DNA from: Acidimicrobiales bacterium | GTDB taxonomy: Bacteria > Actinomycetota > Acidimicrobiia > Acidimicrobiales > Palsa-688 | DNA: 64,000 nucleotides | Direction of reading: 5' to 3' | NCBI GenBank assembly: GCA_036378675.1 | Contig: DASUWA010000013.1 | Coordinates: forward strand, 1 to 64,000 | Part shown: positions 1-64,000 of the stretch, piece by piece | How positions within the stretch are numbered: position 1 is the stretch's first letter | How the letters are laid out: the number at the start of each line of letters is the position of its first letter | Notes under the pieces: model-generated | The model's input: only the letters and a program-made list of their open reading frames with translations | The model's database searches: none | Told to the model about the DNA's origin: nothing | Position numbers and translations under genes: made by a program

Positions 1-46
1 CCGCCTTTAAGTAAGCAATGACTGCGTAGGCGTCGAGGACCGTCAC
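1..46 (-). CDS. VapC-like PIN-domain toxin, N-terminal end only (runs off left edge)
   Basis: Only the first 15 codons are inside the window. They read from a GTG as MTVLDAYAVIAYLKA, the usual opening of actinobacterial VapC PIN-domain ribonucleases, in which the first Asp is a metal ligand. The GTG overlaps the stop of the preceding small ORF (GTGA arrangement), the normal linkage of a toxin to its antitoxin. PIN toxins cleave RNA when released from the antitoxin. The short visible length limits certainty. Confidence 0.55.
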   Translation of the reverse strand, partial: MTVLDAYAVIAYLKA

Positions 47-162
47 CGCTTCCGGGACGCCTCACCCCGGCGAGCCTGATGGCGGGCCCGGTCAGACTCG
101 GGTCCTCGCCGTCTGTACTTACCTTCCAGATCAGCGATCGGTTGATCGGATAAGGGGCGCAT
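43..162 (-). CDS. Putative VapB-type antitoxin (39 aa)
   Basis: A short, very basic and polar protein beginning MRPLSDQPIADLEGKYRRR and ending in an Arg/Lys-rich tail. Its TGA overlaps the GTG of the PIN-domain ORF downstream, so the two are probably co-translated. No ribbon-helix-helix or AbrB motif can be assigned, and no good ribosome site precedes the ATG; an in-frame GTG lies two codons upstream. The antitoxin role rests on position and size rather than on a recognised fold. Confidence 0.4.
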   Translation of the reverse strand: MRPLSDQPIADLEGKYRRRGPESDRARHQARRGEASRKR

Positions 163-554
163 GACCACTCGATGAAAATAAGTGTGGGGTGACGGGAACC
201 GACCCGGCTGCTCGATTCGTCATACGGGCGTGAAGTGTGCTCGTCGATGGCAGTGTCTCGGTGCTGTGAGACGACAAGTAGCTACGACCCCCTCTGTCCT
301 CCCTTGCCGGGTACCACAGGAATCGTCGAGTTCAAAGAGACGACTGCCGAGTCGGCCAGTTGTGCCGCCGAACCCCGAAGTGGAACGTCGAGCGTGATCG
401 CTCTTGGATGTCTCGCAGGAACGGGATTGAGCACATCCGCCATTGCGTCTTCCTCGGACACCACTGTCGCCATGGGACGGCTGTTGTGAACGCGGTGACC
501 TTTCGCGATATCGGCTCGTGTTTCCAAACCAACGTGAGGGTCCGAGAGTCGCAT
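163..554. other. Non-coding stretch, nothing recognised
   Basis: About 390 bases between the leftward toxin-antitoxin pair and the rightward lipoprotein gene. Several short reading frames cross it on both strands, but none has a ribosome site or recognisable protein composition. It presumably holds the two divergent promoters. It could contain decayed gene remnants; no inverted repeat or RNA gene was seen. Confidence 0.4.
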
Positions 555-1157
555 ATGTCGCTGAGAGCGATCAGGGTGCTTGGAGTTGTAGCAGCGGTGT
601 CGCTCGGCGCGTGCGACTCTCCAGCGCCGCGGAGCGAAGGTTCCCTCCAAAGTGACCACTCGACTTCATCTGGGCATTCAGCCGCCTCTTCGATTGCAAC
701 GGTGGCCGGTGTTTCCGGGGAATGCAAGACCAGGGATGCCCGCAGGCAGCGGCTGCCGACCATGCCCGCCCCGCAACGGGCAACGCGGCCAAGCCACCTA
801 GGACCCGGCGCAGGGAGTGTCGGAGGACATTCCGCGGACCTCTTACCAGTACCACTCGGGGCAGTCGCCAAGGTAAGGGCCAGCGCCGCATGGGCGACAG
901 CGCACCTGCCAAGCGCCGGCGGTGGCACCGCGGCAATCGTTCTGGGCACCTACCCGGGCGAAGTGCCGGGCAGCCCCGATCCGGTGACAGCTTGGCTCGT
1001 CTACGCAGCAGGTGTCGCTATAACCAACGGATACCCGTGGCACCCTGCCCCTCCTGTGTATGGCATCAGAGGCCCGTGCGCGTTCGGTTACCTCGAAGTC
1101 TTTGTCGACGCCACGACCGGCAAAGTCCTGCAAGAGGGTTACGACATGGGCCCATGA
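555..1157 (+). CDS. Predicted secreted lipoprotein of unknown function (200 aa)
   Basis: The ATG was chosen because it places a classical lipoprotein signal at the N-terminus: MSLRAIRVLGVVAAVSLGAC, with lipobox LGAC and the lipid-bearing Cys at residue 20. A Ser/Ala/Gly-rich spacer follows. The C-terminal third is better ordered and ends with FVDATTGKVL, a strand pattern typical of PepSY-like domains in extracytoplasmic proteins. The mature protein should be anchored on the outer face of the membrane. The longer frame upstream of this ATG lacks a signal and is unlikely to be translated. No specific function can be given. Confidence 0.6.
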   Translation: MSLRAIRVLGVVAAVSLGACDSPAPRSEGSLQSDHSTSSGHSAASSIATVAGVSGECKTRDARRQRLPTMPAPQRATRPSHLGPGAGSVGGHSADLLPVPLGAVAKVRASAAWATAHLPSAGGGTAAIVLGTYPGEVPGSPDPVTAWLVYAAGVAITNGYPWHPAPPVYGIRGPCAFGYLEVFVDATTGKVLQEGYDMGP

Positions 1158-1247
1158 GAAACGGGGCCCTGGCTTAAAGGATCGGCCAAATCAAATGTTG
1201 CGAGCGCATCAAGTTACGACCCGTCGAAGAGAAAATTCTGAAGTTCG

Positions 1248-1634
1248 TCACGAGTCGCCGAGGAGCAGGACCAACTGCCGAGGCGCGGTCATCCTGAACG
1301 CATCGGTTATCAACTCCAAGACTTCGGTCCAATCGACATGCGCGGTGTCTAACCAGTACCCGACCCAGCCTCGATGACCGAGGTAAGGAGGCACGAAGTA
1401 CTGATCGGACTGTGCTGAGATCAGCGCCGCCTGATCTCCTGCGGGTGCCTTGCAGATCAAGGCGAGTCGTCCATCGCCGTGGTGGTCCTCGGTGAAGTAG
1501 GCGAAGGTTCGTTTCTTTACCATGTAGGCGATGTGGAGCCCGCGCTCGCCTCCGGGGCGTTGAGTCACCTCGGGCAGCTTGTTGCAAATGCGGCCGATCC
1601 GCTCCTTGCATTGTAGTGCGCCTGGGAGTGCCAC
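1248..1634 (-). CDS. MmcQ/YjbR family protein (128 aa)
   Basis: A small protein with the MmcQ/YjbR (CyaY-like fold) pattern. A central beta section reads MVKKRTFAYFTEDHHGDGR, followed by the hydrophobic strand LALICKA. The conserved C-terminal part has PPYLGHRGWVGYWLD and a final amphipathic helix (VLELITDAFRMTAP). Family members are annotated as DNA-binding or putative nucleic-acid-associated, but their role is largely unproven. The start is a GTG; family N-termini vary, so an internal start is possible. It is convergent with the lipoprotein gene and divergent from the flavoprotein gene. Confidence 0.7.
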   Translation of the reverse strand: MALPGALQCKERIGRICNKLPEVTQRPGGERGLHIAYMVKKRTFAYFTEDHHGDGRLALICKAPAGDQAALISAQSDQYFVPPYLGHRGWVGYWLDTAHVDWTEVLELITDAFRMTAPRQLVLLLGDS

Positions 1635-1764
1635 AGATCGTATTCTGCTACGGCACTAGTCCTAGAAGCTCAGTCAGATCCCTTTACACCGGCGAACCCA
1701 TTGCGGCCAGGCCCGCCCTTGACGAAGCGCTCATCGACCCGTCGTCTCGTGGCAAGCTGATCCC

Positions 1765-3141
1765 GTGGGCGATCCGATTGCGGCCGAGCTCGAGGGCATC
1801 GTCGGCCGGGGCAACGTCCTCGCCGGCGCCGAGATCAAGGACGAGTACCTCCACGACGAAGCCCTCGGCCTCGAACCGGAAACGCCTCGGGCCGTGGTGT
1901 TCCCACGGGACGCCGGCGAGACCCAGCAGATCGTGGCTTGGGCCAACGCCACCCGCACAGCGCTCACGCCGAGAGGCGCCGGCACCGGGCTGTCCGGAGC
2001 GTGCATCCCGTCGCGAGACGGCGTGGTCGTGGCCTTCGAGCGGATGAACGCCATCCTCGAGATCGACAACGACAACCACGTCGCAGTCATCCAACCCGGC
2101 GTCACCCTCGAGCAACTCGACGCCGAGACGGGCCGGCACGGCCTCGTCTACCCGACCTTCCCCGGCGAGCTCAGCGCAAGCCTCGGTGGCAACGTCGCGA
2201 CAAACGCCGGCGGCATGCGCGCCGTGAAGTACGGCGTCACCCGCCACCAGGTCCTCGGCCTCGAAGCGGTCCTCGGCACGGGTGAGACCATCCGCACCGG
2301 TGGGAAGTTCGTGAAGTCCACCGCGGGCTACGACCTGACCCAGCTGATCATCGGCTCGGAGGGCACGCTCGCGCTCGTCACCGAAGCGATCGTTCGCCTC
2401 TACCCGCGCCTGGCCCATAAAGCAACCGTGCTGGCGCCGTTCGCCACGCTTTCCGAATGCACCGGCTCGGTCCCGAAGCTGATCCACACCGGCATCGGCC
2501 CGCTGATGGTCGAGTACATCGACCTCGTCACCATGGCGGCCCTGGTGAAGACCGGCGACCTCGAGCTCGGCGTTCCCCCCGACATCCGCGACAAAGCGCT
2601 GGCATACCTGGTGGTCGTACTCGAGAACAACCAGGAGGACCGATTGGACGAAGACACCGCTCAAGTGGCCGAGCTGCTCGCGAACCAAGGAGCCCTCGAC
2701 ATCTACGTGCTGCCACCGGCCGCCGGCGATCAGCTGATCATCGCTCGGGAAAAGGCGTTCTGGGTGGCGAAGGCGGCGGGCGCCGACGACATCATCGACG
2801 TTGTCGTTCCCCGAGCCGACATCGCCCCGTTCATGGACGACGTCGCGGCCATCGCCGGCGCCAGCGGTTCGTGGGTTTCCGGATGCGGGCACGCCGGTGA
2901 CGGCAACGTCCACCTGTCGGTCTTCCAGTCCGATCCGGCAAAGCGCCAGGAGGTGATCGAAGCGATCCTGCGCGCCGGCACAGGCAGGGGCGGTGCCATC
3001 TCCGGAGAGCACGGAATAGGCAGAGGAAAAAGGAAGTACCTCGCCGCCATCGAGGATCCCGCCAAGCTCGACCTGTGGCGGCGGATCAAGACGGCGTTCG
3101 ACCCCAACCACATCCTCAACCCGGGAGCGATCTTCGAATGA
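1765..3141 (+). CDS. FAD-linked oxidase, glycolate oxidase GlcD / D-lactate dehydrogenase type
   Basis: A 458-residue member of the FAD_binding_4 / FAD-oxidase_C (VAO) family, which oxidises 2-hydroxy acids such as glycolate or D-lactate to 2-oxo acids. The FAD loop RGAGTGLSG is at residues 70-78, GGNVATNAGG at 141-150, and LIIGSEGTLALVTEA at about 194-208. The C-terminal metal and substrate elements CGHAGDGNVH (374-383) and GEHGIGRGKR (about 414-423) are intact. The start is GTG. The gene sits 10 bases before a ThDP enzyme, so the pair may act in sequence, for example glycolate to glyoxylate followed by a carboligation or decarboxylation. The substrate is inferred, not shown; no GlcE or GlcF partner is adjacent. 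Confidence 0.88.
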   Translation: MGDPIAAELEGIVGRGNVLAGAEIKDEYLHDEALGLEPETPRAVVFPRDAGETQQIVAWANATRTALTPRGAGTGLSGACIPSRDGVVVAFERMNAILEIDNDNHVAVIQPGVTLEQLDAETGRHGLVYPTFPGELSASLGGNVATNAGGMRAVKYGVTRHQVLGLEAVLGTGETIRTGGKFVKSTAGYDLTQLIIGSEGTLALVTEAIVRLYPRLAHKATVLAPFATLSECTGSVPKLIHTGIGPLMVEYIDLVTMAALVKTGDLELGVPPDIRDKALAYLVVVLENNQEDRLDEDTAQVAELLANQGALDIYVLPPAAGDQLIIAREKAFWVAKAAGADDIIDVVVPRADIAPFMDDVAAIAGASGSWVSGCGHAGDGNVHLSVFQSDPAKRQEVIEAILRAGTGRGGAISGEHGIGRGKRKYLAAIEDPAKLDLWRRIKTAFDPNHILNPGAIFE

Positions 3142-3151
3142 CTGATCTCAT

Positions 3152-4705
3152 ATGAACGGCGCGTCCGCTCTTCTCCGCACCTTGACGGGTGCCGGCGTCA
3201 ACACGTGCTTCATGAACCCTGGCACGTCGGAGATGCATTTCGTCGCCGCACTCGACGACGTGCCCGAGATGAGGGGAGTGCTCGCGCTGTTCGAAGGTGT
3301 CGCGACCGGCGCCGCCGATGGGTACGCGCGCATGGCAGACCGACCGGCCGCCGTGCTGCTGCACTTGGGCCCCGGTCTCGGCAACGGCATCGCCAACCTG
3401 CACAACGCGCGCCGCGCGGCCAGCCCGGTGGTGAACGTCGTCGGAGACCACGCCACTTACCACAAGCAGTACGACGCACCTCTCGAGTCGGACATCGACG
3501 CGCTTGCGTCCAACGTCTCCGGTTGGGTCCGCCGCTCGATGAAGACCGCCGAGTTGCCGGCCGACGCCGCAGCCGCGATCTCGGCTGCGTACGGGCCGCC
3601 GGGCCAGGTGGCCACGCTCATCCTGCCGGCGGACGTGTCGTGGTCGGAGGGGGCTGAACCGGCGCCGGCGCCCCCCGTCCCTGGTCTAAGGACTCCGGAT
3701 CCCGATGCGGTCAGCTCGGTCGCCGCCGCGGTCCGCAGCGGACGACCCGTCGGGTTCCTCGTTGGAGGCCGAGCTTGCCGCGCGGACACCCTCGCCCTGG
3801 CCGGTGCCGTCGCCGCAACCCACAAGGCCAAGCTCTTTGCCGAAACTTTCCCCTCTCGCCTGCAGCGGGGCGCCGGGCGGGTCGCCCCCGAACGGCTCGC
3901 GTATCTCGGCGAGATGGCGGTGGCGCAGCTCGAAGGCCTCTCGCACCTGGTGCTCGTTGATGCCAGGTCTCCCGTGTCGTTCTTCGCTTATCCCGAAAAG
4001 CCGAGCGATCTTGTTCCGGACGGAGTGCAGGTCCACACACTGGTCCGTCCGGGGGACGACGCGCGGGCCGCCCTCGAAGCTCTGGCTGCCGAGTTGGGTG
4101 TTGACCCCGCCGCCGCTCCGACTACATCCCCCGGCCGCCCTTCCGCTCCCGAGAGCGGCCCCCTCACGGCCGACGCGCTCGGGCTGGCCATCGGCGCCTT
4201 CCTACCGGAGGACGCGATCGTGGCCGACGAGTCCAACACCTCCGGGCTGTTCATCTCCGGCGCCACCGCCGGCGCCCCTCCCCACGACTGGCTGACCCTC
4301 ACCGGCGGGTCGATAGGTATCGGTTTGCCTCTAGCGGTCGGCGCGGCCGTCGCCTGCCCGGACCGCAAGGTGCTCGCCCTCGAGGCAGACGGCTCCGCAA
4401 TGTATACAGCCCAGGCGCTCTGGACCATGGCCCGCGAGGGTCTCGACGTGACAACGGTGATCCTCTCCAACCGCAGCTACGCCATCCTCAACATGGAGCT
4501 ACAACGCGTGGGAGCGGCCGCTGGCGGGCCGCGCGCGCGGTCGATGCTCGACCTGCACGACCCGGACTTGGACTTCGTTGCGCTGGCCGCGAGCATGGGC
4601 GTCCCCGCTACCCGGGCCGACACCGCTGCTGACTTTTCCGATCAACTAGCGCGCGCGCTGGCCACCCCTGGCCCGAATCTGGTCGAGGCGGTCATCAGCC
4701 GCTAG
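3152..4705 (+). CDS. ThDP-dependent enzyme, acetolactate synthase large subunit-like
   Basis: A 517-residue three-domain thiamine diphosphate enzyme. The N-terminal pyrimidine-binding domain has the catalytic Glu48 in ALFEGVATGAADGYAR. The middle domain is rich in Ala/Pro. The C-terminal pyrophosphate domain has the metal motif from ADG (412-414) to SN (439-440). It belongs to a shorter branch (about 515 aa) usually annotated as acetolactate synthase large subunit-like or benzoylformate-decarboxylase-like; no small regulatory subunit is present, so branched-chain amino acid synthesis is unlikely. Tight spacing to the glcD-like gene suggests an operon handling a 2-oxo acid. The exact reaction is unknown. 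Confidence 0.85.
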   Translation: MNGASALLRTLTGAGVNTCFMNPGTSEMHFVAALDDVPEMRGVLALFEGVATGAADGYARMADRPAAVLLHLGPGLGNGIANLHNARRAASPVVNVVGDHATYHKQYDAPLESDIDALASNVSGWVRRSMKTAELPADAAAAISAAYGPPGQVATLILPADVSWSEGAEPAPAPPVPGLRTPDPDAVSSVAAAVRSGRPVGFLVGGRACRADTLALAGAVAATHKAKLFAETFPSRLQRGAGRVAPERLAYLGEMAVAQLEGLSHLVLVDARSPVSFFAYPEKPSDLVPDGVQVHTLVRPGDDARAALEALAAELGVDPAAAPTTSPGRPSAPESGPLTADALGLAIGAFLPEDAIVADESNTSGLFISGATAGAPPHDWLTLTGGSIGIGLPLAVGAAVACPDRKVLALEADGSAMYTAQALWTMAREGLDVTTVILSNRSYAILNMELQRVGAAAGGPRARSMLDLHDPDLDFVALAASMGVPATRADTAADFSDQLARALATPGPNLVEAVISR

Positions 4706-4759
4706 CTCACGGCAAATCCGACCGCACCGACCCTGGACCCCGGGGGCTACCGTCACGTT

Positions 4760-5629
4760 GTGACCGACACCCGGATCATGGAGTTGCCGGATGGCAGGGA
4801 GCTGGCCTGGTTGGAGCTCGGCGATCCCGCGGGTAGGCCGATCATCGGCTTCCACGGAACCCCTGGTTCCCGCAATCAGCTCGTCCTGGACGAGGCACCC
4901 GTGCGATCCGCCGGCATCCGGTTGATTTCAGTCGATCGTCCGGGCTACGGGCACAGCACTCTGCGTCCGGGCAGGCGCCTGGTTGACTGGGCGGACGACG
5001 TCGCCGGGCTCGCAGATCACCTGGACTTGGAGCGCTTCGGTGTAATCGGTCTATCGGGTGGCGGAGCGCATGCGCTGGTGTGCGCCGCGTTCTTCCCCGA
5101 ACGGGTTTCAGCGGCAGGGGTGATCAGCGGAGTCGGTCCGTTGTCGGCGCCCGGCGACGAAGAGGGGATGATGCCGCTCAACATGCTGGCCACCCGGATC
5201 GCCCGCCGCTCGGGGAAAGCTCTGCGGGCGATCTTCGGCATGGCGGTGTTCGCCCAGCGTCGGTGGCCCGAGCGAGCGCTTGAGGGCATGAGCAGGCAGG
5301 TGCCAGCTTGCGATGCCGAGATCCTCGCTCGACCTCAGGTCCGCGAAGCGTTCATCAGAGACATGCGCAGGTCGTCGGCCACTGCCGGTAAGGCAGCAGC
5401 CCAGGACTTCGAGCTGTTTTCGCGGGACTGGGGTTTCCGGCTGGAGGACATCAAGGTCCCCGTTCATTTTTGGCAGGGAGACGCAGATCGGAACGTGCCA
5501 CCCGCCCACGCCAGGCGCATGGCCGCCGCGGTGCCCGGAGCCGTGCTCCACGAGGTGCCGGGAGGTGGACACCTGATGGTGGTCGACCGCATCGCGGACA
5601 TTCTGAGCACCCTTCGACCGCTGATCTAG
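4760..5629 (+). CDS. Alpha/beta hydrolase (289 aa)
   Basis: A complete alpha/beta-hydrolase fold protein. The oxyanion-hole motif HGTPGS is at 32-37, the nucleophile elbow GLSGGG places Ser99, a candidate acid lies in WQGDAD (Asp241 or Asp243), and the catalytic His is in GGGHLMV (about 271). The GTG start follows the ThDP gene by 54 bases on the same strand, so it may be the last gene of that transcription unit. The substrate cannot be read from sequence; relatives include esterases and carbon-carbon hydrolases. Confidence 0.85.
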   Translation: MTDTRIMELPDGRELAWLELGDPAGRPIIGFHGTPGSRNQLVLDEAPVRSAGIRLISVDRPGYGHSTLRPGRRLVDWADDVAGLADHLDLERFGVIGLSGGGAHALVCAAFFPERVSAAGVISGVGPLSAPGDEEGMMPLNMLATRIARRSGKALRAIFGMAVFAQRRWPERALEGMSRQVPACDAEILARPQVREAFIRDMRRSSATAGKAAAQDFELFSRDWGFRLEDIKVPVHFWQGDADRNVPPAHARRMAAAVPGAVLHEVPGGGHLMVVDRIADILSTLRPLI

Positions 5630-5660
5630 TCGGCTCTAAGCTCGGTTGAGCCGAAGATCC

Positions 5661-6572
5661 ATGAACGAGCTGCTGATAGCCACCAACCCTGATGCCGACT
5701 CCAGGCTGGGCTACCTCTTGTGGGTCCCCGTTGGGGAGGGAATCGTCTTGCGGACTTCCGGGACCTGGCCGCGCGCGAAGGCGCTCTATTGCCATCCCGT
5801 ACCAGCCGGCGATTGGCCCGAGGTTCCGGAAATCATCGAACGCGTTCCGCTGCGCTCGTGCGTTCGCCGCGGAGCCGCCATAGACATAGTGGCCGACCGA
5901 TCCCGCGAGAACCGCTCGCAACTGGTGTTCACGACCGCCCGCGGCCGGGACGCCGTTTTCTGGCAGTCTCCTCGCACCCGCAAGCAAGCGCGGCCGTCCG
6001 TCAACCTCCCCACCGCCAAAGCGGCCGGTGTCGCAGAGCTCGAGATCGTCGTCGACGCCCACGAGCGCTACGCCTACCGTTTCTCCGGCCAACAAGTGCG
6101 AACGACCAAGGCGGCGCTGCCCTGCGGCGACTACGGGATCATGGTCGACGGAACGCTCGTCGCCTCGGTAGAACGCAAGTCCGTTCCGGATCTCATCTCC
6201 AGCCTCACCACGGGCAAGCTGCGCTACGCCCTTGGCGAACTCGCCGTTTTGCCTCGTGCGGCGGTAGTGGTCGAGGATCGTTACTCTCAGATCTACAAGC
6301 AGGATCGTTTCCGTCCCGCGTTGATTGCGGATGGACTGGCCGAATGCCAAGTCCGCTGGCCAAACGTCCCCATCCAATTCTGCGAAACCCGCAGCCTTGC
6401 GGAGGAGTGGTGCTATCGCTTCCTGGCTGCGGCGTACGCCTGGGCCAGGGCTGAGCCCGCCGCCATCCAACGTATAGGTGTCACGACCGAGGATCTACCG
6501 GGTGGTGCCGGTGCCCGAAGGCCCCGGCACCACCTGCGAGCTGCTACTGACCTTGACCCGTCGACGGGTTGA
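5661..6572 (+). CDS. ERCC4-domain nuclease-like protein (303 aa)
   Basis: The middle of the protein carries an ERCC4 (XPF/Mus81-type) nuclease core: Asp132 and Glu135-Arg in VVDAHERY, GDYGI at 156-160, and the signature VERKSVPDL (Glu171-Arg-Lys173, Asp177). These residues coordinate metal in structure-specific DNA endonucleases. There is no helicase or helix-hairpin-helix domain, as in other stand-alone actinobacterial ERCC4 proteins of this size. A role in DNA repair or recombination follows from the family but is unproven. An ATG was preferred over a TTG five codons upstream. The 3' end overlaps the convergent phosphoesterase gene by 29 bases. Confidence 0.75.
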   Translation: MNELLIATNPDADSRLGYLLWVPVGEGIVLRTSGTWPRAKALYCHPVPAGDWPEVPEIIERVPLRSCVRRGAAIDIVADRSRENRSQLVFTTARGRDAVFWQSPRTRKQARPSVNLPTAKAAGVAELEIVVDAHERYAYRFSGQQVRTTKAALPCGDYGIMVDGTLVASVERKSVPDLISSLTTGKLRYALGELAVLPRAAVVVEDRYSQIYKQDRFRPALIADGLAECQVRWPNVPIQFCETRSLAEEWCYRFLAAAYAWARAEPAAIQRIGVTTEDLPGGAGARRPRHHLRAATDLDPSTG

Positions 6573-8289
6573 GGAACAAGACCGGGTTAGTACCGGTCGG
6601 GGTGCTGAAGTCGAACATCGAGTTGAGCTGCCCCGAGCCGACGTCCGCGGAGCCCTCGATCCGTCCGAGGTGCCAGTTGTCTTCGACGAATCGAGTGATG
6701 GACGCCTGGTTGGTGAGGGTGTGGTCCACGTAGTTGGAGCGGGACCAGGGCGACACCACCACGAGCGGTTGGCGAGGCCCGTACCCGCAGCGGCCAAGCT
6801 CTCCGGCCAGTGGCCCGTTGCCTGATTGGGTGTTGCCACACCGACCTGAACCGGTCAGGGCGTCGGCGACTCCCTCCGACGGATTGGTCACCCCCGAGTT
6901 GGCGTGGTCGTACCAGCCGTCGGAATCGTCGTAGGCGATGACGACTGCAGTGCTGGCCCAGTCGGGGGTCTTCTCCAATGCGTTGATCTCGTTGACCACG
7001 AACTGCTGCTCGTCGATGGGGTCGGAGTAGAACGCGTGGCCGTCCTGGTAGCCGGGCGCCTTCAGGAAGCTGACCGCCGGGAGCGAGTCGGGGCTTAGGG
7101 ATCCGCCTGCTATTCCGGACAGGAGCTGGTTGAACACGCTGAGGTCGTAGTTGTGGTTGGCCGTGTCGAAGTTGGGTTGGCCGCTGGTGTAGGTCTGCGT
7201 GTCGGTACCTACTGCCTGCAGCGACGCCGGTGCCAGGTGATGGGGGTTGGCCGTAGAGGAGTAGTACTGGAACGGCTCGTGATGCGCGATGTAATCACCC
7301 TTGAATCCCCATTGGCCGGTTCCACCGAGCGCGACCCCAATCGGATGCTTGGCCCCGCATACGGCCCGCCCGGTCACGTTGAGCGGGTTGTAGGTGCCGG
7401 CGGGAGTTCCCGGTCCGCTGTAGGCGGTGGTGGGAGCGAATCCTCCCTGGAACCATCCCCATGAGAGACCTCTGGCGTTCAGCAGGTCACCTATGTTCTG
7501 GCCGGTGAGCCCGACGGAATTCCGACTCGAGCAGTCGTCGTAATAACCCTGCGGGTCGCCGATCAGACTGTCCGTGCCGTCCCCGCCACTGACCACATCG
7601 GCGTTGGGCTGGTTTCTGGACACATTGCGTATCTCGAGGGCTGGGTTCACCCCGCCGGTGTCGCCGGACACCAGGTTGATGGCACCTGGCGCGGACGGTC
7701 CGAAGGTTGTGCTGTAGGAGTTGTCGCTCATCGCGAAATGCTGGGCGTAGTTCCACAACCCGGTCACGGTGTTCCCGTCGTAATAGTTCATGACATCGGA
7801 CGCCTGGCAGGTTTGGCCGGTTGCAGACTTTCCACTGCCGGTGCCGACCGACGAGATGAAGGCGTCCATCTTCCCGTTGTCGAACGCTTGCTGCTCCGAG
7901 GTGTAGTCGTGGTTCTGGTCGCAGGTGAGCAGATCATTGGTGCTGGTGGGGTCGTAGCGGCGGGGATTGACCCCGTTGGGGTTGTTGGTCAGCAAGGTCC
8001 CCCCACCCGGCGAAGCGGCTGACAGCCCGTTAACGGAGGGTGTTCCAGGCGCGGCGGTGAAAGTCTGGCCACTCGTGTTGGCGGCTACCGGATACGTGCC
8101 GAAGTAGTGGTCGAACGACACGTTCTCCTGGAAAATGACCACGAGGTGTTTGATCGGGGTGGCCGGGTTCCCCGACGCAGCACGCACCGGTTGGGCGGAG
8201 GCGCCGCTCAGCGTTGGGATGGCCAGCGCCGCCGCGGCACCTACCGCAGCGATAGCCGACTTGGCGATTTTGCGGGTTCGTAGCGTCAT
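6544..8289 (-). CDS. Secreted phosphoesterase / phospholipase C-acid phosphatase family (581 aa)
   Basis: A PF04185-type phosphoesterase exported by an N-terminal signal (basic start, hydrophobic run at about 11-30, Ala-rich cleavage region). The metal and catalytic motif ENVSFDHYFGTYP starts at residue 55. Further family motifs are the GDTGG region, AYDDSDGWYDH, and the C-terminal block PLVVVSPWSRSNYVDHT. Members hydrolyse phospholipids or phosphomonoesters outside the cell. The gene is divergent from the secreted lysyl-oxidase-like protein, with 161 bases between the starts, and may share its control. The specific substrate is uncertain. Confidence 0.88.
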   Translation of the reverse strand: MTLRTRKIAKSAIAAVGAAAALAIPTLSGASAQPVRAASGNPATPIKHLVVIFQENVSFDHYFGTYPVAANTSGQTFTAAPGTPSVNGLSAASPGGGTLLTNNPNGVNPRRYDPTSTNDLLTCDQNHDYTSEQQAFDNGKMDAFISSVGTGSGKSATGQTCQASDVMNYYDGNTVTGLWNYAQHFAMSDNSYSTTFGPSAPGAINLVSGDTGGVNPALEIRNVSRNQPNADVVSGGDGTDSLIGDPQGYYDDCSSRNSVGLTGQNIGDLLNARGLSWGWFQGGFAPTTAYSGPGTPAGTYNPLNVTGRAVCGAKHPIGVALGGTGQWGFKGDYIAHHEPFQYYSSTANPHHLAPASLQAVGTDTQTYTSGQPNFDTANHNYDLSVFNQLLSGIAGGSLSPDSLPAVSFLKAPGYQDGHAFYSDPIDEQQFVVNEINALEKTPDWASTAVVIAYDDSDGWYDHANSGVTNPSEGVADALTGSGRCGNTQSGNGPLAGELGRCGYGPRQPLVVVSPWSRSNYVDHTLTNQASITRFVEDNWHLGRIEGSADVGSGQLNSMFDFSTPTGTNPVLFLNPSTGQGQ

Positions 8290-8450
8290 GCCAAGACTCT
8301 TTCCAAGTGACGTGAAATGCCGCTGTACGCAAGATGCGCAGTGATTGACCGGAAGGTGAACTCTTTGCCCCCGGATGCGCTGGACGCTTGAGCGGGCTCA
8401 AACCAGGTGTCACAGGGGGAATAGACGCCCCGACGGCGAACATCCCCCGC

Positions 8451-9914
8451 ATGCGATCCAGCCGGTACCTGGTAGTGCTGTCAGCCGTCGTGGCCGCGAC
8501 CTCGATCGGGTTGACGACCACAGCTCGCGCCACGGATCCTCCGCCTGACCTGATCCCGGCCCCTCCGGTGGTTCCGCCGAGCACGACGCCCCCGACCCCG
8601 ATTGGAACGCTGGGTCCGCCTGATCACGTCATCACCTTCAACGGGGCGGTGACCAACCCGACCCCGTTGCCGCTGGTCAACTCCCCGGCGCCGCTGGTCT
8701 GCGGCCCGGAGTGCCAGGAGTTCACCTTTACCAACGCCGGCACCCATGCGTTTCTCGTAGCGGTCCACAGCAACGTGACCGCACCGGACGGCACGTTCAA
8801 CGCCAACGACGGTTTCGACCTATACGTATACGACCCGTCAGGAACGCTGGCCGCGGCGGGTAACGGGATCGGCGCCAACGGCCAGGCGGTCTCGGTAGCA
8901 CAGCCAAAACCCGGGAAGTACACGATCGTGGTGACGTTCACCTACGCCGAGGACCAGAACGCCTCCTATCAAGGTGAAGTGCGTCCAATGTTTGGATCTA
9001 CCTGGAACCCACTTCCCTGCACACAGACAACGGTGAACGGCGAAGCCGGCTGTTACGACTTGCCAGTACTGCAGGCGCTTCCCCCATACGCCCTCGCCGT
9101 CAACGGGCTGCCCCCTGTCGCCTCCACCCCATTGGGCTTCCCGTTCCCGGTGTCCGCACCGACCCCGACGTCGTGCTACGTCGACGAGACGGTCCCCGTC
9201 GGGAACCCTTCCGTCGGTGCCGTTCAGCATCCGACCCTTCGCTGCCTTCGATTCACCAGCGACGTTCGCAATGCCGGTGCCGGGCCGCTGGAGGTCCGCA
9301 TCCCGCTCGTGACGGCCGGTTCGGCCGGAGTGTCGAGTGCGTACGTACCCGGTCAGTGCCACGCCGAACAAGTGCTCACCACATCGACGGGCACCGGCGT
9401 GACCCGTCCCGCCGGAGATTGCCTGTTTCACGTACAGCACGCCCACTTCCACTACACCGATCTTCTCGGATACACGCTCTATGGTGTGATCCCCGGTACG
9501 ACCCCGCTCGGAACGATCGGCGCACCGGTAGCAACGTCGGTGAAGGCTTCCTTCTGTCTCACCGACGACGACTACTGGGGTTTCCGCTCCCCGACGACGA
9601 ACGCAACCCGCGATTTCGTCGGGCAGCCGGGATGCAACCTTCCGGCGAATGTCGGGCCCGACAACAGCTTCATCGACGAAGGAATCAAGCCGGGTTGGGG
9701 AGACGTGTACACCTGGGACACGCCCGGCCAGTACATCGACATCACCACCACGCCTGACGGGATCTACGACCTCGTCGAGAAGACCAACCCGACCGGCGCT
9801 CTGCTCGTCGCCGGACCGGCCCAAACCTGCTCGCTGACTCAGCTCAAACTCACTGCGACGTCGGTATCGGTCCTCGGAACCCAGTCCTCGGTGGCCTGCC
9901 CGGCTGGCTCCTAG
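8451..9914 (+). CDS. Secreted lysyl-oxidase-like copper protein with N-terminal beta domain (487 aa)
   Basis: The ATG gives a signal peptide (MRSSRYLVVLSAVVAATSIG, cleavage near ARA). Residues about 60-190 resemble a pre-peptidase-type beta sandwich (FDLYVYDPSG, GKYTIVVTF). The C-terminal half matches lysyl oxidase (PF01186): the copper-ligand histidines in VQHAHFHYTDLLGY, then KASFCLTDDDYW, PGWGDVYTWDTPGQYIDIT and PDGIYDLVEKTNP. Lysyl oxidases deaminate protein lysines to aldehydes; bacterial relatives are mostly uncharacterised. It is encoded divergently from a secreted phosphoesterase. The stop is immediately adjacent to the stop of the convergent response regulator. Confidence 0.8.
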   Translation: MRSSRYLVVLSAVVAATSIGLTTTARATDPPPDLIPAPPVVPPSTTPPTPIGTLGPPDHVITFNGAVTNPTPLPLVNSPAPLVCGPECQEFTFTNAGTHAFLVAVHSNVTAPDGTFNANDGFDLYVYDPSGTLAAAGNGIGANGQAVSVAQPKPGKYTIVVTFTYAEDQNASYQGEVRPMFGSTWNPLPCTQTTVNGEAGCYDLPVLQALPPYALAVNGLPPVASTPLGFPFPVSAPTPTSCYVDETVPVGNPSVGAVQHPTLRCLRFTSDVRNAGAGPLEVRIPLVTAGSAGVSSAYVPGQCHAEQVLTTSTGTGVTRPAGDCLFHVQHAHFHYTDLLGYTLYGVIPGTTPLGTIGAPVATSVKASFCLTDDDYWGFRSPTTNATRDFVGQPGCNLPANVGPDNSFIDEGIKPGWGDVYTWDTPGQYIDITTTPDGIYDLVEKTNPTGALLVAGPAQTCSLTQLKLTATSVSVLGTQSSVACPAGS

Positions 9915-10529
9915 CTACGGCCATCCAGCTTCCGGCGACGTCAACGAGTCGTGCGGCATAACCCGCTCGCGGATCCCACGTAGCCGGTCCAGCGCTTCGT
10001 CGAGCAGGGGCCCGGTCTCCCGGTTCTCGGCCATGGTAAGCAGGCGTTCGATCTGCGCTAGGTCACCATCGAGCGCCTGGCCTGACAGCTCGGCCAGCTG
10101 CCCCTGCATCTCGCGCACCCGAGCTTCGAGATGCCGTCGCTCGAGGTAGAGCTTGAGGAACACCTGCACCTTCGCTCGCAGCATCCACGGGTCGAACGGC
10201 TTGGCGAGGAAGTCCACCGCGCCCGCGGCATATCCCCGGTACGCCTGGTGAGCCTCGTGGTCGATAGCGGTCAGGAAGATGATCGGTATGTTCCGGGTGC
10301 GCGGCCGGCTCTGGATGTGTGCCGCCGTCTCGTACCCGTCCATCTCGGGCATCTGTACATCCAGGAGGATGAGGGACACGTCTTCGCCGAGGAGGCACTT
10401 GAGCGCCTCGGAGCCGGAACGGGCGCGTACGAGCCGGTGCCCGAGGCTGCTGAGAATTGCCTCTAGCGCGAGGAGGTTCTCCTCGCGGTCATCGACCAGC
10501 AGAACGGTCGCCGGCTCCACGTTGGTCAT
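9915..10529 (-). CDS. Response regulator, receiver domain with C-terminal helical tail (204 aa)
   Basis: A standard receiver domain occupies residues 1-125: acidic pocket VDD, phospho-acceptor Asp in LILLDVQMPEMDG, conserved Thr in FLTAID and Lys in AKPFDP. A roughly 75-residue charged helical tail follows with no DNA-binding or enzymatic domain, so output is probably through protein contact. Its ATG overlaps the stop of the HAMP-array hybrid kinase by one base (TGATG), indicating translational coupling and a likely phosphotransfer partnership with that kinase. Confidence 0.88.
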   Translation of the reverse strand: MTNVEPATVLLVDDREENLLALEAILSSLGHRLVRARSGSEALKCLLGEDVSLILLDVQMPEMDGYETAAHIQSRPRTRNIPIIFLTAIDHEAHQAYRGYAAGAVDFLAKPFDPWMLRAKVQVFLKLYLERRHLEARVREMQGQLAELSGQALDGDLAQIERLLTMAENRETGPLLDEALDRLRGIRERVMPHDSLTSPEAGWP

Positions 10530-13500
10530 CAGGAGCTTGCCGCGCCGTCGTCAGCCTGGGTGCTCGGGCGGAGCAACCTGCGCATCGAGCTGAGAAGTAC
10601 TTCGAGGTCCACGGGCTTGGTGATGTAGTCCGAGGCCCCGGCTGCGAAGCTTTTTTCGCGGTCGCCGCCCATCGCCTTGGCGGTGAGGAACAGTACCGGC
10701 AGGTCTTCGCGACCCGGAATCTTTCGAATCGCCAGGGTCGTCTCGTTGCCATCCATCTCCGGCATCATGACGTCCATCAGCACCAGATCGATTTCCGCGT
10801 GTTCGTTGACCATCTGGAGTCCGCGAACGCCGTTGTCGGCGTAGAGCACGCTTGATCCGTGCAGCTCGAGAGCGCTGGTCAGGGCGAAGACGTTGCGCAC
10901 GTCATCGTCCACCACCAGGATGGTCCGGCCTTCGAGGCTGTGATCTGGCACCGAGCGACCGTCGTCGTCCAGCGGAGGAGCGGAGACGATCGGCCCCCTG
11001 CCGGTGCGCTCTCGCTCATGGGGCACGAGCTGATCCGCAGGCGGCAGCGACGCGGTATCGATCCCCGGGAGCTGGCGGGGGACGACGAGCGTGAAGGTCG
11101 ACCCGCGTCCAGGCTCGCTTTCCACGGTGATCGTTCCCCCGAGAAGCTGAGCGATCTGGCGGCTGATCGACAAGCCAAGGCCGGTCCCGCCGTAACGCCG
11201 GCTCGTGGTGCCGTCCGCCTGCTGGAACGCCTCGAAGATCTGCGCAAGCTTCTCCGAGGCCACACCGATCCCGGTGTCGATGACCGAGAATGCAATTGCT
11301 TCGTCGCCATTGCTTTCGGTTCCGAGCGCGGCCCGCTGGGTGACGGTGGGCAGCCCGGCGTGCAAGGTGACCTGGCCGGCATCGGTGAACTTGAAGGCGT
11401 TGGACAGAAGGTTCTTAAGGATCTGCCGCAGCCGCTGCTCGTCTGTGATCAGCTGAGCAGAGAGAGCCGGATCGACAGTCACCGTGTAGTCGAGATTCTT
11501 CTCCTCGGCCACCGGCCTGAACGGCTCGAGCAGGCTGTCGCACAGGGCTCTCACGTCGACGATGCTGGCCTGCACGTCCATCTTGCCCGCTTCGACCTTG
11601 GAGAGATCGAGTATGTCGTTGATCAGCTCCAACAGGTCAGAACCGGCGCGATGGATGGTGCGTGCGAACTCGATCTGCTTCTCGGTGAGATTGCGGTCCT
11701 GATTGTCAACGAGAAGCTTCGCCAGGATGAGCAAGCTGTTGAGCGGAGTACGCAGCTCATGGCTCATGTTGGCGAGGAATTCGCTCTTGTACTTGGACGC
11801 GATCTCGAGCTGCATCGCCTTCTCCTCGAGGCCTCGACGGGCGGTTTCGATTTCGCTGTTCTTGGCCTCGAGGTCCTGTGACTGTGCGGTGAGCAGCTGG
11901 GCCTTTTCCTGGAGCTCCGTGTTCGCCCGCTGCAGCTCCTCGGACTGAACCTGAAGCTCCTGGGTGAGGCGTTGCGACTCCGACAGGAGCTGCTCGGTAC
12001 GGGTGTTGGCGATGATGGTGTTGAGGACGACGCCGACCGTATCGACGAGCTGCTGCAGGAACATCAGGTGTTGCTCGCTGTAAGAGCCGAACGTCGCCAG
12101 CTCGATGGCCCCGAGTACCTGCTCCTCGAACAGCACCGGAAGGACTATTACTTCGGCGGCCGGAGCGTCGCCGAGCCCGCCCCCGATGTGGAGGTAGCCC
12201 GCCGGCGCCCCCTGGACCCGGATCGGGCGCTTCTCTACCGCGGCCTGGCCGATCAGGCCCTCGCCGGTCAGGAAGCTCTTCGGCTGCCCGGTGTATGCGT
12301 ACGCAGAAGCCATCTGGAGCAACGGCTCGTCGCCGTCCAGCGAGGAGTCGAGCAGGTAGAAAGCCCCCTGCTGAGCTTCGACCACGCTGGTCATCTCGCT
12401 CATCAACATGGCGCACAGCGCTTCAAGGTCGCGCTGCCCCTGCATGCGGCCGCCGATCCGTGCCAGGTTGCTGCGAAGCCAGTCGGTCTGCGCGTTCTTC
12501 TCGGTGGTCTCGCGCAGGTTGGCGATCATCTGGTTGATGTTGTCCTTGAGCTCCGCGACCTCACCCCGGGCGCTGACGGTGATCGACCGGGTGAGGTCAC
12601 CCCGGGTGACCGACGTGGACACCTCCGCGATCGACCGCACCTGGGTGGTCAGGTTGCCGGCGAGCTGGTTGACGCTCTCGGTCAGGTCACGCCAGGTCCC
12701 CGAAACCCCGGCCACTTCGGCCTGCCCTCCGAGCCGGCCTTCGGTGCCGACCTCGCGGGCCACGCGGGTGACTTCGTCGGCGAACGAGGAGAGCTGGTCG
12801 ACCATGGTGTTGACCGTGTCCTTCAGCTCCAGGATCTCGCCTCGCGCGTCGACGGTGATCTTCTGGGACAGGTCACCGCGCGCAACGGCGGTGGTCACTT
12901 GGGCGATGTTGCGGACCTGGTCGGTCAGGTTCGCCGCCATTGAGTTGACCGAGTCGGTGAGGTCCCGCCACGTTCCTGACACGTCGTGGACGCGCGCCTG
13001 GCCACCGAGCCGCCCGTCGGTTCCGACCTCTCGGGCCACGCGGGTGACTTCGTCGGCGAAGGAGGAGAGCTGGTCGACCATGGTGTTGACGGTGCTCTTC
13101 AGCTCCAGGATCTCGCCCTGCGCGTCGACGGTGATCTTCTGGGACAGGTCACCACGGGCCACCGCGGTCGCGACCTGGGCGATGTTTCTCACCTGGCTGG
13201 TGAGGTTGGCGGCCATGTAGTTGACGTTGTCGGTGAGGTCGCGCCACGTGCCCGATACGCCTTCCACCTGCGCCTGGCCGCCGAGGCGGCCTTCGGTGCC
13301 CACCTCGCGGGCGACGCGGGTGACCTCGGCGGCGAAGGAGGAGAGCTGGTCGACCATGGTGTTGATGGTCTGCGCGAGGGCCGCCACCTCGCCCTTGGTG
13401 TTCACGGTGATCTTCTGCGAGAGGTCGCCTTCGGCCACCGCGGTGGTCACCTGGGCGATGTTCCGCACCTGATCGGTGAGGTTGGCGGCCATGTAGTTGA

Positions 13501-15496
13501 CGTTGTCGGTGAGGTCGCGCCACGTACCCGAGACGCCTTTTACCTGGGCCTGCCCGCCGAGGCGGCCTTCGGTGCCCACTTCGCGGGCGACGCGGGTGAC
13601 CTCGTCGGCGAAGGAGGAGAGCTGGTCGACCATGGTGTTGACCGTGCTCTTCAGCTCCAGGATCTCGCCCTGCGCGTCGACGGTGATCTTCTGGGACAGG
13701 TCGCCGCGCGCAACAGCGGTCGCGACCTGGGCGATGTTTCGCACCTGGCTGGTGAGGTTGGCGGCCATGTAGTTGACGTTGTCGGTGAGGTCGCGCCAAG
13801 TACCGGACACGCCCTTCACGTGGGCCTGCCCGCCGAGACGGCCGTCCGTTCCGACCTCACGGGCCACGCGGGTCACTTCGTCCGCGAACGAGGACAGCTG
13901 GTCGACCATGGTGTTGATCGTCGACTTGAGTTCGAGGGTCTCGCCGCGCACGTCGACGGACACCTTCTGGGACAGGTCGCCGTTGGCCACCGCGGTGGTT
14001 ACCTGCGCGATGTCGCGCACCTGGTCGGTCAGGTTGGCGGCCATCGAGTTCACCGAGTCGGTCAGCGCCTTCCACGTGCCTGCCACGCCGGGCACCTGCG
14101 CCTGGCCGCCAAGCTTTCCTTCAGTTCCCACCTCTCTGGCGACGGTGATCACCTGCTCGGCGAACACGCTGAGCGTGTCGGTCAGAGAGTTGATGGTCTC
14201 GGCCAGGGCCGCAACCTCGCCCTTCGCACCGACGGTGATCTTCTGCGAAAGGTCGCCCCTCGCGACTGCGGTGGTGATCTGCGCGATGTTGCGCACCTGG
14301 CTGGTCAGGTTGCCGGCCATCGAGTTCACCGCGTCGGTGAGGTCCTTCCAAGTGCCAGCGACGCCGGCCACCTCGGCCTGTCCGCCGAGCCTTCCTTCTG
14401 TACCCACTTCGCGGGCGACCCTGGTTACCTCGTCGGCGAACGAGGAGAGCTGATCGACCATGGTGTTCACTGTGCTTTTCAGTTCGAGGATCTCGCCTTG
14501 CGCGTCGACGGTGATCTTTTGAGAAAGGTCGCCCTGAGCCACGGCGGTTGCGACGTAGGAGATGTTGCGGACCTGGCTGGTCAGGTTGGCGGCCATGTAG
14601 TTGACGTTGTCGGTCAGGTCGCGCCACGTCCCCGAGACGCCTTTCACCTGTGCCTGCCCACCGAGGCGGCCTTCGGTGCCTACCTCACGAGCGACTCTGG
14701 TCACCTCGTCGGCGAACGAAGAGAGCTGGTCGACCATCGTGTTGACGGTGTTCTTGAGCTCGAGGATCTCGCCTTGCGCGTCGACGGTGATCTTCTGGGA
14801 CAGGTCGCCCTGGGCCACAGCGGTGGTGACCTGGGCGATGTTGCGGACCTGGCTGGTCAGGTTGCCGGCCATGTAGTTGACGTTGTCGGTGAGATCCCGC
14901 CAGACCCCCGATACACCTTTAACCTGGGCCTGTCCGCCGAGCTTCCCTTCGGTGCCGACCTCACGGGCGACCCTGGTCACCTCGTCGGCGAAGGACGAGA
15001 GCTGATCGACCATCCGGTTCACCGCCGCACCGATACGCCGGAACTCGCCCTTCACCGGCTGCCCGTCGATCTCGACCAGCATCTGCTGCGAGAGGTCGCC
15101 GGCCGCGACCGCCTCGATGACCCGGGCCACTTCGGTAGTCGGGCGGACCAAGTCGTCGATGAGGCTGTTGATCGCGTCTACCGAATCGGTCCAGTCACCG
15201 CCCCCGGTGGAGGTCGGCAGCCGCTCGGCCATCCTGCCCTCACGGCCGATAAGGCGGCTGATCCGGGCCAGCTCCTTCGCCTGCTGCTCCTGGCGTGCGG
15301 CGAGCTCGTTGAGCTTGGTAGCCAGGTCCCCGATCGGCCCCGGGATAATGGTGACCCGTTCCGAGAAGTGCCCGTCGAGAAGCCGGTCGACCGCGGCCGC
15401 CAACTCAGCGAGTTCCGCCCGGTCCACCGACACCGTTCTCTTCGTGGACTTCGATGCGGCAGCGATGCCGCCCTCTTGAGCGGTCAATGTGGCCAT
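10529..15496 (-). CDS. Soluble hybrid histidine kinase with long HAMP array (1655 aa)
   Basis: Domain order: N-terminal region (1-120); a divergent first HAMP pair (about 121-216); eight consecutive 92-residue HAMP units (217-952), each with a GDLSQ-type first half and a GGQA...TW second half; a last half unit (953-1005); GAF (about 1010-1165); coiled coil (about 1165-1235); HisKA with phospho-acceptor His1246 in NMSHELRTP; HATPase ([22 protein letters not shown]); receiver with Asp1575 in [10 protein letters not shown]. No transmembrane segment is visible. Repeated HAMP kinases of this plan are best known as fungal group III osmosensors (Nik1/Os-1) and occur in some bacteria. The ATG at 15496 was chosen because the region upstream is protein-poor and contains the divergent gene. 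It is coupled to the downstream receiver gene. Confidence 0.92.
12641..14848 (-). repeat. Eight tandem 276-bp coding repeats (HAMP units)
   Basis: Inside the hybrid kinase gene the sequence repeats with an exact 276-bp period eight times, with no insertion or deletion between units, each encoding 92 residues. Most units share the core [20 protein letters not shown]. Unit 3 ([20 protein letters not shown]) and unit 6 ([20 protein letters not shown]) carry a variant core. A degenerate unit flanks each end. The high DNA identity suggests expansion or homogenisation by recombination. Confidence 0.93.
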
Positions 15497-15595
15497 GCCC
15501 GTCCTCCCTGCCCTCCAACACCGACCCCGACGCCGGCAACAGTTCCGCCTAGTATCACACACGCTGACGGCGAGCGACCAGGGAACTGGACGGGT

Positions 15596-17620
15596 ATGAG
15601 CGCTAATACCGGGGCTACTGCGGAGATGACGTCTATTTCGCTGTCTCTTCAGCCGGTCCCGGAATCGTCCAGGCACGCCCGGCGGTTCGTGGCCAGCGCC
15701 CTCGCCGGCGACCGGTGGGACAGCGTCCGGGAGACGGCCATCCTGCTCACGAGCGAGCTGGTGACCAACGCGCTGCTCCATTCGGCCAGCACGGCAGAGA
15801 TAACGGTGTCCCTGACCGACGAGGTGACCGTCTCGGTCCGGGACGCCGACACCGGTCCGCTCTTCAGCCGAGCCCCTTCGGGGGAGCTGGCCGAGGGAGG
15901 CAGGGGGATGCTCCTCGTCAACCAGATGTCCGAGAGGTGGGGTACAGAGCACTCCCGCGGCCGCAAGACCGTCTGGTTCTCTCTGAGCCCGTCGGTCGAT
16001 GGGGCCGACTCGATGCCTGAAGAGCCCGGCGAACCGGTGGCCACCGAAGGGGATGTGCCGCCGGCGGTGGTCAGCGACCGGCGGCTGTCCGCACTGATGA
16101 TGGAGCGCGAGTTCGAGGCGTATCTCAACCCGCGTGAGCAGGTAGCGGAGATCCTCCAACGTGCGGTCACCGCACTCAATGCTCGCGGAGCTGTGCTGAG
16201 CTCAGGACCAGGTGATCCGGTCACGGTCGGGAGCCCGGAGGGGCTGTCGCACCAGCAGCGCCTGCACGTCGGCGGCGAATCGCCCGGTTATCTCACCGTG
16301 TTCTCCGATCGGGAGCTCGACGAGGAAGAGGAGGCGTTCCTGCGCCTCGCAGCCCAGCGCCTCGCCCTGAGCCTGGCAAGCAACCAGCTGCTCGACGCCG
16401 CGCGCAAGCGGCATGCCGATATGGAACTTCTAGCCGAGGCCACCGAGCTTCTGGCGGGTTCGACGAGCATCGCACACGTTCTCAGCCTGTCGGTTCAGAT
16501 CGTGGTCCCGGATCTGGCCGACTGGGCAGTCGCCTACGTAGTCGACATGCGCGCGCGAGCGCGTCGGGTCACCGCGATGCACAACGATGAGAGCCGGGTC
16601 GACTCGGTCCTTGCGTTTCTGGATTCGGATCCGGAGTTCGGGAGCACACTGTCAGCCGCAGCTCAAAGCGGTGAAGTGGCTCGATTCATCCGCCCGGTGA
16701 CTATTGATGGCGCGACGTTCCAGGTGCTGGTGGTTCCTTTGTTGTCGCGCAGTCAAACCTCGGGCCTGCTCGTCCTCGGGCAGCCCGAGCCGCTCGAAGC
16801 CACCGACCACCTGGCCATACTCGAACTGAGCAGGCGGGTCGGCCTTGCACTCGACAACGCCAATCTCCACGAGCAGGTCGCCGCGGCGGCGACTGCTCTG
16901 CACGAGTCGCTCGTACCCTCCTCCCTGCCTGCGTTGAACGAGCTCGAGCTGGGCGCGCGCTACTTTGCCGCCACCCCGAGCGTGTCCGTCGGAGGTGACT
17001 TCTTCGACGTGTTCAAGCTGCCCGACGGGTCGGTAACTCTGATCATGGGTGACGTCTGCGGAAAGGGTCCGGCCGCTGCTGCGCTGGCGCGGACCAGCCG
17101 GGACGTGTTGCGGCTGTTGCTTCACGACGGCTGGTCGGCGGTCGAAGCTCTGCGGCGGTTGAACGTCGCATTGCAGAGCGAATCCCACCAGGAACGGTTC
17201 GTCACCGTTGCCGTGGCGCGCTACCAATCAGGCGATACGGGTGGCGTTATGAGGGTATGCCTCGCCGGGCACCCACCACCCTTGTTGGTGCGCAAATCCG
17301 GGTACGCGGAGCCTCTCGGAAAGCCAGGGGGGCTCATCGGGTTGCTGCAGGACGACGCGCTGACACTCCAGGAGGTGGAGTACTCGGTCGAGTTCGACGA
17401 AAGCGTCGTGCTGTACACCGACGGGGTCACAGAGGCCAGGCGGGGGAGCGAGCTGTTCGGAATGGACGGGCTCGTCGAGGTTCTCGACGGCGCGGGCGGG
17501 ACGAGTGCCCAGCGGCTGGCCGATTCGGTTCATGACGCGGCCGCAAAGTTCGGAGCGAATTCGCTCCGGGACGACATGGCCGTGCTCGTGGCGAAGGCTC
17601 TGTCCCGGAACTCGGGTTAG
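15596..17620 (+). CDS. ATPase (RsbW-like) - GAF - PP2C/SpoIIE phosphatase (674 aa)
   Basis: Three parts are visible. Residues 20-130 form an anti-sigma-type GHKL ATPase (ELVTNALLHS, VSVRDAD, GGRGMLLV). Residues 170-400 hold one or two GAF-like regions. Residues 440-670 are a SpoIIE/RsbU PP2C phosphatase with metal Asp468 in GGDFFD, Asp486 in MGDVCGKG and Asp659-Asp660 in LRDDMAV. Such proteins act in partner-switching control of sigma factors, where the ATPase can phosphorylate an anti-anti-sigma protein and the PP2C domain can reverse it. Having both on one chain is notable. The start was chosen after a 99-base divergent gap with the HAMP-array kinase, hinting at a joint pathway. Confidence 0.85.
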   Translation: MSANTGATAEMTSISLSLQPVPESSRHARRFVASALAGDRWDSVRETAILLTSELVTNALLHSASTAEITVSLTDEVTVSVRDADTGPLFSRAPSGELAEGGRGMLLVNQMSERWGTEHSRGRKTVWFSLSPSVDGADSMPEEPGEPVATEGDVPPAVVSDRRLSALMMEREFEAYLNPREQVAEILQRAVTALNARGAVLSSGPGDPVTVGSPEGLSHQQRLHVGGESPGYLTVFSDRELDEEEEAFLRLAAQRLALSLASNQLLDAARKRHADMELLAEATELLAGSTSIAHVLSLSVQIVVPDLADWAVAYVVDMRARARRVTAMHNDESRVDSVLAFLDSDPEFGSTLSAAAQSGEVARFIRPVTIDGATFQVLVVPLLSRSQTSGLLVLGQPEPLEATDHLAILELSRRVGLALDNANLHEQVAAAATALHESLVPSSLPALNELELGARYFAATPSVSVGGDFFDVFKLPDGSVTLIMGDVCGKGPAAAALARTSRDVLRLLLHDGWSAVEALRRLNVALQSESHQERFVTVAVARYQSGDTGGVMRVCLAGHPPPLLVRKSGYAEPLGKPGGLIGLLQDDALTLQEVEYSVEFDESVVLYTDGVTEARRGSELFGMDGLVEVLDGAGGTSAQRLADSVHDAAAKFGANSLRDDMAVLVAKALSRNSG

Positions 17621-17629
17621 GCAATCCCT

Positions 17630-18613
17630 TTAAATGGCAACGAGCCTGGCGAGCGCCGGCTTGTACGGACGAGCCGCAATGCCGGCGTCGGTCACGATCG
17701 CAGTGACCAATCGGGCTGGTGTCACGTCGAACGCCGGATTGCGCACGGAAACCCCCTCGAGGACTGAGGTTGTTACTTCGCCCGGCGCCCGTTGCTCGAT
17801 CTGTATGTCGGTACCGCTCCTGCACCGAAGGTCGAGTGTCGACACCGGAGCTGCCACGTAGAACGGGAGACGATGGTGACGGGCGACCACGGCCAGCATG
17901 TACGTGCCGATCTTGTTGGCCACGTCACCGTTGGCTGCAATGCGGTCCGCCCCCACGATCACGCAGTCCACCTCGCCGTGGGCCATCATCGACGCGGCGG
18001 CGCCGTCGACGAGAACGGTCCCCGGGATGCCAAGGCGGCTCAACTCCCACGCAGTTAGGCGGCTCCCTTGCAGAAGCGGTCGAGTCTCGTCCACCCAGAC
18101 CGAGACCGCCTTGCCGGCTTCGTGCGCGGATCTGACGACGCCGAGCGCGGTACCGAACTCGACGCAAGCCAGAGAACCCGTGTTGCAATGAGTGAGAACT
18201 CGTGCGCCGTCCGGAAGCAGCTCAGCACCGACCGTCCCAAGGCGGCGGTTCCGCTCGGAGTCCTCCTCGGCGACGCGGATCGCCTCGGCGACCGGATCCG
18301 GCGAGGCAAGCGCCCTCTCGACTCCCCAACGCAGATTCACCGCGGTCGGGCGGGTCGCGATCAGCCGAGCCGCCGACCCGGGCAGATCTTCGCCGCTGCT
18401 GGCGGCGAGGGCGACGCCCATTGCACCGGCCGCACCCAAAGCCGGGGCTCCCCGGACCGCGAGGGTCGTGATCGCGTCGCACAGTTCTTCGACCGTCGAA
18501 GCATCGATGAAGACCAACTCGCCCGGGAGGCGCCGCTGGTCGATTAGCCGGACCGTGCCGTCACGCCACTCGATCGTCGGCGGTATGGCGCCTACGCCAA
18601 GGTCAGCGCTCAA
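17630..18613 (-). CDS. mtnA: S-methyl-5-thioribose-1-phosphate isomerase
   Basis: Converts 5-methylthioribose-1-phosphate to 5-methylthioribulose-1-phosphate in methionine salvage. Family motifs are clear: VRGAPALGAAGAMG (from about 53), the catalytic Cys143 in LTHCNTG, Asp223 in VIVGADRIAANGDVANKIGTY, and the C-terminal NPAFDVTP. The proposed start is a TTG (18613) that overlaps the end of the upstream enoyl-CoA hydratase gene by 11 bases; a start further upstream would add a non-conserved basic stretch. Length (327 aa) is typical. No other methionine-salvage gene is nearby. Confidence 0.9.
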   Translation of the reverse strand: MSADLGVGAIPPTIEWRDGTVRLIDQRRLPGELVFIDASTVEELCDAITTLAVRGAPALGAAGAMGVALAASSGEDLPGSAARLIATRPTAVNLRWGVERALASPDPVAEAIRVAEEDSERNRRLGTVGAELLPDGARVLTHCNTGSLACVEFGTALGVVRSAHEAGKAVSVWVDETRPLLQGSRLTAWELSRLGIPGTVLVDGAAASMMAHGEVDCVIVGADRIAANGDVANKIGTYMLAVVARHHRLPFYVAAPVSTLDLRCRSGTDIQIEQRAPGEVTTSVLEGVSVRNPAFDVTPARLVTAIVTDAGIAARPYKPALARLVAI

Positions 18614-19376
18614 CCCACTTGGCGGGACGCTTCTCGAGGAAGGAGGCCATTCCCTCCTGCCCGTCCGCTGTCTGACTCGCAGCTGCCATGACTTCAACCG
18701 CGTAGGCGTACGCCTGCTGCTGGTCCATTCCGAGCTGCTCGTAGAGGGTGTGCTTTCCGATCGCCTTGGACATCAGGCTCCCGCGTGTGGCGCGCTCGAG
18801 TAAATCGACGGTTGCCGATTCCAACTCGTCGAGGGGGACCACCCGGTTCACCAGCCCCCACTGAAGCGCAGTGTGGGCGTCGACGGTGTCGCCCGTGAGC
18901 GCCATCTCGAACGCCTGCTTTCGCCCGACCGCGCGGCCCACCGCCACCATCGGAGTGTGGCAGAACCACCCACCCTTTCCGCCCGGGGTGGCGAAACCCG
19001 CCCCCTCTGCTGCGACCGCCAGGTCCGCTGCCGCGACCAACTGGCATCCGGCTGCCGTCGCCAAGGCATGCACCCGCGCGACGACCGGTTGGGGAATCCC
19101 TTGCATCGTGTTCATCAACTCGGTGCAAGTCCAGAGGAGCTCTCGCATGGCGACCAGGTCGGCGCCCACCATGTCGGCGAAGTCGTGCCCGGCGGAGAAG
19201 ACCGGTCCGTTGCCGGCAAGGATCACGCCCCGAGCGTCGCTCTTTCCGACCTCGACAAACGCGGCCGTCAACTCGCGCATGTGCTCGAGCGACAGGGCGT
19301 TTCGCCTCTCCGGCCTGTTCATGGTGATCGTGGCAAAGGGCCCGTCGCGCTCGACTACAACCATCTCGAACCCCAT
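18603..19376 (-). CDS. Enoyl-CoA hydratase/isomerase family protein, ECHDC3-like (257 aa)
   Basis: Crotonase fold: the first oxyanion-hole segment is SAGHDFADM (61-69) and the second is ALATAAGCQLVAAADLA (105-121). The loop TPGGKGGWFCHTPMVAVGRA (from 130) lacks the usual catalytic Glu pair of true hydratases and matches the ECHDC3-like branch, whose reaction is not well defined. The gene is upstream of and overlaps mtnA on the same strand, so the two are co-transcribed, although their biochemical link is not obvious. Confidence 0.82.
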   Translation of the reverse strand: MGFEMVVVERDGPFATITMNRPERRNALSLEHMRELTAAFVEVGKSDARGVILAGNGPVFSAGHDFADMVGADLVAMRELLWTCTELMNTMQGIPQPVVARVHALATAAGCQLVAAADLAVAAEGAGFATPGGKGGWFCHTPMVAVGRAVGRKQAFEMALTGDTVDAHTALQWGLVNRVVPLDELESATVDLLERATRGSLMSKAIGKHTLYEQLGMDQQQAYAYAVEVMAAASQTADGQEGMASFLEKRPAKWVER

Positions 19377-19407
19377 GAGGAGACTCTACTGCCGGCCCGG
19401 CCCCTCG

Positions 19408-21609
19408 TTAACGGGAAGGTACGGCGGTCGCCGTGTCGACCGGCGTGCCGGGCCCTTCGGGCCACGAAATCGACCGGCCGCCGCGACTCCTCAGTCCCTT
19501 CCACTTGTTCGGCAACTGGCTTCGCAGGATGTCCTCGACTTGCTTCACAGGAGCGGGTCTGAAGAACAGGAATCCCTGCCCGAGGGTGCAGCCCAGTTCG
19601 CGCAAGATTCGGAGCTGGTTCTCCGTCTCTATGCCTTCTGCAATGACGTCCAGTCCCAAGCTGTGCCCGAGTGCGACGGTCGATCGGATGATGGCCTCGC
19701 TGCCGCCGAGTGCACCCAGGCCGGCGACGAAGCCCTGGTCGATCTTGAGCGCGTTGACGGGAAAGCGGTGGAGCGCGGCCAGCGACGAGTAGCCCGTCCC
19801 GAAGTCGTCCAGTTCGAGGCCAACACCGGTGGCGCACACCTCTGACGCGACCCTGGACATCCGGTCGGGCTCGCGCATGAGGCTTCCCTCGGTGATCTCG
19901 AGGCGCACGACCCCTCCCGGCAGCCCGGCGGATGAAATCGCCTCGAGGATTTCGTCGGGGAAGTTCGGCTCGTCCAGTTGGGCCCCGGAGACGTTCACGC
20001 TCATCCGCACGTCGTCCGCGACCAACCCTGCCTGCCGCCACGACGCCAGAGTGGTGAGTGCAACACGGAGCACATGTCGGCCGAGCAATGTGATCAGGCC
20101 GGTTTCCTCGGCCAGTGGAATGAACTGGCTCGGATCAAGCGAATCCCACCCTTCTGGCCAACGAGCGAGGGCCTCGAAGCCGTGGATCCGGCCGGTGTCG
20201 AGTTCGACCACGGGCTGGTAGTGCACCCCAATGAGTGATCGCTCGACAGCTTCGCGCAGAGCGTTGTGATGGGTCAGGCGGTCGGCGATCCGGCGGTGCA
20301 TACCTCCGTCGAACACGGCGTGGCGGGCCCGACCGCCGTGTTTGGCCTCGTACATGGCGATATCGGCGTTGCGCAATGCTTCGGATGCGGTCGTGCCGTT
20401 TGCCGGCAAGGCGATCCCGGTGCTGCACGTCACGAAGAGCCGGCGACCGTCGATCTCGAACGGGTGCTCCAAGGCTTTGTGCAACCTGTCGACGACCTCG
20501 ACGGCCGGCGTCTCCGGAGCGGCGGCTGGAAGATCATCGAGGAGCACGGTGAACTCGTCACCTCCGAGACGAGCGACCGTGTCGCCGGGGCGGAGTTCCC
20601 GCCCAATGCGGTGGGCGATTGCAATGAGCAGCTCATCCCCGACGCTGTGGCTGAACGTGTCGTTGACAAGCTTGAAGCGATCAACGTCGAGAAACAGAAG
20701 CGCGCAGCCCTTGTCCTTGTCCCTTTTACCGCGCTCTATGGCCCGCTCGAGCCGGTCCATGAACAGCGCCCGGTTTGGGAGGCCCGTCAGCGAGTCGTGC
20801 AGCGCGTCGTACTGGAGACGGTGCTCGGTCAGCCTTGCAACCGTTATGTCGGAGAGGGAGCCGGCCATCCGGACCGGCTTGCCGGCGGAGTCCCTCACCG
20901 CCATTCCACGGGCGAGCATCCAGCGGAACGATCCATCTTGGTGGAGAATTCGATGCTTCGACTGCAGCAGCGATGTGCGGTCGCTCAAGTGTGCCTCGAT
21001 GGCTACCTGCAATCCCCGCAGGTCGTCTACGTGCACCCGGTCGAACCAAGCGGACGAGTCTTCTTCGCGCGCCGTCTCGGACAGCCCCAGCAACACGCCC
21101 CACCTTGGCGAGTAGTACACCCGGTCGGAGAGGAGATCCCAATCCCAGATCCCATCGTTGACCGCGCAGGCGGCCAGGGCGTAGCGCTCCTCACTCACGG
21201 CAAGGTCGCTCAAGGCCTGTTGGTGACGGATGGCGTAGCGGATCGATCTCTCGAGCGCATACGGGTTGAGCTCCTGCTTCAGCAGGAAGTCCGTCGCTCC
21301 GAGCGCGCTCGCCTCGAGGTCGATCTCAAAATCACTCTGCCCGGTCAGGATCAGAACGGGGGCACGCGAGCGAAACGCGAACGCTTCGCGAACCAGTTCA
21401 AGCCCGGTGTGGCTCCCCAAGCGGTAATCGACGAGGTAGACATCGTGTCGTTCCTCGCCGATCGTGGCCAAGGCATCCTCGAAGTCCGAGCACCATTCGA
21501 CCTCGAACCGAGCGCGGTCCTGCCCCGCGAGCATGTCCTTCGTGATCGTGTAATCGTCCTCGTCGTCCTCGACAAGGAGGACCCTGATCCGCTCTTGCCT
21601 GGACGGCAT
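19408..21609 (-). CDS. Receiver-PAS-GGDEF-EAL cyclic-di-GMP regulator (733 aa)
   Basis: An N-terminal receiver domain (VEDDEDDYTITKDML, Asp in VYLVDYRLG), then a PAS/PAC region (about 145-265), a GGDEF domain with an intact RLGGDEF active site (about 351) and RPGD inhibitory site five residues before it, and an EAL domain with GFEALARW (about 477), DDFGTGYSSL and KIDQGF. Both catalytic motifs are intact, so it may make and degrade c-di-GMP under phosphorylation control. The ATG overlaps the stop of the upstream receiver gene by one base, so this is the output of the kinase/receiver/GGDEF-EAL operon. A longer upstream frame overlaps that gene and is rejected. Confidence 0.92.
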   Translation of the reverse strand: MPSRQERIRVLLVEDDEDDYTITKDMLAGQDRARFEVEWCSDFEDALATIGEERHDVYLVDYRLGSHTGLELVREAFAFRSRAPVLILTGQSDFEIDLEASALGATDFLLKQELNPYALERSIRYAIRHQQALSDLAVSEERYALAACAVNDGIWDWDLLSDRVYYSPRWGVLLGLSETAREEDSSAWFDRVHVDDLRGLQVAIEAHLSDRTSLLQSKHRILHQDGSFRWMLARGMAVRDSAGKPVRMAGSLSDITVARLTEHRLQYDALHDSLTGLPNRALFMDRLERAIERGKRDKDKGCALLFLDVDRFKLVNDTFSHSVGDELLIAIAHRIGRELRPGDTVARLGGDEFTVLLDDLPAAAPETPAVEVVDRLHKALEHPFEIDGRRLFVTCSTGIALPANGTTASEALRNADIAMYEAKHGGRARHAVFDGGMHRRIADRLTHHNALREAVERSLIGVHYQPVVELDTGRIHGFEALARWPEGWDSLDPSQFIPLAEETGLITLLGRHVLRVALTTLASWRQAGLVADDVRMSVNVSGAQLDEPNFPDEILEAISSAGLPGGVVRLEITEGSLMREPDRMSRVASEVCATGVGLELDDFGTGYSSLAALHRFPVNALKIDQGFVAGLGALGGSEAIIRSTVALGHSLGLDVIAEGIETENQLRILRELGCTLGQGFLFFRPAPVKQVEDILRSQLPNKWKGLRSRGGRSISWPEGPGTPVDTATAVPSR

Positions 21610-22073
21610 CAACGCTTCGGAGCCTCGGGCAGCTCTACCAGCTCGAACCAGTATCGCTGCCACGTTCGCATGACCTCGACGAGCCCGCCGAAGGTGACCG
21701 GCTTGGTTATGAACGAGTTGACGCCGAGGTCGTACGTCCGGAAGATGTCCTCCTCGTCCTTCGAGGTCGTGAGGACAATGACCGGGATGCACCTGAGGTT
21801 GTCGTCCCCCTTGATCTCGGCAAGGGCTTCGCGGCCGTCTTTCTTGGGCATGTTCAGGTCCAGGAGGATCACGCCTGGTCGCGGGGCGTCAGCGCCCGGA
21901 TGGGCGTACTCACCTTGCCGCCGGAGGTAATCCATCAAGTCCTGCCCGTCGACCACGAACCTCATCTCATTGGCCAGATGGGAGTTCTGGAGGGCCTCGC
22001 GTGTCATCTCGCGGTCTTCCTCGTCGTCGTCGGCCATCAAGATGGTTACCGGGCGGTGGCCGTTCTCAGGCAT
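21609..22073 (-). CDS. Single-domain response regulator, Rcp1-like (154 aa)
   Basis: A stand-alone receiver of the Rcp1/CheY-like type that usually pairs with phytochrome-like kinases: MADDDEEDREMTREAL, phospho-acceptor in GVILLDLNMPKKDG, Thr in VLTTSKDEED, Lys in FITKPVTFGGL. There is no output domain. The start overlaps the end of the sensor kinase gene by 8 bases and its stop overlaps the GGDEF-EAL gene, so the three genes are translated together. It probably relays or shuttles phosphate between the kinase and the c-di-GMP enzyme. Confidence 0.9.
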   Translation of the reverse strand: MPENGHRPVTILMADDDEEDREMTREALQNSHLANEMRFVVDGQDLMDYLRRQGEYAHPGADAPRPGVILLDLNMPKKDGREALAEIKGDDNLRCIPVIVLTTSKDEEDIFRTYDLGVNSFITKPVTFGGLVEVMRTWQRYWFELVELPEAPKR

Positions 22074-23793
22074 TGGCGAGCTCCTCTACAGACTCGGGGC
22101 CCGCTTCTGGATCGGATGGGGCTGAGTGGTTTTGCAGCGGGCCGGCGCCCCTCGCGGGGAACTCGACCGTGAAGGTGGACCCGACTCCGGTTACCCCTTC
22201 GGCCGAGATGGTCCCGCCGTGCCGGTCTGCGATCTTGCGGCATAGCGAAAGCCCGATACCGGTTCCGGGGTATTCGCTCCTGCCGTGGAGCCGCTCGAAG
22301 ACCCGGAAGATCCGCTGGGCGTATTGAGGTTCGAAGCCGATGCCGTTGTCGCGCACCGTCAGGTGCAACATGCCCCGTTCGATCGTCCCTTCGACGGTGA
22401 CGTCGGGCCTGACGCCGAAGCGGTGGAACTTCAGCGCATTTCCAACAAGGTTGAGCAGCAGCTGGTGCATCTGAAGAGAATCAGCTCTAATCGTCGGCAA
22501 GGGGCCGGCGTGCACCGCGGCTCCCAGATCGGTTATCTGGGTCTCGAGGTCCGAAATCACCGCGTCCATGACTGCCGACAGATCGACGTCCTCGAACGGG
22601 CGGCCCTGAGTCGACACCCGGGAGAACCGGAGAAGGTCCTCGATCAGCCTCTGCATCCGTTCGGCTGCCGCGTTGGTCCTTGCGAGGTAGTCCCGTCCCT
22701 TCGGGGACAGGCGTTCGGTCTCCATGACGGTGAGCTGCTCGGTGAAGGTGCGCACCTTCCGGAGAGGTTCCTGGAGGTCATGGGACGCGATGGAGGCGAA
22801 CTGGTCCAGCTCCTCGTTGGACCGTGCCAGCTCCGCTGCCCTGCGTTCCAAGGTCCCATTGAGATCCACAAGCTCCTGGTTGACCACGCCGAGCTGCTCG
22901 TTGGCGTCGCTGAGCTGCTCGGCGGAACGCAAAGCTCGCCAACCCAACAGAAGTGCGAAGAGCGAAACCACTGCGAATGCCACGAAGAGGATCCACGGAA
23001 CTTCCTGCCGCCAGCCGCTCACGCTCGCGAACAGCGCGCCGTCTGGTGAGGTAAGTACGACCCGCCACGTCGAGTTGGTGAGCTTCTGCTGCTGGAAATA
23101 CGTGTCGTGAGTGTCGGCGGTCGGGTGGGCAAAGGCCTCTGCCGCCCCGGGTACCGCCAAACGCTGCCCGACCGCGACCTTGGGATTCGTCGACGCGAGC
23201 ACGACGTTGTTCCCGTCAACCAAATAGTTCAGGGACCCCTTCACCCCCGGGACGTGCGCCAGCTCACCCTCGATGAACTGGCTCAACGCCTTTGGAGTGA
23301 ACCCGGTTACGAGAGTCCTGGTTCCGAAGTTGGTGGGAAAGGAGACTGCGAAGTCGATCGCCCCGGTTTGCCCGTAGTCGTTGAAGTTGCCGAGCCCGTA
23401 GGGATGACCCGTCCGGAGCAGGGCCAGCGCCGCCGAGTTGCTCAGCTCCGCTCGGGCTTGAGGCGTAAAGCCTGACGACGCGGCCAGCAACTGCCCGTTC
23501 GAATCGAGCAGCGCGGAGTAAACGTCTCCCTGGGTAAGCGAGGATTGCATCTGAGCTGCAGTCACGACCCGCCCCCCGTAGGTTTGGGAGTCCTGCGGTA
23601 TCTGCTGCTGAACCGACTGGAAGAGACTGTCGATCAGCGCGGCGGACAGGGTGGCACGGTCGCGGATCTGAACCTCGACGTTGTGCCGCGACCTGGCCTG
23701 ATTGCTCGATAGCTCCAATGCGAAGACCGCGAGCAGCGCGAATACGACGCAGGCGCCCACCGTAATGATCAAAGCGGTCTTATTGACCTTCAC
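22066..23793 (-). CDS. Membrane sensor histidine kinase with extracellular sensor (575 aa)
   Basis: One transmembrane helix near the N-terminus and a second at about 270-290 (WILFVAFAVVSLFALLLGW) enclose an extracytoplasmic region of about 230 residues resembling a Cache-type sensor. A short coiled coil leads to HisKA with His in SIASHDLQEPLRK, then HATPase motifs NLVGNALKF, DNGIGF and GTGIGLSLC. This HisKA type is found in phytochrome-like kinases paired with Rcp1 receivers, matching the next gene. The GTG at 23793 was preferred over an upstream TTG because a G-rich ribosome site (AGGGGG) lies just before it. Confidence 0.88.
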   Translation of the reverse strand: MKVNKTALIITVGACVVFALLAVFALELSSNQARSRHNVEVQIRDRATLSAALIDSLFQSVQQQIPQDSQTYGGRVVTAAQMQSSLTQGDVYSALLDSNGQLLAASSGFTPQARAELSNSAALALLRTGHPYGLGNFNDYGQTGAIDFAVSFPTNFGTRTLVTGFTPKALSQFIEGELAHVPGVKGSLNYLVDGNNVVLASTNPKVAVGQRLAVPGAAEAFAHPTADTHDTYFQQQKLTNSTWRVVLTSPDGALFASVSGWRQEVPWILFVAFAVVSLFALLLGWRALRSAEQLSDANEQLGVVNQELVDLNGTLERRAAELARSNEELDQFASIASHDLQEPLRKVRTFTEQLTVMETERLSPKGRDYLARTNAAAERMQRLIEDLLRFSRVSTQGRPFEDVDLSAVMDAVISDLETQITDLGAAVHAGPLPTIRADSLQMHQLLLNLVGNALKFHRFGVRPDVTVEGTIERGMLHLTVRDNGIGFEPQYAQRIFRVFERLHGRSEYPGTGIGLSLCRKIADRHGGTISAEGVTGVGSTFTVEFPARGAGPLQNHSAPSDPEAGPESVEELANA

Positions 23794-24117
23794 TCCCCAC
23801 CCCCTGAGCGACTGGCTTCCCAAGTGCCCCCTGGCCGCCAGCTGTTTGCATCTGCCGCCCGTAGCACTCGTTTGTATGCAACGAGCGAGCGAGCCGGATT
23901 GTAAATGATCAACTCGTCAAATGACAGTGGTGGCTGAGAGAAAACGGGACGATCTGAGACCATTTGGGCATAGTGATGTTGCGGCGGCCTCGACATATGG
24001 GTCTAGTGATCCAATCCCGCAAGACCACCCATTCGCGCTATGGAAGGACAATGCCGCTCATGTCAGCATGGTTCCAACGCCCAGCTGCTTAGGGTGATTT
24101 TCTAGTTGGAGGATCGA
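23794..24117. other. Intergenic region, divergent promoters expected
   Basis: About 320 bases between the leftward sensor kinase and a small rightward ORF. Base composition is less GC-rich than the neighbours. No protein-like frame, tRNA or strong hairpin was recognised. Just before 24118 there is a clear ribosome site (TTGGAGGATCGA), so a rightward promoter should lie here. Confidence 0.4.
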
Positions 24118-24252
24118 ATGAGTTTGGCGGAGGAATTGCCCGAATCGGATCAGCTTCGAGATGATGACGATCAGAGTGGCGATCCCGTGAAGCAGTTCGA
24201 TCCTGTGCCGCCGGAGTTGATCGCCGACGCGAAATCGCTCTTCGCTCGCTGA
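24118..24252 (+). CDS. Small acidic ORF of 44 aa, possibly a truncated gene
   Basis: A GGAGG ribosome site 8 bases before the ATG supports translation. The product starts MSLAEELPESDQLRDDDDQ and ends VPPELIADAKSLFAR. It is strongly acidic and has no known domain. The ending resembles, from memory, the opening of a family of small actinobacterial proteins in which a similar helix runs on into a longer conserved domain, so this may be the remaining N-terminus of a truncated gene. It lies 26 bases from the convergent ECF sigma gene. Function unknown. Confidence 0.45.
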   Translation: MSLAEELPESDQLRDDDDQSGDPVKQFDPVPPELIADAKSLFAR

Positions 24253-24278
24253 GGCGAAATCCAGCGTTACAAGATTGC

Positions 24279-25208
24279 TTACGGCTCGGGTATGTCTGCT
24301 GCGGAAGACGCTACCTCGAGGGCTCCGCGCAGGAACGCCAGCCTGGCTGGGTCGGCGATGACATGCACCTTGTCGACGCGCTTGTTATCCGGTGAAAGCG
24401 TGAGGATTAGCACGCCTGCGAGTCGGCGGTTCCGGAAACCAAGCACGGCGGGACCCGCGGCGCTGGGTAGTGACACCAGCGTGGCACTCGCCCAGTACTT
24501 GACCAGGTTCAAGGCGACCTGTTCGGGTCCGTGGGTAACCCCGGGCGTCGCGACTCCGACTCCTAGGTCGACCTCGCCGGAGGCATCCGGCGCGAGAACT
24601 CCTACCAGGGACGCGATGTCACCCCTGGCACATGCCTCGATGAACCGCTCGGTCACCTCCCGGTGCTCCTCGGCGGTGATGTCGAAACGTCGTCCGGTGC
24701 TCTCGGATTCGATTCGCTGGCGGGCCCTGCGGGCGAGTTGACGGCAGGTCGCTACCGGGCGCCCAACCGTGTTGGCGATGTCCTCGAAGCGCATCTGGAA
24801 GACGTCGTGGAGCACCAACACGACGCGCTCCGATGGACTCAATCGCTGCATCATCACCAAGAGCGCCAGCCGGACGCTGTCGTCGAGTGTTACCCGATCG
24901 GCTGGATCCAACTCCGGCCGGGTCAGGGGAGCAGCGGGCTCCCGTCCGGTGAAGTCGTAGACGAGTTCGCGCTTAGTCCGCGCGGACCTGATCCGGTCGA
25001 GGCACAGGCGGCTGGTCACGACCGTTAACCAACCTCGAGCATCCAACACTTCCCCGGGCTTGGTTTTTGCCAGCCTCGAGAAGGCTTCCTGAACTACATC
25101 CTCGGCGGCTCCGATGTCGCCGAGCATCCTGAAAGCCACGTCGACGATGTGCGCTCGGTGATCTGTCCAAGCGGCCGAGAATTCGGAATTGGCTGACGGG
25201 TCGGACAT
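24279..25208 (-). CDS. ECF sigma factor with SnoaL-like C-terminal extension (ECF41/SigJ type, 309 aa)
   Basis: Region 2 is at about 10-75 (FRMLGDIGAAEDVVQEAFSR, WLTVVTSRLCLDRIRSAR) and region 4 at about 115-165 (LSPSERVVLVLHDVF, FEDIANTVGRPVATCRQLAR). About 130 more residues form a SnoaL/NTF2-like domain (VTERFIEACARGDIASLVG), which in ECF41 factors replaces a separate anti-sigma and controls activity. The linker and the Asp-Gly-rich motif typical of ECF41 are altered here (GREPAAP, DASGEVDLGVG), so it may be a sister group. The ATG at 25208 was chosen; the region upstream holds its promoter. Divergent from a redox/efflux operon. Confidence 0.9.
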   Translation of the reverse strand: MSDPSANSEFSAAWTDHRAHIVDVAFRMLGDIGAAEDVVQEAFSRLAKTKPGEVLDARGWLTVVTSRLCLDRIRSARTKRELVYDFTGREPAAPLTRPELDPADRVTLDDSVRLALLVMMQRLSPSERVVLVLHDVFQMRFEDIANTVGRPVATCRQLARRARQRIESESTGRRFDITAEEHREVTERFIEACARGDIASLVGVLAPDASGEVDLGVGVATPGVTHGPEQVALNLVKYWASATLVSLPSAAGPAVLGFRNRRLAGVLILTLSPDNKRVDKVHVIADPARLAFLRGALEVASSAADIPEP

Positions 25209-25241
25209 TTGATCGGAACCTACCTTCCTGTGCCGAACTAG

Positions 25242-25268
25242 GACGAGGTTGAGGCTCGGAAAGTGACA
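25242..25268 (-). promoter_or_regulatory. Candidate ECF-type promoter of the sigma gene (autoregulation)
   Basis: On the minus strand TGTCAC (25268-25263) is followed after 17 bases by CGTC (25245-25242), about 30 bases before the sigma ATG. The pattern resembles the TGTCACA / CGTC motif reported for ECF41 promoters. The same arrangement with identical spacing precedes the divergent operon. Confidence 0.6.
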
Positions 25269-25277
25269 GGGCCGCGG

Positions 25278-25304
25278 TGTCACGTTTTCTCATGGGCGAG
25301 CGTC
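25278..25304 (+). promoter_or_regulatory. Candidate ECF-type promoter of the VOC-MFS operon
   Basis: TGTCAC (25278-25283), 17 bases, then CGTC (25301-25304), some 70 bases before the first gene of the operon. Identical elements and spacing to the promoter facing the other way, as expected if the neighbouring sigma factor controls both. A direct repeat CCGGATCGA occurs twice between this promoter and the gene. Confidence 0.62.
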
Positions 25305-25377
25305 CTTCATCCCGAATCCGATACCGGATCGATGCCGGATCGACACCATTCTCGTCGCATTAGGAGGTGGCCCAACG

Positions 25378-25812
25378 ATGAGTGACACTCGAGATGATGG
25401 GGGGGTCGGGCAGCTCACCATGAGATTGGCGCAAGCACGGATAGTCACCGACGACGTGGAGGGCGCTGCATCGTTTTATGCCTCCGTGCTCGGGGTGCGT
25501 GTGTGCCTGAACGAGTACTACGTCGAGGTGCCGGCCGGAGACGCAACCCTCGGCTTTTCCAAGGCGCGCTTCACCGAGTGCGGAGTTACCGCCGTTCCGC
25601 AGGTGATCCTCGACTTCGAAGTCGATGACGTCGATGCCGAGTTCGCCCGCCTCGACGCGCTGGAGGTCGACTGGGTTCAGGTCCCCACCACCCAGCCGTG
25701 GGGGAACCGTTCGATGACCTTCCGGGCCCCGGAAGGCCTCCTGGTGAACGTCTTCTCCCGCCCGATGGACTCAACCGACGCCTCCAAAGGAGCAAACCAT
25801 GGCGACGATTGA
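25378..25812 (+). CDS. VOC (glyoxalase/bleomycin-resistance) family protein (144 aa)
   Basis: A single vicinal-oxygen-chelate domain: RIVTDDVEGAASFYASVLGV at the first beta-alpha motif, VDDVDAEFARL in the second half, and RSMTFRAPEGLLVNVF at the end. VOC proteins use a metal site for isomerisation, ring cleavage or drug binding; the role here is unknown. A good ribosome site (TTAGGAGGTGG) precedes the ATG. The 3' end overlaps the MFS gene by 14 bases. First gene of the operon behind the ECF-type promoter. Confidence 0.85.
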   Translation: MSDTRDDGGVGQLTMRLAQARIVTDDVEGAASFYASVLGVRVCLNEYYVEVPAGDATLGFSKARFTECGVTAVPQVILDFEVDDVDAEFARLDALEVDWVQVPTTQPWGNRSMTFRAPEGLLVNVFSRPMDSTDASKGANHGDD

Positions 25813-27337
25813 GGCAGGGCACGTAGGCGCATCCCCGAGGCAGCAAAGGGGTGGGCTGATCCTCCTCCTGCTGTGCGGCGCGCAATTCCTGGTGGTCCTC
25901 GACTCGACGATCGTGAACGTCGCGTTACCGTCGATCCAACGGTCGTTGCACTTCTCGCAACAGAACCTGCAGTGGGTCGCCTCGGGCTATGCGCTGACCT
26001 TCGCCGGTTTTCTCCTGCTGGGTGGAAGATCGGCCGATCTGCTCGGACGCCGGCGGACCTTCTTCACTGGCGTTTCGATTTTCCTGCTCGCCTCGATGGT
26101 GGGTGGGCTCTCGTCCAACTCGAGCATGCTGGTCGCTGCACGCGTCGTGCAGGGCATGGGCGGGGCCCTCATGTCCCCGTCCGCGCTGTCATTGCTCAAC
26201 ACCACCTTCCAGGGCCCCCAACGTGCTCGGGCAATCGGGATCTACGGGGCCATGGGCGGAGCAGGTGGCGCTGCAGGGGTGCTCTTCGGCGGGATCCTTA
26301 CCAGCGGCCTGGGATGGCGCGCGGTGCTGTTCGTCAACGTCCCGTTCGGATTGGCGATTGTGTTCGCCGCCTCCCGCCTGATCCCGAATGACAACCGCGG
26401 AGCCAATGCAGCGGACTTCGATCTTCCGGGGGCCTTCTTTGTAACCGGGGCCCTTCTGCTGCTCGTGTATGCGCTGACCCAGGCCCCGTCCGTGGGTTGG
26501 GGATCGGGTCGGACCATCTCCGAGCTCCTTGGGGCGTCGGTGCTCCTCGCGTTGTTCGTCGCCAACGAGGCTCGCTCGCGCCGCCCTCTGCTCCCCCTTG
26601 GGACGTTCCGGCTGAATGGAGTGGCCGTCGCCAATACGGTCGCCGTTCTGGTGTTCTGCGGTATGACGCCGCTCTTCTTCTTCCTCACGCTTTACATGCA
26701 GCAGGTGCTCGGCTACTCGGCCCTGAGGACAGGCCTTGCCTTCCTCCCCCTCACAGTGGGCGTCATCGGGGTCACCAGGAACGCTTCGAAGGTCATCGCA
26801 CGGTACGGGCCAAGGCCGACGCTGGCGGCGGGGCCGCTGATCTTCACCGGCGGCCTCTTCTGGCTAAGCAAGATTCCGGCGAATGGCCGGTATCTGACGG
26901 ACATCCTCCCCGGGCTGCTGATCGTCTCAGTCGGAGCGGGGGTCAGTCTGGTTTCGGTGATCACGGCCGCCACCAGAGGCGTCCCGTCACAGAACGCCGG
27001 AGTGGCAGCAGGGCTGGTCAACACCATGCAACGGGTGGGAACGGCTGTCGGCCTGGCAGTGCTAACCGACATCGCGACAAGCCGCACCGCGACGTTGCTC
27101 TCCGTGCATACCCGGCATCTCGCAGCCCTGACCGGGGGTTTCGACCGGGCCATCCTCATCGCTTCCGCGCTAGTAGCAGCCGGTGGGGTCCTGGCTGCAA
27201 TCACGTGGCGACCGCAACTTCAACTCACCCCCAATCGACCAGAAAGGAATAGACAGAAAAATGAAGACACTCGTGATCGGACGTCTCACCGGCAAGGAAA
27301 TAGCGCCTCATATCCCGGCGGAAGGGAAAACCGTTGA
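25799..27337 (+). CDS. MFS drug:H+ antiporter, DHA2 (EmrB/QacA) family (512 aa)
   Basis: About 14 hydrophobic helices with the DHA2 signatures: VVLDSTIVNVALPSI in helix 1, GGRSADLLGRRR in the first loop and ARVVQGMGGALMSPSALSLL in helix 4. It should export small toxic compounds or an operon product. The last roughly 26 codons are read in a different frame across the beginning of the next gene (77-base overlap) and have no family character, so the original stop has probably been lost or frameshifted. Confidence 0.9.
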   Translation: MATIEAGHVGASPRQQRGGLILLLLCGAQFLVVLDSTIVNVALPSIQRSLHFSQQNLQWVASGYALTFAGFLLLGGRSADLLGRRRTFFTGVSIFLLASMVGGLSSNSSMLVAARVVQGMGGALMSPSALSLLNTTFQGPQRARAIGIYGAMGGAGGAAGVLFGGILTSGLGWRAVLFVNVPFGLAIVFAASRLIPNDNRGANAADFDLPGAFFVTGALLLLVYALTQAPSVGWGSGRTISELLGASVLLALFVANEARSRRPLLPLGTFRLNGVAVANTVAVLVFCGMTPLFFFLTLYMQQVLGYSALRTGLAFLPLTVGVIGVTRNASKVIARYGPRPTLAAGPLIFTGGLFWLSKIPANGRYLTDILPGLLIVSVGAGVSLVSVITAATRGVPSQNAGVAAGLVNTMQRVGTAVGLAVLTDIATSRTATLLSVHTRHLAALTGGFDRAILIASALVAAGGVLAAITWRPQLQLTPNRPERNRQKNEDTRDRTSHRQGNSASYPGGRENR

Positions 27338-27512
27338 GCAGCTCCGCAACCAGGGAGTAATCCGGGACGTGTTTCTGAAGGCCGATCACACCGGGCCGAT
27401 CATCATCGTCAACGACGCCAACGCCGAACAGGCAGCGGACCACCTGAAGGACCTTCCTTTCGTCGAGCACGACCTCGTCACCTTCGAGTACGTCGAGCTC
27501 ACGGACCTCTAA
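27261..27512 (+). CDS. Small ferredoxin-fold-like protein, YciI/muconolactone-isomerase-like (83 aa)
   Basis: Starts at the ATG 27261, after a purine-rich stretch (AGAAAGGAAT). The beta-alpha-beta pattern MKTLVIGRLTGKEI ... IIIVNDANAEQAADHLKDLP ... VTFEYVELTDL is that of the dimeric alpha/beta-barrel family containing YciI and muconolactone isomerase-like proteins. It may handle a reactive aromatic or quinone intermediate together with the neighbouring FMN reductase and questin-oxidase-like protein. Specific activity unknown. Confidence 0.7.
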   Translation: MKTLVIGRLTGKEIAPHIPAEGKTVEQLRNQGVIRDVFLKADHTGPIIIVNDANAEQAADHLKDLPFVEHDLVTFEYVELTDL

Positions 27513-27553
27513 GAACCCAACCCAACCACCAGGAACAGAAGGACTGAACCAAG

Positions 27554-28195
27554 ATGGAACGACTGAAGCTCAACGTCATCATCGGAACGGTGAGACCCGG
27601 CAGAGCCGCCGACCCGGTCGCCAGGTGGGTGGCCGACCGGGCCTCAGGACACGGAGGCTTTGACGCCGAGGTACTCGACCTCCGTGACTGGCCCCTTCCC
27701 CTATTCGCGGAGGGCCCCGAGACGATCGGAGACTTCGCCGACCCGACGTACTCTGATCCGATCGTGAAGGAATGGAACAAGAAGCAGAAGGAAGCCGACG
27801 CCTTCGTCTTCATCACCGCCGAGTACAACCACAGCATTCCCGGGGTCTTGAAGAACGCAATCGACAACGTCTTCGTCAGCTTCGCCTTCCGTAACAAGCC
27901 CGCTGCCTTCGTCGGCTACAGTGGCGGCATCGCCGCCGGGGTACGCGCAGTCGAGCACCTCGCGCACGTCGCGATCGAGGCCGAGATGGTTCCTCTTCGC
28001 AACACGGTCCTGCTCCCGCAGGTGCACAACGTATTCGACGTTGAAGGCCAGCCGACCAACCCAGCGACCGAACGCAGCATCGCGATAACTCTCGATGACC
28101 TGGAGTGGTGGGGACGCCTTCTCGCTGACGCCCGAGCTGCAGGACAGCTTCCGCCGGCCCAGGCACGCCAGATCGTTAGCGCCAAGGCCGGATAG
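27554..28195 (+). CDS. NADPH-dependent FMN reductase (213 aa)
   Basis: Flavodoxin-like fold of the NADPH_FMN_red family: the phosphate-binding start LNVIIGTVRPGRAADPVARW and the flavin loop AEYNHSIPGVLKNAIDNV (about 96-113). It reduces FMN, quinones or azo compounds using NAD(P)H and may protect against electrophiles or supply reduced flavin to the downstream oxygenase-like protein. It lies 41 bases after the preceding gene and 3 bases before the next, so it is part of the same operon. Confidence 0.88.
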   Translation: MERLKLNVIIGTVRPGRAADPVARWVADRASGHGGFDAEVLDLRDWPLPLFAEGPETIGDFADPTYSDPIVKEWNKKQKEADAFVFITAEYNHSIPGVLKNAIDNVFVSFAFRNKPAAFVGYSGGIAAGVRAVEHLAHVAIEAEMVPLRNTVLLPQVHNVFDVEGQPTNPATERSIAITLDDLEWWGRLLADARAAGQLPPAQARQIVSAKAG

Positions 28196-28198
28196 AGC

Positions 28199-29107
28199 AT
28201 GACTGTTCTCGACGAAGCCTACGAACGCCTCAGCAGCGCTTGGCTGGAGAACGAGCGGGGCTTCGTCAACCACGGTCCCATGGCCTGCGAAGCGTTGTCC
28301 GTCATGGGGCTCGATACTGAAGTGGTGGCATGGGCGGATCGCAGCGCCCAGCCCCACAGGGCGGGTACCAACCGCGCTGTGGGCAGCGGTCGCATCACCG
28401 ATTGGGGGCAATCGCTCGGAAATTTCGCCATGCTCGAAGAGTGGGTCGGTCACTTCGATCGCTCCATCAGAGAGTCCGGCTGGCGGGACACAGTGGCCGT
28501 TTGGGTACCACGACTGATGCCCTCCATGAGCACCAAGCTCTTCCACGCGATGATTCGCACGGCCCACGCCACCCGCTCGATCGATACCGTTGAGACCGAG
28601 CCCCGCCGGCGAGAACTGGCCTTCTCGCTTGGATACTGGGCGGCGAGATTCGAACCCCGGCCCAGTGCTTCGTCTCCGGGCGTTCCCGGACACGGCGCCC
28701 GCCCAACCCAAGAGATCACCGGCGAAGACGTTCAGCGCCAACTAGCACGCATCGCGACAGGCGCGGCACGCCGCTTCGTCTCACGGCCCGACATATTCAC
28801 CCTCCACGGCGTGACTGGCGCGATGGCAGTTCATCTGCTGGCACCACACGTCCCAGTTGCCGCCGCTCGCGCCAGCCTGGACCACCTCGAGGTCGCCCAT
28901 CTGTCGCTGTTCGGCGACGCGGTGCCAACGGTCACCCGGGAGGCCAGAGGTGTCGACAGGGCCACCCTCGCCGCCAGGGCGGCCGATACCGGAGACGTGC
29001 ACGCGGTCAAGCTGACCGAAGCCGCTTTTCGGGCCCTCGATGCCACCGGAGATCCGATCTTTGTGACCGCCGCAGAGATCGCCGCCGGGGCCGATGGCCC
29101 GGGATAG
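28199..29107 (+). CDS. Questin oxidase-like protein (DUF4243, 302 aa)
   Basis: Resembles the questin-oxidase-like family: an early NHGPMACEAL motif, GSGRITDWGQSLGNFAMLEEW, a central FHAMIRTAHATRS His-containing helix, and a late TLHGVTGAMAVHLL segment. Fungal questin oxidase opens an anthraquinone ring; bacterial members are uncharacterised. As last gene of the ECF-controlled operon, behind a flavin reductase, it may act on quinones or polyketides. The gene stops 8 bases before the convergent acetyltransferase. Confidence 0.75.
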   Translation: MTVLDEAYERLSSAWLENERGFVNHGPMACEALSVMGLDTEVVAWADRSAQPHRAGTNRAVGSGRITDWGQSLGNFAMLEEWVGHFDRSIRESGWRDTVAVWVPRLMPSMSTKLFHAMIRTAHATRSIDTVETEPRRRELAFSLGYWAARFEPRPSASSPGVPGHGARPTQEITGEDVQRQLARIATGAARRFVSRPDIFTLHGVTGAMAVHLLAPHVPVAAARASLDHLEVAHLSLFGDAVPTVTREARGVDRATLAARAADTGDVHAVKLTEAAFRALDATGDPIFVTAAEIAAGADGPG

Positions 29108-29114
29108 CCCAAAT

Positions 29115-30098
29115 TCAGACGAGCTCTTTGCGCATCGCGATGCGGGGACCGAAGTCGTCGTCGCCGAGATCGCGCTCGTGCTGGCGGATCGCCTTCAAGC
29201 CAGGCGGGAGTTCGTCCAGGGTCCGGAACCCCATTCGGCTGTAGAACGGGCCGTTCCAAGGAACGTCGCGGAACGTCGTAAGCGTGACCGCGGGGTAACC
29301 GTTCGACGACGCCCATTCGCAGACCGCGCCTACAAGCGCGCGGCCGATGCCCTGCCGGCCCGACGAAGGGTGAACCGAGAGCTGCCAGAGGTGGGCGACG
29401 TCGTCGACGATGTCAACGCAGGCGAAGCCCCTCGCCGGTGTGCCGTAAACCAGGACCACCGCGGCCTGCTCGAGATGGTCATCCTCTTCGACGATGTTGA
29501 ACGGCCAGATTCCCACCTCGGCGAACATCCCGTCTGCGGCGTCCTCGATCTCCCGGAGACGGTCCCACTCGGCGGGGTCCGCCACCCTGATGATGGGCTG
29601 AAGTTCGAGTTCCCACCGCCATATCGGTCCTTCGTCTGGATCACTTAGCGTTGCCGTCTTGCTAAATCCGCACCGGGTTAGAACCTTGGTGGAAGCGTTC
29701 TCCGCGGCGAGCGTGTGGGCACGGATCACCGCAAGCTTGGCCTCACGGGCTTGATCGACAAGTTGGTGAACCACCGCCGTGGCGATGCCTCGCCCCTGTC
29801 GTGACGGTGCCACCGCGTACCCGAGCTCGGCCACCCCGCCGGCGGGCGGACCCTTCCACCCGCCGTTCCCAACGAGCGCGCCGTCTGAATCGAAGAACAG
29901 CCGAGGGCCCCACTCGGGATCAACGCCTTTCTGGGCGGCTTCAAGCAGGATCGGCAGCGCGTCCGGGAATCCGGTCCATCCGGGCTCGACCGGAATCTCG
30001 AATCGCGCCGTGAAGGTGGCGTCACCCTCCGCTAGTGCTTGGGCCCAGTCGAGCCTGATCGGCACAATGTGAATCGCCGTTCGCCGTTGGTAGGTCAC
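29115..30098 (-). CDS. Tandem GNAT N-acetyltransferase (327 aa)
   Basis: Two GNAT domains in one chain. The first (about 10-165) has the acetyl-CoA loop APSRQGRGIATAVVHQLVD and AENASTKVLTRCGF. The second (about 168-310) has HPSSGRQGIGRALVGAV and FYSRMGFRTLDELP. Both pyrophosphate-binding R/Q-x-x-G-x-G/A motifs are intact. Substrates of such fused acetyltransferases (antibiotics, amino groups of metabolites, proteins) cannot be predicted. The start is GTG; a later GTG is possible. Confidence 0.87.
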   Translation of the reverse strand: MTYQRRTAIHIVPIRLDWAQALAEGDATFTARFEIPVEPGWTGFPDALPILLEAAQKGVDPEWGPRLFFDSDGALVGNGGWKGPPAGGVAELGYAVAPSRQGRGIATAVVHQLVDQAREAKLAVIRAHTLAAENASTKVLTRCGFSKTATLSDPDEGPIWRWELELQPIIRVADPAEWDRLREIEDAADGMFAEVGIWPFNIVEEDDHLEQAAVVLVYGTPARGFACVDIVDDVAHLWQLSVHPSSGRQGIGRALVGAVCEWASSNGYPAVTLTTFRDVPWNGPFYSRMGFRTLDELPPGLKAIRQHERDLGDDDFGPRIAMRKELV

Positions 30099-30389
30099 GG
30101 TAACTAGGTGCCCGACAGCCGAGGCACGTTACGCACGCAGCTCGTCACCCGTCCGTAGCGGCGTCAATCCCGGCGGACAATCGTCTCAAGAAGTCTGTGA
30201 TCGTCCGAATTTGAGCGTCGCTGGACGGCTCCAGGAACTCGGTGTCGTCCTATACGAATCTTCTGATAGGCCGTAACATTCCGGCGGCACCGGGGTACTG
30301 ATATGCGTGATCTCGCTACCGTTCTTGAGGGGCATCGAGGGCCAGCAGGTGACCGTGATGCTGACTGTTCTCGATCGGCAGGAGGCCGC
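30099..30389. other. Intergenic region between divergent genes
   Basis: About 290 bases separating the leftward acetyltransferase from a small rightward gene. An ATG at 30303 opens a longer frame into that gene, but the strong ribosome site is at 30379-30385, so the segment before it is read as leader. No terminator or RNA gene recognised. Confidence 0.35.
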
Positions 30390-30587
30390 ATGAGCGTGCT
30401 CGACCCCAACGAAGCAGTGATCGATGATGTGGTGTCCATCCTCGGTGACTTCCTCAGGGCGACCGACGCGCTCACCTCGGCCATCAGCGACCGGAACGCC
30501 GTGGGCATGTGTGACGCTCTTGATCGCCTCGGTCGGGCGAGGGAGCAAGCTCTGAGGCTGGTCGGGCGCGAGCCCGTCGCGGTCTGA
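30390..30587 (+). CDS. Small helical protein of unknown function (65 aa)
   Basis: The ATG is preceded by a good ribosome site (GCAGGAGGCCGC). The product, MSVLDPNEAVIDDVVSILGD onward, is entirely helical in character, mildly acidic and soluble, and includes an SAISDRNAVGMCDALDRLGR helix. It faces the convergent anti-sigma gene 31 bases away. No family was recognised; it could be a small regulator of the neighbouring sigma system, but nothing in the sequence proves this. Confidence 0.5.
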   Translation: MSVLDPNEAVIDDVVSILGDFLRATDALTSAISDRNAVGMCDALDRLGRAREQALRLVGREPVAV

Positions 30588-30618
30588 CCGGAACGTCGCT
30601 ACCTGACGGGCCGGAACC

Positions 30619-30855
30619 TCATTTCGGTCTCCAATCATCGAAGACCCTGAGCAGCTGGTCTCGGGCCTGAGCGGAGAGGTCCTCTGGTTGCAGCTGACCG
30701 GCCTGTCTCACGATCTCCCTGATCTGGTCCACGTAGATCACACAACCCGGGCATAGAGCGAGGTGCTCCTCGAACCGCTGCCTGGTGTCCGCGTCCATAG
30801 CGTCCTCCAGGTACTCGGTGACTAGTTCGACGAATTGCTCGCATGTCATGCTCAT
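30619..30855 (-). CDS. Zinc-finger anti-sigma factor (zf-HC2, 78 aa)
   Basis: A small anti-sigma factor of the zinc-binding type: a Cys at position 5 (MSMTCEQFVELVTEYLED) and the H-x3-C-x2-C motif HLALCPGC near 31-38, followed by a helical tail. There is no membrane segment, so it is a soluble, possibly redox-sensitive inhibitor. Its ATG overlaps the stop of the upstream ECF sigma gene by four bases (ATGA), fixing a stoichiometric sigma/anti-sigma pair. Confidence 0.88.
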   Translation of the reverse strand: MSMTCEQFVELVTEYLEDAMDADTRQRFEEHLALCPGCVIYVDQIREIVRQAGQLQPEDLSAQARDQLLRVFDDWRPK

Positions 30856-31511
30856 GATTCTCTCCCTGCGAAGTATGCCTCAAGCTCCCGCCGAACGAAC
30901 GCTCGCGCCCGGTGCAGCAAAACGCGCTGATTCCCGAGACTTATCGAAAGCGTGTCGGCAACCTCCTGCCCGTCATACCCCTGGAGGTCGTGCAACTCCA
31001 CGACGATTCGTTGGCGCTCTGGAAGTCGAGTGACTGCCGCCTGTATGACCGCTCGGACTTCAGCGTCGATGGCGGCGTCCTCGGGGGACCGCCACGGCGA
31101 AGGGAAGCGTCTCCAACCTCCGGGCTCTCGTTCCCCTGCCTGCTGGAACCGGACCGGATCGACCGTCGGACCCGACTCCGCCATCGGTACTGGTAACAAC
31201 CGACTCTGCCGGATCCCTTGCCGGCGTGCGATGTTCACGACGATCCCACCGACCCAGCTCCTCAGGCTTGAGCGACCCTCGAAGCGGTCAAGACCCCGAA
31301 GAGCCGCGATCCATGCTTCCTGAATCACGTCCTCCGCCGCGTGGTGATCGGGCACATGTGCCCGGGCGATTCGCAGCATTGCCGGTGACCAGGAGTCGAC
31401 CAGCTCGGCGAACAGGTGCAGATCCCCACCTTTCAGAGCAGCGACCAGATCCATATCCCTCGCAGGACCCGCGCTTTCGTCGAGCGTGTCCGTCGAGACT
31501 CCCCGCGTCAC
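30852..31511 (-). CDS. ECF RNA polymerase sigma factor, copy 1 (219 aa)
   Basis: Region 2: LFAELVDSWSPAMLRIAR, HAAEDVIQEAWIAALRGLD and SLRSWVGGIVVNIARR. Region 4: LPERQRIVVELHDLQGYDGQ and LSISLGNQRVLLHRARAFVR. Between them is a long insert rich in Pro and Trp (GGWRRFPSPWRSPED) shared with the second copy at 32061-32711. The start is uncertain: a GTG at 31511 fits the paralogue's length, while an ATG at 31454 is the first Met. It is coupled to the zf-HC2 anti-sigma gene. Confidence 0.86.
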   Translation of the reverse strand: MTRGVSTDTLDESAGPARDMDLVAALKGGDLHLFAELVDSWSPAMLRIARAHVPDHHAAEDVIQEAWIAALRGLDRFEGRSSLRSWVGGIVVNIARRQGIRQSRLLPVPMAESGPTVDPVRFQQAGEREPGGWRRFPSPWRSPEDAAIDAEVRAVIQAAVTRLPERQRIVVELHDLQGYDGQEVADTLSISLGNQRVLLHRARAFVRRELEAYFAGRES

Positions 31512-31789
31512 GGACGATGGCGATACAGGAACCACAACTATTAGTGCAGTCGGAACAGCGCTCGTTACGCGGAAAGGTGAACACTCGGCGGCCTCGGGTG
31601 GCCGTAACGGACCCTTTGGAGAAGGGCACTTCAAGTCACATTTGCCAGCTCGCAATCGTCCTTCATTGCAAAGTTCGTGATTCAACAGAGAGGCGGATCG
31701 AAATGATCGCTGTTGAGGCCCATCGTTGTCCCGGTCCGGAATCGTCGCCAGCCACGACGCTAGATCCAACCCTGCGACGCCAGCGTTCG

Positions 31790-32008
31790 TAAGACGGCGC
31801 CGGGTCGCGGTCGAAGTCGGATTGGTCGTCGTTACCTACCTGGTCTACGACTCGAGCAGAGGACTGGTCGGTCGATGTGCTCGCCGGGGCAGGCGTCGGT
31901 GCTGTGTCATGGTTGATAGCCAGCTATGTCAGCGGGCGCCAGACGACAGTTAGTCCGATTGCGATCCGGCCGGTTGGGGAGGTGGAGGATCCGCCGCTCG
32001 CGGCCTAA
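31790..32008 (+). pseudogene. Remnant of a PAP2-type phosphatase, internally deleted and frameshifted
   Basis: One frame gives a membrane-helix start RRRVAVEVGLVVVTYLVYDS followed by SRGLV, the usual opening of PAP2/phosphatidic-acid phosphatase-like proteins. After about 31860 the protein-like reading moves to another frame: DWSVDVLAGAGVGAVSWLIA and a tail ending EDPPLAA at a TAA. The second part matches the end of PAP2 proteins, where a conserved His sits before the DVLAG motif (here Asp). The catalytic middle is missing, so an internal deletion joined the two ends. Lies between the two ECF genes on the opposite strand. Confidence 0.5.
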
Positions 32009-32060
32009 ACACTCACTAAGTCGGCCCATGTGCCAGGCGGAGAACACCGAGCGGCTCATC

Positions 32061-32711
32061 TCAGTTCAACCTCCCGGCCAAGTAATTCTCGAGCTCGTGC
32101 CGGACGCCCGCCCGGGCTCGGTGCAGCAGGATCCTCTCGTTCCCCGGGCTGAGGTCGAGGATGTCTGCTACTTCCTGGCCGTCGTAGCCGTGCAGGTCGC
32201 GCAGTTCGATTACCGCGCGCTGGCGCTCGGGCAACTTAGCAAGAGCCGCATAGATCTGGGTGAGCATCTCGTTGTTCAGCGCGCGGTCCTCGGGGCTCGG
32301 CCAAGGTGTAGGGAACTGCCTCCATCCCCCCGGATACTTCTCGCCCGATCCCTGGAACCGTTCGGGATCCACCGTGGGTCCCATGGTCAGCGAAGCGTCC
32401 GGGACGACGCGATGATCACGCGTACCGTGGCGGCGAGCGAGGTTGAAGACGATGCCCATCACCCAAGTTCGGAGTCTGGCCCTGCCCTCGAAGCCGGCCA
32501 GACCTCGCAGGGCCGCCATCCAGGCCTCCTGGACGACGTCCTCGGCGGCCTGCCGATTCGATACGTGTACCCGAGCGACGCGCAGCATTGCGGGAGACCA
32601 CGCATCGACCAGCTCGGCGAACAGTCGCTGATCACCGCTCATCAGCCCGCGGACCAGGTCCGCGTCCGTCCCGGCCACGTTTTCGCCTCCGGAGATGTCC
32701 GCACCGCTCAT
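32061..32711 (-). CDS. ECF RNA polymerase sigma factor, copy 2 (216 aa)
   Basis: Closely related to the ECF factor at 30852-31511: LFAELVDAWSPAMLRVAR, AAEDVVQEAWMAALRGL, RLRTWVMGIVFNLARRHG, the same inter-domain insert with GGWRQFPTPWPSPED, and LPERQRAVIELRDLHGYDGQ in region 4. The ATG at 32711 is preceded by a strong AGGAGGT site. No anti-sigma follows it; the next genes downstream are the PAP2 remnant and the first ECF copy. It may share the zf-HC2 anti-sigma or be controlled otherwise. Confidence 0.87.
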   Translation of the reverse strand: MSGADISGGENVAGTDADLVRGLMSGDQRLFAELVDAWSPAMLRVARVHVSNRQAAEDVVQEAWMAALRGLAGFEGRARLRTWVMGIVFNLARRHGTRDHRVVPDASLTMGPTVDPERFQGSGEKYPGGWRQFPTPWPSPEDRALNNEMLTQIYAALAKLPERQRAVIELRDLHGYDGQEVADILDLSPGNERILLHRARAGVRHELENYLAGRLN

Positions 32712-32792
32712 CTTGCCGGTACCTCCTACGTCCACTGTCCTCGCCGAGATTGGAGAAACCGCGCCGTCCACGGTGGAGAAGTCAGATACTTC

Positions 32793-33008
32793 TTACCAAA
32801 CCGCGACTTCGATCATGGATGTATGGACGAGCGCGCCCGAGATTTCGTGACAGCGCCCGAAGATGCTGCGAAGCGGGCTGAAAGTGCCGTCCACCTCCCA
32901 GGGGCCTTGGCCGGCCTGGGCATCCTGGACCGTGATGTCCCCGTCGACATGGCCGGGCTGGGTGGTGTCGAACTTCACCGTGAGGGGACCGTTGCCATCG
33001 TTCCCCAT
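32793..33008 (-). CDS. Uncertain small ORF or gene fragment (71 aa)
   Basis: The reading frame has protein-like composition (GPLTVKFDTTQPGHVDGDI, then GQGPWEVDGTF), resembling a beta-rich domain of a secreted or lipid-binding protein. The frame stays open upstream of the ATG (GQGTTYWEYM), but no start with a ribosome site or signal peptide was found, so it may be the surviving C-terminal piece of a decayed gene. The rest of the 32712-33186 gap shows nothing recognisable apart from the promoter and ribosome site of the ECF gene. Confidence 0.25.
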   Translation of the reverse strand: MGNDGNGPLTVKFDTTQPGHVDGDITVQDAQAGQGPWEVDGTFSPLRSIFGRCHEISGALVHTSMIEVAVW

Positions 33009-33186
33009 GTATTCCCAGTAGGTCGTGCCTTGGCCGACGAAGCGGCTGGGCGGACTTGAGGCCTCCGTGGACCGTCGGGTGTCATCAGGGACGGCAAGAC
33101 GCTGATGAGAGGACTACCACGGACAAATGTCTCAGAACGATTGCTCGTGGAGCATTACATTTTCATAACGTCCAGAGCTCTCGACG

Positions 33187-33618
33187 TTACGGCGCAATCG
33201 AAGCGGGGCGGTGCTCGAGCCAGTCCAGTTGGCGTGCGCCGGCGTGCTGTGCGGCGATCACAAAGCACACCCGGTCAGGACCTCTCCCCGGGAAAGGTTT
33301 GCTCGTGTACTTGGTTGCGATCTGGTCCATGTAGCGGCAATCGTGGTCCGGTCTGATCTCGATGATCGTTCCCTGCACCGCAGCCATTCGATAGGGGTTC
33401 TCGAGATCGACGACCGAAAGCGCCACACGAGGATTGGACCTCATATCCTTTGCTTTCCAGGTGAAATCGGAGGTGCACACCAGGATGCGTTCACCCTCCA
33501 AGCCGACCCACACGACATGGTTGCGCGGAGATCCATCTGCCCGAATCGTGGAGAGATGCGCGTAGTTCGGCGCAGCGAACAGCTCACGGACATCCTCAGG
33601 CAGTGGAATCTCGAACAT
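33187..33618 (-). CDS. PPOX-class, probably F420-dependent, oxidoreductase (143 aa)
   Basis: Split-barrel flavin/F420 fold of the pyridoxamine-5'-phosphate-oxidase family: AHLSTIRADGSPRNHVVWVG at the N-terminus, CTSDFTWKAKDMRSNPRVAL, and VQGTIIEI in the third strand group. The Ser-Pro and Lys-Asn-Pro-like positions match the actinobacterial PPOX class F420-dependent enzymes. It may reduce or bind small electron-poor compounds. It is followed upstream by a second F420-type gene 18 bases away on the same strand, so the two probably form an operon. Confidence 0.82.
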   Translation of the reverse strand: MFEIPLPEDVRELFAAPNYAHLSTIRADGSPRNHVVWVGLEGERILVCTSDFTWKAKDMRSNPRVALSVVDLENPYRMAAVQGTIIEIRPDHDCRYMDQIATKYTSKPFPGRGPDRVCFVIAAQHAGARQLDWLEHRPASIAP

Positions 33619-33636
33619 CGTCTTATAGTCGCTAAG

Positions 33637-34104
33637 TCAGGCAGCTTGGTCAACGTCGAGGCGGAGGAACTGAGTAATTCCGATAGCTTTCATAATCGCC
33701 TTCTCGGTGCGCTTGAACGCCTTGCCAGCTTGAGAGAGAGCGACGGACCGATCGACGATTAGCGGACGAACTGCGTGATAGTCCTCTCCGCGCCAACGGA
33801 TGGTGCACTCGCCGGCCGCGAGGACGTTCCTGCACCAGTCAGAGTCGGGTCCGAAGGTCAGGCTGACCCAGAAGTGTTGTCCGTTCAGGCGAGCCGTGGC
33901 GGGTGTGACGTACTCGTGGCCGGAGCGCCGGCCTACGTGGTAGATCCTGGCCGCCATATTGAAATGCCGGCGTCCGGCCAGTTTGCGGATGGACGGATTG
34001 AGCACCTTCGTCATCGGTCTCATGGCGAAGCGAACGAACTTTGAAGGTCGTCGGCGGTTCGGCTCGGTTTGATCGTCGCTGACAGCGTTCGGGATCATCG
34101 TCAA
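33637..34104 (-). CDS. Deazaflavin (F420)-dependent nitroreductase, Ddn family (155 aa)
   Basis: Matches the Ddn/F420H2-dependent reductase family: RIYHVGRRSGHEYVTPATAR (F420 phosphate-contact region with the GRxSG pattern), FWVSLTFGPDSDWCRNVLAAG (the usual YG-xxxWxxNLxAxG block), and a C-terminal helix. Ddn-type enzymes reduce quinones and nitro-aromatics and protect against oxidative stress. An N-terminal basic, amphipathic segment may associate with membranes. Probably co-transcribed with the PPOX gene downstream. Confidence 0.86.
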   Translation of the reverse strand: MTMIPNAVSDDQTEPNRRRPSKFVRFAMRPMTKVLNPSIRKLAGRRHFNMAARIYHVGRRSGHEYVTPATARLNGQHFWVSLTFGPDSDWCRNVLAAGECTIRWRGEDYHAVRPLIVDRSVALSQAGKAFKRTEKAIMKAIGITQFLRLDVDQAA

Positions 34105-34196
34105 GTAGTCCTTTCGGGGTCAGGGTGATCGGTCACGTCCTATGGACGGCCGGGTTGTGGCGAGCGTGACAGCACAACGGCTGAAGAAGGGGATTG

Positions 34197-34448
34197 TTAA
34201 GCGGCGCGACGGTTGGTTCGGGACAAGCGGAGTCGCTCCTTCGCCGTCCTGCCACCCCAGATTCCGTCGCGTTGCTCCGTCGCCATGGCCCAGGCGAGGC
34301 ACTGCTCCCGTACAGGGCAGGTCGAGCAGATCAGCTTCGCTCGGTTGCTGAACAGCTCGGACTGCGGGAAGAAGACGTTGGTGTCCACGTTGCGGCAGGC
34401 CGCGAAGCTCCGCCAATCCTCATCTGCCGGAATCCAGTTGGAGATCAT
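34197..34448 (-). CDS. WhiB-family iron-sulfur transcription factor (83 aa)
   Basis: Four cluster-binding cysteines at 18, 41, 44 and 50 (C-x22-C-x2-C-x5-C), the G-I-W-G-G turn at 62-66 and a basic C-terminal tail (KERLRLSRTNRRAA) that binds DNA: all features of Wbl proteins, which exist only in actinobacteria and their phages. It probably works with a sigma factor region 4. The exact subclass is not assigned. An inverted repeat lies 30 bases upstream. Confidence 0.93.
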   Translation of the reverse strand: MISNWIPADEDWRSFAACRNVDTNVFFPQSELFSNRAKLICSTCPVREQCLAWAMATEQRDGIWGGRTAKERLRLSRTNRRAA

Positions 34449-34477
34449 GTACCAGAGTGCCCGCGGGCGGTCCCGCC

Positions 34478-34506
34478 GTTACGCGCTCGACCTTGGTACG
34501 CGTAAC
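34478..34506. promoter_or_regulatory. Inverted repeat GTTACGCG-N13-CGCGTAAC between whiB-like gene and divergent ORF
   Basis: A perfect 8-bp inverted repeat (34478-34485 and 34499-34506) located 30 bases before the WhiB start and about 50 bases before the divergent GTG at 34557. Its position fits an operator or paired promoter elements controlling both genes. The binding protein is unknown. Confidence 0.45.
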
Positions 34507-34556
34507 TTCGGCGCCGAGGGCGGGACCCACTCATGTGCACGAATAGGGAGGCTCGG

Positions 34557-34856
34557 GTGAGCGAGACGAATCAGGCGCTGGACGGGGACCTCGACTCCCT
34601 GTCGCGGAGGGAGTTGATCGAGGAGGTCGTCCGCCTCCGCCAGGGGATCCGGCGCCACCGGGACAGCAGCGGTCACAATCTTTGCTGGCACCACCCAGAC
34701 CTGTGGGGACTGCTGCCAGAGGGGACAGATCCTCTTCCAGAGGTGCCTGACTGGCCGGAGTTCCTGCGTGGGTGCCTTCATTACCGGCAGTCGCTCGATC
34801 TTGGGTTGCCTCCGGAAAAATTCCCGCGCAGTCACGTCGAGTACGAGGACTCGTAG
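34557..34856 (+). CDS. Conserved hypothetical protein (99 aa) with HNLCWHHPDLW motif
   Basis: The GTG at 34557 follows a strong site (AGGGAGG). The protein starts with a charged helix (LSRRELIEEVVRLRQGIRRH), then the motif RDSSGHNLCWHHPDLWGLLP containing one Cys and three His that could bind a metal, and ends with an aromatic/acidic segment. Small proteins with this Cys-Trp-His-His motif are widespread in bacteria but have no assigned function. It is divergent from the WhiB gene. Confidence 0.6.
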   Translation: MSETNQALDGDLDSLSRRELIEEVVRLRQGIRRHRDSSGHNLCWHHPDLWGLLPEGTDPLPEVPDWPEFLRGCLHYRQSLDLGLPPEKFPRSHVEYEDS

Positions 34857-34902
34857 AAAGCGCCTTTGGAATCGTCTTCTGGCCTAATTCGGGGTTGCCT
34901 TT

Positions 34903-34939
34903 GCCGGCTTGTGACGACCCGGTATCGCCACGAGCCGGC
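34903..34939. terminator. Symmetrical hairpin between convergent genes
   Basis: GCCGGCT at 34903-34909 pairs with AGCCGGC at 34933-34939; the stem continues with GTG/CAC and CGA/TCG with two mismatches, closing a 7-base loop. It lies between two convergent stop codons (34856 and 34948), the expected place for a bidirectional transcription terminator. No U-tract is present. Confidence 0.55.
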
Positions 34940-34947
34940 GAGCTGGA

Positions 34948-35832
34948 TCAGTGGTTGATCTTTTCGAGGAATCGGTCGACATGCGCTGCGATGGCGTCGA
35001 CTTCCTCGACGAGCGCGAAGTGCCCGGTGTCGAGTAAAACGACTTCGGCGTCGGGCTGGTGCGTGCGGAACGCCTCAGCCCCGGCTGGCACGAAGAACGG
35101 GTCGTGCTTTCCCCAGATCGCCAGGACCGGCGGTCGCCGGTTGGCGAGGTACTCCTGCCAGGCCGGATAGCTGGGCGGGTTGGTCTGGTAGTCCCATAAA
35201 AGTGCCTCGGCTGCGCGGCGCCGTTCGGGCTCCTCGAGCAGCTTGGCATCTAGGGCGACAAGCGCCGGGTCGGCGGACTCGGCATCGCGCAGTCCCGCCT
35301 CCCACTGCATACGGGTTCCGGCAGGTGAGAGAAACCAGTCGACGGTTGCCTGGTGCCCGGAACGGTCGGACCACCACTCGCCGAGAGGTGCCACGGCCTC
35401 GCCGAGGCCTTCAAGTGCGATGTTGCCGTTCTGGGCGATCAAACCTGTGATGCGTTCCGGGTGGGCGGCAGCGATCCTCATCCCGACCGGGGCGCCGAAG
35501 TCGAACATGTAAAACGCATATCGGTCGAGGCGCAGGTGCTCGAGGAGCGCATTGGTGACTTCGGCGAGGAGATCGAAGGTCCATTCGGTATCGGGGGGAG
35601 CGGAGGAGAACCCATAGCCCGGGTAGTCAGGTGCGACGACGTGCCAGCGGGTGGCGAGCCGCTCGATCAAGCCGAGGTAGGCGTGGCTCGAGGAGGGATG
35701 ACCTGGAAGTAGGACGATGGCCGGGGCGTCTGACGGTCCAGCTTCCCGCCAGAACAACTCGAAGCCGGCGATCTGATCCCTGTGGTGGCGTGACGGGCTG
35801 GTTTGAACACTCTTGGGAGCGGTGGTGCTCAT
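34948..35832 (-). CDS. Alpha/beta hydrolase, epoxide hydrolase / haloalkane dehalogenase type (294 aa)
   Basis: The oxyanion-hole motif is LLPGHPSSSHAY (about 41-52) and the nucleophile elbow is YMFDFGAP, with Asp in place of Ser, as in epoxide hydrolases and haloalkane dehalogenases. The cap domain is Trp-rich (EWWSDRSG), the acid region is IWGKHDPFF, and the catalytic His is in LDTGHFALVEE. It is divergent from a CGNR-type regulator with 165 bases between, which may control it. Substrate unknown. Confidence 0.85.
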   Translation of the reverse strand: MSTTAPKSVQTSPSRHHRDQIAGFELFWREAGPSDAPAIVLLPGHPSSSHAYLGLIERLATRWHVVAPDYPGYGFSSAPPDTEWTFDLLAEVTNALLEHLRLDRYAFYMFDFGAPVGMRIAAAHPERITGLIAQNGNIALEGLGEAVAPLGEWWSDRSGHQATVDWFLSPAGTRMQWEAGLRDAESADPALVALDAKLLEEPERRRAAEALLWDYQTNPPSYPAWQEYLANRRPPVLAIWGKHDPFFVPAGAEAFRTHQPDAEVVLLDTGHFALVEEVDAIAAHVDRFLEKINH

Positions 35833-35910
35833 GTCGTTTGCCTTTCTGTGTGAGTGACTCCTGCCACTCAGCTCTGCGTGACTCGTCAGGGTTGGTGGCC
35901 GGGATGCTGT

Positions 35911-35999
35911 CTAATGGCTATATGTGTTCTAATACCGTTAGGTCGTTACACGAGGGCGCCCTTCCTAACTGGTGCATCCGTTACACTGCCATTAGCCAT
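35911..35999. promoter_or_regulatory. Repeated/inverted ATGGCTA sites in the divergent hydrolase-CGNR region
   Basis: CTAATGGCTA at 35911-35920 is mirrored by GCCATTAG / TAGCCAT at 35988-35999, the latter overlapping the start codon of the regulator. Further related TTAGG and CGTTAC elements lie between. The layout suggests an autoregulator's operator pair; no direct evidence of binding. Confidence 0.35.
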
Positions 36000-36612
36000 G
36001 AGTTCTGCTGTCGCCCGACCCACGCTGATGGAAGCTGCTCAATCCTCCGGCTTCATGGTTGGGGGCGAGCCGCTGGCCGTCGACCTCGCCGACACAGTGG
36101 TAACGGTCTCCCAGCCGCCAACCGACCTGCTCGCGGACAAGAAGGCGAGCGACCGGTTCTGGTCCCTCCAGGCCTACCGGTTGCCTGAGCCCTGGCGGGC
36201 CCCGTCGCTGTCAGACACGCGGGAGTTGCGCGATGCCATCCGGGCACTGCTCGACGCAGCCCTTTCAGGAGCCCCCTTCAGAGCCGGAGCGCTGAAGGTC
36301 GTAAACCGTGTTAGCGGCGCAGTGACCACAACACTCGCGGCCGAGAACGACTCCGGGCGGCTCCAAAAGCTGGAGTACTGGGGGGCCGCCCAGCCCGCCG
36401 ACCTGGCGCTCGGAGCGGCCGCGCGGTCAGCCATCGAACTGCTTAGCGACCCATCCGGACTGGACCATCTCCGCCGGTGCGCGAATCCCAACTGTTCGAT
36501 GCTATTCGTCAAGGGGGACGCGCGCCGAGTTTGGTGCACTCCGAACATCTGCGGCAATCGGACCCGGGTTGCTCGCCACTACCTTCGCCACCGCGAGCCC
36601 GACCTCCGTTAG
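35998..36612 (+). CDS. CGNR zinc-finger / ABATE-domain regulator (204 aa)
   Basis: The N-terminal ABATE region includes GGEPLAVDLADTVVT and ELRDAIRALLDAALSG. The C-terminal CGNR zinc finger has RRCANPNCSMLFVKGDARRV, then WCTPNICGNR from about 178 and a basic tail. The four Cys positions are complete. Proteins of this family are thought to be transcription regulators and usually lie next to the gene they control, here the divergent epoxide-hydrolase-like gene. The ATG at 35998 is the first one giving a family-length product. Confidence 0.85.
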   Translation: MSSAVARPTLMEAAQSSGFMVGGEPLAVDLADTVVTVSQPPTDLLADKKASDRFWSLQAYRLPEPWRAPSLSDTRELRDAIRALLDAALSGAPFRAGALKVVNRVSGAVTTTLAAENDSGRLQKLEYWGAAQPADLALGAAARSAIELLSDPSGLDHLRRCANPNCSMLFVKGDARRVWCTPNICGNRTRVARHYLRHREPDLR

Positions 36613-36621
36613 ATCGGGGCG

Positions 36622-36644
36622 CCGAATCGAAGGCCTCGATTCGG
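36622..36644 (+). terminator. Hairpin after the CGNR gene
   Basis: A perfect 9-bp inverted repeat CCGAATCGA / TCGATTCGG with a 5-base loop begins 10 bases after the stop codon. It lacks a U-tract but its position fits an intrinsic terminator. Confidence 0.55.
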
Positions 36645-36761
36645 CCGCACTGACTCCTTCGGCTTGCCCCGCTAAGTCTTTTGTAACGCTAGGCCAGCGC
36701 CAAGTGACATTAGGGGCGGAGGGGCTTTCCTCCTCCCCAACTACTCCGAAGGAGCGCACTC

Positions 36762-37310
36762 ATGGCCATGTCAACCGCGTCGGTCAGGCACCGACTCATC
36801 GGGAAAGACAGCGTCGGGACTTGGGTCGATCGTGAACTGTTGATCCGGATCGGTCTAGGCACGTTGATCGCCGCGGTGCTCGACGCAGGGTTCGCCTTTG
36901 TCACCTATGTCCTCATCGCCCACCGTTACAACTTCGAAACGCTCTTGCAATACATCGCCACCGGGGTGGACCACCACGCCTTCCGTTCGGGATGGACGGG
37001 CGTAGGCACCGCGGCGCTTGGCTTCGTCATCCACCTGGGCCTGTCACTCGGATTCGCCGTTGCTTATGCAGTCGGGCTTCGGAACGCGCAGAGGAGCACG
37101 GCTGGAATAGCGGCGCTGGGAATCATCTACGGTGCCGTGATCTGGGTGATCATGGCCGGTGCCGTACTTCCTGGCCTGGGAGTTATGCACGAACCAGCAG
37201 GCGGGCGCTACTGGTGGGCCTTCCTCGTCGATCATGCAATCTTGGTCGGTTTGCCCATTGCCGTCATCGGATCGTTCAGGTCCAACTTCAACAAGGACCA
37301 CCAGCGATGA
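36762..37310 (+). CDS. Four-helix membrane protein of unknown function (182 aa)
   Basis: Four hydrophobic helices: LIRIGLGTLIAAVLDAGFAF, AALGFVIHLGLSLGFAVAYA, TAGIAALGIIYGAVIWVIMA and AFLVDHAILVGLPIAVIGSF. Connecting loops carry conserved-looking His residues (VDHHAFRSG, MHEPAGGRYWW). It is similar in plan to YagU-type inner-membrane proteins. AAGGAG precedes the ATG. The stop overlaps the MOSC gene start (ATGA), so the two are coupled and may be functionally linked. Confidence 0.65.
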   Translation: MAMSTASVRHRLIGKDSVGTWVDRELLIRIGLGTLIAAVLDAGFAFVTYVLIAHRYNFETLLQYIATGVDHHAFRSGWTGVGTAALGFVIHLGLSLGFAVAYAVGLRNAQRSTAGIAALGIIYGAVIWVIMAGAVLPGLGVMHEPAGGRYWWAFLVDHAILVGLPIAVIGSFRSNFNKDHQR

Positions 37311-37954
37311 GCACCCGACCGACCGTCCTGTCGGTCAACGTCGGTGAGCCTCGGAGCTACGAAACCGACAAGGGCCTTGTCACTACGGGGATATGGAAGA
37401 CGCCCGTCGAGGGCCGCGTCCGCACGATCGGCGTGAACCTCGAGGGCGACTCTCAGGCAGATCGCGTGAATCACGGTGGCTGGGACAAGGCGATCTACGC
37501 CTACGCAGTCGAAGACCTCCGGTACTGGGAACGGGAGATGGGCCGACCGTTCGGACCGGGATCTGTCGGCGAGAACCTGACGATCAGCAACATCGACCCG
37601 AATGAGGCGCTCATCGGGGAGCGGTGGGCCGTAGGGACCACCGTGCTGGAAGTATCCGAGCCCCGCTCACCGTGCTATCGGCTGGGGCTCCGCCACGATG
37701 ACGTGACGCTTCCCCGCCGGTTTGTAGCCGCACAGCGACCCGGTACGTATCTGCGGATCATCGAACAGGGCGACATCGGTGCCGGCGACACGATCGAGGT
37801 GATCGAGCGGCCCGACCACTTGGTGACCGTGCGACTGGCGTTCCAGGCCTGGCTCGTCGATCGGAGGCTGGTGCCCCAGCTGCGGGCCGCGCCTCAGTCG
37901 TCCGATGCCTGGAAGGCTTGGATCTCCAAGGAGCCGCACCTCCGCGTCACCTGA
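37307..37954 (+). CDS. MOSC-domain protein (215 aa)
   Basis: A MOSC domain similar to YiiM: VLSVNVGEPRSYETDKGLVT, VNLEGDSQADRVNHGGWDKA, a VGENLTISNID motif, and the conserved sulfur-carrying Cys in EPRSPCYRLGLR (about 126), with a C-terminal helical extension. YiiM-like proteins use the molybdenum cofactor to reduce N-hydroxylated bases; others carry sulfur. The ATG overlaps the end of the membrane protein gene. A Mo-enzyme is also encoded at 44088-45371. Confidence 0.87.
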   Translation: MSTRPTVLSVNVGEPRSYETDKGLVTTGIWKTPVEGRVRTIGVNLEGDSQADRVNHGGWDKAIYAYAVEDLRYWEREMGRPFGPGSVGENLTISNIDPNEALIGERWAVGTTVLEVSEPRSPCYRLGLRHDDVTLPRRFVAAQRPGTYLRIIEQGDIGAGDTIEVIERPDHLVTVRLAFQAWLVDRRLVPQLRAAPQSSDAWKAWISKEPHLRVT

Positions 37955-37966
37955 CTTGCTTCGACG

Positions 37967-38725
37967 TCACCGGCCGGTTGGCCGCTCCACCGGGTGCCCG
38001 TCGACGTAGATGTCGACCTTCTCGTTGTAGAACGCCACCAGCCCGGCGATCGGTGCGACGGCTGTGTACGGGTAGTCGTAAACCCACGCAATGTCGTCCA
38101 CCGTCGTTCCGTCGATATCGGCGGACCAGTACTGGCTGGTCACTCCCTTATACGGGCATGCCGTTTCGGTGTCGCTCGGGACCAGGTAGTCGAACTCCAC
38201 GTCGGTCCGGTTGATGTAGTAGCGGGTCGGCAGGCCGGTCTCGAAGACCAAGACGGGTGAGAACGTCTCGGCGATGACCTCTCCGTTCAGTTCGATCCGG
38301 ACCGAGCGGGTGGATCGAAGGGCGTCGACCCGGACGTAGGGGTTGCGGGGATGGACGTGGACCTGCTCGTCCTCCTCGAACCAGGCATCGAGAGCGTCCC
38401 AGTTGAACCGGACCGTGTTGACGAGGCGTTCGTCCGCCGACTCGATGACGACCTTGGCAACTCGGTTGCGGTACTCGCCGCCGCTCTTCAAGCCATGCGT
38501 TTCGAGTGTTCCCCACGCGCTCTTTTGAGTATGACCTTCAGGCACGAGGAGATCCTGAAGGACATCGTCGATCGGAACGTAGTACTGCGGATACCTGCCG
38601 TGCTCCCATACGTACAAGGCCCGAGTCGTGTCGAAGACGACCAACCCGTCGAGTTGCCCGCGTATCCGCCGCGGAACTGGTTGGACCGAATCGGGGGGAG
38701 TAGCAAAGGACGGATGGTCAGCCAT
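37967..38725 (-). CDS. DUF427 domain protein, two repeats (252 aa)
   Basis: Two successive DUF427 barrels. The first has VVFDTTRALYVWEHGRYPQYYVPIDDV-type residues (about 28-55); the second (from about 145) has ELNGEVIAETFSPVLVFETG, PTRYYINRTDVEF, CPYKGVTSQYW and AWVYDYPYTAVAPIAGLVAF. The fold resembles the Mss4-like/beta-barrel group; function is unknown. The ATG overlaps the stop of the ABC permease gene by one base, so it belongs to the exporter operon. Confidence 0.85.
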   Translation of the reverse strand: MADHPSFATPPDSVQPVPRRIRGQLDGLVVFDTTRALYVWEHGRYPQYYVPIDDVLQDLLVPEGHTQKSAWGTLETHGLKSGGEYRNRVAKVVIESADERLVNTVRFNWDALDAWFEEDEQVHVHPRNPYVRVDALRSTRSVRIELNGEVIAETFSPVLVFETGLPTRYYINRTDVEFDYLVPSDTETACPYKGVTSQYWSADIDGTTVDDIAWVYDYPYTAVAPIAGLVAFYNEKVDIYVDGHPVERPTGR

Positions 38726-39594
38726 CACACCACCGCCGAGCGATTGAAGATCCGTACTGAGAGGAGAGTGAACACTCCCGCCCAGGCTACGAGCACGAGC
38801 ATGCTAAGGGTGGCTTCGAGGGTCGGATTGGTCATTCCCCAAATGTCGTGCAAGCCCACCGCGTGACGGTCGAGCAACCCGTACCTGAGGAGTGCCAGAG
38901 CGTGGGTGAGCGGGAGCGCTCGGGCGAAGCCGGCGAGGCCGACCGGAAGATCGGTGATCCGGAACAGCGATCCGGCGAGGAACCACGGGAGGATCGCCAC
39001 GACCGGCGTCAGCCCGACGTACTCCTCCTGGGAGGGTACCCGGTTCGCCAGGATCTCCGACAGGGAGTACATGAACACCGTGAACGCGATGACCGCGCCC
39101 GTGAACCACCCGATGCCGGCTGCGGTCTGGTCGAAGTGGCTTCCCCGTGCCCAGCCGGCGAGCATCAGCACTGCCACCTGCAGGATGCTCATCGCCGCGG
39201 CTACCGCGAGGTTCCCAGCGACGACGACGCCACGAGGTATCGGCGCGGCCAGCAGTTCCCTGCGAGCGCCGGAGCTTCGGTCAACGATGACCCCGATGCC
39301 GGCGAACGTGCAGGCGAGGGGAATCAACAGTCCGACGGTTCCGATGATCACGAACGTCCGGTAGTCCACGCCACCGCGACCGCTCGAAGGGATCATTCTG
39401 GCCAGCGCGGGCGCGAGGACGAGAGCGAAGAGAAGCGGGGTCGCCATGGGCGCCAGGATCTCCCTCGGGGTGTGAGCGGACAGCGACAAGCGTCGCCGTG
39501 CCAGCGTCGCCCACGCGCTGAAGACACTCGGCTTGGACGCCCATGTCCGCTCGGCCACCGTGCCAGCATCCAACTGTGAAGCGTAAGTAGTCAC
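38725..39594 (-). CDS. ABC-2 type transporter permease, DrrB-like (289 aa)
   Basis: A hydrophilic N-terminus of about 40 residues is followed by six helices typical of ABC-2 exporters, including TPLLFALVLAPALARMI, TFVIIGTVGLLIPLACTFAG, VVAGNLAVAAAMSILQVAVL and PVVAILPWFLAGSLF, with the family signature region ADLPVGLAGFARALPLTHAL-like (residues about 220-240). It works with the ATPase encoded 22 bases upstream as a drug or lipid exporter. The downstream DUF427 gene overlaps it. Confidence 0.87.
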   Translation of the reverse strand: MTTYASQLDAGTVAERTWASKPSVFSAWATLARRRLSLSAHTPREILAPMATPLLFALVLAPALARMIPSSGRGGVDYRTFVIIGTVGLLIPLACTFAGIGVIVDRSSGARRELLAAPIPRGVVVAGNLAVAAAMSILQVAVLMLAGWARGSHFDQTAAGIGWFTGAVIAFTVFMYSLSEILANRVPSQEEYVGLTPVVAILPWFLAGSLFRITDLPVGLAGFARALPLTHALALLRYGLLDRHAVGLHDIWGMTNPTLEATLSMLVLVAWAGVFTLLSVRIFNRSAVV

Positions 39595-39616
39595 GTTCCT
39601 TCTCCTAAATCCTTGA

Positions 39617-40552
39617 TCAGGCAGCCAGACTCGAGCCGGTCAGCTGCAGGTACACGTCGTCGAGAGTCGGGCGGCGGCTGGTCATCGACTCGGTCTCGAT
39701 ATCGAGCCTGGACGCGATGTCCAGAACGGTCGCGGCCGGTGCCTCGAGCGGAATGGTGAGAGTTGACCCGACCGCGAAAGCCGTGGCGCCGGCGACGTTT
39801 GCCGAGCGGAGCTTGTCGAGGGCGACGCGAGCGTCACCGTTGACCCGGAGCTCGAGGATCTCGGTGCCGAACCTCTCCAGCAGGGCCCACGGAGCCCCCA
39901 GCGCGACTATGTCGCCGCTGTGGACGATTGCCACCCGGTCGCAGAGGCGGTCCGCCTCGTCGAGATAGTGAGTCGTCAGCACCGTCGCCATTCCCGTTCT
40001 GTTTCGCAAGCCGGCGATCAGATCGAGCAGCTCGTAACGGATCCGGGTGTCCAGGCCGACGGTCGGCTCGTCGAGAAAAAGGACACGGGGGTTTGACAAC
40101 AGCGCCCGGGCGATCTCTAGCCGCCGGCGCTGGCCGCCGCTGAAGCTCTCGACCGCTCGGCCCAACAACTCGGACAGGCCGAACGACTGAGCGAGCTCGG
40201 CCACTCGGCGTTCTGCCGCAGCCGGGGGGATCCCCCAGAGACGGGCGTGGAGCTGCAGGTTCCGTTTGCCGGTTAAAGCACGGTCCACGACCGCATCCTG
40301 GAACACGACGCTGCTAACCGAGCGTGCGTCCAGCGGCTGTGCCTGCACGTCGTAGCCGGCCAGCCGGGCTGTACCCGAAGAAGGCTTGATCGTCGTGGTC
40401 AGCATGCCGATGGTGGTGGACTTTCCCGCCCCGTTGGGACCGAGCAGCCCGAATACCTCTCCGGGTGCGACGGTGAAGCTGACCCCGCGCACCGCTTCGA
40501 CGCCACCGGGATAAGTCTTTTTCAAATCTTCGACCTCTACGGCCCAGTCCAC
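39617..40552 (-). CDS. ABC transporter ATP-binding protein, DrrA-like (311 aa)
   Basis: Walker A GPNGAGKST (about 44-52), signature SFSGGQRRRLEIARAL, Walker B RVLFLDEPTVGLD and the switch His in LTTHYLDEAD. The C-terminal regulatory domain (about 220-311) is of the DrrA type found with ABC-2 permeases. The GTG at 40552 was chosen because AAAGGA precedes it; the longer frame overlaps the presumed promoter. It is divergent from a two-component system that may control it. Confidence 0.9.
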   Translation of the reverse strand: MDWAVEVEDLKKTYPGGVEAVRGVSFTVAPGEVFGLLGPNGAGKSTTIGMLTTTIKPSSGTARLAGYDVQAQPLDARSVSSVVFQDAVVDRALTGKRNLQLHARLWGIPPAAAERRVAELAQSFGLSELLGRAVESFSGGQRRRLEIARALLSNPRVLFLDEPTVGLDTRIRYELLDLIAGLRNRTGMATVLTTHYLDEADRLCDRVAIVHSGDIVALGAPWALLERFGTEILELRVNGDARVALDKLRSANVAGATAFAVGSTLTIPLEAPAATVLDIASRLDIETESMTSRRPTLDDVYLQLTGSSLAA

Positions 40553-40630
40553 GTCATTTTCCTTTCGCTGGAGAGTGCTGATCTTCAAGGACGGAACGAT
40601 GCCCGAAAAGGTGACATCGGAGTGCCCGTG

Positions 40631-40681
40631 CAAAGTGCCGCAACGTGCCGCCGCGTTACGGTTTGTGACAAATCGCTAACG
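40631..40681. promoter_or_regulatory. Direct and inverted repeats between the ABC operon and the two-component system
   Basis: CAAAGTGCCG and CAACGTGCCG form a direct repeat with a 10-base period (40631-40650), typical of OmpR/PhoB-type binding. Next to it, CGTTACGGTTTGT and its imperfect mirror ACAAATCGCTAACG span 40654-40681. Located midway between divergent starts, these are candidate response-regulator sites. Confidence 0.4.
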
Positions 40682-40734
40682 TTTCGGCGGAACGGCTGGC
40701 GAAGCCCTCCGAATCCCGGGAAGATGGCCCGGTG

Positions 40735-41436
40735 ATGGATGCTCCACCGCAGACGCATCGGGTTCTCGTCATCGAGGACGACCCGACGGTCGGCGAGGTC
40801 GTGGCCCGATACCTCTCCCGGGAGGGATACAGCGTCGTGGTGTCCGCCGACGGTCGTGCCGGGCTCCAGACAGCGCTAGATTCCCCGCCCGACCTGGTGG
40901 TGCTCGACCTGATGCTTCCTGGCCTGTCAGGCGTGGAGGTGCTAGGCGAGCTGAGGAAGGCAACACCTGTCCCGGTGATAATGCTGACCGCGCTGTCGCG
41001 GGAGGTCGATCGGGTGAGCGGGCTGGAGATGGGCGCAGACGACTACGTAGCCAAGCCTTTCTCCCCACGAGAGCTGACCGCGCGTGTGAAGGCAGTGTTG
41101 CGGCGGGCGAACGGCTTGATCGAAGCGCCCGGGGGGCCCGAGGTGCTGACGGCGGGCGAGCTCGAGCTGGACGCCAGCACCAGGCAGGTGACGATTCAGG
41201 GCCGGCCTATCGATTTGACGGCCAGGGAGTTCAATCTTCTCGCTCATTTCATGCGTAATCCCACGCGGGTGTTTCGGCGTGAGGAACTATTGGAACAGGT
41301 GTGGGGTTTCAGCTACGGAGACACGTCCACAGTGACAGTGCACATCAGCCGGCTGCGCGAGAAGATCGAGCCCGATCCCAGTTCCCCCCGGTACATCAAG
41401 ACGGTCAGGGGCCTGGGATACCGCTTCGTCCTATGA
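40735..41436 (+). CDS. OmpR/PhoP-family response regulator (233 aa)
   Basis: Receiver domain: VIEDDPTVGEVVARYL, phospho-acceptor Asp in LVVLDLMLPGLSG, Thr in MLTALSRE and Lys in VAKPFSPRE. The winged-helix trans_reg_C domain runs from about 130 to 233 (IDLTAREFNLLAHFMRNPTR, VHISRLREKIEPDPSSPRYI, VRGLGYRFVL). The ATG is preceded one codon earlier by a GTG that could also serve. Its TGA overlaps the kinase ATG (ATGA). It probably controls itself, the divergent exporter and/or the glycan cassette downstream. Confidence 0.93.
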   Translation: MDAPPQTHRVLVIEDDPTVGEVVARYLSREGYSVVVSADGRAGLQTALDSPPDLVVLDLMLPGLSGVEVLGELRKATPVPVIMLTALSREVDRVSGLEMGADDYVAKPFSPRELTARVKAVLRRANGLIEAPGGPEVLTAGELELDASTRQVTIQGRPIDLTAREFNLLAHFMRNPTRVFRREELLEQVWGFSYGDTSTVTVHISRLREKIEPDPSSPRYIKTVRGLGYRFVL

Positions 41437-42695
41437 GCAGATCCCGGGTTTGGTTCAGCGGTTGGTGGCCGGCTGCGTTCTTCTTCACAGGAGTGGGGCT
41501 CGCATCGATAGTCGCTGCGGTGGCCGGCCTCGGCACCACGGACACCGTTACAGTGCTTTGGGAGTCGGTGGTGGGTGCGGCGCTGGCTGGTCTCATCGCA
41601 GGGGTATCGCTGGTGTTCCTCCGCCGGGCTCGGCTCGCGATCCAGGCTTCCATCGCCGCCCTAGCGCCGATTGTTGCGGTCGCCATCGGAGTCACGTGGG
41701 CCACCTGGAAGATGTTCATCACCGGCCACGACTTGCGAGTTCTGTGGGTGGTCCTGGCGTCGGCGGGCGGATCTGGCATGGCAGCTTCACTGCTTCTTGC
41801 GCAGCGAGTGAGGAACGCCAGCCGCTCGGTCAGCGAGCTGGCCAGGATCCTCGGGGAAAGCGGGCCCGGTGCGTTACCTCCCGACGCATCCGGGCCCGCC
41901 GCCCCGGGCGAGCTCGCCGCGCTCGCACACGATCTGCGACGGACCTCGCGGTTGCTCGCCGAGGCGCAGGCCCGGGCCGTCTCGGAAGAGCAGACTCGAC
42001 GAGATCTGGTCGCTTGGGTTTCGCACGATCTGCGGACACCGCTGGCGGGGATCAGAGCGATGGTCGAGGCGCTCGAGGACGGAGTCGTCGCCGAACCTGC
42101 AGACGTGGCCCGCTACCACGCCACGATGAGGCTGGAGGTCGACCGCCTGTCGGGACTGGTGGACGATCTGTTCGAATTGACTCGCATCCAGTCGGGTTCG
42201 CTGAATCTCTACACCGTGCCCGTGCAGGTCGACGAGATCATTTCGGACGCGATTGCGGGCGCTTCTGTTTCGGCGGGCGCAAAAGGGGTCGAGTTGCGCT
42301 GCGAGCTGCAAGAGCCGGTGCCGGTGGTGAACGCGGCCCCTCCGGAGATGATCCGGGTCATCCGAAACCTGCTCGACAACGCGATCCGCCATACCGACAC
42401 CGGAGGCGAGGTAACCGTGCGATCCGAGTTGGACCGGGTTGACGGGCGGGTGCGGGTATCCGTCCTTGATGGTTGCGGCGGGATCCCGCCGCACGAAATC
42501 GGCCGTGTTTTCGAGATGGGATATCGCGGGGACGTAGCCAGATCACCGGGAGAAGGTCGCGGTGGCTTGGGACTCGCCGTCGCGCAAGGGATCGTCCATG
42601 CCCACGCCGGCCAGATCGAAGTGTCCAACCTTAACGGCGGATGCCGGTTCACGGTGTCCATTCCGCTCGACCACGCGAACGACCGTGCCAAATGA
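41433..42695 (+). CDS. Membrane sensor histidine kinase (420 aa)
   Basis: Four hydrophobic helices within residues 10-130 with very short loops, i.e. an intramembrane-sensing layout rather than a large extracellular sensor. A linker/HAMP-like segment follows, then HisKA with His in WVSHDLRTPLAGIRAM, and HATPase with NLLDNAIRHT, LDGCGGI (in place of the usual D-x-G-x-G) and GRGGLGLAVAQGIV. Such sensors often detect envelope stress or drugs together with an ABC exporter. Starts in overlap with the response regulator; the glycan cassette begins 74 bases downstream on the same strand. Confidence 0.88.
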   Translation: MSRSRVWFSGWWPAAFFFTGVGLASIVAAVAGLGTTDTVTVLWESVVGAALAGLIAGVSLVFLRRARLAIQASIAALAPIVAVAIGVTWATWKMFITGHDLRVLWVVLASAGGSGMAASLLLAQRVRNASRSVSELARILGESGPGALPPDASGPAAPGELAALAHDLRRTSRLLAEAQARAVSEEQTRRDLVAWVSHDLRTPLAGIRAMVEALEDGVVAEPADVARYHATMRLEVDRLSGLVDDLFELTRIQSGSLNLYTVPVQVDEIISDAIAGASVSAGAKGVELRCELQEPVPVVNAAPPEMIRVIRNLLDNAIRHTDTGGEVTVRSELDRVDGRVRVSVLDGCGGIPPHEIGRVFEMGYRGDVARSPGEGRGGLGLAVAQGIVHAHAGQIEVSNLNGGCRFTVSIPLDHANDRAK

Positions 42696-42769
42696 CCGTG
42701 CAAACCGACCACACGTAACGCTGGGCCGACCCTCGAGACTCAAGCACTGATCAACAGTTGAGGAAGAAC

Positions 42770-43456
42770 ATGACCGACGTTCCGCGACGCGCGCCCCGAA
42801 ACCGGCGCAGCCACCAGAGTCACCTCCTCGTGATGGCGAAGGCTCCCATGCCGGGGAAGGTGAAGACCCGGCTATGTCCTCCGCTAACGCCGGCAGAGGC
42901 GGCGGTGCTGGCCACCGCGGCGCTCGCCGACACCCTCGACGCGGTGGCGGGATGCCACGCCGAACGGAAGATCCTCGCGCTCGACGGAAGCGTCGGCGAC
43001 TGGCTCCCGCCGGGCTTCGAGGTGATCCAGCAGCGCGGCGACAGCTTCAACGAGCGGCTCGCAGCCGCTTGGGCGGATGCCGGGGGACCGGGGTTGCAGA
43101 TAGGCATGGACACCCCGCAAGTGAACAGCGACCTGCTTGATCGATGCCTCGAAGCCACCTTCCGGCCGGGGATAACCGCTTCATTGGGGCGGGCAACGGA
43201 TGGGGGATGGTGGGCTATCGGGCTGTCGCAGCAATGGGATTCGGATGTGTTCACCGGCGTTCCGATGAGCACACCGTCGACTGGGACGATCCAGCTGATG
43301 AGGCTCGAAGGTGCGGGCCATCGAGTGGCTCAGCTGCCGTGGCTAACCGACGTGGATTGCATCGGGGACGCCCTCCAGGTCGCTGTCCGGGCACCTCGCT
43401 CGAGGTTTGCCGCGGTGACCCGCAACCTCCGCCCACAGCTTGGAGGTGTGGCGTGA
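42770..43456 (+). CDS. DUF2064 / TIGR04282-type glycosyltransferase (228 aa)
   Basis: GT-A-like nucleotide-sugar fold: HLLVMAKAPMPGKVKTRLCP (the family's N-terminal signature, similar to nucleotidyl-sugar enzymes), QQRGDSFNERLAAAW, GMDTPQVNSDLLDRCL (Asp cluster for metal) and GRATDGGWWAIGL. Members are named for arsenosugar synthesis, but no arsenic gene is present here. GAGGAA precedes the ATG. First gene of the cassette; the methyltransferase GTG overlaps its TGA. Confidence 0.85.
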   Translation: MTDVPRRAPRNRRSHQSHLLVMAKAPMPGKVKTRLCPPLTPAEAAVLATAALADTLDAVAGCHAERKILALDGSVGDWLPPGFEVIQQRGDSFNERLAAAWADAGGPGLQIGMDTPQVNSDLLDRCLEATFRPGITASLGRATDGGWWAIGLSQQWDSDVFTGVPMSTPSTGTIQLMRLEGAGHRVAQLPWLTDVDCIGDALQVAVRAPRSRFAAVTRNLRPQLGGVA

Positions 43457-44112
43457 CTGGGAGTGCACTCGCGAGAGGCGCGCTGCCGGGGATCGGGCCG
43501 TGGCCTGAAGCGATTTTCCACGGCACAAGAGAAGCGCGGTTGCATCTCGTCGATACCAGGGAGGTGATCGCACTCCCGGTGAATCGTTGGCACGGGCCGA
43601 TGCTTCCCGAGGAAGCGACCTTGCTCGAGTCGGTGACGAGCCCGATCCTCGACATCGGCTGCGGGCCCGGACGGCATACCGCCGCGCTCGCGCGCGCCGG
43701 CTTCGAGGCGCTGGGAATCGATACATCTCCAGCGGCGGTGCGGGCCGCTCGCCGGCGGGGCGCGTCGGTGATGCAGGTGTCGGTGTTCGGCGCAGTCCCC
43801 GACGCCGGGCGCTGGGCGACCGTGCTGTTGCTGGACGGGAACATCGGCATCGGCGGCGATCCGATCCGGCTTCTCGAGAGAGTTCACGCGCTTTCCGCTC
43901 CAGGCGGCCGGGTCCTCGTCGAGGTTGACCCGCCCGGAACCGAGTCGCGTCGCTTCCACGCGCAGGTTGAGCATGCGGGCGGACTCGGGCCGGGATTCCC
44001 GTGGGCGTGCGTCGGTGCAGGCGGGATCCGCGGGGTCGCCTCCCGAGCAGGATTTCGAACCATCGATGTCACCCGGGGAGGGGAGCGGTGGTTCGCCGAG
44101 CTGCAGAAGTAG
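43453..44112 (+). CDS. Class I SAM-dependent methyltransferase (219 aa)
   Basis: The SAM-binding glycine motif ILDIGCGPGRHTAALARAG is at about 60-78, the acidic end of strand 2 is GIDTSP, and a post-motif region LLERVHALSAPGGRVLVEVD is typical of class I enzymes. The N-terminus (about 1-50) has an unusual Trp/His-containing segment that may bind substrate. GTGA overlap with the preceding gene; its 3' end overlaps the oxidoreductase gene by 25 bases. The target (sugar, lipid or carboxylate) is unknown. Confidence 0.87.
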   Translation: MTGSALARGALPGIGPWPEAIFHGTREARLHLVDTREVIALPVNRWHGPMLPEEATLLESVTSPILDIGCGPGRHTAALARAGFEALGIDTSPAAVRAARRRGASVMQVSVFGAVPDAGRWATVLLLDGNIGIGGDPIRLLERVHALSAPGGRVLVEVDPPGTESRRFHAQVEHAGGLGPGFPWACVGAGGIRGVASRAGFRTIDVTRGGERWFAELQK

Positions 44113-45371
44113 CCGGACACTGGCGGTCCCCGATAAGGGGCCCGTGGCTGACGTCGGTATTCGGGATCGTCCTTCTGGTCGGCATCCCGATCGAGTTCCT
44201 CACCGGGCTCATCTCCTGGGCGGCCTACAACCCGAGGCTCCGGGGGAACGAAACCACCCCTCACCATGGCATCCTCTCGTTCTACTTGTTCGACTGGGTG
44301 ACCAGCCCCAGCTGGATATACCGGGTCAACCAGGGCATCCACGTCCTGCTCGGTCTGGCCCTGGTACCCATCCTGCTTGCCAAGCTGTGGTCCGTCATTC
44401 CCCGGCTGTTCGCTTGGCCACCCTTGCGATCCCTGGCTCACCTACTGGAGCGGGCGAGCCTCCTCCTGCTGGTGAGCGGCGCGGTCTTCGAGTTCGTGAC
44501 CGGGATCCTGAACATCGACTACGACTACTCATTCGGCTTCTCGTTCTACGACGGGCACTTCTTCGGAGCATGGGTTTTCATTGCCGGTTTCACCGTGCAT
44601 GCGGTATTGAAGTTCCCCAGGATGTGGAGGGCGCTTCAATCGAGGTCCTTCAGTCGGGAGATGCGGACCCGTTTGGCCGACACCAGGCCCGAGACACCGG
44701 GATCGGATGTGGATGCCGCCGACACGCTGATCCCGGCGAACCCTGCCCTACCGACCATCTCGCGACGGGGAGCGCTGGCGCTCGTCGGCGGCAGCTCGCT
44801 GGCAGTGTTCTTCCTGACTGCCGGACAGTCGATCCGCTCGCTTCAGGGGATCTCGATCCTCTCGCCGAGAACCCAGTCCTACGGCAGAGGGCCCAACGCG
44901 TTCCAGGTGAACCGGACCGCGGTCGCGGCGGGAATCAACCGCTCGGACACCGGCGACTCATGGGCGCTGCACCTGGTAGCCAAGTCGACGCCACGCGAAG
45001 TCGTACTCACGCGTGAGCAGCTCCTCCAGATGCCGCTGGTAACGGCCAACCTTCCTATCGCCTGTGTGGAGGGCTGGTCGATCCAAGAGCGATGGACGGG
45101 AGTGCAGCTTCGAGTCCTCGCCGAGCAGGTGGGGATCAGCCACCCGACCGGCGCGCTGGTCGAGTCGATGGAGCGGGCCGGAGCCTTCGCATCAGCATCG
45201 CTGTCCGGGCACCAGGTGCGAGCCGCGGAGTCACTGCTGGCGTTGCAGGTCAACGGCGCCGACCTGTCGCTCGATCACGGCTACCCGGCACGAGCGATCA
45301 TCCCGGCCGCCCCCGGAGTGCACAACACCAAATGGGTCAGGCGGATCACCTTCTCGGGTGTCGCGGCATGA
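44088..45371 (+). CDS. Cytochrome b-like / molybdopterin oxidoreductase fusion (427 aa)
   Basis: The N-terminal half has four membrane helices with candidate haem histidines (TPHHGILSFYLF, NQGIHVLLGLALVPILLAK, FTVHAVLKFPRMW). Then a twin-arginine-like stretch, SRRGALALVGGSSLAVFFL, leads into a sulfite-oxidase-type Mo-pterin domain with probable Mo-ligand Cys326 in LPIACVEGWSIQERWTGVQL, ending GVHNTKWVRRITF. It would be an extracytoplasmic reductase or oxidase fed from the membrane. The GTG at 44088 follows a GGGGAGGGGAG site. Coupled by ATGA to the next gene. Confidence 0.86.
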   Translation: MVRRAAEVAGHWRSPIRGPWLTSVFGIVLLVGIPIEFLTGLISWAAYNPRLRGNETTPHHGILSFYLFDWVTSPSWIYRVNQGIHVLLGLALVPILLAKLWSVIPRLFAWPPLRSLAHLLERASLLLLVSGAVFEFVTGILNIDYDYSFGFSFYDGHFFGAWVFIAGFTVHAVLKFPRMWRALQSRSFSREMRTRLADTRPETPGSDVDAADTLIPANPALPTISRRGALALVGGSSLAVFFLTAGQSIRSLQGISILSPRTQSYGRGPNAFQVNRTAVAAGINRSDTGDSWALHLVAKSTPREVVLTREQLLQMPLVTANLPIACVEGWSIQERWTGVQLRVLAEQVGISHPTGALVESMERAGAFASASLSGHQVRAAESLLALQVNGADLSLDHGYPARAIIPAAPGVHNTKWVRRITFSGVAA

Positions 45372-45892
45372 GCAGCCCCACCGCCGGTCGACTCGAGCGA
45401 GCAATGCTGTGGCTTCGGCGGCGTTACGGCGACGGACCCCTTCATCTCATCCTCACCGTGGCCAGCCTTGGGTTCGCCGGGTACCTGGTGTGGATCGTCC
45501 TGCCGGCTCCTAAGTCGATCCTCATACTCGTGTGGATAGCGATCGCAGCGGCGGTCCACGATCTGGTGCTATGGCCGTTGTACGCGGTGATGGATCGACT
45601 TTCGACCTGGGTCCACCACCGGCAACGACCAAATCACCCTCGTGTCCCGTGGATCAACCACGTCCGGGTACCGGTCGTGCTTTCGGCGGTGATGCTGCTC
45701 ATCTCCTTCCCGCTCGTGCTCCGCCACTCCGAGCCGGCATACCACACCGCCACCGGGCTCACCGAGCAGCCCTACCTCGCCCATTGGCTCGTCCTGACCG
45801 CCATCGCTTTCGGGGCATCCGCCGTTATCTACTTGGGGCGCGTTTTCAGAGGACGCGTCCTGCGAAACCGGACCGGGAGCACACCGCGATGA
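45368..45892 (+). CDS. Integral membrane protein of the cassette, unknown function (174 aa)
   Basis: Four hydrophobic segments (LHLILTVASLGFAGYLVWIV, ILILVWIAIAAAVHDLVLWP, VPVVLSAVMLLISFPLVLRH, AHWLVLTAIAFGASAVIYLG) and a conserved-looking central loop with His residues (STWVHHRQRPNHPRVPWINH). No family recognised with certainty. Its start overlaps the oxidoreductase stop and its stop overlaps the GT2 start, so it is strictly co-translated and may partner the cytochrome b part of the oxidoreductase. Confidence 0.7.
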   Translation: MSSPTAGRLERAMLWLRRRYGDGPLHLILTVASLGFAGYLVWIVLPAPKSILILVWIAIAAAVHDLVLWPLYAVMDRLSTWVHHRQRPNHPRVPWINHVRVPVVLSAVMLLISFPLVLRHSEPAYHTATGLTEQPYLAHWLVLTAIAFGASAVIYLGRVFRGRVLRNRTGSTPR

Positions 45893-46530
45893 TCGACGTC
45901 ATACTCCCGGTGCTCGACGAACGGGCAGCCCTTCCGTTCGTACTCCGTTCCATGCCTTCGGGGTACCGTCCCATCGTCGTCGACAACGGCTCCACCGACG
46001 GGTCCGCCGAGATCGCCGTCTCGATGGGCGCGACGGTTGTTCACGAAGCCCGCCGGGGATTCGGTTCCGCCTGCTGGGCCGGGCTCAACGAAGCGACGTC
46101 AGACGTTGTCTGCTTCATGGACTGCGACGGAAGCCTCGACCCAACGCACCTTTCAATAGTTGCGACGCCGCTCCTCGACGGTGATGCAGATCTGGTCCTC
46201 GGGAGACGGGTCGCATCCGCCGGCGCGTGGCCGTTCCACGCCCGCCTGGCCAACCGGGCACTGGCGATGCAGGTCCGGCAGAAATGCGGAATCGCCATTC
46301 GGGACATCGGCCCCATGAGAGCGGCCCGAAGGAAAGGCCTCCGCGAGCTCGACCTGCGCGACCGCCGGTTCGGCTGGCCACTCGAGATGGTGGTCCGCGC
46401 TTCGGAAGCAGGGTGGAGGGTCACCGAAGTGGACGTCCCTTACGCGCGCAGAGACGGAAAGTCGAAGGTCACCGGCACCGTTCGCGGCACCTTGCGGACG
46501 GTCAAGGACATGCGGGCGGTACTCCGCTGA
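45889..46530 (+). CDS. Family 2 glycosyltransferase (213 aa)
   Basis: GT-A fold like dolichol-phosphate-sugar or UDP-glucose glycosyltransferases: IDVILPVLDERAALPFVLRS, VVDNGSTDGSAEIA, FMDCDGSLDPTHLS (metal motif) and a C-terminal GKSKVTGTVRGTLRTVKDM, which matches the usual membrane-proximal end. It lacks the C-terminal helices of DPM-like enzymes. It may charge a polyprenyl phosphate with the sugar later used by the GT87 enzyme. ATGA overlap with the upstream gene. Confidence 0.88.
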   Translation: MIDVILPVLDERAALPFVLRSMPSGYRPIVVDNGSTDGSAEIAVSMGATVVHEARRGFGSACWAGLNEATSDVVCFMDCDGSLDPTHLSIVATPLLDGDADLVLGRRVASAGAWPFHARLANRALAMQVRQKCGIAIRDIGPMRAARRKGLRELDLRDRRFGWPLEMVVRASEAGWRVTEVDVPYARRDGKSKVTGTVRGTLRTVKDMRAVLR

Positions 46531-47546
46531 GAGTTCTCGTAACCGGAGGTGGAGGCTTCATCGGCTCCTACGTCGTTGAGCGCTTGCTTGCCGCGGGAGA
46601 CGAAGTCGTCGTCCTCGACCGCCACCCCGTTCACCCAGTCGCGGGCGCCGAACTGATCAGGGCGGACCTCGCCGACCCCGACTCCAGTCGCTGCGCTGTC
46701 CGCGCTGTGGACGCGGTCTGCCACCTCGCCGCGCGTGTCGGGGTCAGCGAGGACTTCACCGACGCACCGATGTACACCCACGACAACGACGTGGCCACCG
46801 CGGTCCTCCTCGCCGCCCTATCCGAACGTCGGTTCCAGGGAAGGTTGGTCCTGTCCAGCTCGATGGTCGTTTACGGCGAGGGCGCCTACCGCTGCGAAAC
46901 CCACGGGTCGGTCCCTGCGGCGCCGCGGCCACTCCGCGATCTCGAAGCCGGCAGGTTCGACCCGCCCTGCCCCGAATGCGGAAACGCCCTTTTGTGGGAA
47001 CCGGTGCACGAATCGGCGGTGCTCGATCCCAGATCGGTCTACGCGGTCGGCAAGGTCGGCCAGGAGCATCTCAGCCGGGTATGGGCGCGCGAGACAGGTG
47101 CGTCTGTGGTCGCTCTCCGGTACCACAACGTCTACGGCCGCCGTCTCCCCCTCGGTACTCCGTACGCCGGCGTGGCGGCACTGTTCCGGGACCGGCTCCG
47201 CCGGGGCGAAGCCCCTGTCGTCTTCGAGGATGGCGGACAAATGAGGGACTTCGTGCACGTGACCGATGTCGCCGCGGCCAACGTCGTCGCGCTGGAACAT
47301 GATCTTGGCCGAGGTGGGTTCGACGCGTTCAACGTCGCATCCGGGAAGCACGCGAGCATCCTCGAAATCGCCCGAGCACTCGCGGACCAGTTCGGCCATC
47401 ATGCGGCACAACCTCTTGTAACAGGCCGGTTCCGCCCAGGTGACGTCCGGCATGTCGTCGCCTCCCCCGAGAAGGCGTCACGAATCCTCGGGTTCGAGGC
47501 CAAGGTGAGTCTCGAAGACGGCATGGCCGACCTGGCCAACGAATGA
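46527..47546 (+). CDS. NAD-dependent epimerase/dehydratase, dTDP-L-rhamnose 4-epimerase-like (339 aa)
   Basis: Extended SDR: TGGGGFIGSYVVERL (NAD loop), SSSMVVYGEG, catalytic YAVGK (Tyr and Lys), and RPGDVRHVVASPEKA at the end. A Cys-rich insert (YRCETHG and later CPECGNALLWEP) matches the insert seen in dTDP-L-rhamnose 4-epimerases. No ATG, GTG or TTG exists at the family start; the likely start is a CTG overlapping the GT2 stop (CTGA), echoing the ATGA/GTGA links of its neighbours. Confidence 0.85.
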   Translation: MRVLVTGGGGFIGSYVVERLLAAGDEVVVLDRHPVHPVAGAELIRADLADPDSSRCAVRAVDAVCHLAARVGVSEDFTDAPMYTHDNDVATAVLLAALSERRFQGRLVLSSSMVVYGEGAYRCETHGSVPAAPRPLRDLEAGRFDPPCPECGNALLWEPVHESAVLDPRSVYAVGKVGQEHLSRVWARETGASVVALRYHNVYGRRLPLGTPYAGVAALFRDRLRRGEAPVVFEDGGQMRDFVHVTDVAAANVVALEHDLGRGGFDAFNVASGKHASILEIARALADQFGHHAAQPLVTGRFRPGDVRHVVASPEKASRILGFEAKVSLEDGMADLANE

Positions 47547-48931
47547 CCCGATCGTCGCTGTCGCTCGTCGTCCGGTCACCGCGCGTGGCTCTGTTGGTAC
47601 TTTCAACGTGCGGTGCTGTAGCGACAGCGCTCTCCTGGTTCATCGCGCAGCACTCACTGGTCGGAGCGGGCTGGACGTTCGTCGTTCTCATCGCCGCCTG
47701 GGTGCCTCTGTGGATCGCCGGCGGATGGGCTGCCAACCGGATCCCTTCTCGGAAATGGGCGCTCGGCGCGATATTGGTAACCGCGGCCGCCCTTCGGATC
47801 GCCGCAGTCACGGGCACCACCCCTTCGATCTCCAACGATCTGTACCGGTACGGATGGGACGCTCACGTTCAGCTTTCCGGTGTCGACCCGTACCGCTATC
47901 CTCCCGACGCGCCGCAACTGGTCCGGCTGCGCACGCCCACCTACTTCCCAGGCCAGCCTGAATGCACCCACCTTCGAGCAGGCACCGGTCCGTCCTGCAC
48001 GACGATCAACCGGCCCGACGCGCGCACGATCTACCCACCCGTCGCCGAGGCGTGGTTCGACTCGGTAGCTGTAGCCGATCCCAGTCAGGGGATTCGCAAG
48101 TGGCAGGTGGCCGGAGGTCTGGTGGACTTCGCCACCATCGGCTTGATGATCATCGGCCTGCGGGAGCTGAAACGAGACCCGCGCGGGGTCGCCTGGTACG
48201 CGCTGTCCCCGCTCCCGGTGATCGAGTTTGCCGGAAACGGTCACGTCGACGGGGTCGGGCTTCTCCTACTAATCGCAGCCTTCCTGGCTTTACGGCGCGA
48301 GCGGAAGTTCCTCGCCGGCGTTCTGATCGGGATGGCGACCATGGTGAAGCTGTATCCGGGCGTCGCCCTGCTGGCCGGTTGGCGCCAAGGTCGGTTGCGG
48401 ATGCTCGCGGGCGCGGTCGGGGTGTCGGCGCTTGCATATGCACCGCACGTGGCGGCGGTCGGCACTCGAATCGTCGGCTACCTGCCCGGTTACCTCCAGG
48501 AGGAGCACTACAGCAGCGGGAGACGTTTTTTGATCCTCGGGCTGCTCCCTGTCGACGGCAAATCGTTGGTGGCGCTCGCCGCGGGGACCGTCACGATCGG
48601 TGTCGTCACCGTTTTGCGTTCGAACATACAGCCATATCTGGCAACTGCCGTGATTCTGGCGGTGATCCTGCTGGTCGCTTCGCCGGTGCAGCCCTGGTAC
48701 GCGGTCGTGCTGGCCGGGCTCGGCGTCATGTGCGGTGCTCCCTGGCTGGTGTTGCCGGCGGCGCTCGCCGAGCCTTATTACGCCGCCGTGATCCTCGGTA
48801 ACCAGCACCAAATAGGCATCGGCCAGATTTGCTACGCGACCGCGGCGTCGATCCTTCTGTTCATCCTGATGGCGAGGAGTCGGAGTTCTCAGCGAGTGAG
48901 CATCGGCGCGACGTCGAGCACCCGGTTGTAG
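47543..48931 (+). CDS. GT87-type polyprenyl-phosphate-sugar glycosyltransferase, membrane (462 aa)
   Basis: A GT-C enzyme with about ten membrane helices. The first extracytoplasmic loop carries SNDLYRYGWDAHVQLSGVDP, the acidic pair typical of the family, and a later loop has PVIEFAGNGHVDGVGLLL. Members (PimE, mycobacterial mannosyltransferases) transfer sugars from polyprenyl phosphates on the outer face. Last gene of the cassette, ATGA-linked to the epimerase. It overlaps the convergent GH43-like gene by 43 bases. Confidence 0.86.
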   Translation: MTRSSLSLVVRSPRVALLVLSTCGAVATALSWFIAQHSLVGAGWTFVVLIAAWVPLWIAGGWAANRIPSRKWALGAILVTAAALRIAAVTGTTPSISNDLYRYGWDAHVQLSGVDPYRYPPDAPQLVRLRTPTYFPGQPECTHLRAGTGPSCTTINRPDARTIYPPVAEAWFDSVAVADPSQGIRKWQVAGGLVDFATIGLMIIGLRELKRDPRGVAWYALSPLPVIEFAGNGHVDGVGLLLLIAAFLALRRERKFLAGVLIGMATMVKLYPGVALLAGWRQGRLRMLAGAVGVSALAYAPHVAAVGTRIVGYLPGYLQEEHYSSGRRFLILGLLPVDGKSLVALAAGTVTIGVVTVLRSNIQPYLATAVILAVILLVASPVQPWYAVVLAGLGVMCGAPWLVLPAALAEPYYAAVILGNQHQIGIGQICYATAASILLFILMARSRSSQRVSIGATSSTRL

Positions 48932-50043
48932 TAGTACCGGCCGGGATGCCACGTGGATGGCACGAGGACGAGTGCAGTGAACGCCGCCCACGTCCGACCG
49001 TCGCGGCCGATGAAAGTGTCCAGCCCGCCCGGCGATATCAGGCTGCCTGACGTGGCCAGATACGGCTTGCCACTGGTATCGGCGCAGGGACCGGTGACGG
49101 TGGCGCAATGAGCCAGCCCGGTGCCGTAGCTGCTGGACTCCCATCCTCCACCCGAGTAGAACAGCCAGTAGCCCCCTGCGACGGAGGGGACCATCGCAGG
49201 GCCTTCGATGATCCCTCGGGTCCAAGGCGCAGACGCATCAAGCAGGCGGTGGGCTTCGCCGATCAGATCCAGCCCGTCCCCGCTCAGCTTCTGGCTCCAG
49301 AGGAAGTCTGGCTTGCTGGAGGAATTGCCGTCGTTCTTCCACACCAGATACTCCCCGCCCGAATCGACGACGACGCTCGGGTCGATCGATCCGCCCAGCG
49401 AGCGCTGGCAGAGCATCGGCCGTGTCGAGCTGTCCACGTAAGGACCAGCAGGCTGCGATGCCACGGCTCGACCGATGCACTCGAGCCGGCTGCTCGACTC
49501 CTCGGTGCTGAAGTACAGAATCCACCGGTTGCCGACGTGAAGCGCGGCCGGCGCCCAGGTCATGCTGATGCTCGGCGCGGCCCATCTAGGGAGCACCGGA
49601 AGAGCGTCGGGCGCCTGCGTCCAGTGGATCCCATCGATCGAAACGGCAGTCGGGACGTTCGACTGCCAGTCGGTCGTACCAAACAACACATACCACCCGT
49701 CGCGAACGGCGGAGGCCTCACTAGCCGGGGTCCACGCCGACGACACGTACGCGTCGGGACCATAGCTGGCGTAGGGGAGGCCGCTCGGCGGTTCGACACC
49801 TGGCGCCACGCTGAGGATGAACGGGTCTCCGACGTCGTTCTGGTCGACCGTTTGAATAGGACCGAGCGTGGGGAGCGCCGGAGAAGGCGCGTCAGGAGGC
49901 CGAAACCTGGGAGCGGGATTCGCGACGGGCCGCCCAAATGCGTGCGCACGCACCTCGGTCGTCCAAAGGATCGCTGCAGTCAATGCCACCAGCGACGCAA
50001 TGATGAACTTCGACCCCCCCGGCGGCATCCGCATCCGTGCCAT
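48889..50043 (-). CDS. Secreted glycoside-hydrolase-family-43-like protein (384 aa)
   Basis: An N-terminal hydrophobic segment (FIIASLVALTAAILWTTEVRA) acts as signal or anchor. A five-bladed propeller pattern follows: NDVGDPFILS (catalytic-base Asp position), VRDGWYVLFGTTDW, TWAPAALHVGNRWILYFS, GGSIDPSVVVDSGGEYLVWK, and GIIEGPAMVPSVAGGYWLFY (Glu). It may trim arabinan- or xylan-like polymers outside the cell, possibly the glycan made by the convergent cassette, with which it overlaps at the 3' end. Confidence 0.8.
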   Translation of the reverse strand: MARMRMPPGGSKFIIASLVALTAAILWTTEVRAHAFGRPVANPAPRFRPPDAPSPALPTLGPIQTVDQNDVGDPFILSVAPGVEPPSGLPYASYGPDAYVSSAWTPASEASAVRDGWYVLFGTTDWQSNVPTAVSIDGIHWTQAPDALPVLPRWAAPSISMTWAPAALHVGNRWILYFSTEESSSRLECIGRAVASQPAGPYVDSSTRPMLCQRSLGGSIDPSVVVDSGGEYLVWKNDGNSSSKPDFLWSQKLSGDGLDLIGEAHRLLDASAPWTRGIIEGPAMVPSVAGGYWLFYSGGGWESSSYGTGLAHCATVTGPCADTSGKPYLATSGSLISPGGLDTFIGRDGRTWAAFTALVLVPSTWHPGRYYYNRVLDVAPMLTR

Positions 50044-50208
50044 CCTGCTTCCCCCGCGGGCCTAATACACAGCGGTTCTCGAGGCGCAACCAAGCTCGTG
50101 CTACGAGTCGTGCCCCGCCGAGTCGTCGCTCGAGCCTCGATGGCTGCTCAGGAGTATCGATGAGTCCGCTCGGAACGACCAGCACGGAAGGTCGGGGATG
50201 AGCTCTGT

Positions 50209-51198
50209 CTACGCGGCCGACAGCTTGGCAGCTTCCGCGAGGAGGGTGGCAGCTCGCAGCCGGTTCTCGAGGCCGGGCGACAACAGAGTGACGATGAGCT
50301 CGTCGGCGTCGGCGTGCCTTGCGAAATCGTCGAGGTACCGCCTTACTGCGGGTGGATCGCCGACTGCGGTGTACTCCATCATGCGCAGGACCTGTTGTCC
50401 CGCCCGTGATTCCAACAGCGCGTCAGCCCCTTCATCGGTGATCTGGTCGCTGCGGGAGAGAAAACGAGCGACCCGGCGCCGTTGGGCATACAGGAGATGG
50501 TCGTGCGCCTTGGGAGTCGTGTCGGCGACGACGACATTGACGCCGGCGATCACGTGGGGCCGGTCGAGTTGCTCTGAAGTCTGAAACCGCTCGCGGTACA
50601 GGGCGACCGCTTGCTCGAGTGCATCAGGAGCGAAGTGCGATGCGAAGGCGAACGGGAGTCCGAGCGCTGCGGCGACCGACGCCCCGAACAGCGAGGACCC
50701 CAGGATGTACAACGGCACCCCGGTGCCCGTACCGGGCGTCGCCTCCACGCCAGGGACCCTGCTCGTCCCGCTGAGATAGCCCTGGAGCTCGACCACATCC
50801 TGCGGAAAGTATTCGGCGGCCATCGGGTCGCGGCGCAAAGCCCGCTGGGTGAGTTGGTCGCTCCCCGGTGCGCGGCCCAGTCCAAGGTCGATCCGGCCGG
50901 GGTGCAGCTCCGCGAGGGTCCCGAACTGCTCCGCGATGATCAATGGCGAATGGTTCGGCAGCATGACCCCGCCCGCGCCGAGCCTGATCCGTTTGGTATT
51001 TGCGGCGACGTGGGCGACGAGGACGCTGGTTGCCGACGACGCGATGGACGCCATGTTGTGATGCTCGGCATACCAGACCCTGTGGTACCCCGCTTCTTCC
51101 GCCAGATTGGCGAGGACGACCGTGGCTTCCAAGCTCTCGCGAACGGTTTGATTCCCGCTGACCGTCGCGAGATCCAGTATCGACAGCGGATAGGTCAT
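50209..51198 (-). CDS. Luciferase-like (LLM) flavin/F420 monooxygenase (329 aa)
   Basis: TIM-barrel luciferase-like family, MsnO8-type: [54 protein letters not shown] and [20 protein letters not shown]. It oxidises a small organic compound using reduced flavin or F420. Nothing fixes the substrate. The next gene upstream on the strand is a large secreted protein with a 47-base gap. Confidence 0.88.
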
Positions 51199-51245
51199 CG
51201 CGCACCCGAGGATCGCATTACGTCGATCCTAGGGGAGGCCCACAA

Positions 51246-53855
51246 TTAGCTCGACGAGCCCGTTCCTGCTGATCCGCTGACCGGCGTAGACGGAACCCCT
51301 GAACCGCGCACGTACGGCTGCGGTGAAGTGATCCCGGATGCTCCACCGAACGGTGCTACCACGGTCTCGATGGGCGTGGTGTACTGCGCGCTGAAGGCAT
51401 CGCCGACGTTCCCCTGGTTGGGCGGGAGGATCACCTGGTGGTCGACCGAGTCCACCTCGTCGACCGAGGTGGTCAGATTGGCATTGTCGGAGTCGGAGGT
51501 GAACAGCAGGTGCAGCCCGTGGGTGGCGATATCGCCCTCGAAGTAGCGCACGTCGCCTTGAGGGCCAAAGTTGCTGTCCGGCGAAGAGTCGGGTTGCTGA
51601 GCCGGCAGCTTCGGGTTGTAAGTGGCGGTGCCTGGGATGTTGTACGGCGTGCCGTTGGCGTTGTGGTTCCAGCACCGGCGCTGGTAGGTCGTTTCGCCGT
51701 TGTACGTCTGACCGTCGTCTTTGACCAGGCCTGAATAGCGGTTGGCCGGGGCGGGAGCAGGCGAAACCGCTACAGGATGCCCGTTTTCATTCGCGAACCC
51801 CCATGTCGTCGGATCGATGCTGCGTGGGTCGACCTGCGGGCCGGGTGAGTTCCCTGTCCCGTCGTCGAAGCAAGAGTCGTCTACGTAGTAGGGGACCGCC
51901 TCTGCCAGGCCCTGGGCGCCGCCGGGGCTCTGGTTGTTGTTCTGGTCGATCGACCACTTCTCGACCATGGTGCCGGCGGGACCGGTCATCTCTTCCCATT
52001 GCAGCAGGGTGGGTGCCGCTCCCGAGAAGGTTGGATCGGAGCTGTTGAACGATCCGTAGACACAGTCGTCGGGCCTGCCGACCACTGGTATGTCGACCGG
52101 GAGCGGCGCACTGCAGCCTGACTTGTCGGGGTTGCCCACGGTGACCGGCTTCCCACCGTTGAGTTGTTGCTCTGCTCGGCCGAGCCTGTCATTGCTCGAT
52201 TCTGCGACGCCGCTGGTGCCGACGAAGTCAGTGGTGTCGCCCATCAGGACGGGGTTGATGCCGGTGATGGGTACGCCCGCCGAATTCTCGGGGTTGTAGT
52301 AGGTGGTGACCGCGCCGGCGTTCATGTTCCACTGCGTGTAGATGCCGTCGAGCGGCGGGATGGGGTGCACGCGCAGGTTGTACTCGTGGTCGATCGAGTA
52401 GGGGTAGAAGGTGTCGGTGCGGGTGACATTCGTGCCGGAGTCCGAGCCCCAAGTGACCCGGATGTCGCGGACCGGACCGACGCGAATTCCCATGGTCACC
52501 GAAGATCCGTTCCAGTTGACCTGCTCGTCCTCGTAGCCGCAACAGGGAGTGTTGCCGCCCGGTGATTGCTGGAAGGCTCGGCCCTTGAAACGATCGACGA
52601 TGCTCGTTCCGTAGTCGCCCTTGCTGAAACCCTTGTCGTCGGGGGAGACCTGCAAACCGTCCATGATCCAACGACCGGCCAAGGAGTGACTCGCTGACGA
52701 ATCGCCATACGTGAAGGCGTATCGCGGCGTATCGACCGTCGCCGTGTCTAGGGTTCTTCGGCGGACGAAGGTGGACGGATCGAGCTGGAACTGGCCGTTG
52801 GTGACCTTGAAGCCGCGGCCTACGACTGGTTGCGGAACGCCGTTTGCATTGGTCGAGCAAACCGGCCCGACCGGCGCATTGCCGTAGTCGGAATAGTTGC
52901 TCTGGGCATAGGCGAACATGTCGGCGTTGGCCCCGGGGGAGTAACGGACGTAAGGGGAGTGGGCGGCCGTGTATGCGGGCGACACGACCGGCCGCTTGTT
53001 GGGACCGATCGCGGACTCCATCACATAGACGTAACGCGTGATGTGAGTAGCGGGATCGACCAGCTCGACCTTCTCCGCCTGCACGATCCCCTGCGGCAGG
53101 GCGGCGGTCGAGGGTGCTTGGGTGCCGGAGTCGCGCGCCATGAACGACAGTTCGTCGGTGTCGATCAAGGCCGCGTTCGGGTCGGCCGTCGCTCCAGGTT
53201 GGCCGGCGGGTGGCTGAGCCCGGCACACATCAGTTGGATCGGAGGGATCGAACGACGGGTTGGACGTGTAGCGGAACGGCTCGTAGTCGAACGTGTAGGT
53301 GAGCATCTGGTCGACGCCGGAATAGAACGCGAAACCGGACGCGTTGTTCGAGATGTAGTGCTCCCACTTGGTGTCGACCTGGAAGGGGATCTGCTCGAAG
53401 CCCTTAACTGTCCATCTGTAGCCGAGCAGGCTTTGGGCCGGAACGCCTTTGAGGACCGTTCGGACAGGAAGCTGGCTTCCCTGGAAGCACTCGTGGTCGC
53501 CGTGGTTGGAGTCGGTGGCGCCGTTTGTGTCGGGGTGAGTTTTCGATTGATAGCAGTCGCTTCGCAAGGCCGCCGGCTCAGTGCCTTGAGCGTCGAACAC
53601 CGAGTAGTCGGTAGGCGCTTGGGGTGCCCTGACTGTCGCCTCCGGTCCCGATGTCCACGCCGGGAAGTCGGCTCCCGTAAGCACTACGGGCTGGGTGTCG
53701 AAGGTGTTGACAGTGACGGCGGCGGACGGGTGCGCTTCGCTCGAGGCGGAAGGAGCTGGGCCCGACAGGGCGAGCGCTCGGCCACCCAGCAGCGCCAGGG
53801 ATCCGCCAAACGCCGCTGCGACCTTCACCGGACCCACGCCTCTTCGCCCGCGCAT
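51246..53855 (-). CDS. Large secreted protein of unknown function (869 aa)
   Basis: A signal peptide (basic MRGRRGVGPVKVAAAF, hydrophobic run, Ala-x-Ala near 30) precedes a roughly 840-residue extracellular protein rich in Gly, Asn, Asp, Ser and aromatic residues, with several likely disulfide pairs (CYQSK and HECFQG; TPCCGYEDE; CSAPL and DDCVYG; DDSCFDDG and RRCWNHN). The C-terminus is a low-complexity Gly/Ser tail. No catalytic domain was recognised. Repeated YS/DTKW-type blocks suggest beta-rich architecture. It lies 41 bases downstream of an amidase gene. Its role could be structural or binding. Confidence 0.75.
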   Translation of the reverse strand: MRGRRGVGPVKVAAAFGGSLALLGGRALALSGPAPSASSEAHPSAAVTVNTFDTQPVVLTGADFPAWTSGPEATVRAPQAPTDYSVFDAQGTEPAALRSDCYQSKTHPDTNGATDSNHGDHECFQGSQLPVRTVLKGVPAQSLLGYRWTVKGFEQIPFQVDTKWEHYISNNASGFAFYSGVDQMLTYTFDYEPFRYTSNPSFDPSDPTDVCRAQPPAGQPGATADPNAALIDTDELSFMARDSGTQAPSTAALPQGIVQAEKVELVDPATHITRYVYVMESAIGPNKRPVVSPAYTAAHSPYVRYSPGANADMFAYAQSNYSDYGNAPVGPVCSTNANGVPQPVVGRGFKVTNGQFQLDPSTFVRRRTLDTATVDTPRYAFTYGDSSASHSLAGRWIMDGLQVSPDDKGFSKGDYGTSIVDRFKGRAFQQSPGGNTPCCGYEDEQVNWNGSSVTMGIRVGPVRDIRVTWGSDSGTNVTRTDTFYPYSIDHEYNLRVHPIPPLDGIYTQWNMNAGAVTTYYNPENSAGVPITGINPVLMGDTTDFVGTSGVAESSNDRLGRAEQQLNGGKPVTVGNPDKSGCSAPLPVDIPVVGRPDDCVYGSFNSSDPTFSGAAPTLLQWEEMTGPAGTMVEKWSIDQNNNQSPGGAQGLAEAVPYYVDDSCFDDGTGNSPGPQVDPRSIDPTTWGFANENGHPVAVSPAPAPANRYSGLVKDDGQTYNGETTYQRRCWNHNANGTPYNIPGTATYNPKLPAQQPDSSPDSNFGPQGDVRYFEGDIATHGLHLLFTSDSDNANLTTSVDEVDSVDHQVILPPNQGNVGDAFSAQYTTPIETVVAPFGGASGITSPQPYVRGSGVPSTPVSGSAGTGSSS

Positions 53856-53896
53856 TTAGATACTTGTTCGCCCTGACCGTTGGACGTCCTGCTTGG

Positions 53897-55309
53897 TCAG
53901 AGCGCCGGCCGGCGGTCCCTCCATGTTGCGGCTTCCTCGAGCTGGGCTGCCACCTGGATGAGGAGATCCTCGCGCCCGTAGGCCGCCACGATGTGCACGC
54001 CCACCGGCAGCCCGGACGCGCTGACGTGAAGGGGGAGCGAGATCGCTGGCTGGCCGGTCGCGTTGAAGTGCATCGTGAACGGCACGAGCAGGCCGGTCTG
54101 CTGCTGGTTGGAGAACGGATCGTCGGCCGGCGGCTCGAGCTCCCCAATGAGAGGTGGGAGCTGGCCGAGGGTCGGCGTGACGAGGAGATCGTGATCCTCC
54201 CACCACTGTCCGAACCGGCGAGCGAGCGCGCTGCCGGCAGCCACCGCCGCGGCGTAGTCCACCCCCGACAAGGTCTGCCCAACCGAAGCCATGGCCCACG
54301 TCAACGGCTCCACATCGTCGGCGGTTACCTCGCGGCCGAGCAACCGACCGAGCCAGTTGAGGCGCGCTCTGGCGTTGACCACCCAACGGGTGCCGAAGTT
54401 AACTCCTGCCTCCGGACCTATCTCCGGGTGGTCCTCCGAGACAGCGTGACCCAACTGCTCGAGCACCCGCGCGGCAGCCTGAACCGCGGCCCGGCACTCA
54501 GGGTCTAGGTCGCCGGCCGGGCTCGAATCGAGAATCCCGATCCGAAGCTGTACCGGGCGGACCATGACTTCCGCCCGGTACGCGCGTGCGGGCGGTGGGG
54601 CGACCACCATGTCACCCGGACCGGGTCCTCGCAGGACGTCGAGCAGAGCCGCAGTGTCGCGCACCGATCGCGCCACCACGTGTTGCACTGACAGCCCGCT
54701 CTCATCTCCCTCGGGTCCCAGAGTCGTCCTGCCCCGCGAGGGCTTGAGGCCGACCAGGCCGCACATGCTTGCCGGTATGCGAATCGAACCTCCACCGTCG
54801 CTGGCGTGGGCGACCGCGACCATGCCGGCTGCGACCGCCGCCGCGCTGCCGCCGCTCGAGCCGCCGGGCGAGCGGGAGAGATCCCACGGGTTTCGGCACG
54901 GGCCGTAAGCCTGCGGCTCAGTAACCGGAACCAGGCCGAATTCGGGTGTGTTGGTCCGGCCCAGGAAAGCGAAGCCAGCTGCCCGTAAGCGGGCGACCAG
55001 CCAGCTGTCGCCCTCGGCGGTCCAGCCGGCGTCGCGCAGCGCGCGGTTGCCTTGGTGGGCTGGGTCGCCGGCCGAGTCCGCGTAGAGGTCCTTGATCAAG
55101 ATCGGCACCCCGCTGAACGGCCCGGCCGGTAGCCCGGCGTCGATCTCTGCCATAGCCCGGTCGAAACGCCGATGGATGACCGCGTTGATAGATCCGTCGA
55201 GCTTCTCGATGCGGGCGATAGCCGACTCGGCCAGATCGCGAGCCTTCACCTCTCCCTTCGCAATCAGTTCGGCCTGCCCAGTTGCGTCGAGCCATAACAC
55301 GTCGTCCAC
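53897..55309 (-). CDS. Amidase signature family amidase (470 aa)
   Basis: Complete Ser-cisSer-Lys triad: Lys73 in LIKDLYADSAG, Ser151 in PGGSSGGSAAAVAAGM and nucleophile Ser175 in DGGGSIRIPAS. The C-terminus includes QPAISLPLHVSASGLPVGVH, typical of 6-aminohexanoate- and nylon-type and general amidases. It hydrolyses a carboxamide. It is probably transcribed with the large secreted protein gene downstream and is divergent from a DoxX gene. Confidence 0.92.
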   Translation of the reverse strand: MDDVLWLDATGQAELIAKGEVKARDLAESAIARIEKLDGSINAVIHRRFDRAMAEIDAGLPAGPFSGVPILIKDLYADSAGDPAHQGNRALRDAGWTAEGDSWLVARLRAAGFAFLGRTNTPEFGLVPVTEPQAYGPCRNPWDLSRSPGGSSGGSAAAVAAGMVAVAHASDGGGSIRIPASMCGLVGLKPSRGRTTLGPEGDESGLSVQHVVARSVRDTAALLDVLRGPGPGDMVVAPPPARAYRAEVMVRPVQLRIGILDSSPAGDLDPECRAAVQAAARVLEQLGHAVSEDHPEIGPEAGVNFGTRWVVNARARLNWLGRLLGREVTADDVEPLTWAMASVGQTLSGVDYAAAVAAGSALARRFGQWWEDHDLLVTPTLGQLPPLIGELEPPADDPFSNQQQTGLLVPFTMHFNATGQPAISLPLHVSASGLPVGVHIVAAYGREDLLIQVAAQLEEAATWRDRRPAL

Positions 55310-55426
55310 GAGAAACCCCCTGCGCGTTTAGATAGCCCCAGTCTGTCCGCCGGGCTGTCCAGCCGCACCACGGCGGTCGACCCGGACGGCTGGCTAAGGT
55401 TCCTAGGACCCCCTGGAGGACAACGC

Positions 55427-55945
55427 ATGAGCAACGCTGTGAACTTCGTCTTGCTGGCGGCGCGGATCTGGGTTGGCGCGGTGATGCTGGCGCACGGCGT
55501 CAGGCACGTGAAGGCGCTGCAGTCCGGTCCGGGAATGGCGAATTGGCTGACGAGCCTCGGTCTGAAATACGGCGCGCTCCAGGCGCAGACGTTGACTTGG
55601 ACCGAGGTGGCGGTCGCTCCGTTCCTGGCCTTGGGGCTGGTGACCCCGGCGGCCTATGGAGCTGCAGCGTCCTTGATGCTCGTGGCGTGGATCACCAATC
55701 ACCGGGACAAGGGATTCTTCATCACCGCCCGCCCGACCGAAGGCTGGGAGTACGTCGCCACCCTCGCGATCCTGTCGCTGGTGTTGGGTGCCCTGGGACC
55801 GGGCGAGTGGTCGATCGACCACGCTGCCGGGTTCCACTGGCCGCAGGACCCGTCGGAGGCGATCTGGGTGGCGCTCGTCGTCGGCGTCGGCGGAACCGCC
55901 GGCTACCTCGCCACCTTCTGGCGCCCGCAGCGCAAGGAGGCGTGA
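55427..55945 (+). CDS. DoxX family membrane protein (172 aa)
   Basis: Four-helix DoxX-like protein: LLAARIWVGAVMLAHGVRHV, TLTWTEVAVAPFLALGLVTP, AAYGAAASLMLVAWITNH and ATLAILSLVLGALG, with KGFFITARPTEGWEYV in the expected loop. DoxX proteins are linked to respiratory or redox membrane complexes. A short gap containing a tandem repeat leads to the LLM gene. Function uncertain. Confidence 0.85.
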   Translation: MSNAVNFVLLAARIWVGAVMLAHGVRHVKALQSGPGMANWLTSLGLKYGALQAQTLTWTEVAVAPFLALGLVTPAAYGAAASLMLVAWITNHRDKGFFITARPTEGWEYVATLAILSLVLGALGPGEWSIDHAAGFHWPQDPSEAIWVALVVGVGGTAGYLATFWRPQRKEA

Positions 55946-55950
55946 TCGGA

Positions 55951-55999
55951 CAGCCCGTTGGCGGGCAACATGACGCAGCCCGTTGGCGGGCAACATGAC
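55951..55999 (+). repeat. Tandem 25-bp duplication carrying a start codon
   Basis: Two 24-base identical copies (55951-55974 and 55976-55999) with a period of 25. Each contains CCGTTGGCGGGCAACATGAC, i.e. a G-rich ribosome-site-like run and an ATG. Because 25 is not a multiple of three, only the second ATG (55995) is in frame with the LLM gene; the first would start a decoy frame. Confidence 0.9.
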
Positions 56000-56771
56000 A
56001 TCGCCTGCGGTCGACCTCCTCTTGGAGACCTTCGGTTCAACGTGGCGGGACGTGCGCGAAGCGGCGTTGGTGGCCGAACGGGCCGGCTTTGCGGGTGTAT
56101 GGGTAAACGACCATCTGGCAGGGTCGGTGCAAAACGCGCCTTACGTGCTCGAGTGTTGGACGGTGTTGTCCGCTCTCGCGGCTGAGGTTCCCCGGATCCG
56201 AATCGGCCCGCTGGTCCTAAACGTCGCCAACCGCGATCCGGGAACCCTCGCAGTCATGACGGCGACGTTGCAGCATGTCAGCGGAGGTCGGCTCCTCCTT
56301 GGGATTGGTGCCGGCGCGCAATCGGGGACCACATACGCGATCGAGCAGGAAGCCTTGGGACACCCGGTACGCAACGCCGCGGAGCGGCGAAGCGACGTCG
56401 AGCGGGCGATCACCATGCTGCGTCGGGTCTGGTCTGGCGATGTACCGCCCGCGAGGGGGTTTCTCGTCCCAGTGCCCGTTCCGCCGATCGTTGTTGGAGT
56501 TCGGGGTCCAAAGATGGCCGAGCTCGCGGGGGGTGTCGGTGACGGCATCTGCGTTTCGGTTGGACCGGCGATGACCGAGTTGGTTGCGAGCGCACGGCGG
56601 GCTTGCGCCCGCAGCGGCCGCGACCCGCAAAGTTTCTTGGTGACCGCCTTGGTTTCTTCATGGCCTGATGTAAAGGGCGCAGCCGGACTGGACGTCGATC
56701 GACTGATCATCTATGTGGCACCCCCCTTTGGCGAGGCCATTGCCCGGGTCAGAGAGTTGGTCGTCCACTGA
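55995..56771 (+). CDS. Luciferase-like (LLM) F420/flavin oxidoreductase (258 aa)
   Basis: LLM TIM barrel: AERAGFAGVWVNDHLAG near the N-terminus, IRIGPLVLNVANRDPGTLAV, GGRLLLGIGAGAQSG and a late VVGVRGPKMAELAGGVGDGI, as in F420-dependent LLM enzymes. It is shorter than most members (usually above 290 aa), with a reduced C-terminus. It starts in the second copy of a 25-bp tandem repeat. Substrate unknown. Confidence 0.82.
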   Translation: MTSPAVDLLLETFGSTWRDVREAALVAERAGFAGVWVNDHLAGSVQNAPYVLECWTVLSALAAEVPRIRIGPLVLNVANRDPGTLAVMTATLQHVSGGRLLLGIGAGAQSGTTYAIEQEALGHPVRNAAERRSDVERAITMLRRVWSGDVPPARGFLVPVPVPPIVVGVRGPKMAELAGGVGDGICVSVGPAMTELVASARRACARSGRDPQSFLVTALVSSWPDVKGAAGLDVDRLIIYVAPPFGEAIARVRELVVH

Positions 56772-56780
56772 CTTCTACGA

Positions 56781-56813
56781 TTGGCTGTGAAGGTCTAGGG
56801 GTCCCCCAGCCAA
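56781..56813 (+). terminator. Possible hairpin after the LLM gene
   Basis: TTGGCTG (56781-56787) can pair with CAGCCAA (56807-56813) around a loop that itself holds GGGG/CCCC. It starts 10 bases after the stop codon. The loop is large, so this is a weak terminator prediction. Confidence 0.3.
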
Positions 56814-56853
56814 GACTTACGATCTGCGAGAGTGGGCAACTAAGGGGTGATAA

Positions 56854-57219
56854 GTGCGCATCGCAATCAAAGTTGTCGTGCTTCTGGCAGTGGTGGGAGT
56901 TCTTGCCGCCGGCCTGCTCCCACCGCTGTTCGACGAGGGGCGCTTGCGCGACAACGCCAACACCGCCGCCCAAGCAGGGGCAGCGGTGGTGCTCGATTCT
57001 CATGCTGGACTCGCTTCCGGGTCAATCGACCAAGCGGTGGCGGCGTCGATTGCAACGCATCGCGGTCTCAAGCTCATCTCAGTGAAGGTGAACGCCGGGG
57101 TCGTGACGGTCAAGGTCGAGAAGGATGTTCACACCTTTATGAGCGGACTGCCCGGCCTCGAACACTGGTTCCACCTGACCGTTACCGAGAGCGCTTCGGC
57201 GTATGGACCCACTCAGTAG
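56854..57219 (+). CDS. Membrane-anchored small protein (121 aa), unknown function
   Basis: One N-terminal helix (MRIAIKVVVLLAVVGVLAAG) followed by an extracytoplasmic domain with AQAGAAVVLDSHAGLASGSI and the beta-like GLKLISVKVNAGVVTVKVEK. It resembles TadE/TadG-like pseudopilin-associated or other short envelope proteins, but no family is certain. GTG start after an AAGGGGTG site. Confidence 0.5.
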   Translation: MRIAIKVVVLLAVVGVLAAGLLPPLFDEGRLRDNANTAAQAGAAVVLDSHAGLASGSIDQAVAASIATHRGLKLISVKVNAGVVTVKVEKDVHTFMSGLPGLEHWFHLTVTESASAYGPTQ

Positions 57220-57291
57220 GCCTCTCTAGGTCACCGCGCCAGGAACTTTGTCCGCGGGACCCCGCCTCGGGCCGGCAGCACCATGCAGCTC

Positions 57292-57855
57292 CTAGCAGCC
57301 AGACGGGGCGGACGCGGAGGTCGTGGCTGCTGTGAGCGCTGTAAGGACGTCGGTGAGGGCCGCCCGTGATGTGGCGTCGGCGATAAGTCCATTGAGACCG
57401 ATCATTTGAGAGGTGACCGGCATCTGAACGCACGCAGAGTCGATCAGACGGGCGTGGGCGTAGCCCAGCACAGTCCGAAGTTCGCCATGTGCACCTTCGG
57501 CGCCTCGTGGCGACGCGTTAACCCATCCGACAGGCTTGCCGTAGATAGAACCAGCCTGTTCGTCGCCGATGGTCCAGTCGAGCAAGTTCTTCAGAGACCC
57601 CGGTAGGGCTCCCGCGTATTCGGGAGTAGAGAACAGGATTGCGTCTGCTTGATGTATGGCGTCACGGAGCCGCTGCACCTCTGGATGCAGGGGGTGGCGA
57701 TCGTCATCGGGGTTGAACGCAGGCAAGCGCGCGATGCGGTCATAGATCCGGCAATCGACTCCTTCGGGTGCCACCTCGGCGGTCGTTCGCAGTAGCGCGG
57801 TGTTGGTGGACGTCGTGCGGAGGCTTCCTGAAACGAGGAGGACCGTTCGCCTCAC
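57292..57855 (-). CDS. NADPH-dependent FMN/quinone reductase (187 aa)
   Basis: Flavodoxin-like reductase: LVSGSLRTTSTNTALLRTTA (phosphate loop), FSTPEYAGALPGSLKNLLDW (flavin loop, about 77-96), GKPVGWVNASPRGAEGAHGE. It has less similarity to the operon's FMN reductase at 27554 than two members of one subfamily would show. Likely reduces quinones or chromate-like oxidants. Stands alone on the minus strand upstream of the window's rhodanese gene. Confidence 0.87.
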   Translation of the reverse strand: MRRTVLLVSGSLRTTSTNTALLRTTAEVAPEGVDCRIYDRIARLPAFNPDDDRHPLHPEVQRLRDAIHQADAILFSTPEYAGALPGSLKNLLDWTIGDEQAGSIYGKPVGWVNASPRGAEGAHGELRTVLGYAHARLIDSACVQMPVTSQMIGLNGLIADATSRAALTDVLTALTAATTSASAPSGC

Positions 57856-57903
57856 GTTCCCATAAGCGTCCTCAGCAAGCGCTCTATTCCAGACGTTGGA
57901 GCT

Positions 57904-58239
57904 TCACGCCGCGGTATCCGACAGTCCTTGTTCGAAGGGAAGGCCGGCAGCAAGCCATTCCTCTTTGCCGCCTTCGTAGGCGTAGACCTCGGTGTAACCG
58001 AGGGTCTCCAGCCGCTCGGCAGCTATCTTCGAGTTCGGGCAGGAGGGGCCGGCGCAGTAGGTGACCACAGCCGCCCCTTTGTCCGGGACGAGCAATGACG
58101 CCAGAGCGTCGATCTCGTCGCGGGGCATGTTTCGAGCGCCAGGCAGGTGCTCTGCCTCGAAGTAGTTGCGGGGCAACGCCTCGAGGAGAACGATCGAGCC
58201 GAGCCGGTTCTGAAGCTCTGTACGGGTGATGGTCTTCAT
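57904..58239 (-). CDS. Rhodanese-like sulfurtransferase domain protein (111 aa)
   Basis: A single rhodanese domain: LLEALPRNYFEAEHLPGARN (family CH2A-type motif), then the catalytic Cys in VVTYCAGPSCPNSKIAAERL and GYTEVYAYEGGKEEWLAAGL. Transfers sulfane sulfur or senses persulfide. It is divergent from a MarR regulator with two palindromic sites between, suggesting control by that regulator, perhaps in response to sulfur or oxidant stress. Confidence 0.9.
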   Translation of the reverse strand: MKTITRTELQNRLGSIVLLEALPRNYFEAEHLPGARNMPRDEIDALASLLVPDKGAAVVTYCAGPSCPNSKIAAERLETLGYTEVYAYEGGKEEWLAAGLPFEQGLSDTAA

Positions 58240-58257
58240 GTCGTTCGCTCCTAGTTA

Positions 58258-58292
58258 TGTGCGTACGCACAGAGTATAAGTGCGTCTGCACA
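58258..58292. promoter_or_regulatory. Paired palindromic operator between rhodanese and marR genes
   Basis: A perfect 14-bp palindrome TGTGCGTACGCACA (58258-58271) is followed by a near copy AGTGCGTCTGCACA (58279-58292). Their centres are 21 bases apart, two helical turns. Such a pair in a divergent MarR intergenic region is the expected autoregulatory operator, covering both start regions. Confidence 0.75.
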
Positions 58293-58319
58293 CACCTATC
58301 AAGTGGTAATGTCAGAACT

Positions 58320-58784
58320 GTGAAAGAAACCTGGCGCGACGACGACGTCGTGTCCGCGTGGGCGGCGATGCTCCGACTGCACGCCCGGCTCGTGCCGCTG
58401 ATCGACGCGGAGCTGCAGCGGCATGCGGGGATGCCTCTCGCCTGGTACGACGTCCTGCTGGAGCTGAGCGCTGCGGCGGATAAGAAGCTGCGCATGTTCG
58501 ACCTCGGGGAGGTCGTCGTACTCAGCAGGACCCGCGTCAGCAGGGTGGTAGACGAGCTCGTCCGAGCCGGCTACCTAGAGAAGGTGCCGAACCCCGACGA
58601 CGGTCGATCAGCCTTTGCCAGGTTGACTCCTGCGGGCACGAACGCGTTCCGCCGGGCCGCGCCTACGTATCTTGAGCTGATCCGGAACCATTTCGGGGGC
58701 CACTTCACTGCTGGCGATGCGAAGACCCTCCGTCGGGTGCTTAGCAAGGCGCTCGCGGCTGGCGCAGCCGACGACTCGACATAA
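58320..58784 (+). CDS. MarR-family transcriptional regulator (154 aa)
   Basis: Winged helix-turn-helix of MarR type: MPLAWYDVLLELSAAADKKL (first helix pair), FDLGEVVVLSRTRVSRVVDE (recognition helix), and the wing VPNPDDGRSAFARLTPAG with the family's Asp-x-Arg pattern. The N-terminal helix (AMLRLHARLVPLIDAEL) forms the dimer. The GTG at 58320 leaves the operator outside the gene. It probably represses itself and the divergent rhodanese gene. Confidence 0.9.
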   Translation: MKETWRDDDVVSAWAAMLRLHARLVPLIDAELQRHAGMPLAWYDVLLELSAAADKKLRMFDLGEVVVLSRTRVSRVVDELVRAGYLEKVPNPDDGRSAFARLTPAGTNAFRRAAPTYLELIRNHFGGHFTAGDAKTLRRVLSKALAAGAADDST

Positions 58785-58953
58785 CTCGAGTGCCCGCTTC
58801 GAGGCCAGCCGAGGTCTGCCGACTGACCCACGAGTGGAGTCAGTCTCGCCGTGAAGACTCGTCCACAGGCGCCAATACTCAACCGCTTCCGCCGTTCATC
58901 TCGGCGAACCAACTTTTGTGCATCCAATCGGGCTAGAGCACCGAATACCTTGC

Positions 58954-59778
58954 GTGGAGTTCGACATCGAGGACTACAAGCGCCGAACCGACCGCCTCCA
59001 CTTCGACGATCTCGAGCTCGACAGCTTCGCAACATCACCCCTCGGCCCCGATGCTCTTCGTTGTCTGCGCTACATGCACGACGTCGAGTACCACACGGTC
59101 TGTTACCTGAGGGATCTTCTGGTGAGCCCTGCACACGGCGACGCGGAGATCACCTCGTTCCTGTCGTTCTGGGTGTTCGAGGAGTTCTGGCACGGCGAAG
59201 CCCTCGCCGCCGTACTTTCCGCGCACGGAGAGCCGGCCGGCCAAACCCGGGTAACCAACATGCGCCGACAGCTCGGATGGGCCGAACGCCTCCGACCGCT
59301 CATGATGATGGCCGGCTCCGTTCTCGCCGGGGAAGATTTCGTGACCGTACAGATGACATGGGGAGCGATCAACGAGTGGACCACCCAAGCCGGCTATAGC
59401 CAGCTCGCACGGCGGGCAGGCCATCCTGTCCTATCGGAACTGCTCCGACGAATAATGCGCCAGGAAGGCCGCCATATTGACTTTTACGCAAGCCAAGCGC
59501 ACCGGCGGCTGGCTGCCAGCCGCCGCGCCCAGCGCCTGACCCGCTTCGCGCTCAATCGTCTGTGGTCGCCAGTCGGCTCAGGAGTCATGCCGGAAGCAGA
59601 GACCGCCCATCTGGCCACCTACCTGATGTCCGGTCCGGACGGGCTCGCCGCAGTCCAACGAATCGACAGGCGGGTAGACCGCCTTCCCGGACTCGCCGGC
59701 CTCGCACTCCTGCAACGCTCCATCGCCAGCCTCGGAGCCGATCCCAACGAACAGGGTGCGATCCCCGCCGCGGTGTAA
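58954..59778 (+). CDS. Ferritin-like diiron protein, acyl-ACP-desaturase-type (274 aa)
   Basis: Four-helix-bundle pattern with diiron-like motifs: HDVEYHTVCYLRDLL, VFEEFWHGEALAAVL (E-x2-H, about 77-80), a second pair in GEDFVTVQMTWGAINEW and RQEGRHIDFYASQAH. The spacing is like plant-type acyl-ACP desaturases and related oxygenases. A GTG at 58954 gives the start EFDIEDYKRRTDRLHFDDLE that fits the family; another GTG 36 bases upstream is possible. Function (desaturase or oxygenase) is unproven. Confidence 0.7.
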   Translation: MEFDIEDYKRRTDRLHFDDLELDSFATSPLGPDALRCLRYMHDVEYHTVCYLRDLLVSPAHGDAEITSFLSFWVFEEFWHGEALAAVLSAHGEPAGQTRVTNMRRQLGWAERLRPLMMMAGSVLAGEDFVTVQMTWGAINEWTTQAGYSQLARRAGHPVLSELLRRIMRQEGRHIDFYASQAHRRLAASRRAQRLTRFALNRLWSPVGSGVMPEAETAHLATYLMSGPDGLAAVQRIDRRVDRLPGLAGLALLQRSIASLGADPNEQGAIPAAV

Positions 59779-59798
59779 CGCCGGTGCGGTTTGGCGGA

Positions 59799-59826
59799 CC
59801 GGGGAGCGCATGGCGGCGCTCCCCGG
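59799..59826 (+). terminator. Strong hairpin after the diiron protein gene
   Basis: CCGGGGAGCGC (59799-59809) pairs perfectly with GCGCTCCCCGG (59816-59826) over a 6-base loop. It begins 20 bases after the stop codon. Very stable but without a U-tract. Confidence 0.65.
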
Positions 59827-60167
59827 CCCACGCCCTTCAGGAACCGAACGTCGTGGTTGGCGACCTTTTGACGTCAGGCTCTGGGGCGACTTGAGAAGTG
59901 CTGGCCGCGCACCGCTGTTCCCATTGGTCCTCCCCGTAGGAACCGTGAGCTTGTTATTTGATATCTCTGCACCGGTAGCACCCGCACTGGCCCGGAAAGC
60001 AGAAGTATCAATTCGGTCTATACCCGAGTTAAATACCTCTCTAAACGGACAAATGAGAGTCGGCTTATCTCACGATTTTGATACATACATGTGGTTGAGA
60101 AACCACTGTTAGTGAGACCGCCGAAACCACAGGGTTTCCGGGGATCAGGCCCGCTGCTCGGCCGCGG
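59827..60167. other. Non-coding stretch with an AT-richer patch
   Basis: About 340 bases between the terminator and the stop of the amidohydrolase gene. The part from about 59940 to 60110 is clearly less GC-rich than its surroundings. No gene, tRNA or att-like repeat was recognised; it may be a remnant of foreign DNA. Confidence 0.4.
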
Positions 60168-61046
60168 TCAGAGGCGGAAGACCCGCTCGGCGTTTCCTGC
60201 GAACAGCATGTCGCGCGACTCTGAGTCGAGGCCGGCTGTCACCTTGCTGTACGTCTCGTACAGCTCGTCGAAGGTGCCGACCGCGGAGTCGACGGGGAAA
60301 TTGCTCGCGAACATGCAGCGGTCTACTCCGAAAGCTTCGATTGCGTACTCGATCCAAGGCGCGAAAACGTCAGCCTTCATCGACTTAAACGGCATGGCCA
60401 GACCGGACAATTTGCAGAAGACATTCCCGCCAATTCCCGCGAGGGCGTCGATGCCGGTTTCCCAGATCTTTCGCTCGTCTTCCGGGCCAAGTCGAGGCCA
60501 CCCGGTGTGCTCGACGACGACGACCAGATCGTCGACTTCCTGGAGTCTCGACGCTGCTGTGACGAGTTGGTCCGTGCGGGTCATGAGTTCGAAGACGAGG
60601 TCCCGCTCCTGGAGCGCGCGAAGCACCTCGGGTTCGGGGACGGATAGATCGAAACCCCCCATCGGTCGTACCCCGCGGAACCTGGACGCAGCCATCTGCC
60701 GGTCGATCAGCTCGATGGCTTGTGCGACCGTGTCAGTCGGTGGCAGGCCGCCGACGATGGCGTCCGGTCCGCCATGGGCGGCGGCCTCGCGGTCGAGCTC
60801 GATGGTCTCGTCGACCGAGTTACGCCCGGTCGCGGCGGCCACGTTGACGAACTTCTGGACGTTCCAGCGCGCCGTTTCCGACTTGTAGGTGGCCACGTCG
60901 AAGAGCCGCTTCATCGCGGAGCTGCCTCCCGGGACCGCGGGCCCGGTGGCCGAGAGGTACGGGTACCAGTCGGTGCGCGCGGGGTCCCAGATGTGCACGT
61001 GGGCGTCCACCACACGATCTGGCACCCGGACCAAGGTTTCGGTCAC
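60168..61046 (-). CDS. Amidohydrolase family 2 (TIM-barrel) protein (292 aa)
   Basis: Metal-dependent hydrolase/decarboxylase of the amidohydrolase_2 type: VDAHVHIWDPARTDWYPYLS (metal HxH motif), an internal VVVVEHTGWPRLGPEDERK (His) and FASNFPVDSAVGTFDELYET near the end (Asp). Members include lactonases and aromatic-acid decarboxylases. Its ATG overlaps the SDR stop by four bases, so it belongs to the operon with the SDR and the monooxygenase. A lactonase role after a Baeyer-Villiger step would make sense but is inference. Confidence 0.88.
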   Translation of the reverse strand: MTETLVRVPDRVVDAHVHIWDPARTDWYPYLSATGPAVPGGSSAMKRLFDVATYKSETARWNVQKFVNVAAATGRNSVDETIELDREAAAHGGPDAIVGGLPPTDTVAQAIELIDRQMAASRFRGVRPMGGFDLSVPEPEVLRALQERDLVFELMTRTDQLVTAASRLQEVDDLVVVVEHTGWPRLGPEDERKIWETGIDALAGIGGNVFCKLSGLAMPFKSMKADVFAPWIEYAIEAFGVDRCMFASNFPVDSAVGTFDELYETYSKVTAGLDSESRDMLFAGNAERVFRL

Positions 61047-62698
61047 GAACCCACTCCCGCGATTTCCCGCAGCGTCGCGTCGAGCCAGCCCGGCACGGAC
61101 GGGCCACCGTAGACGACGCTGGCGATTGGCCGGGGATGGCTGCGCAGGCCCAACCAGTCCGAGTCCACTACGAGCTCCGCTCCTGCCAAGGCCGCGGCGT
61201 CGGGGTCAGCGAGAAGATGGGCGACCAGCTCGGCAGCCGCTGCACCGGCGTCTTCTTCGGACGCTTCGAGGCTCACGGCGAAGGCGTTGACCCTTCCCTT
61301 GGTGGACGTGCCGGCTGCGCGTGCGAGCTGCGCGGAGGCCTGGGCCCGGCTTCGGCCACCCGAAGTCCGCCCGTCCGTCAGAGTCACGAGCCGCAACGGC
61401 CGTTCTTTTTCAACTGCGTAGTCGGCTGTCGCGCGCGCCCACCCGGCGTCGCTGTATATCCGATCAACGATTCCACGGTGCGAAGCGAGCACCCGCTCCC
61501 ACTCGTGTCCGTCACTGGCATCCGCAGGAGCGTCGCCTGTTGGCGCAACGACGACGGCATCCAACGGACCGTTCGCATCCGCGATCGCTTCGATTCGCTT
61601 GGCCGCGTCGCCGAATCCTTCATTGGCTTCGACACCATGGCACACCACTGATCGCGCTCCGAGCGCCGCTGTCAGCCGGGACGCCAACCGGGGCCGGTCG
61701 GAGACGACCGCGCAGGATCGCACGGTCGCAGCCGGAAGCGGTCCCGAAGCCTGTTCCTCGAAGATGGGACCGAACCGGGGGTTTCCCCCGCCCGTCGTTC
61801 CCTGTGCCGCCTCCGCAGAAGCCAGGGCGCCTGGCACGATCGCGTCGAGGACTCGGGCAATTGATGCCGCGCCATCGGTGCGCACCACTTCGAGCAGACG
61901 CGGCTCGTCGATGAAGGCAACCTCGGAACCGCCGGTGAACAAGATCCGCCCGTTGCACCACCCGAATCCATCGCCGGCGAGATATGCACCTATGGGCCCG
62001 AGATCTTCCGGGGCTGGCAACGAGGCGAGGGACAGCCCGCCTGTGCCGACGGTGTTGCCGGCGGCCGCAGCTGCGCGACGGGCGCGTTCCAACGCTTCGG
62101 TCACCATTCGAGTTTCCGCGATCGGCGACATCGCGTTGACGGTCACGCCGGCGGGTGCGCAGCGGCCGAGCTCCCAGGTGAGCGCGGCGACGGCGCGCTT
62201 GGCACAGCTGTACGCCCCTGCGTCAGCTGACCGCCACCCCGAGCCGGAAGTCACTCCGACGATGTGGCCCCGCCCGGCTGCCGCCATGATCGGCAACGCA
62301 GCCTCGAGAACGTTCAGGTAGCCCCCGAGGTGCACAGACAGAACTGCCAGCCAGTCCTGCTCGCTTCCTCTCGCGAAGCTGGTGGGGCGGGTGATGCCCG
62401 CTACGTTCACTACTGCGTCGAGCCCACCGTGCTCATCCGCGAGTTCGTTGAACAAGGTCCGCAGCGCGTTGCCGTCGGTGACCGACGCTGACGACGCCCG
62501 AGCCGAGCCGCCGGCCGCGGTGATGCGCGCTGCGGTCGTCTCCTTCGGTTCGGGCAACGTGGCGGACCCGTCAAGAGTGACGAGCGGGTCGACCGTCACC
62601 ACGAACCATCCGTCGCGACCAAGCTGCTCGGCCACCGCGGCACCGATCCCTCCGCCGCCACCGGTAACGACGGCTACCTTCTGGCGCGCGGCGGTCAT
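61043..62698 (-). CDS. Two-domain short-chain dehydrogenase/reductase (551 aa)
   Basis: The N-terminal SDR domain has the NAD(P) loop VVTGGGGGIGAAVAEQL, NVAGI (NAG-like), a Ser before, and the catalytic YSCAK (Tyr, Lys). The C-terminal half (about 310-551) repeats the fold with weaker motifs (VVSDRPRLASRL, LDAVVVAPTGD) and no clear catalytic Tyr, so it is probably a degenerate second SDR domain, perhaps structural. Common double-SDR forms are seen in steroid and terpene catabolism. ATGA link with the downstream amidohydrolase. Confidence 0.86.
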   Translation of the reverse strand: MTAARQKVAVVTGGGGGIGAAVAEQLGRDGWFVVTVDPLVTLDGSATLPEPKETTAARITAAGGSARASSASVTDGNALRTLFNELADEHGGLDAVVNVAGITRPTSFARGSEQDWLAVLSVHLGGYLNVLEAALPIMAAAGRGHIVGVTSGSGWRSADAGAYSCAKRAVAALTWELGRCAPAGVTVNAMSPIAETRMVTEALERARRAAAAAGNTVGTGGLSLASLPAPEDLGPIGAYLAGDGFGWCNGRILFTGGSEVAFIDEPRLLEVVRTDGAASIARVLDAIVPGALASAEAAQGTTGGGNPRFGPIFEEQASGPLPAATVRSCAVVSDRPRLASRLTAALGARSVVCHGVEANEGFGDAAKRIEAIADANGPLDAVVVAPTGDAPADASDGHEWERVLASHRGIVDRIYSDAGWARATADYAVEKERPLRLVTLTDGRTSGGRSRAQASAQLARAAGTSTKGRVNAFAVSLEASEEDAGAAAAELVAHLLADPDAAALAGAELVVDSDWLGLRSHPRPIASVVYGGPSVPGWLDATLREIAGVGS

Positions 62699-62708
62699 GA
62701 TGCCGTAG

Positions 62709-64000
62709 TCACGATGTTTTGGCCCGGGCCTCTAACTCGAGCCCGTCGAGGGTGCCTTCAGCGAGCCACTGCTCCAGCCGTTCCCGGTATCGGAACCAGT
62801 CGCCGAATCCGCGCCCGTAGTTGCCGTTGCGCGGGTTGAGCAGCTCCGGGTGCCCTTCGTTGTTGATGCGTGACGGAGTGCACGCGGACATGATGGCGCT
62901 GCTGTCTACGTAGGAGTCGACGATCTGCTTCGTCCACGCTTCCTCGGCCTCGGCGCTCACGTCGAACACGTCGACGCCCTGCCTATCGAGAAGCTCGACC
63001 ATCCGGCCCACGAACTCGCCACCGAGGACCGCCACCTGGGTGTAGTTCACAGTCACCACGGCCTGCTGGCCAGGCGCGGGCATGACCAACATGTTCGGGA
63101 AGCCACGGGTCATCATCCCGAACATCGTGGCTGCTCCGTCAGCCCACTTCTCCGCCAGGGTGATGCCGCCGCGACCGACGATCTCGTGACCGGCGCGGCG
63201 GAACAACGGAGTCAGCTCCGGCTCGAACCCGGTGCCGTAGATGATGCAGTCGACCTCGTATTGCCGGCCGTTGACGACAGGACCCTTCTCGGTGATCTTC
63301 TCGATTCCCGCCGGGCAGTCGATCAGCGAGACGTTGGGGTTGTTGAACGCCTGCAGGTACTCGTCGTGGAAACAGGGACGCTTGCAGAGGTAGCGGTAGT
63401 ACGGCTTTAGGATGGCCGCCTTCGCCGGATCGGACACGAGTTCCTCTACGCGGCGCCGGTGCTCCTCCATGATCGCGTAGTCCAGTTCCTCGCCCGCGCG
63501 CATGTAGTCCGCGATCGTCATGCCGTCAGTTCGGGGAGGGTGGTGCACCGCGGCGTAGTGGTGGGTCCATCCGTCGTCCACGCTGTCGAAATCGACCTTG
63601 CGGCCCAGCATGATCGCCTGGAAGTTGTCCATCCGTTCACGCTGCCAGCCCGGCTTGCACTCGTCGCGGAAGCGGGGATCGGTTGGCCGGTTCCCGCGGA
63701 CACCGACTGCGGACGGAGTGCGCTGGAAAACGTACAAGTGCCTTGCCGATTCTGCTAGCGGCGGTACGCACTGGATGCCTGAGGCGCCGGTGCCGATGAA
63801 GGCGACGTCTTTGTCAGCGAGACGCGCCAGCGGCTCGTGCGGGCCTCCCCCCGTGTACTCGTAGTCCCATCGGGAAGAGTGGAACGAGCGCCCGGCAAAG
63901 TCCTCCATCCCTGCGATGGTGGGCAGCTTTAGCAGGTTGAGGATCCCGACCGCGAGCACGTACCACCGGCAACCGATCTCGTCGCCGCGGTCGGTGGATA
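62709..64000 (-). CDS. Flavin-containing (Baeyer-Villiger-type) monooxygenase, partial: N-terminus beyond the window
   Basis: The frame is open to the window end, reading STDRGDEIGCRWYVLAVGIL upstream of what is inside, so the N-terminal FAD domain lies outside. Visible are the BVMO-type fingerprint AGRSFHSSRWDYEYTGG, the NADPH loop VAFIGTGASGIQCVPPLAE, and the C-terminal DCIIYGTGFEPELTPLF. It should insert oxygen into a ketone to give an ester or lactone, using FAD and NADPH. Stop lies 10 bases before the SDR ATG. Confidence 0.9.
   Translation of the reverse strand, partial: STDRGDEIGCRWYVLAVGILNLLKLPTIAGMEDFAGRSFHSSRWDYEYTGGGPHEPLARLADKDVAFIGTGASGIQCVPPLAESARHLYVFQRTPSAVGVRGNRPTDPRFRDECKPGWQRERMDNFQAIMLGRKVDFDSVDDGWTHHYAAVHHPPRTDGMTIADYMRAGEELDYAIMEEHRRRVEELVSDPAKAAILKPYYRYLCKRPCFHDEYLQAFNNPNVSLIDCPAGIEKITEKGPVVNGRQYEVDCIIYGTGFEPELTPLFRRAGHEIVGRGGITLAEKWADGAATMFGMMTRGFPNMLVMPAPGQQAVVTVNYTQVAVLGGEFVGRMVELLDRQGVDVFDVSAEAEEAWTKQIVDSYVDSSAIMSACTPSRINNEGHPELLNPRNGNYGRGFGDWFRYRERLEQWLAEGTLDGLELEARAKTS

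Follow-up and report, generated by a model that had tools for sequence, protein, structure and literature searches.

ECF41-type divergent promoters beside a SigI-type sigma factor gene of an Acidimicrobiales bacterium, and their likely regulon

A 64,000-nucleotide stretch of DNA from an Acidimicrobiales bacterium (hereafter the window) carries two facing ECF41-type promoters between the gene of a SigI-type sigma factor and an operon of VOC, exporter and redox genes. From sequence comparison we consider it quite probable that the adjacent sigma factor reads both promoters, providing autoregulation and control of the VOC operon, that it also reads a promoter before an ABC exporter operon, and that its NTF2/SnoaL-like domain acts as a sensor.

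Results

The promoter pair

The sequence-only reading had described identical TGTCAC-N17-CGTC elements on both strands, resembling ECF41 promoters and linking an extended ECF factor to a five-gene redox operon. An exact pattern scan of the window confirmed both elements at the positions given in Table 1, TGTCACTTTCCGAGCCTCAACCTCGTC on the minus strand and TGTCACGTTTTCTCATGGGCGAGCGTC on the plus strand, with 9 bp between the facing -35 boxes. The description as identical holds for the 10 specified bases and the N17 spacing, whereas the letters of the spacers differ. The pair, with one element before the sigma gene and one before the target genes, also fits the published ECF41 promoter (i.e. TGTCACA, 16±1 bp, CGTC), a consensus derived from 285 sites in a study of promoters mapped in two species (Wecke, PMC3426412); counted after TGTCAC, this spacing equals N16 to N18 with N17 at its centre. 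The seventh -35 base of the pair is T and G, where the consensus has A. Five exact N17 matches were present in the window as compared to 0.30 expected, and the largest number in any of 100 dinucleotide shuffles was two. A submotif (i.e. TGTCAC-N-TT with CGTC), which was picked after inspecting relatives, had three matches in the window against 0.00 expected.

The -10 element on the minus strand lies ~35 bp upstream of the likely sigma start (ATG at 25208, with AGGAAGG upstream), and that on the plus strand precedes the VOC start codon (ATG at 25378) by ~73 bp. As the start of the sigma reading frame, the listed GTG at 25283 is unlikely because the longer frame would run through the promoter. 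The ECF41 survey lists 55 divergent ECF/COE loci, with the motif at the sigma gene in 36 and at the COE gene in 41, and classes FMN_red as an oxidoreductase family (PMC3426412), and the divergent promoter pair as such is therefore a known arrangement.

Table 1. Promoter elements and genes of the proposed regulon and of further candidate sites in the window
Position	Strand	Feature	Evidence
24279-25208	-	SigI-type ECF41 sigma factor: sigma2, sigma4, NTF2/SnoaL-like C-terminal domain	NCBIfam PRK09635, tree, predicted structure
25242-25268	-	ECF41-type promoter, sigma gene	-35 TGTCAC, N17, -10 CGTC; kept in orthologous loci
25278-25304	+	ECF41-type promoter, VOC operon	Exact match; kept in orthologous loci
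25378-25812	+	VOC, glyoxalase/dioxygenase superfamily	Pfam Glyoxalase 5e-11
25799-27337	+	DHA2-type MFS exporter	Pfam MFS_1 2e-52
27261-27512	+	83-aa protein, 'YciI-like' in the sequence-only reading, name unconfirmed	No Pfam or NCBIfam match
27554-28195	+	NADPH-dependent FMN reductase	Pfam FMN_red 8e-36
28199-29107	+	Questin-oxidase-like protein	Pfam PF14027 E 5e-6, just under cut-off
32826-32852	-	Weak candidate site before another ECF sigma gene (32061-32711)	Exact match
33187-33618	-	PNPOx-family protein, downstream of the F420-reductase-like gene	Pfam PNPOx_N 3e-12
33637-34104	-	F420H2-dependent quinone-reductase-like protein	Weak Pfam PF04075 match, E 9e-4, under cut-off
34145-34171	-	Candidate fourth promoter, without TT submotif	Exact match ~46 bp before likely ATG of next gene
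37967-38728	-	DUF427 protein; probably last gene of ABC operon	Pfam 2e-42; overlaps permease stop
38725-39594	-	ABC-2 permease	Pfam ABC2_membrane 2e-16
39617-40546	-	DrrA-like ABC ATPase	Pfam ABC_tran 1e-32
40590-40616	-	Candidate third promoter, TGTCAC-N-TT submotif, before ABC exporter operon	Exact match

The sigma factor

The proposal of an extended ECF factor was borne out, the 309-aa protein being of the ECF41/SigI type by NCBIfam equivalog, tree and predicted structure. The SigI equivalog PRK09635 matched with 340.4 bits (cut-off 317), and Pfam found Sigma70_r2 and Sigma70_r4_2 only, i.e. sigma2 and sigma4 without sigma3. The SnoaL_2 match to the C-terminus was under the Pfam cut-off (E 0.0098). 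In the structure prediction (mean pLDDT 82), residues ~175-296 form an NTF2/SnoaL-like domain, and Foldseek matched the model best to SigJ of M. tuberculosis (5xe7) and SigG1 (7qh5), the predicted fold and the SigJ match indicating the C-terminal extension of ECF41 factors. This domain also matched NTF2-like and ketosteroid-isomerase proteins (VIA-align 2); two relatives with stop codons were left out of the structure alignment. In the tree, the sigma factor grouped with 25 relatives in a clade of 26 that is separate from the classical ECF41 proteins (support 97/94), and the nearest rows were Mycobacteriaceae, in a tree from which M. tuberculosis SigI itself is absent. The neighbourhood is also that of an ECF41 gene, with an FMN_red gene in the divergent operon and no anti-sigma family among the scanned neighbours.

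Signature motifs of classical members were lacking. The WLPEP linker motif was absent from the window sigma factor and, in the alignment, from nearly all of its clade; the sigma2-sigma4 linker of the window protein reads VYDFTGREPAAP...DPADRVTLDD. DGGGK and NPDKL, which in our alignment mark the extension of classical members, were absent from this protein, where DASGE and DPARL are found, and from its clade. In classical ECF41 factors the C-terminal domain both restrains activity and is required for it; as the window sigma factor lacks all three motifs, this control may differ, and the built-in sensor of the SigI clade may thus work differently from that of classical members. The first branch of the clade (L140, sigma gene at 1571-2446 on the minus strand) retains linker letters of the YVGPWLPEP type, as an intermediate form between SigI and the classical ECF41 proteins.

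The VOC operon

Pfam supported the VOC, MFS and FMN reductase names of the sequence-only reading. The questin oxidase profile scored 26.8 bits against a cut-off of 27, and the name YciI found no backing in Pfam or NCBIfam. For the MFS exporter, the best NCBIfam match was the tetracenomycin exporter TcmA, below its cut-off. The MFS frame and the next gene share 77 bases (27261-27337), and the frame has an odd tail, possibly reflecting a frameshift near the 3' end of the MFS gene. No orthologous operon with all five genes turned up among the loci fetched. Of the five genes, only VOC could be matched to a gene of an orthologous target operon (56% identity to the VOC of the L133 divergent operon, 45% to that of L032); no counterpart was found in such operons for the MFS, FMN reductase and questin-oxidase-like genes. 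The L133 operon divergent from sigI begins with a carboxymuconolactone decarboxylase gene.

Genome-wide sites and the extent of the regulon

The strict prediction that the pair would be the only good sites in the genome failed, because the exact pattern occurs at 17 sites (reversed-pattern control, 4). Roughly half of these look like chance matches, falling within genes or having no gene in front of them, and three precede genes at other ECF41 loci. On contig C9 the site is before the gene upstream of an ECF41 sigma gene, on C43 before an amine-oxidase-like gene that has an ECF41 gene after it, and on C75 before a carboxymuconolactone-decarboxylase-like gene divergent from an ECF41 gene (identities read from sequence, not by profile search). 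As these three loci carry the same core sites, cross-talk is possible. Two more divergent exact N17 pairs, probably other ECF41 loci, were seen in the relative G521 (C111:10651-10771 and C142:22182-22320).

The submotif form, TGTCAC-N-TT...CGTC, was found at exactly three sites in the genome, all within the window, i.e. the pair and the site before the ABC exporter operon. A fourth match, C32:95192, with a looser submotif and a TGTC -10, was set aside as it lies inside a long reading frame. The third site is ~44 bp before the GTG start of the ATPase gene, which has GAAAGGA upstream. The ATPase is 63-66% identical to ATPases divergent from sigI in four relatives (L142, L144, L145 and L190) as compared to ~40% for other homologues among the loci, its permease is 56-59% identical to the partners in the same four, and a core or near-core motif precedes the ABC pair in each. 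The shared submotif and the position of the ABC pair divergent from sigI in these relatives are the best evidence for a second target operon, which would have been split off by rearrangement. The motif was not found upstream of the ABC operon of G521 (L189), and the link between ABC operon and sigI is therefore not universal. Between the window's ABC operon and a divergent OmpR-type regulator gene at 40732, TGTCACAA occurs at 40660-40675 without a CGTC partner.

The site before the F420-reductase-like gene appears to be a weaker candidate; this gene shares 45-47% identity with sigI-adjacent genes of L032 and L033 and is homologous to one in the L133 operon. Weaker still is the candidate at 32826-32852, which is ~115 bp from the likely ATG, lacks the submotif and has no supporting homology. 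The gene behind it (reading frame 32061-32771) and that at 30852-31619 are tandem, related ECF sigma genes on the minus strand, both without a C-terminal extension and sharing a 44-residue stretch of 68% identity.

A regulon confined to the divergent pair, with the sites at 40590, 34145 and 32826 arising by chance or belonging to another sigma factor, would agree with the single target of published ECF41 factors, with the chance-like half of the genomic sites and with relatives G549 and G031, in which no exact site outside the sigI pair has the submotif. However, the three extra matches in the window compare with 0.06 to 0.19 expected, a figure that is only suggestive for a window not chosen blind, and the 40590 site, which carries the submotif, lies before an operon kept next to sigI in four relatives. 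We regard the confined regulon as rather unlikely. The regulon of only these two promoters raised in the sequence-only reading is probably too narrow because of the 17 sites, including the one before this ABC operon, and the likely regulon comprises sigI, the VOC-MFS operon up to its questin-oxidase-like gene and the ABC exporter operon.

Conservation of the pair in the SigI clade

Loss of the motif from orthologous intergenic regions, which would have counted against the pair, was not seen. In 14 of the 26 clade loci, a facing element was present on each side (N17, with 9 or more of the 10 bases matching); the full pair was missing in the other 12, some of which are cut by contig ends. Many of the relatives are metagenome-derived or draft genomes, and some end near the locus. 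The sigma-side element of L034 was seen in one scan only, the start chosen in the other scan having cut it off.

The -35 hexamer was the same on both sides in 13 of the 14 pairs, with only L032 differing between sides. Three separate lineages have changed both boxes alike, the paired variants being CGTCAC in L133, TGTAAC in L134 and L136, and TGTCGC in L141. The matching of hexamers was significant in a shuffle test (p 6e-5; 8e-4 after dropping two close kin), in which dropping kin was the only treatment of relatedness and shared ancestry was thus partly controlled. Concerted change on both sides is difficult to account for other than by a single sigma factor that reads both promoters.

Reading of the promoters chiefly by the other ECF41 paralogues (C9, C43, C75) instead of the adjacent sigma factor appears improbable: the target genes of these paralogues do carry exact TGTCAC-N17-CGTC, but none of those sites has the TGTCAC-N-TT submotif, and it is the adjacent sigma gene with which the concerted -35 changes are associated. 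A further rival, in which the GTGACA-N9-TGTCAC inverted repeat (25263-25283) serves a dimeric transcription factor as its operator and does not represent two -35 boxes, was rejected as very unlikely. The repeat is a perfect 6-9-6, and no other with a gap of 7-11 bp occurs in the window (0.04 expected). However, the gap ranges from 0 to 36 bp among the loci, being 9 in five of the 14, while the spacing to CGTC is fixed at 17 on both sides; CGTC is conserved as well, and target genes at other loci are preceded by single copies that have it.

Discussion

The preferred reading is of an ECF41-type pair served by the adjacent SigI-type sigma factor. With core RNA polymerase, this factor would read both divergent promoters, the minus-strand promoter transcribing the sigma gene itself (i.e. 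positive autoregulation) and the plus-strand promoter driving the operon from VOC through MFS, the 83-aa protein and FMN reductase to the questin-oxidase-like gene. Activation of its own gene together with the operon would most likely form a positive feedback switch, and the site before the ABC exporter operon is most likely read by the same sigma factor. The sites with their conservation and concerted change, the protein families and the predicted fold are what the analysis establishes; promoter activity, autoregulation, sigma specificity, signal and physiological role are inferred.

The NTF2/SnoaL-fold C-terminal domain probably takes the place of an anti-sigma factor as a built-in sensor. 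To our knowledge, no inducing signal of ECF41 factors has been established. The two exporters have exporters of tetracenomycin and daunorubicin among their best-named relatives; together with the quinone/flavin reductases and the questin-oxidase-like protein, they suggest detoxification of an aromatic or quinone-like compound. A small compound of this kind would release the sensor domain and would itself be exported and chemically converted by the regulon; that the SnoaL-fold domain binds such a compound is hypothesized from gene content and fold. More tentatively, and with confidence short of even, a SigI-type ECF41 factor without signature motifs may be a one-component aromatic/quinone sensor that drives a dispersed regulon, against the one-target rule, of the sigma gene itself, the VOC/MFS/oxidoreductase operon, the ABC exporter operon and perhaps the F420-type reductase operon.

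The ECF41 systems of Bacillus licheniformis (ydfG) and Rhodobacter sphaeroides (RSP_0606) share the promoter core and spacing, the extended sigma factor and an adjacent oxidoreductase-type target (PMC3426412). Both have a single target and sigma factors with WLPEP and related motifs, whereas the window sigma factor lacks these motifs and its promoter also occurs before a second operon 15 kb away. RpoE9 of Sinorhizobium meliloti, another ECF41 factor, uses the same promoter class for a carboxymuconolactone decarboxylase gene (PMC6180224); unlike the window locus, this is its one target, upstream of the sigma gene and likely co-transcribed with it. SigI of M. tuberculosis (ECF41) is the NCBIfam equivalog matched by the window protein, and its reported direct target, katG, differs from the window targets (PMC8999054, PMC9480834). 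The closest solved structure, by sequence as well as by Foldseek, is that of M. tuberculosis SigJ, also ECF41. SigG1 of Streptomyces tsukubaensis likewise carries a SnoaL-like domain at its C-terminus but belongs to another ECF group, ECF56, and has lower identity to the window protein.

New here is the finding that the SigI clade keeps the ECF41 promoter while lacking the signature motifs. Also new are the concerted change of both -35 boxes across species, which provides natural evidence for one sigma factor reading both promoters, and a candidate second operon 15 kb away. Such an operon would break the picture of one sigma factor and one target for ECF41, and the gene content of the regulon yields a testable guess at the ECF41 signal.
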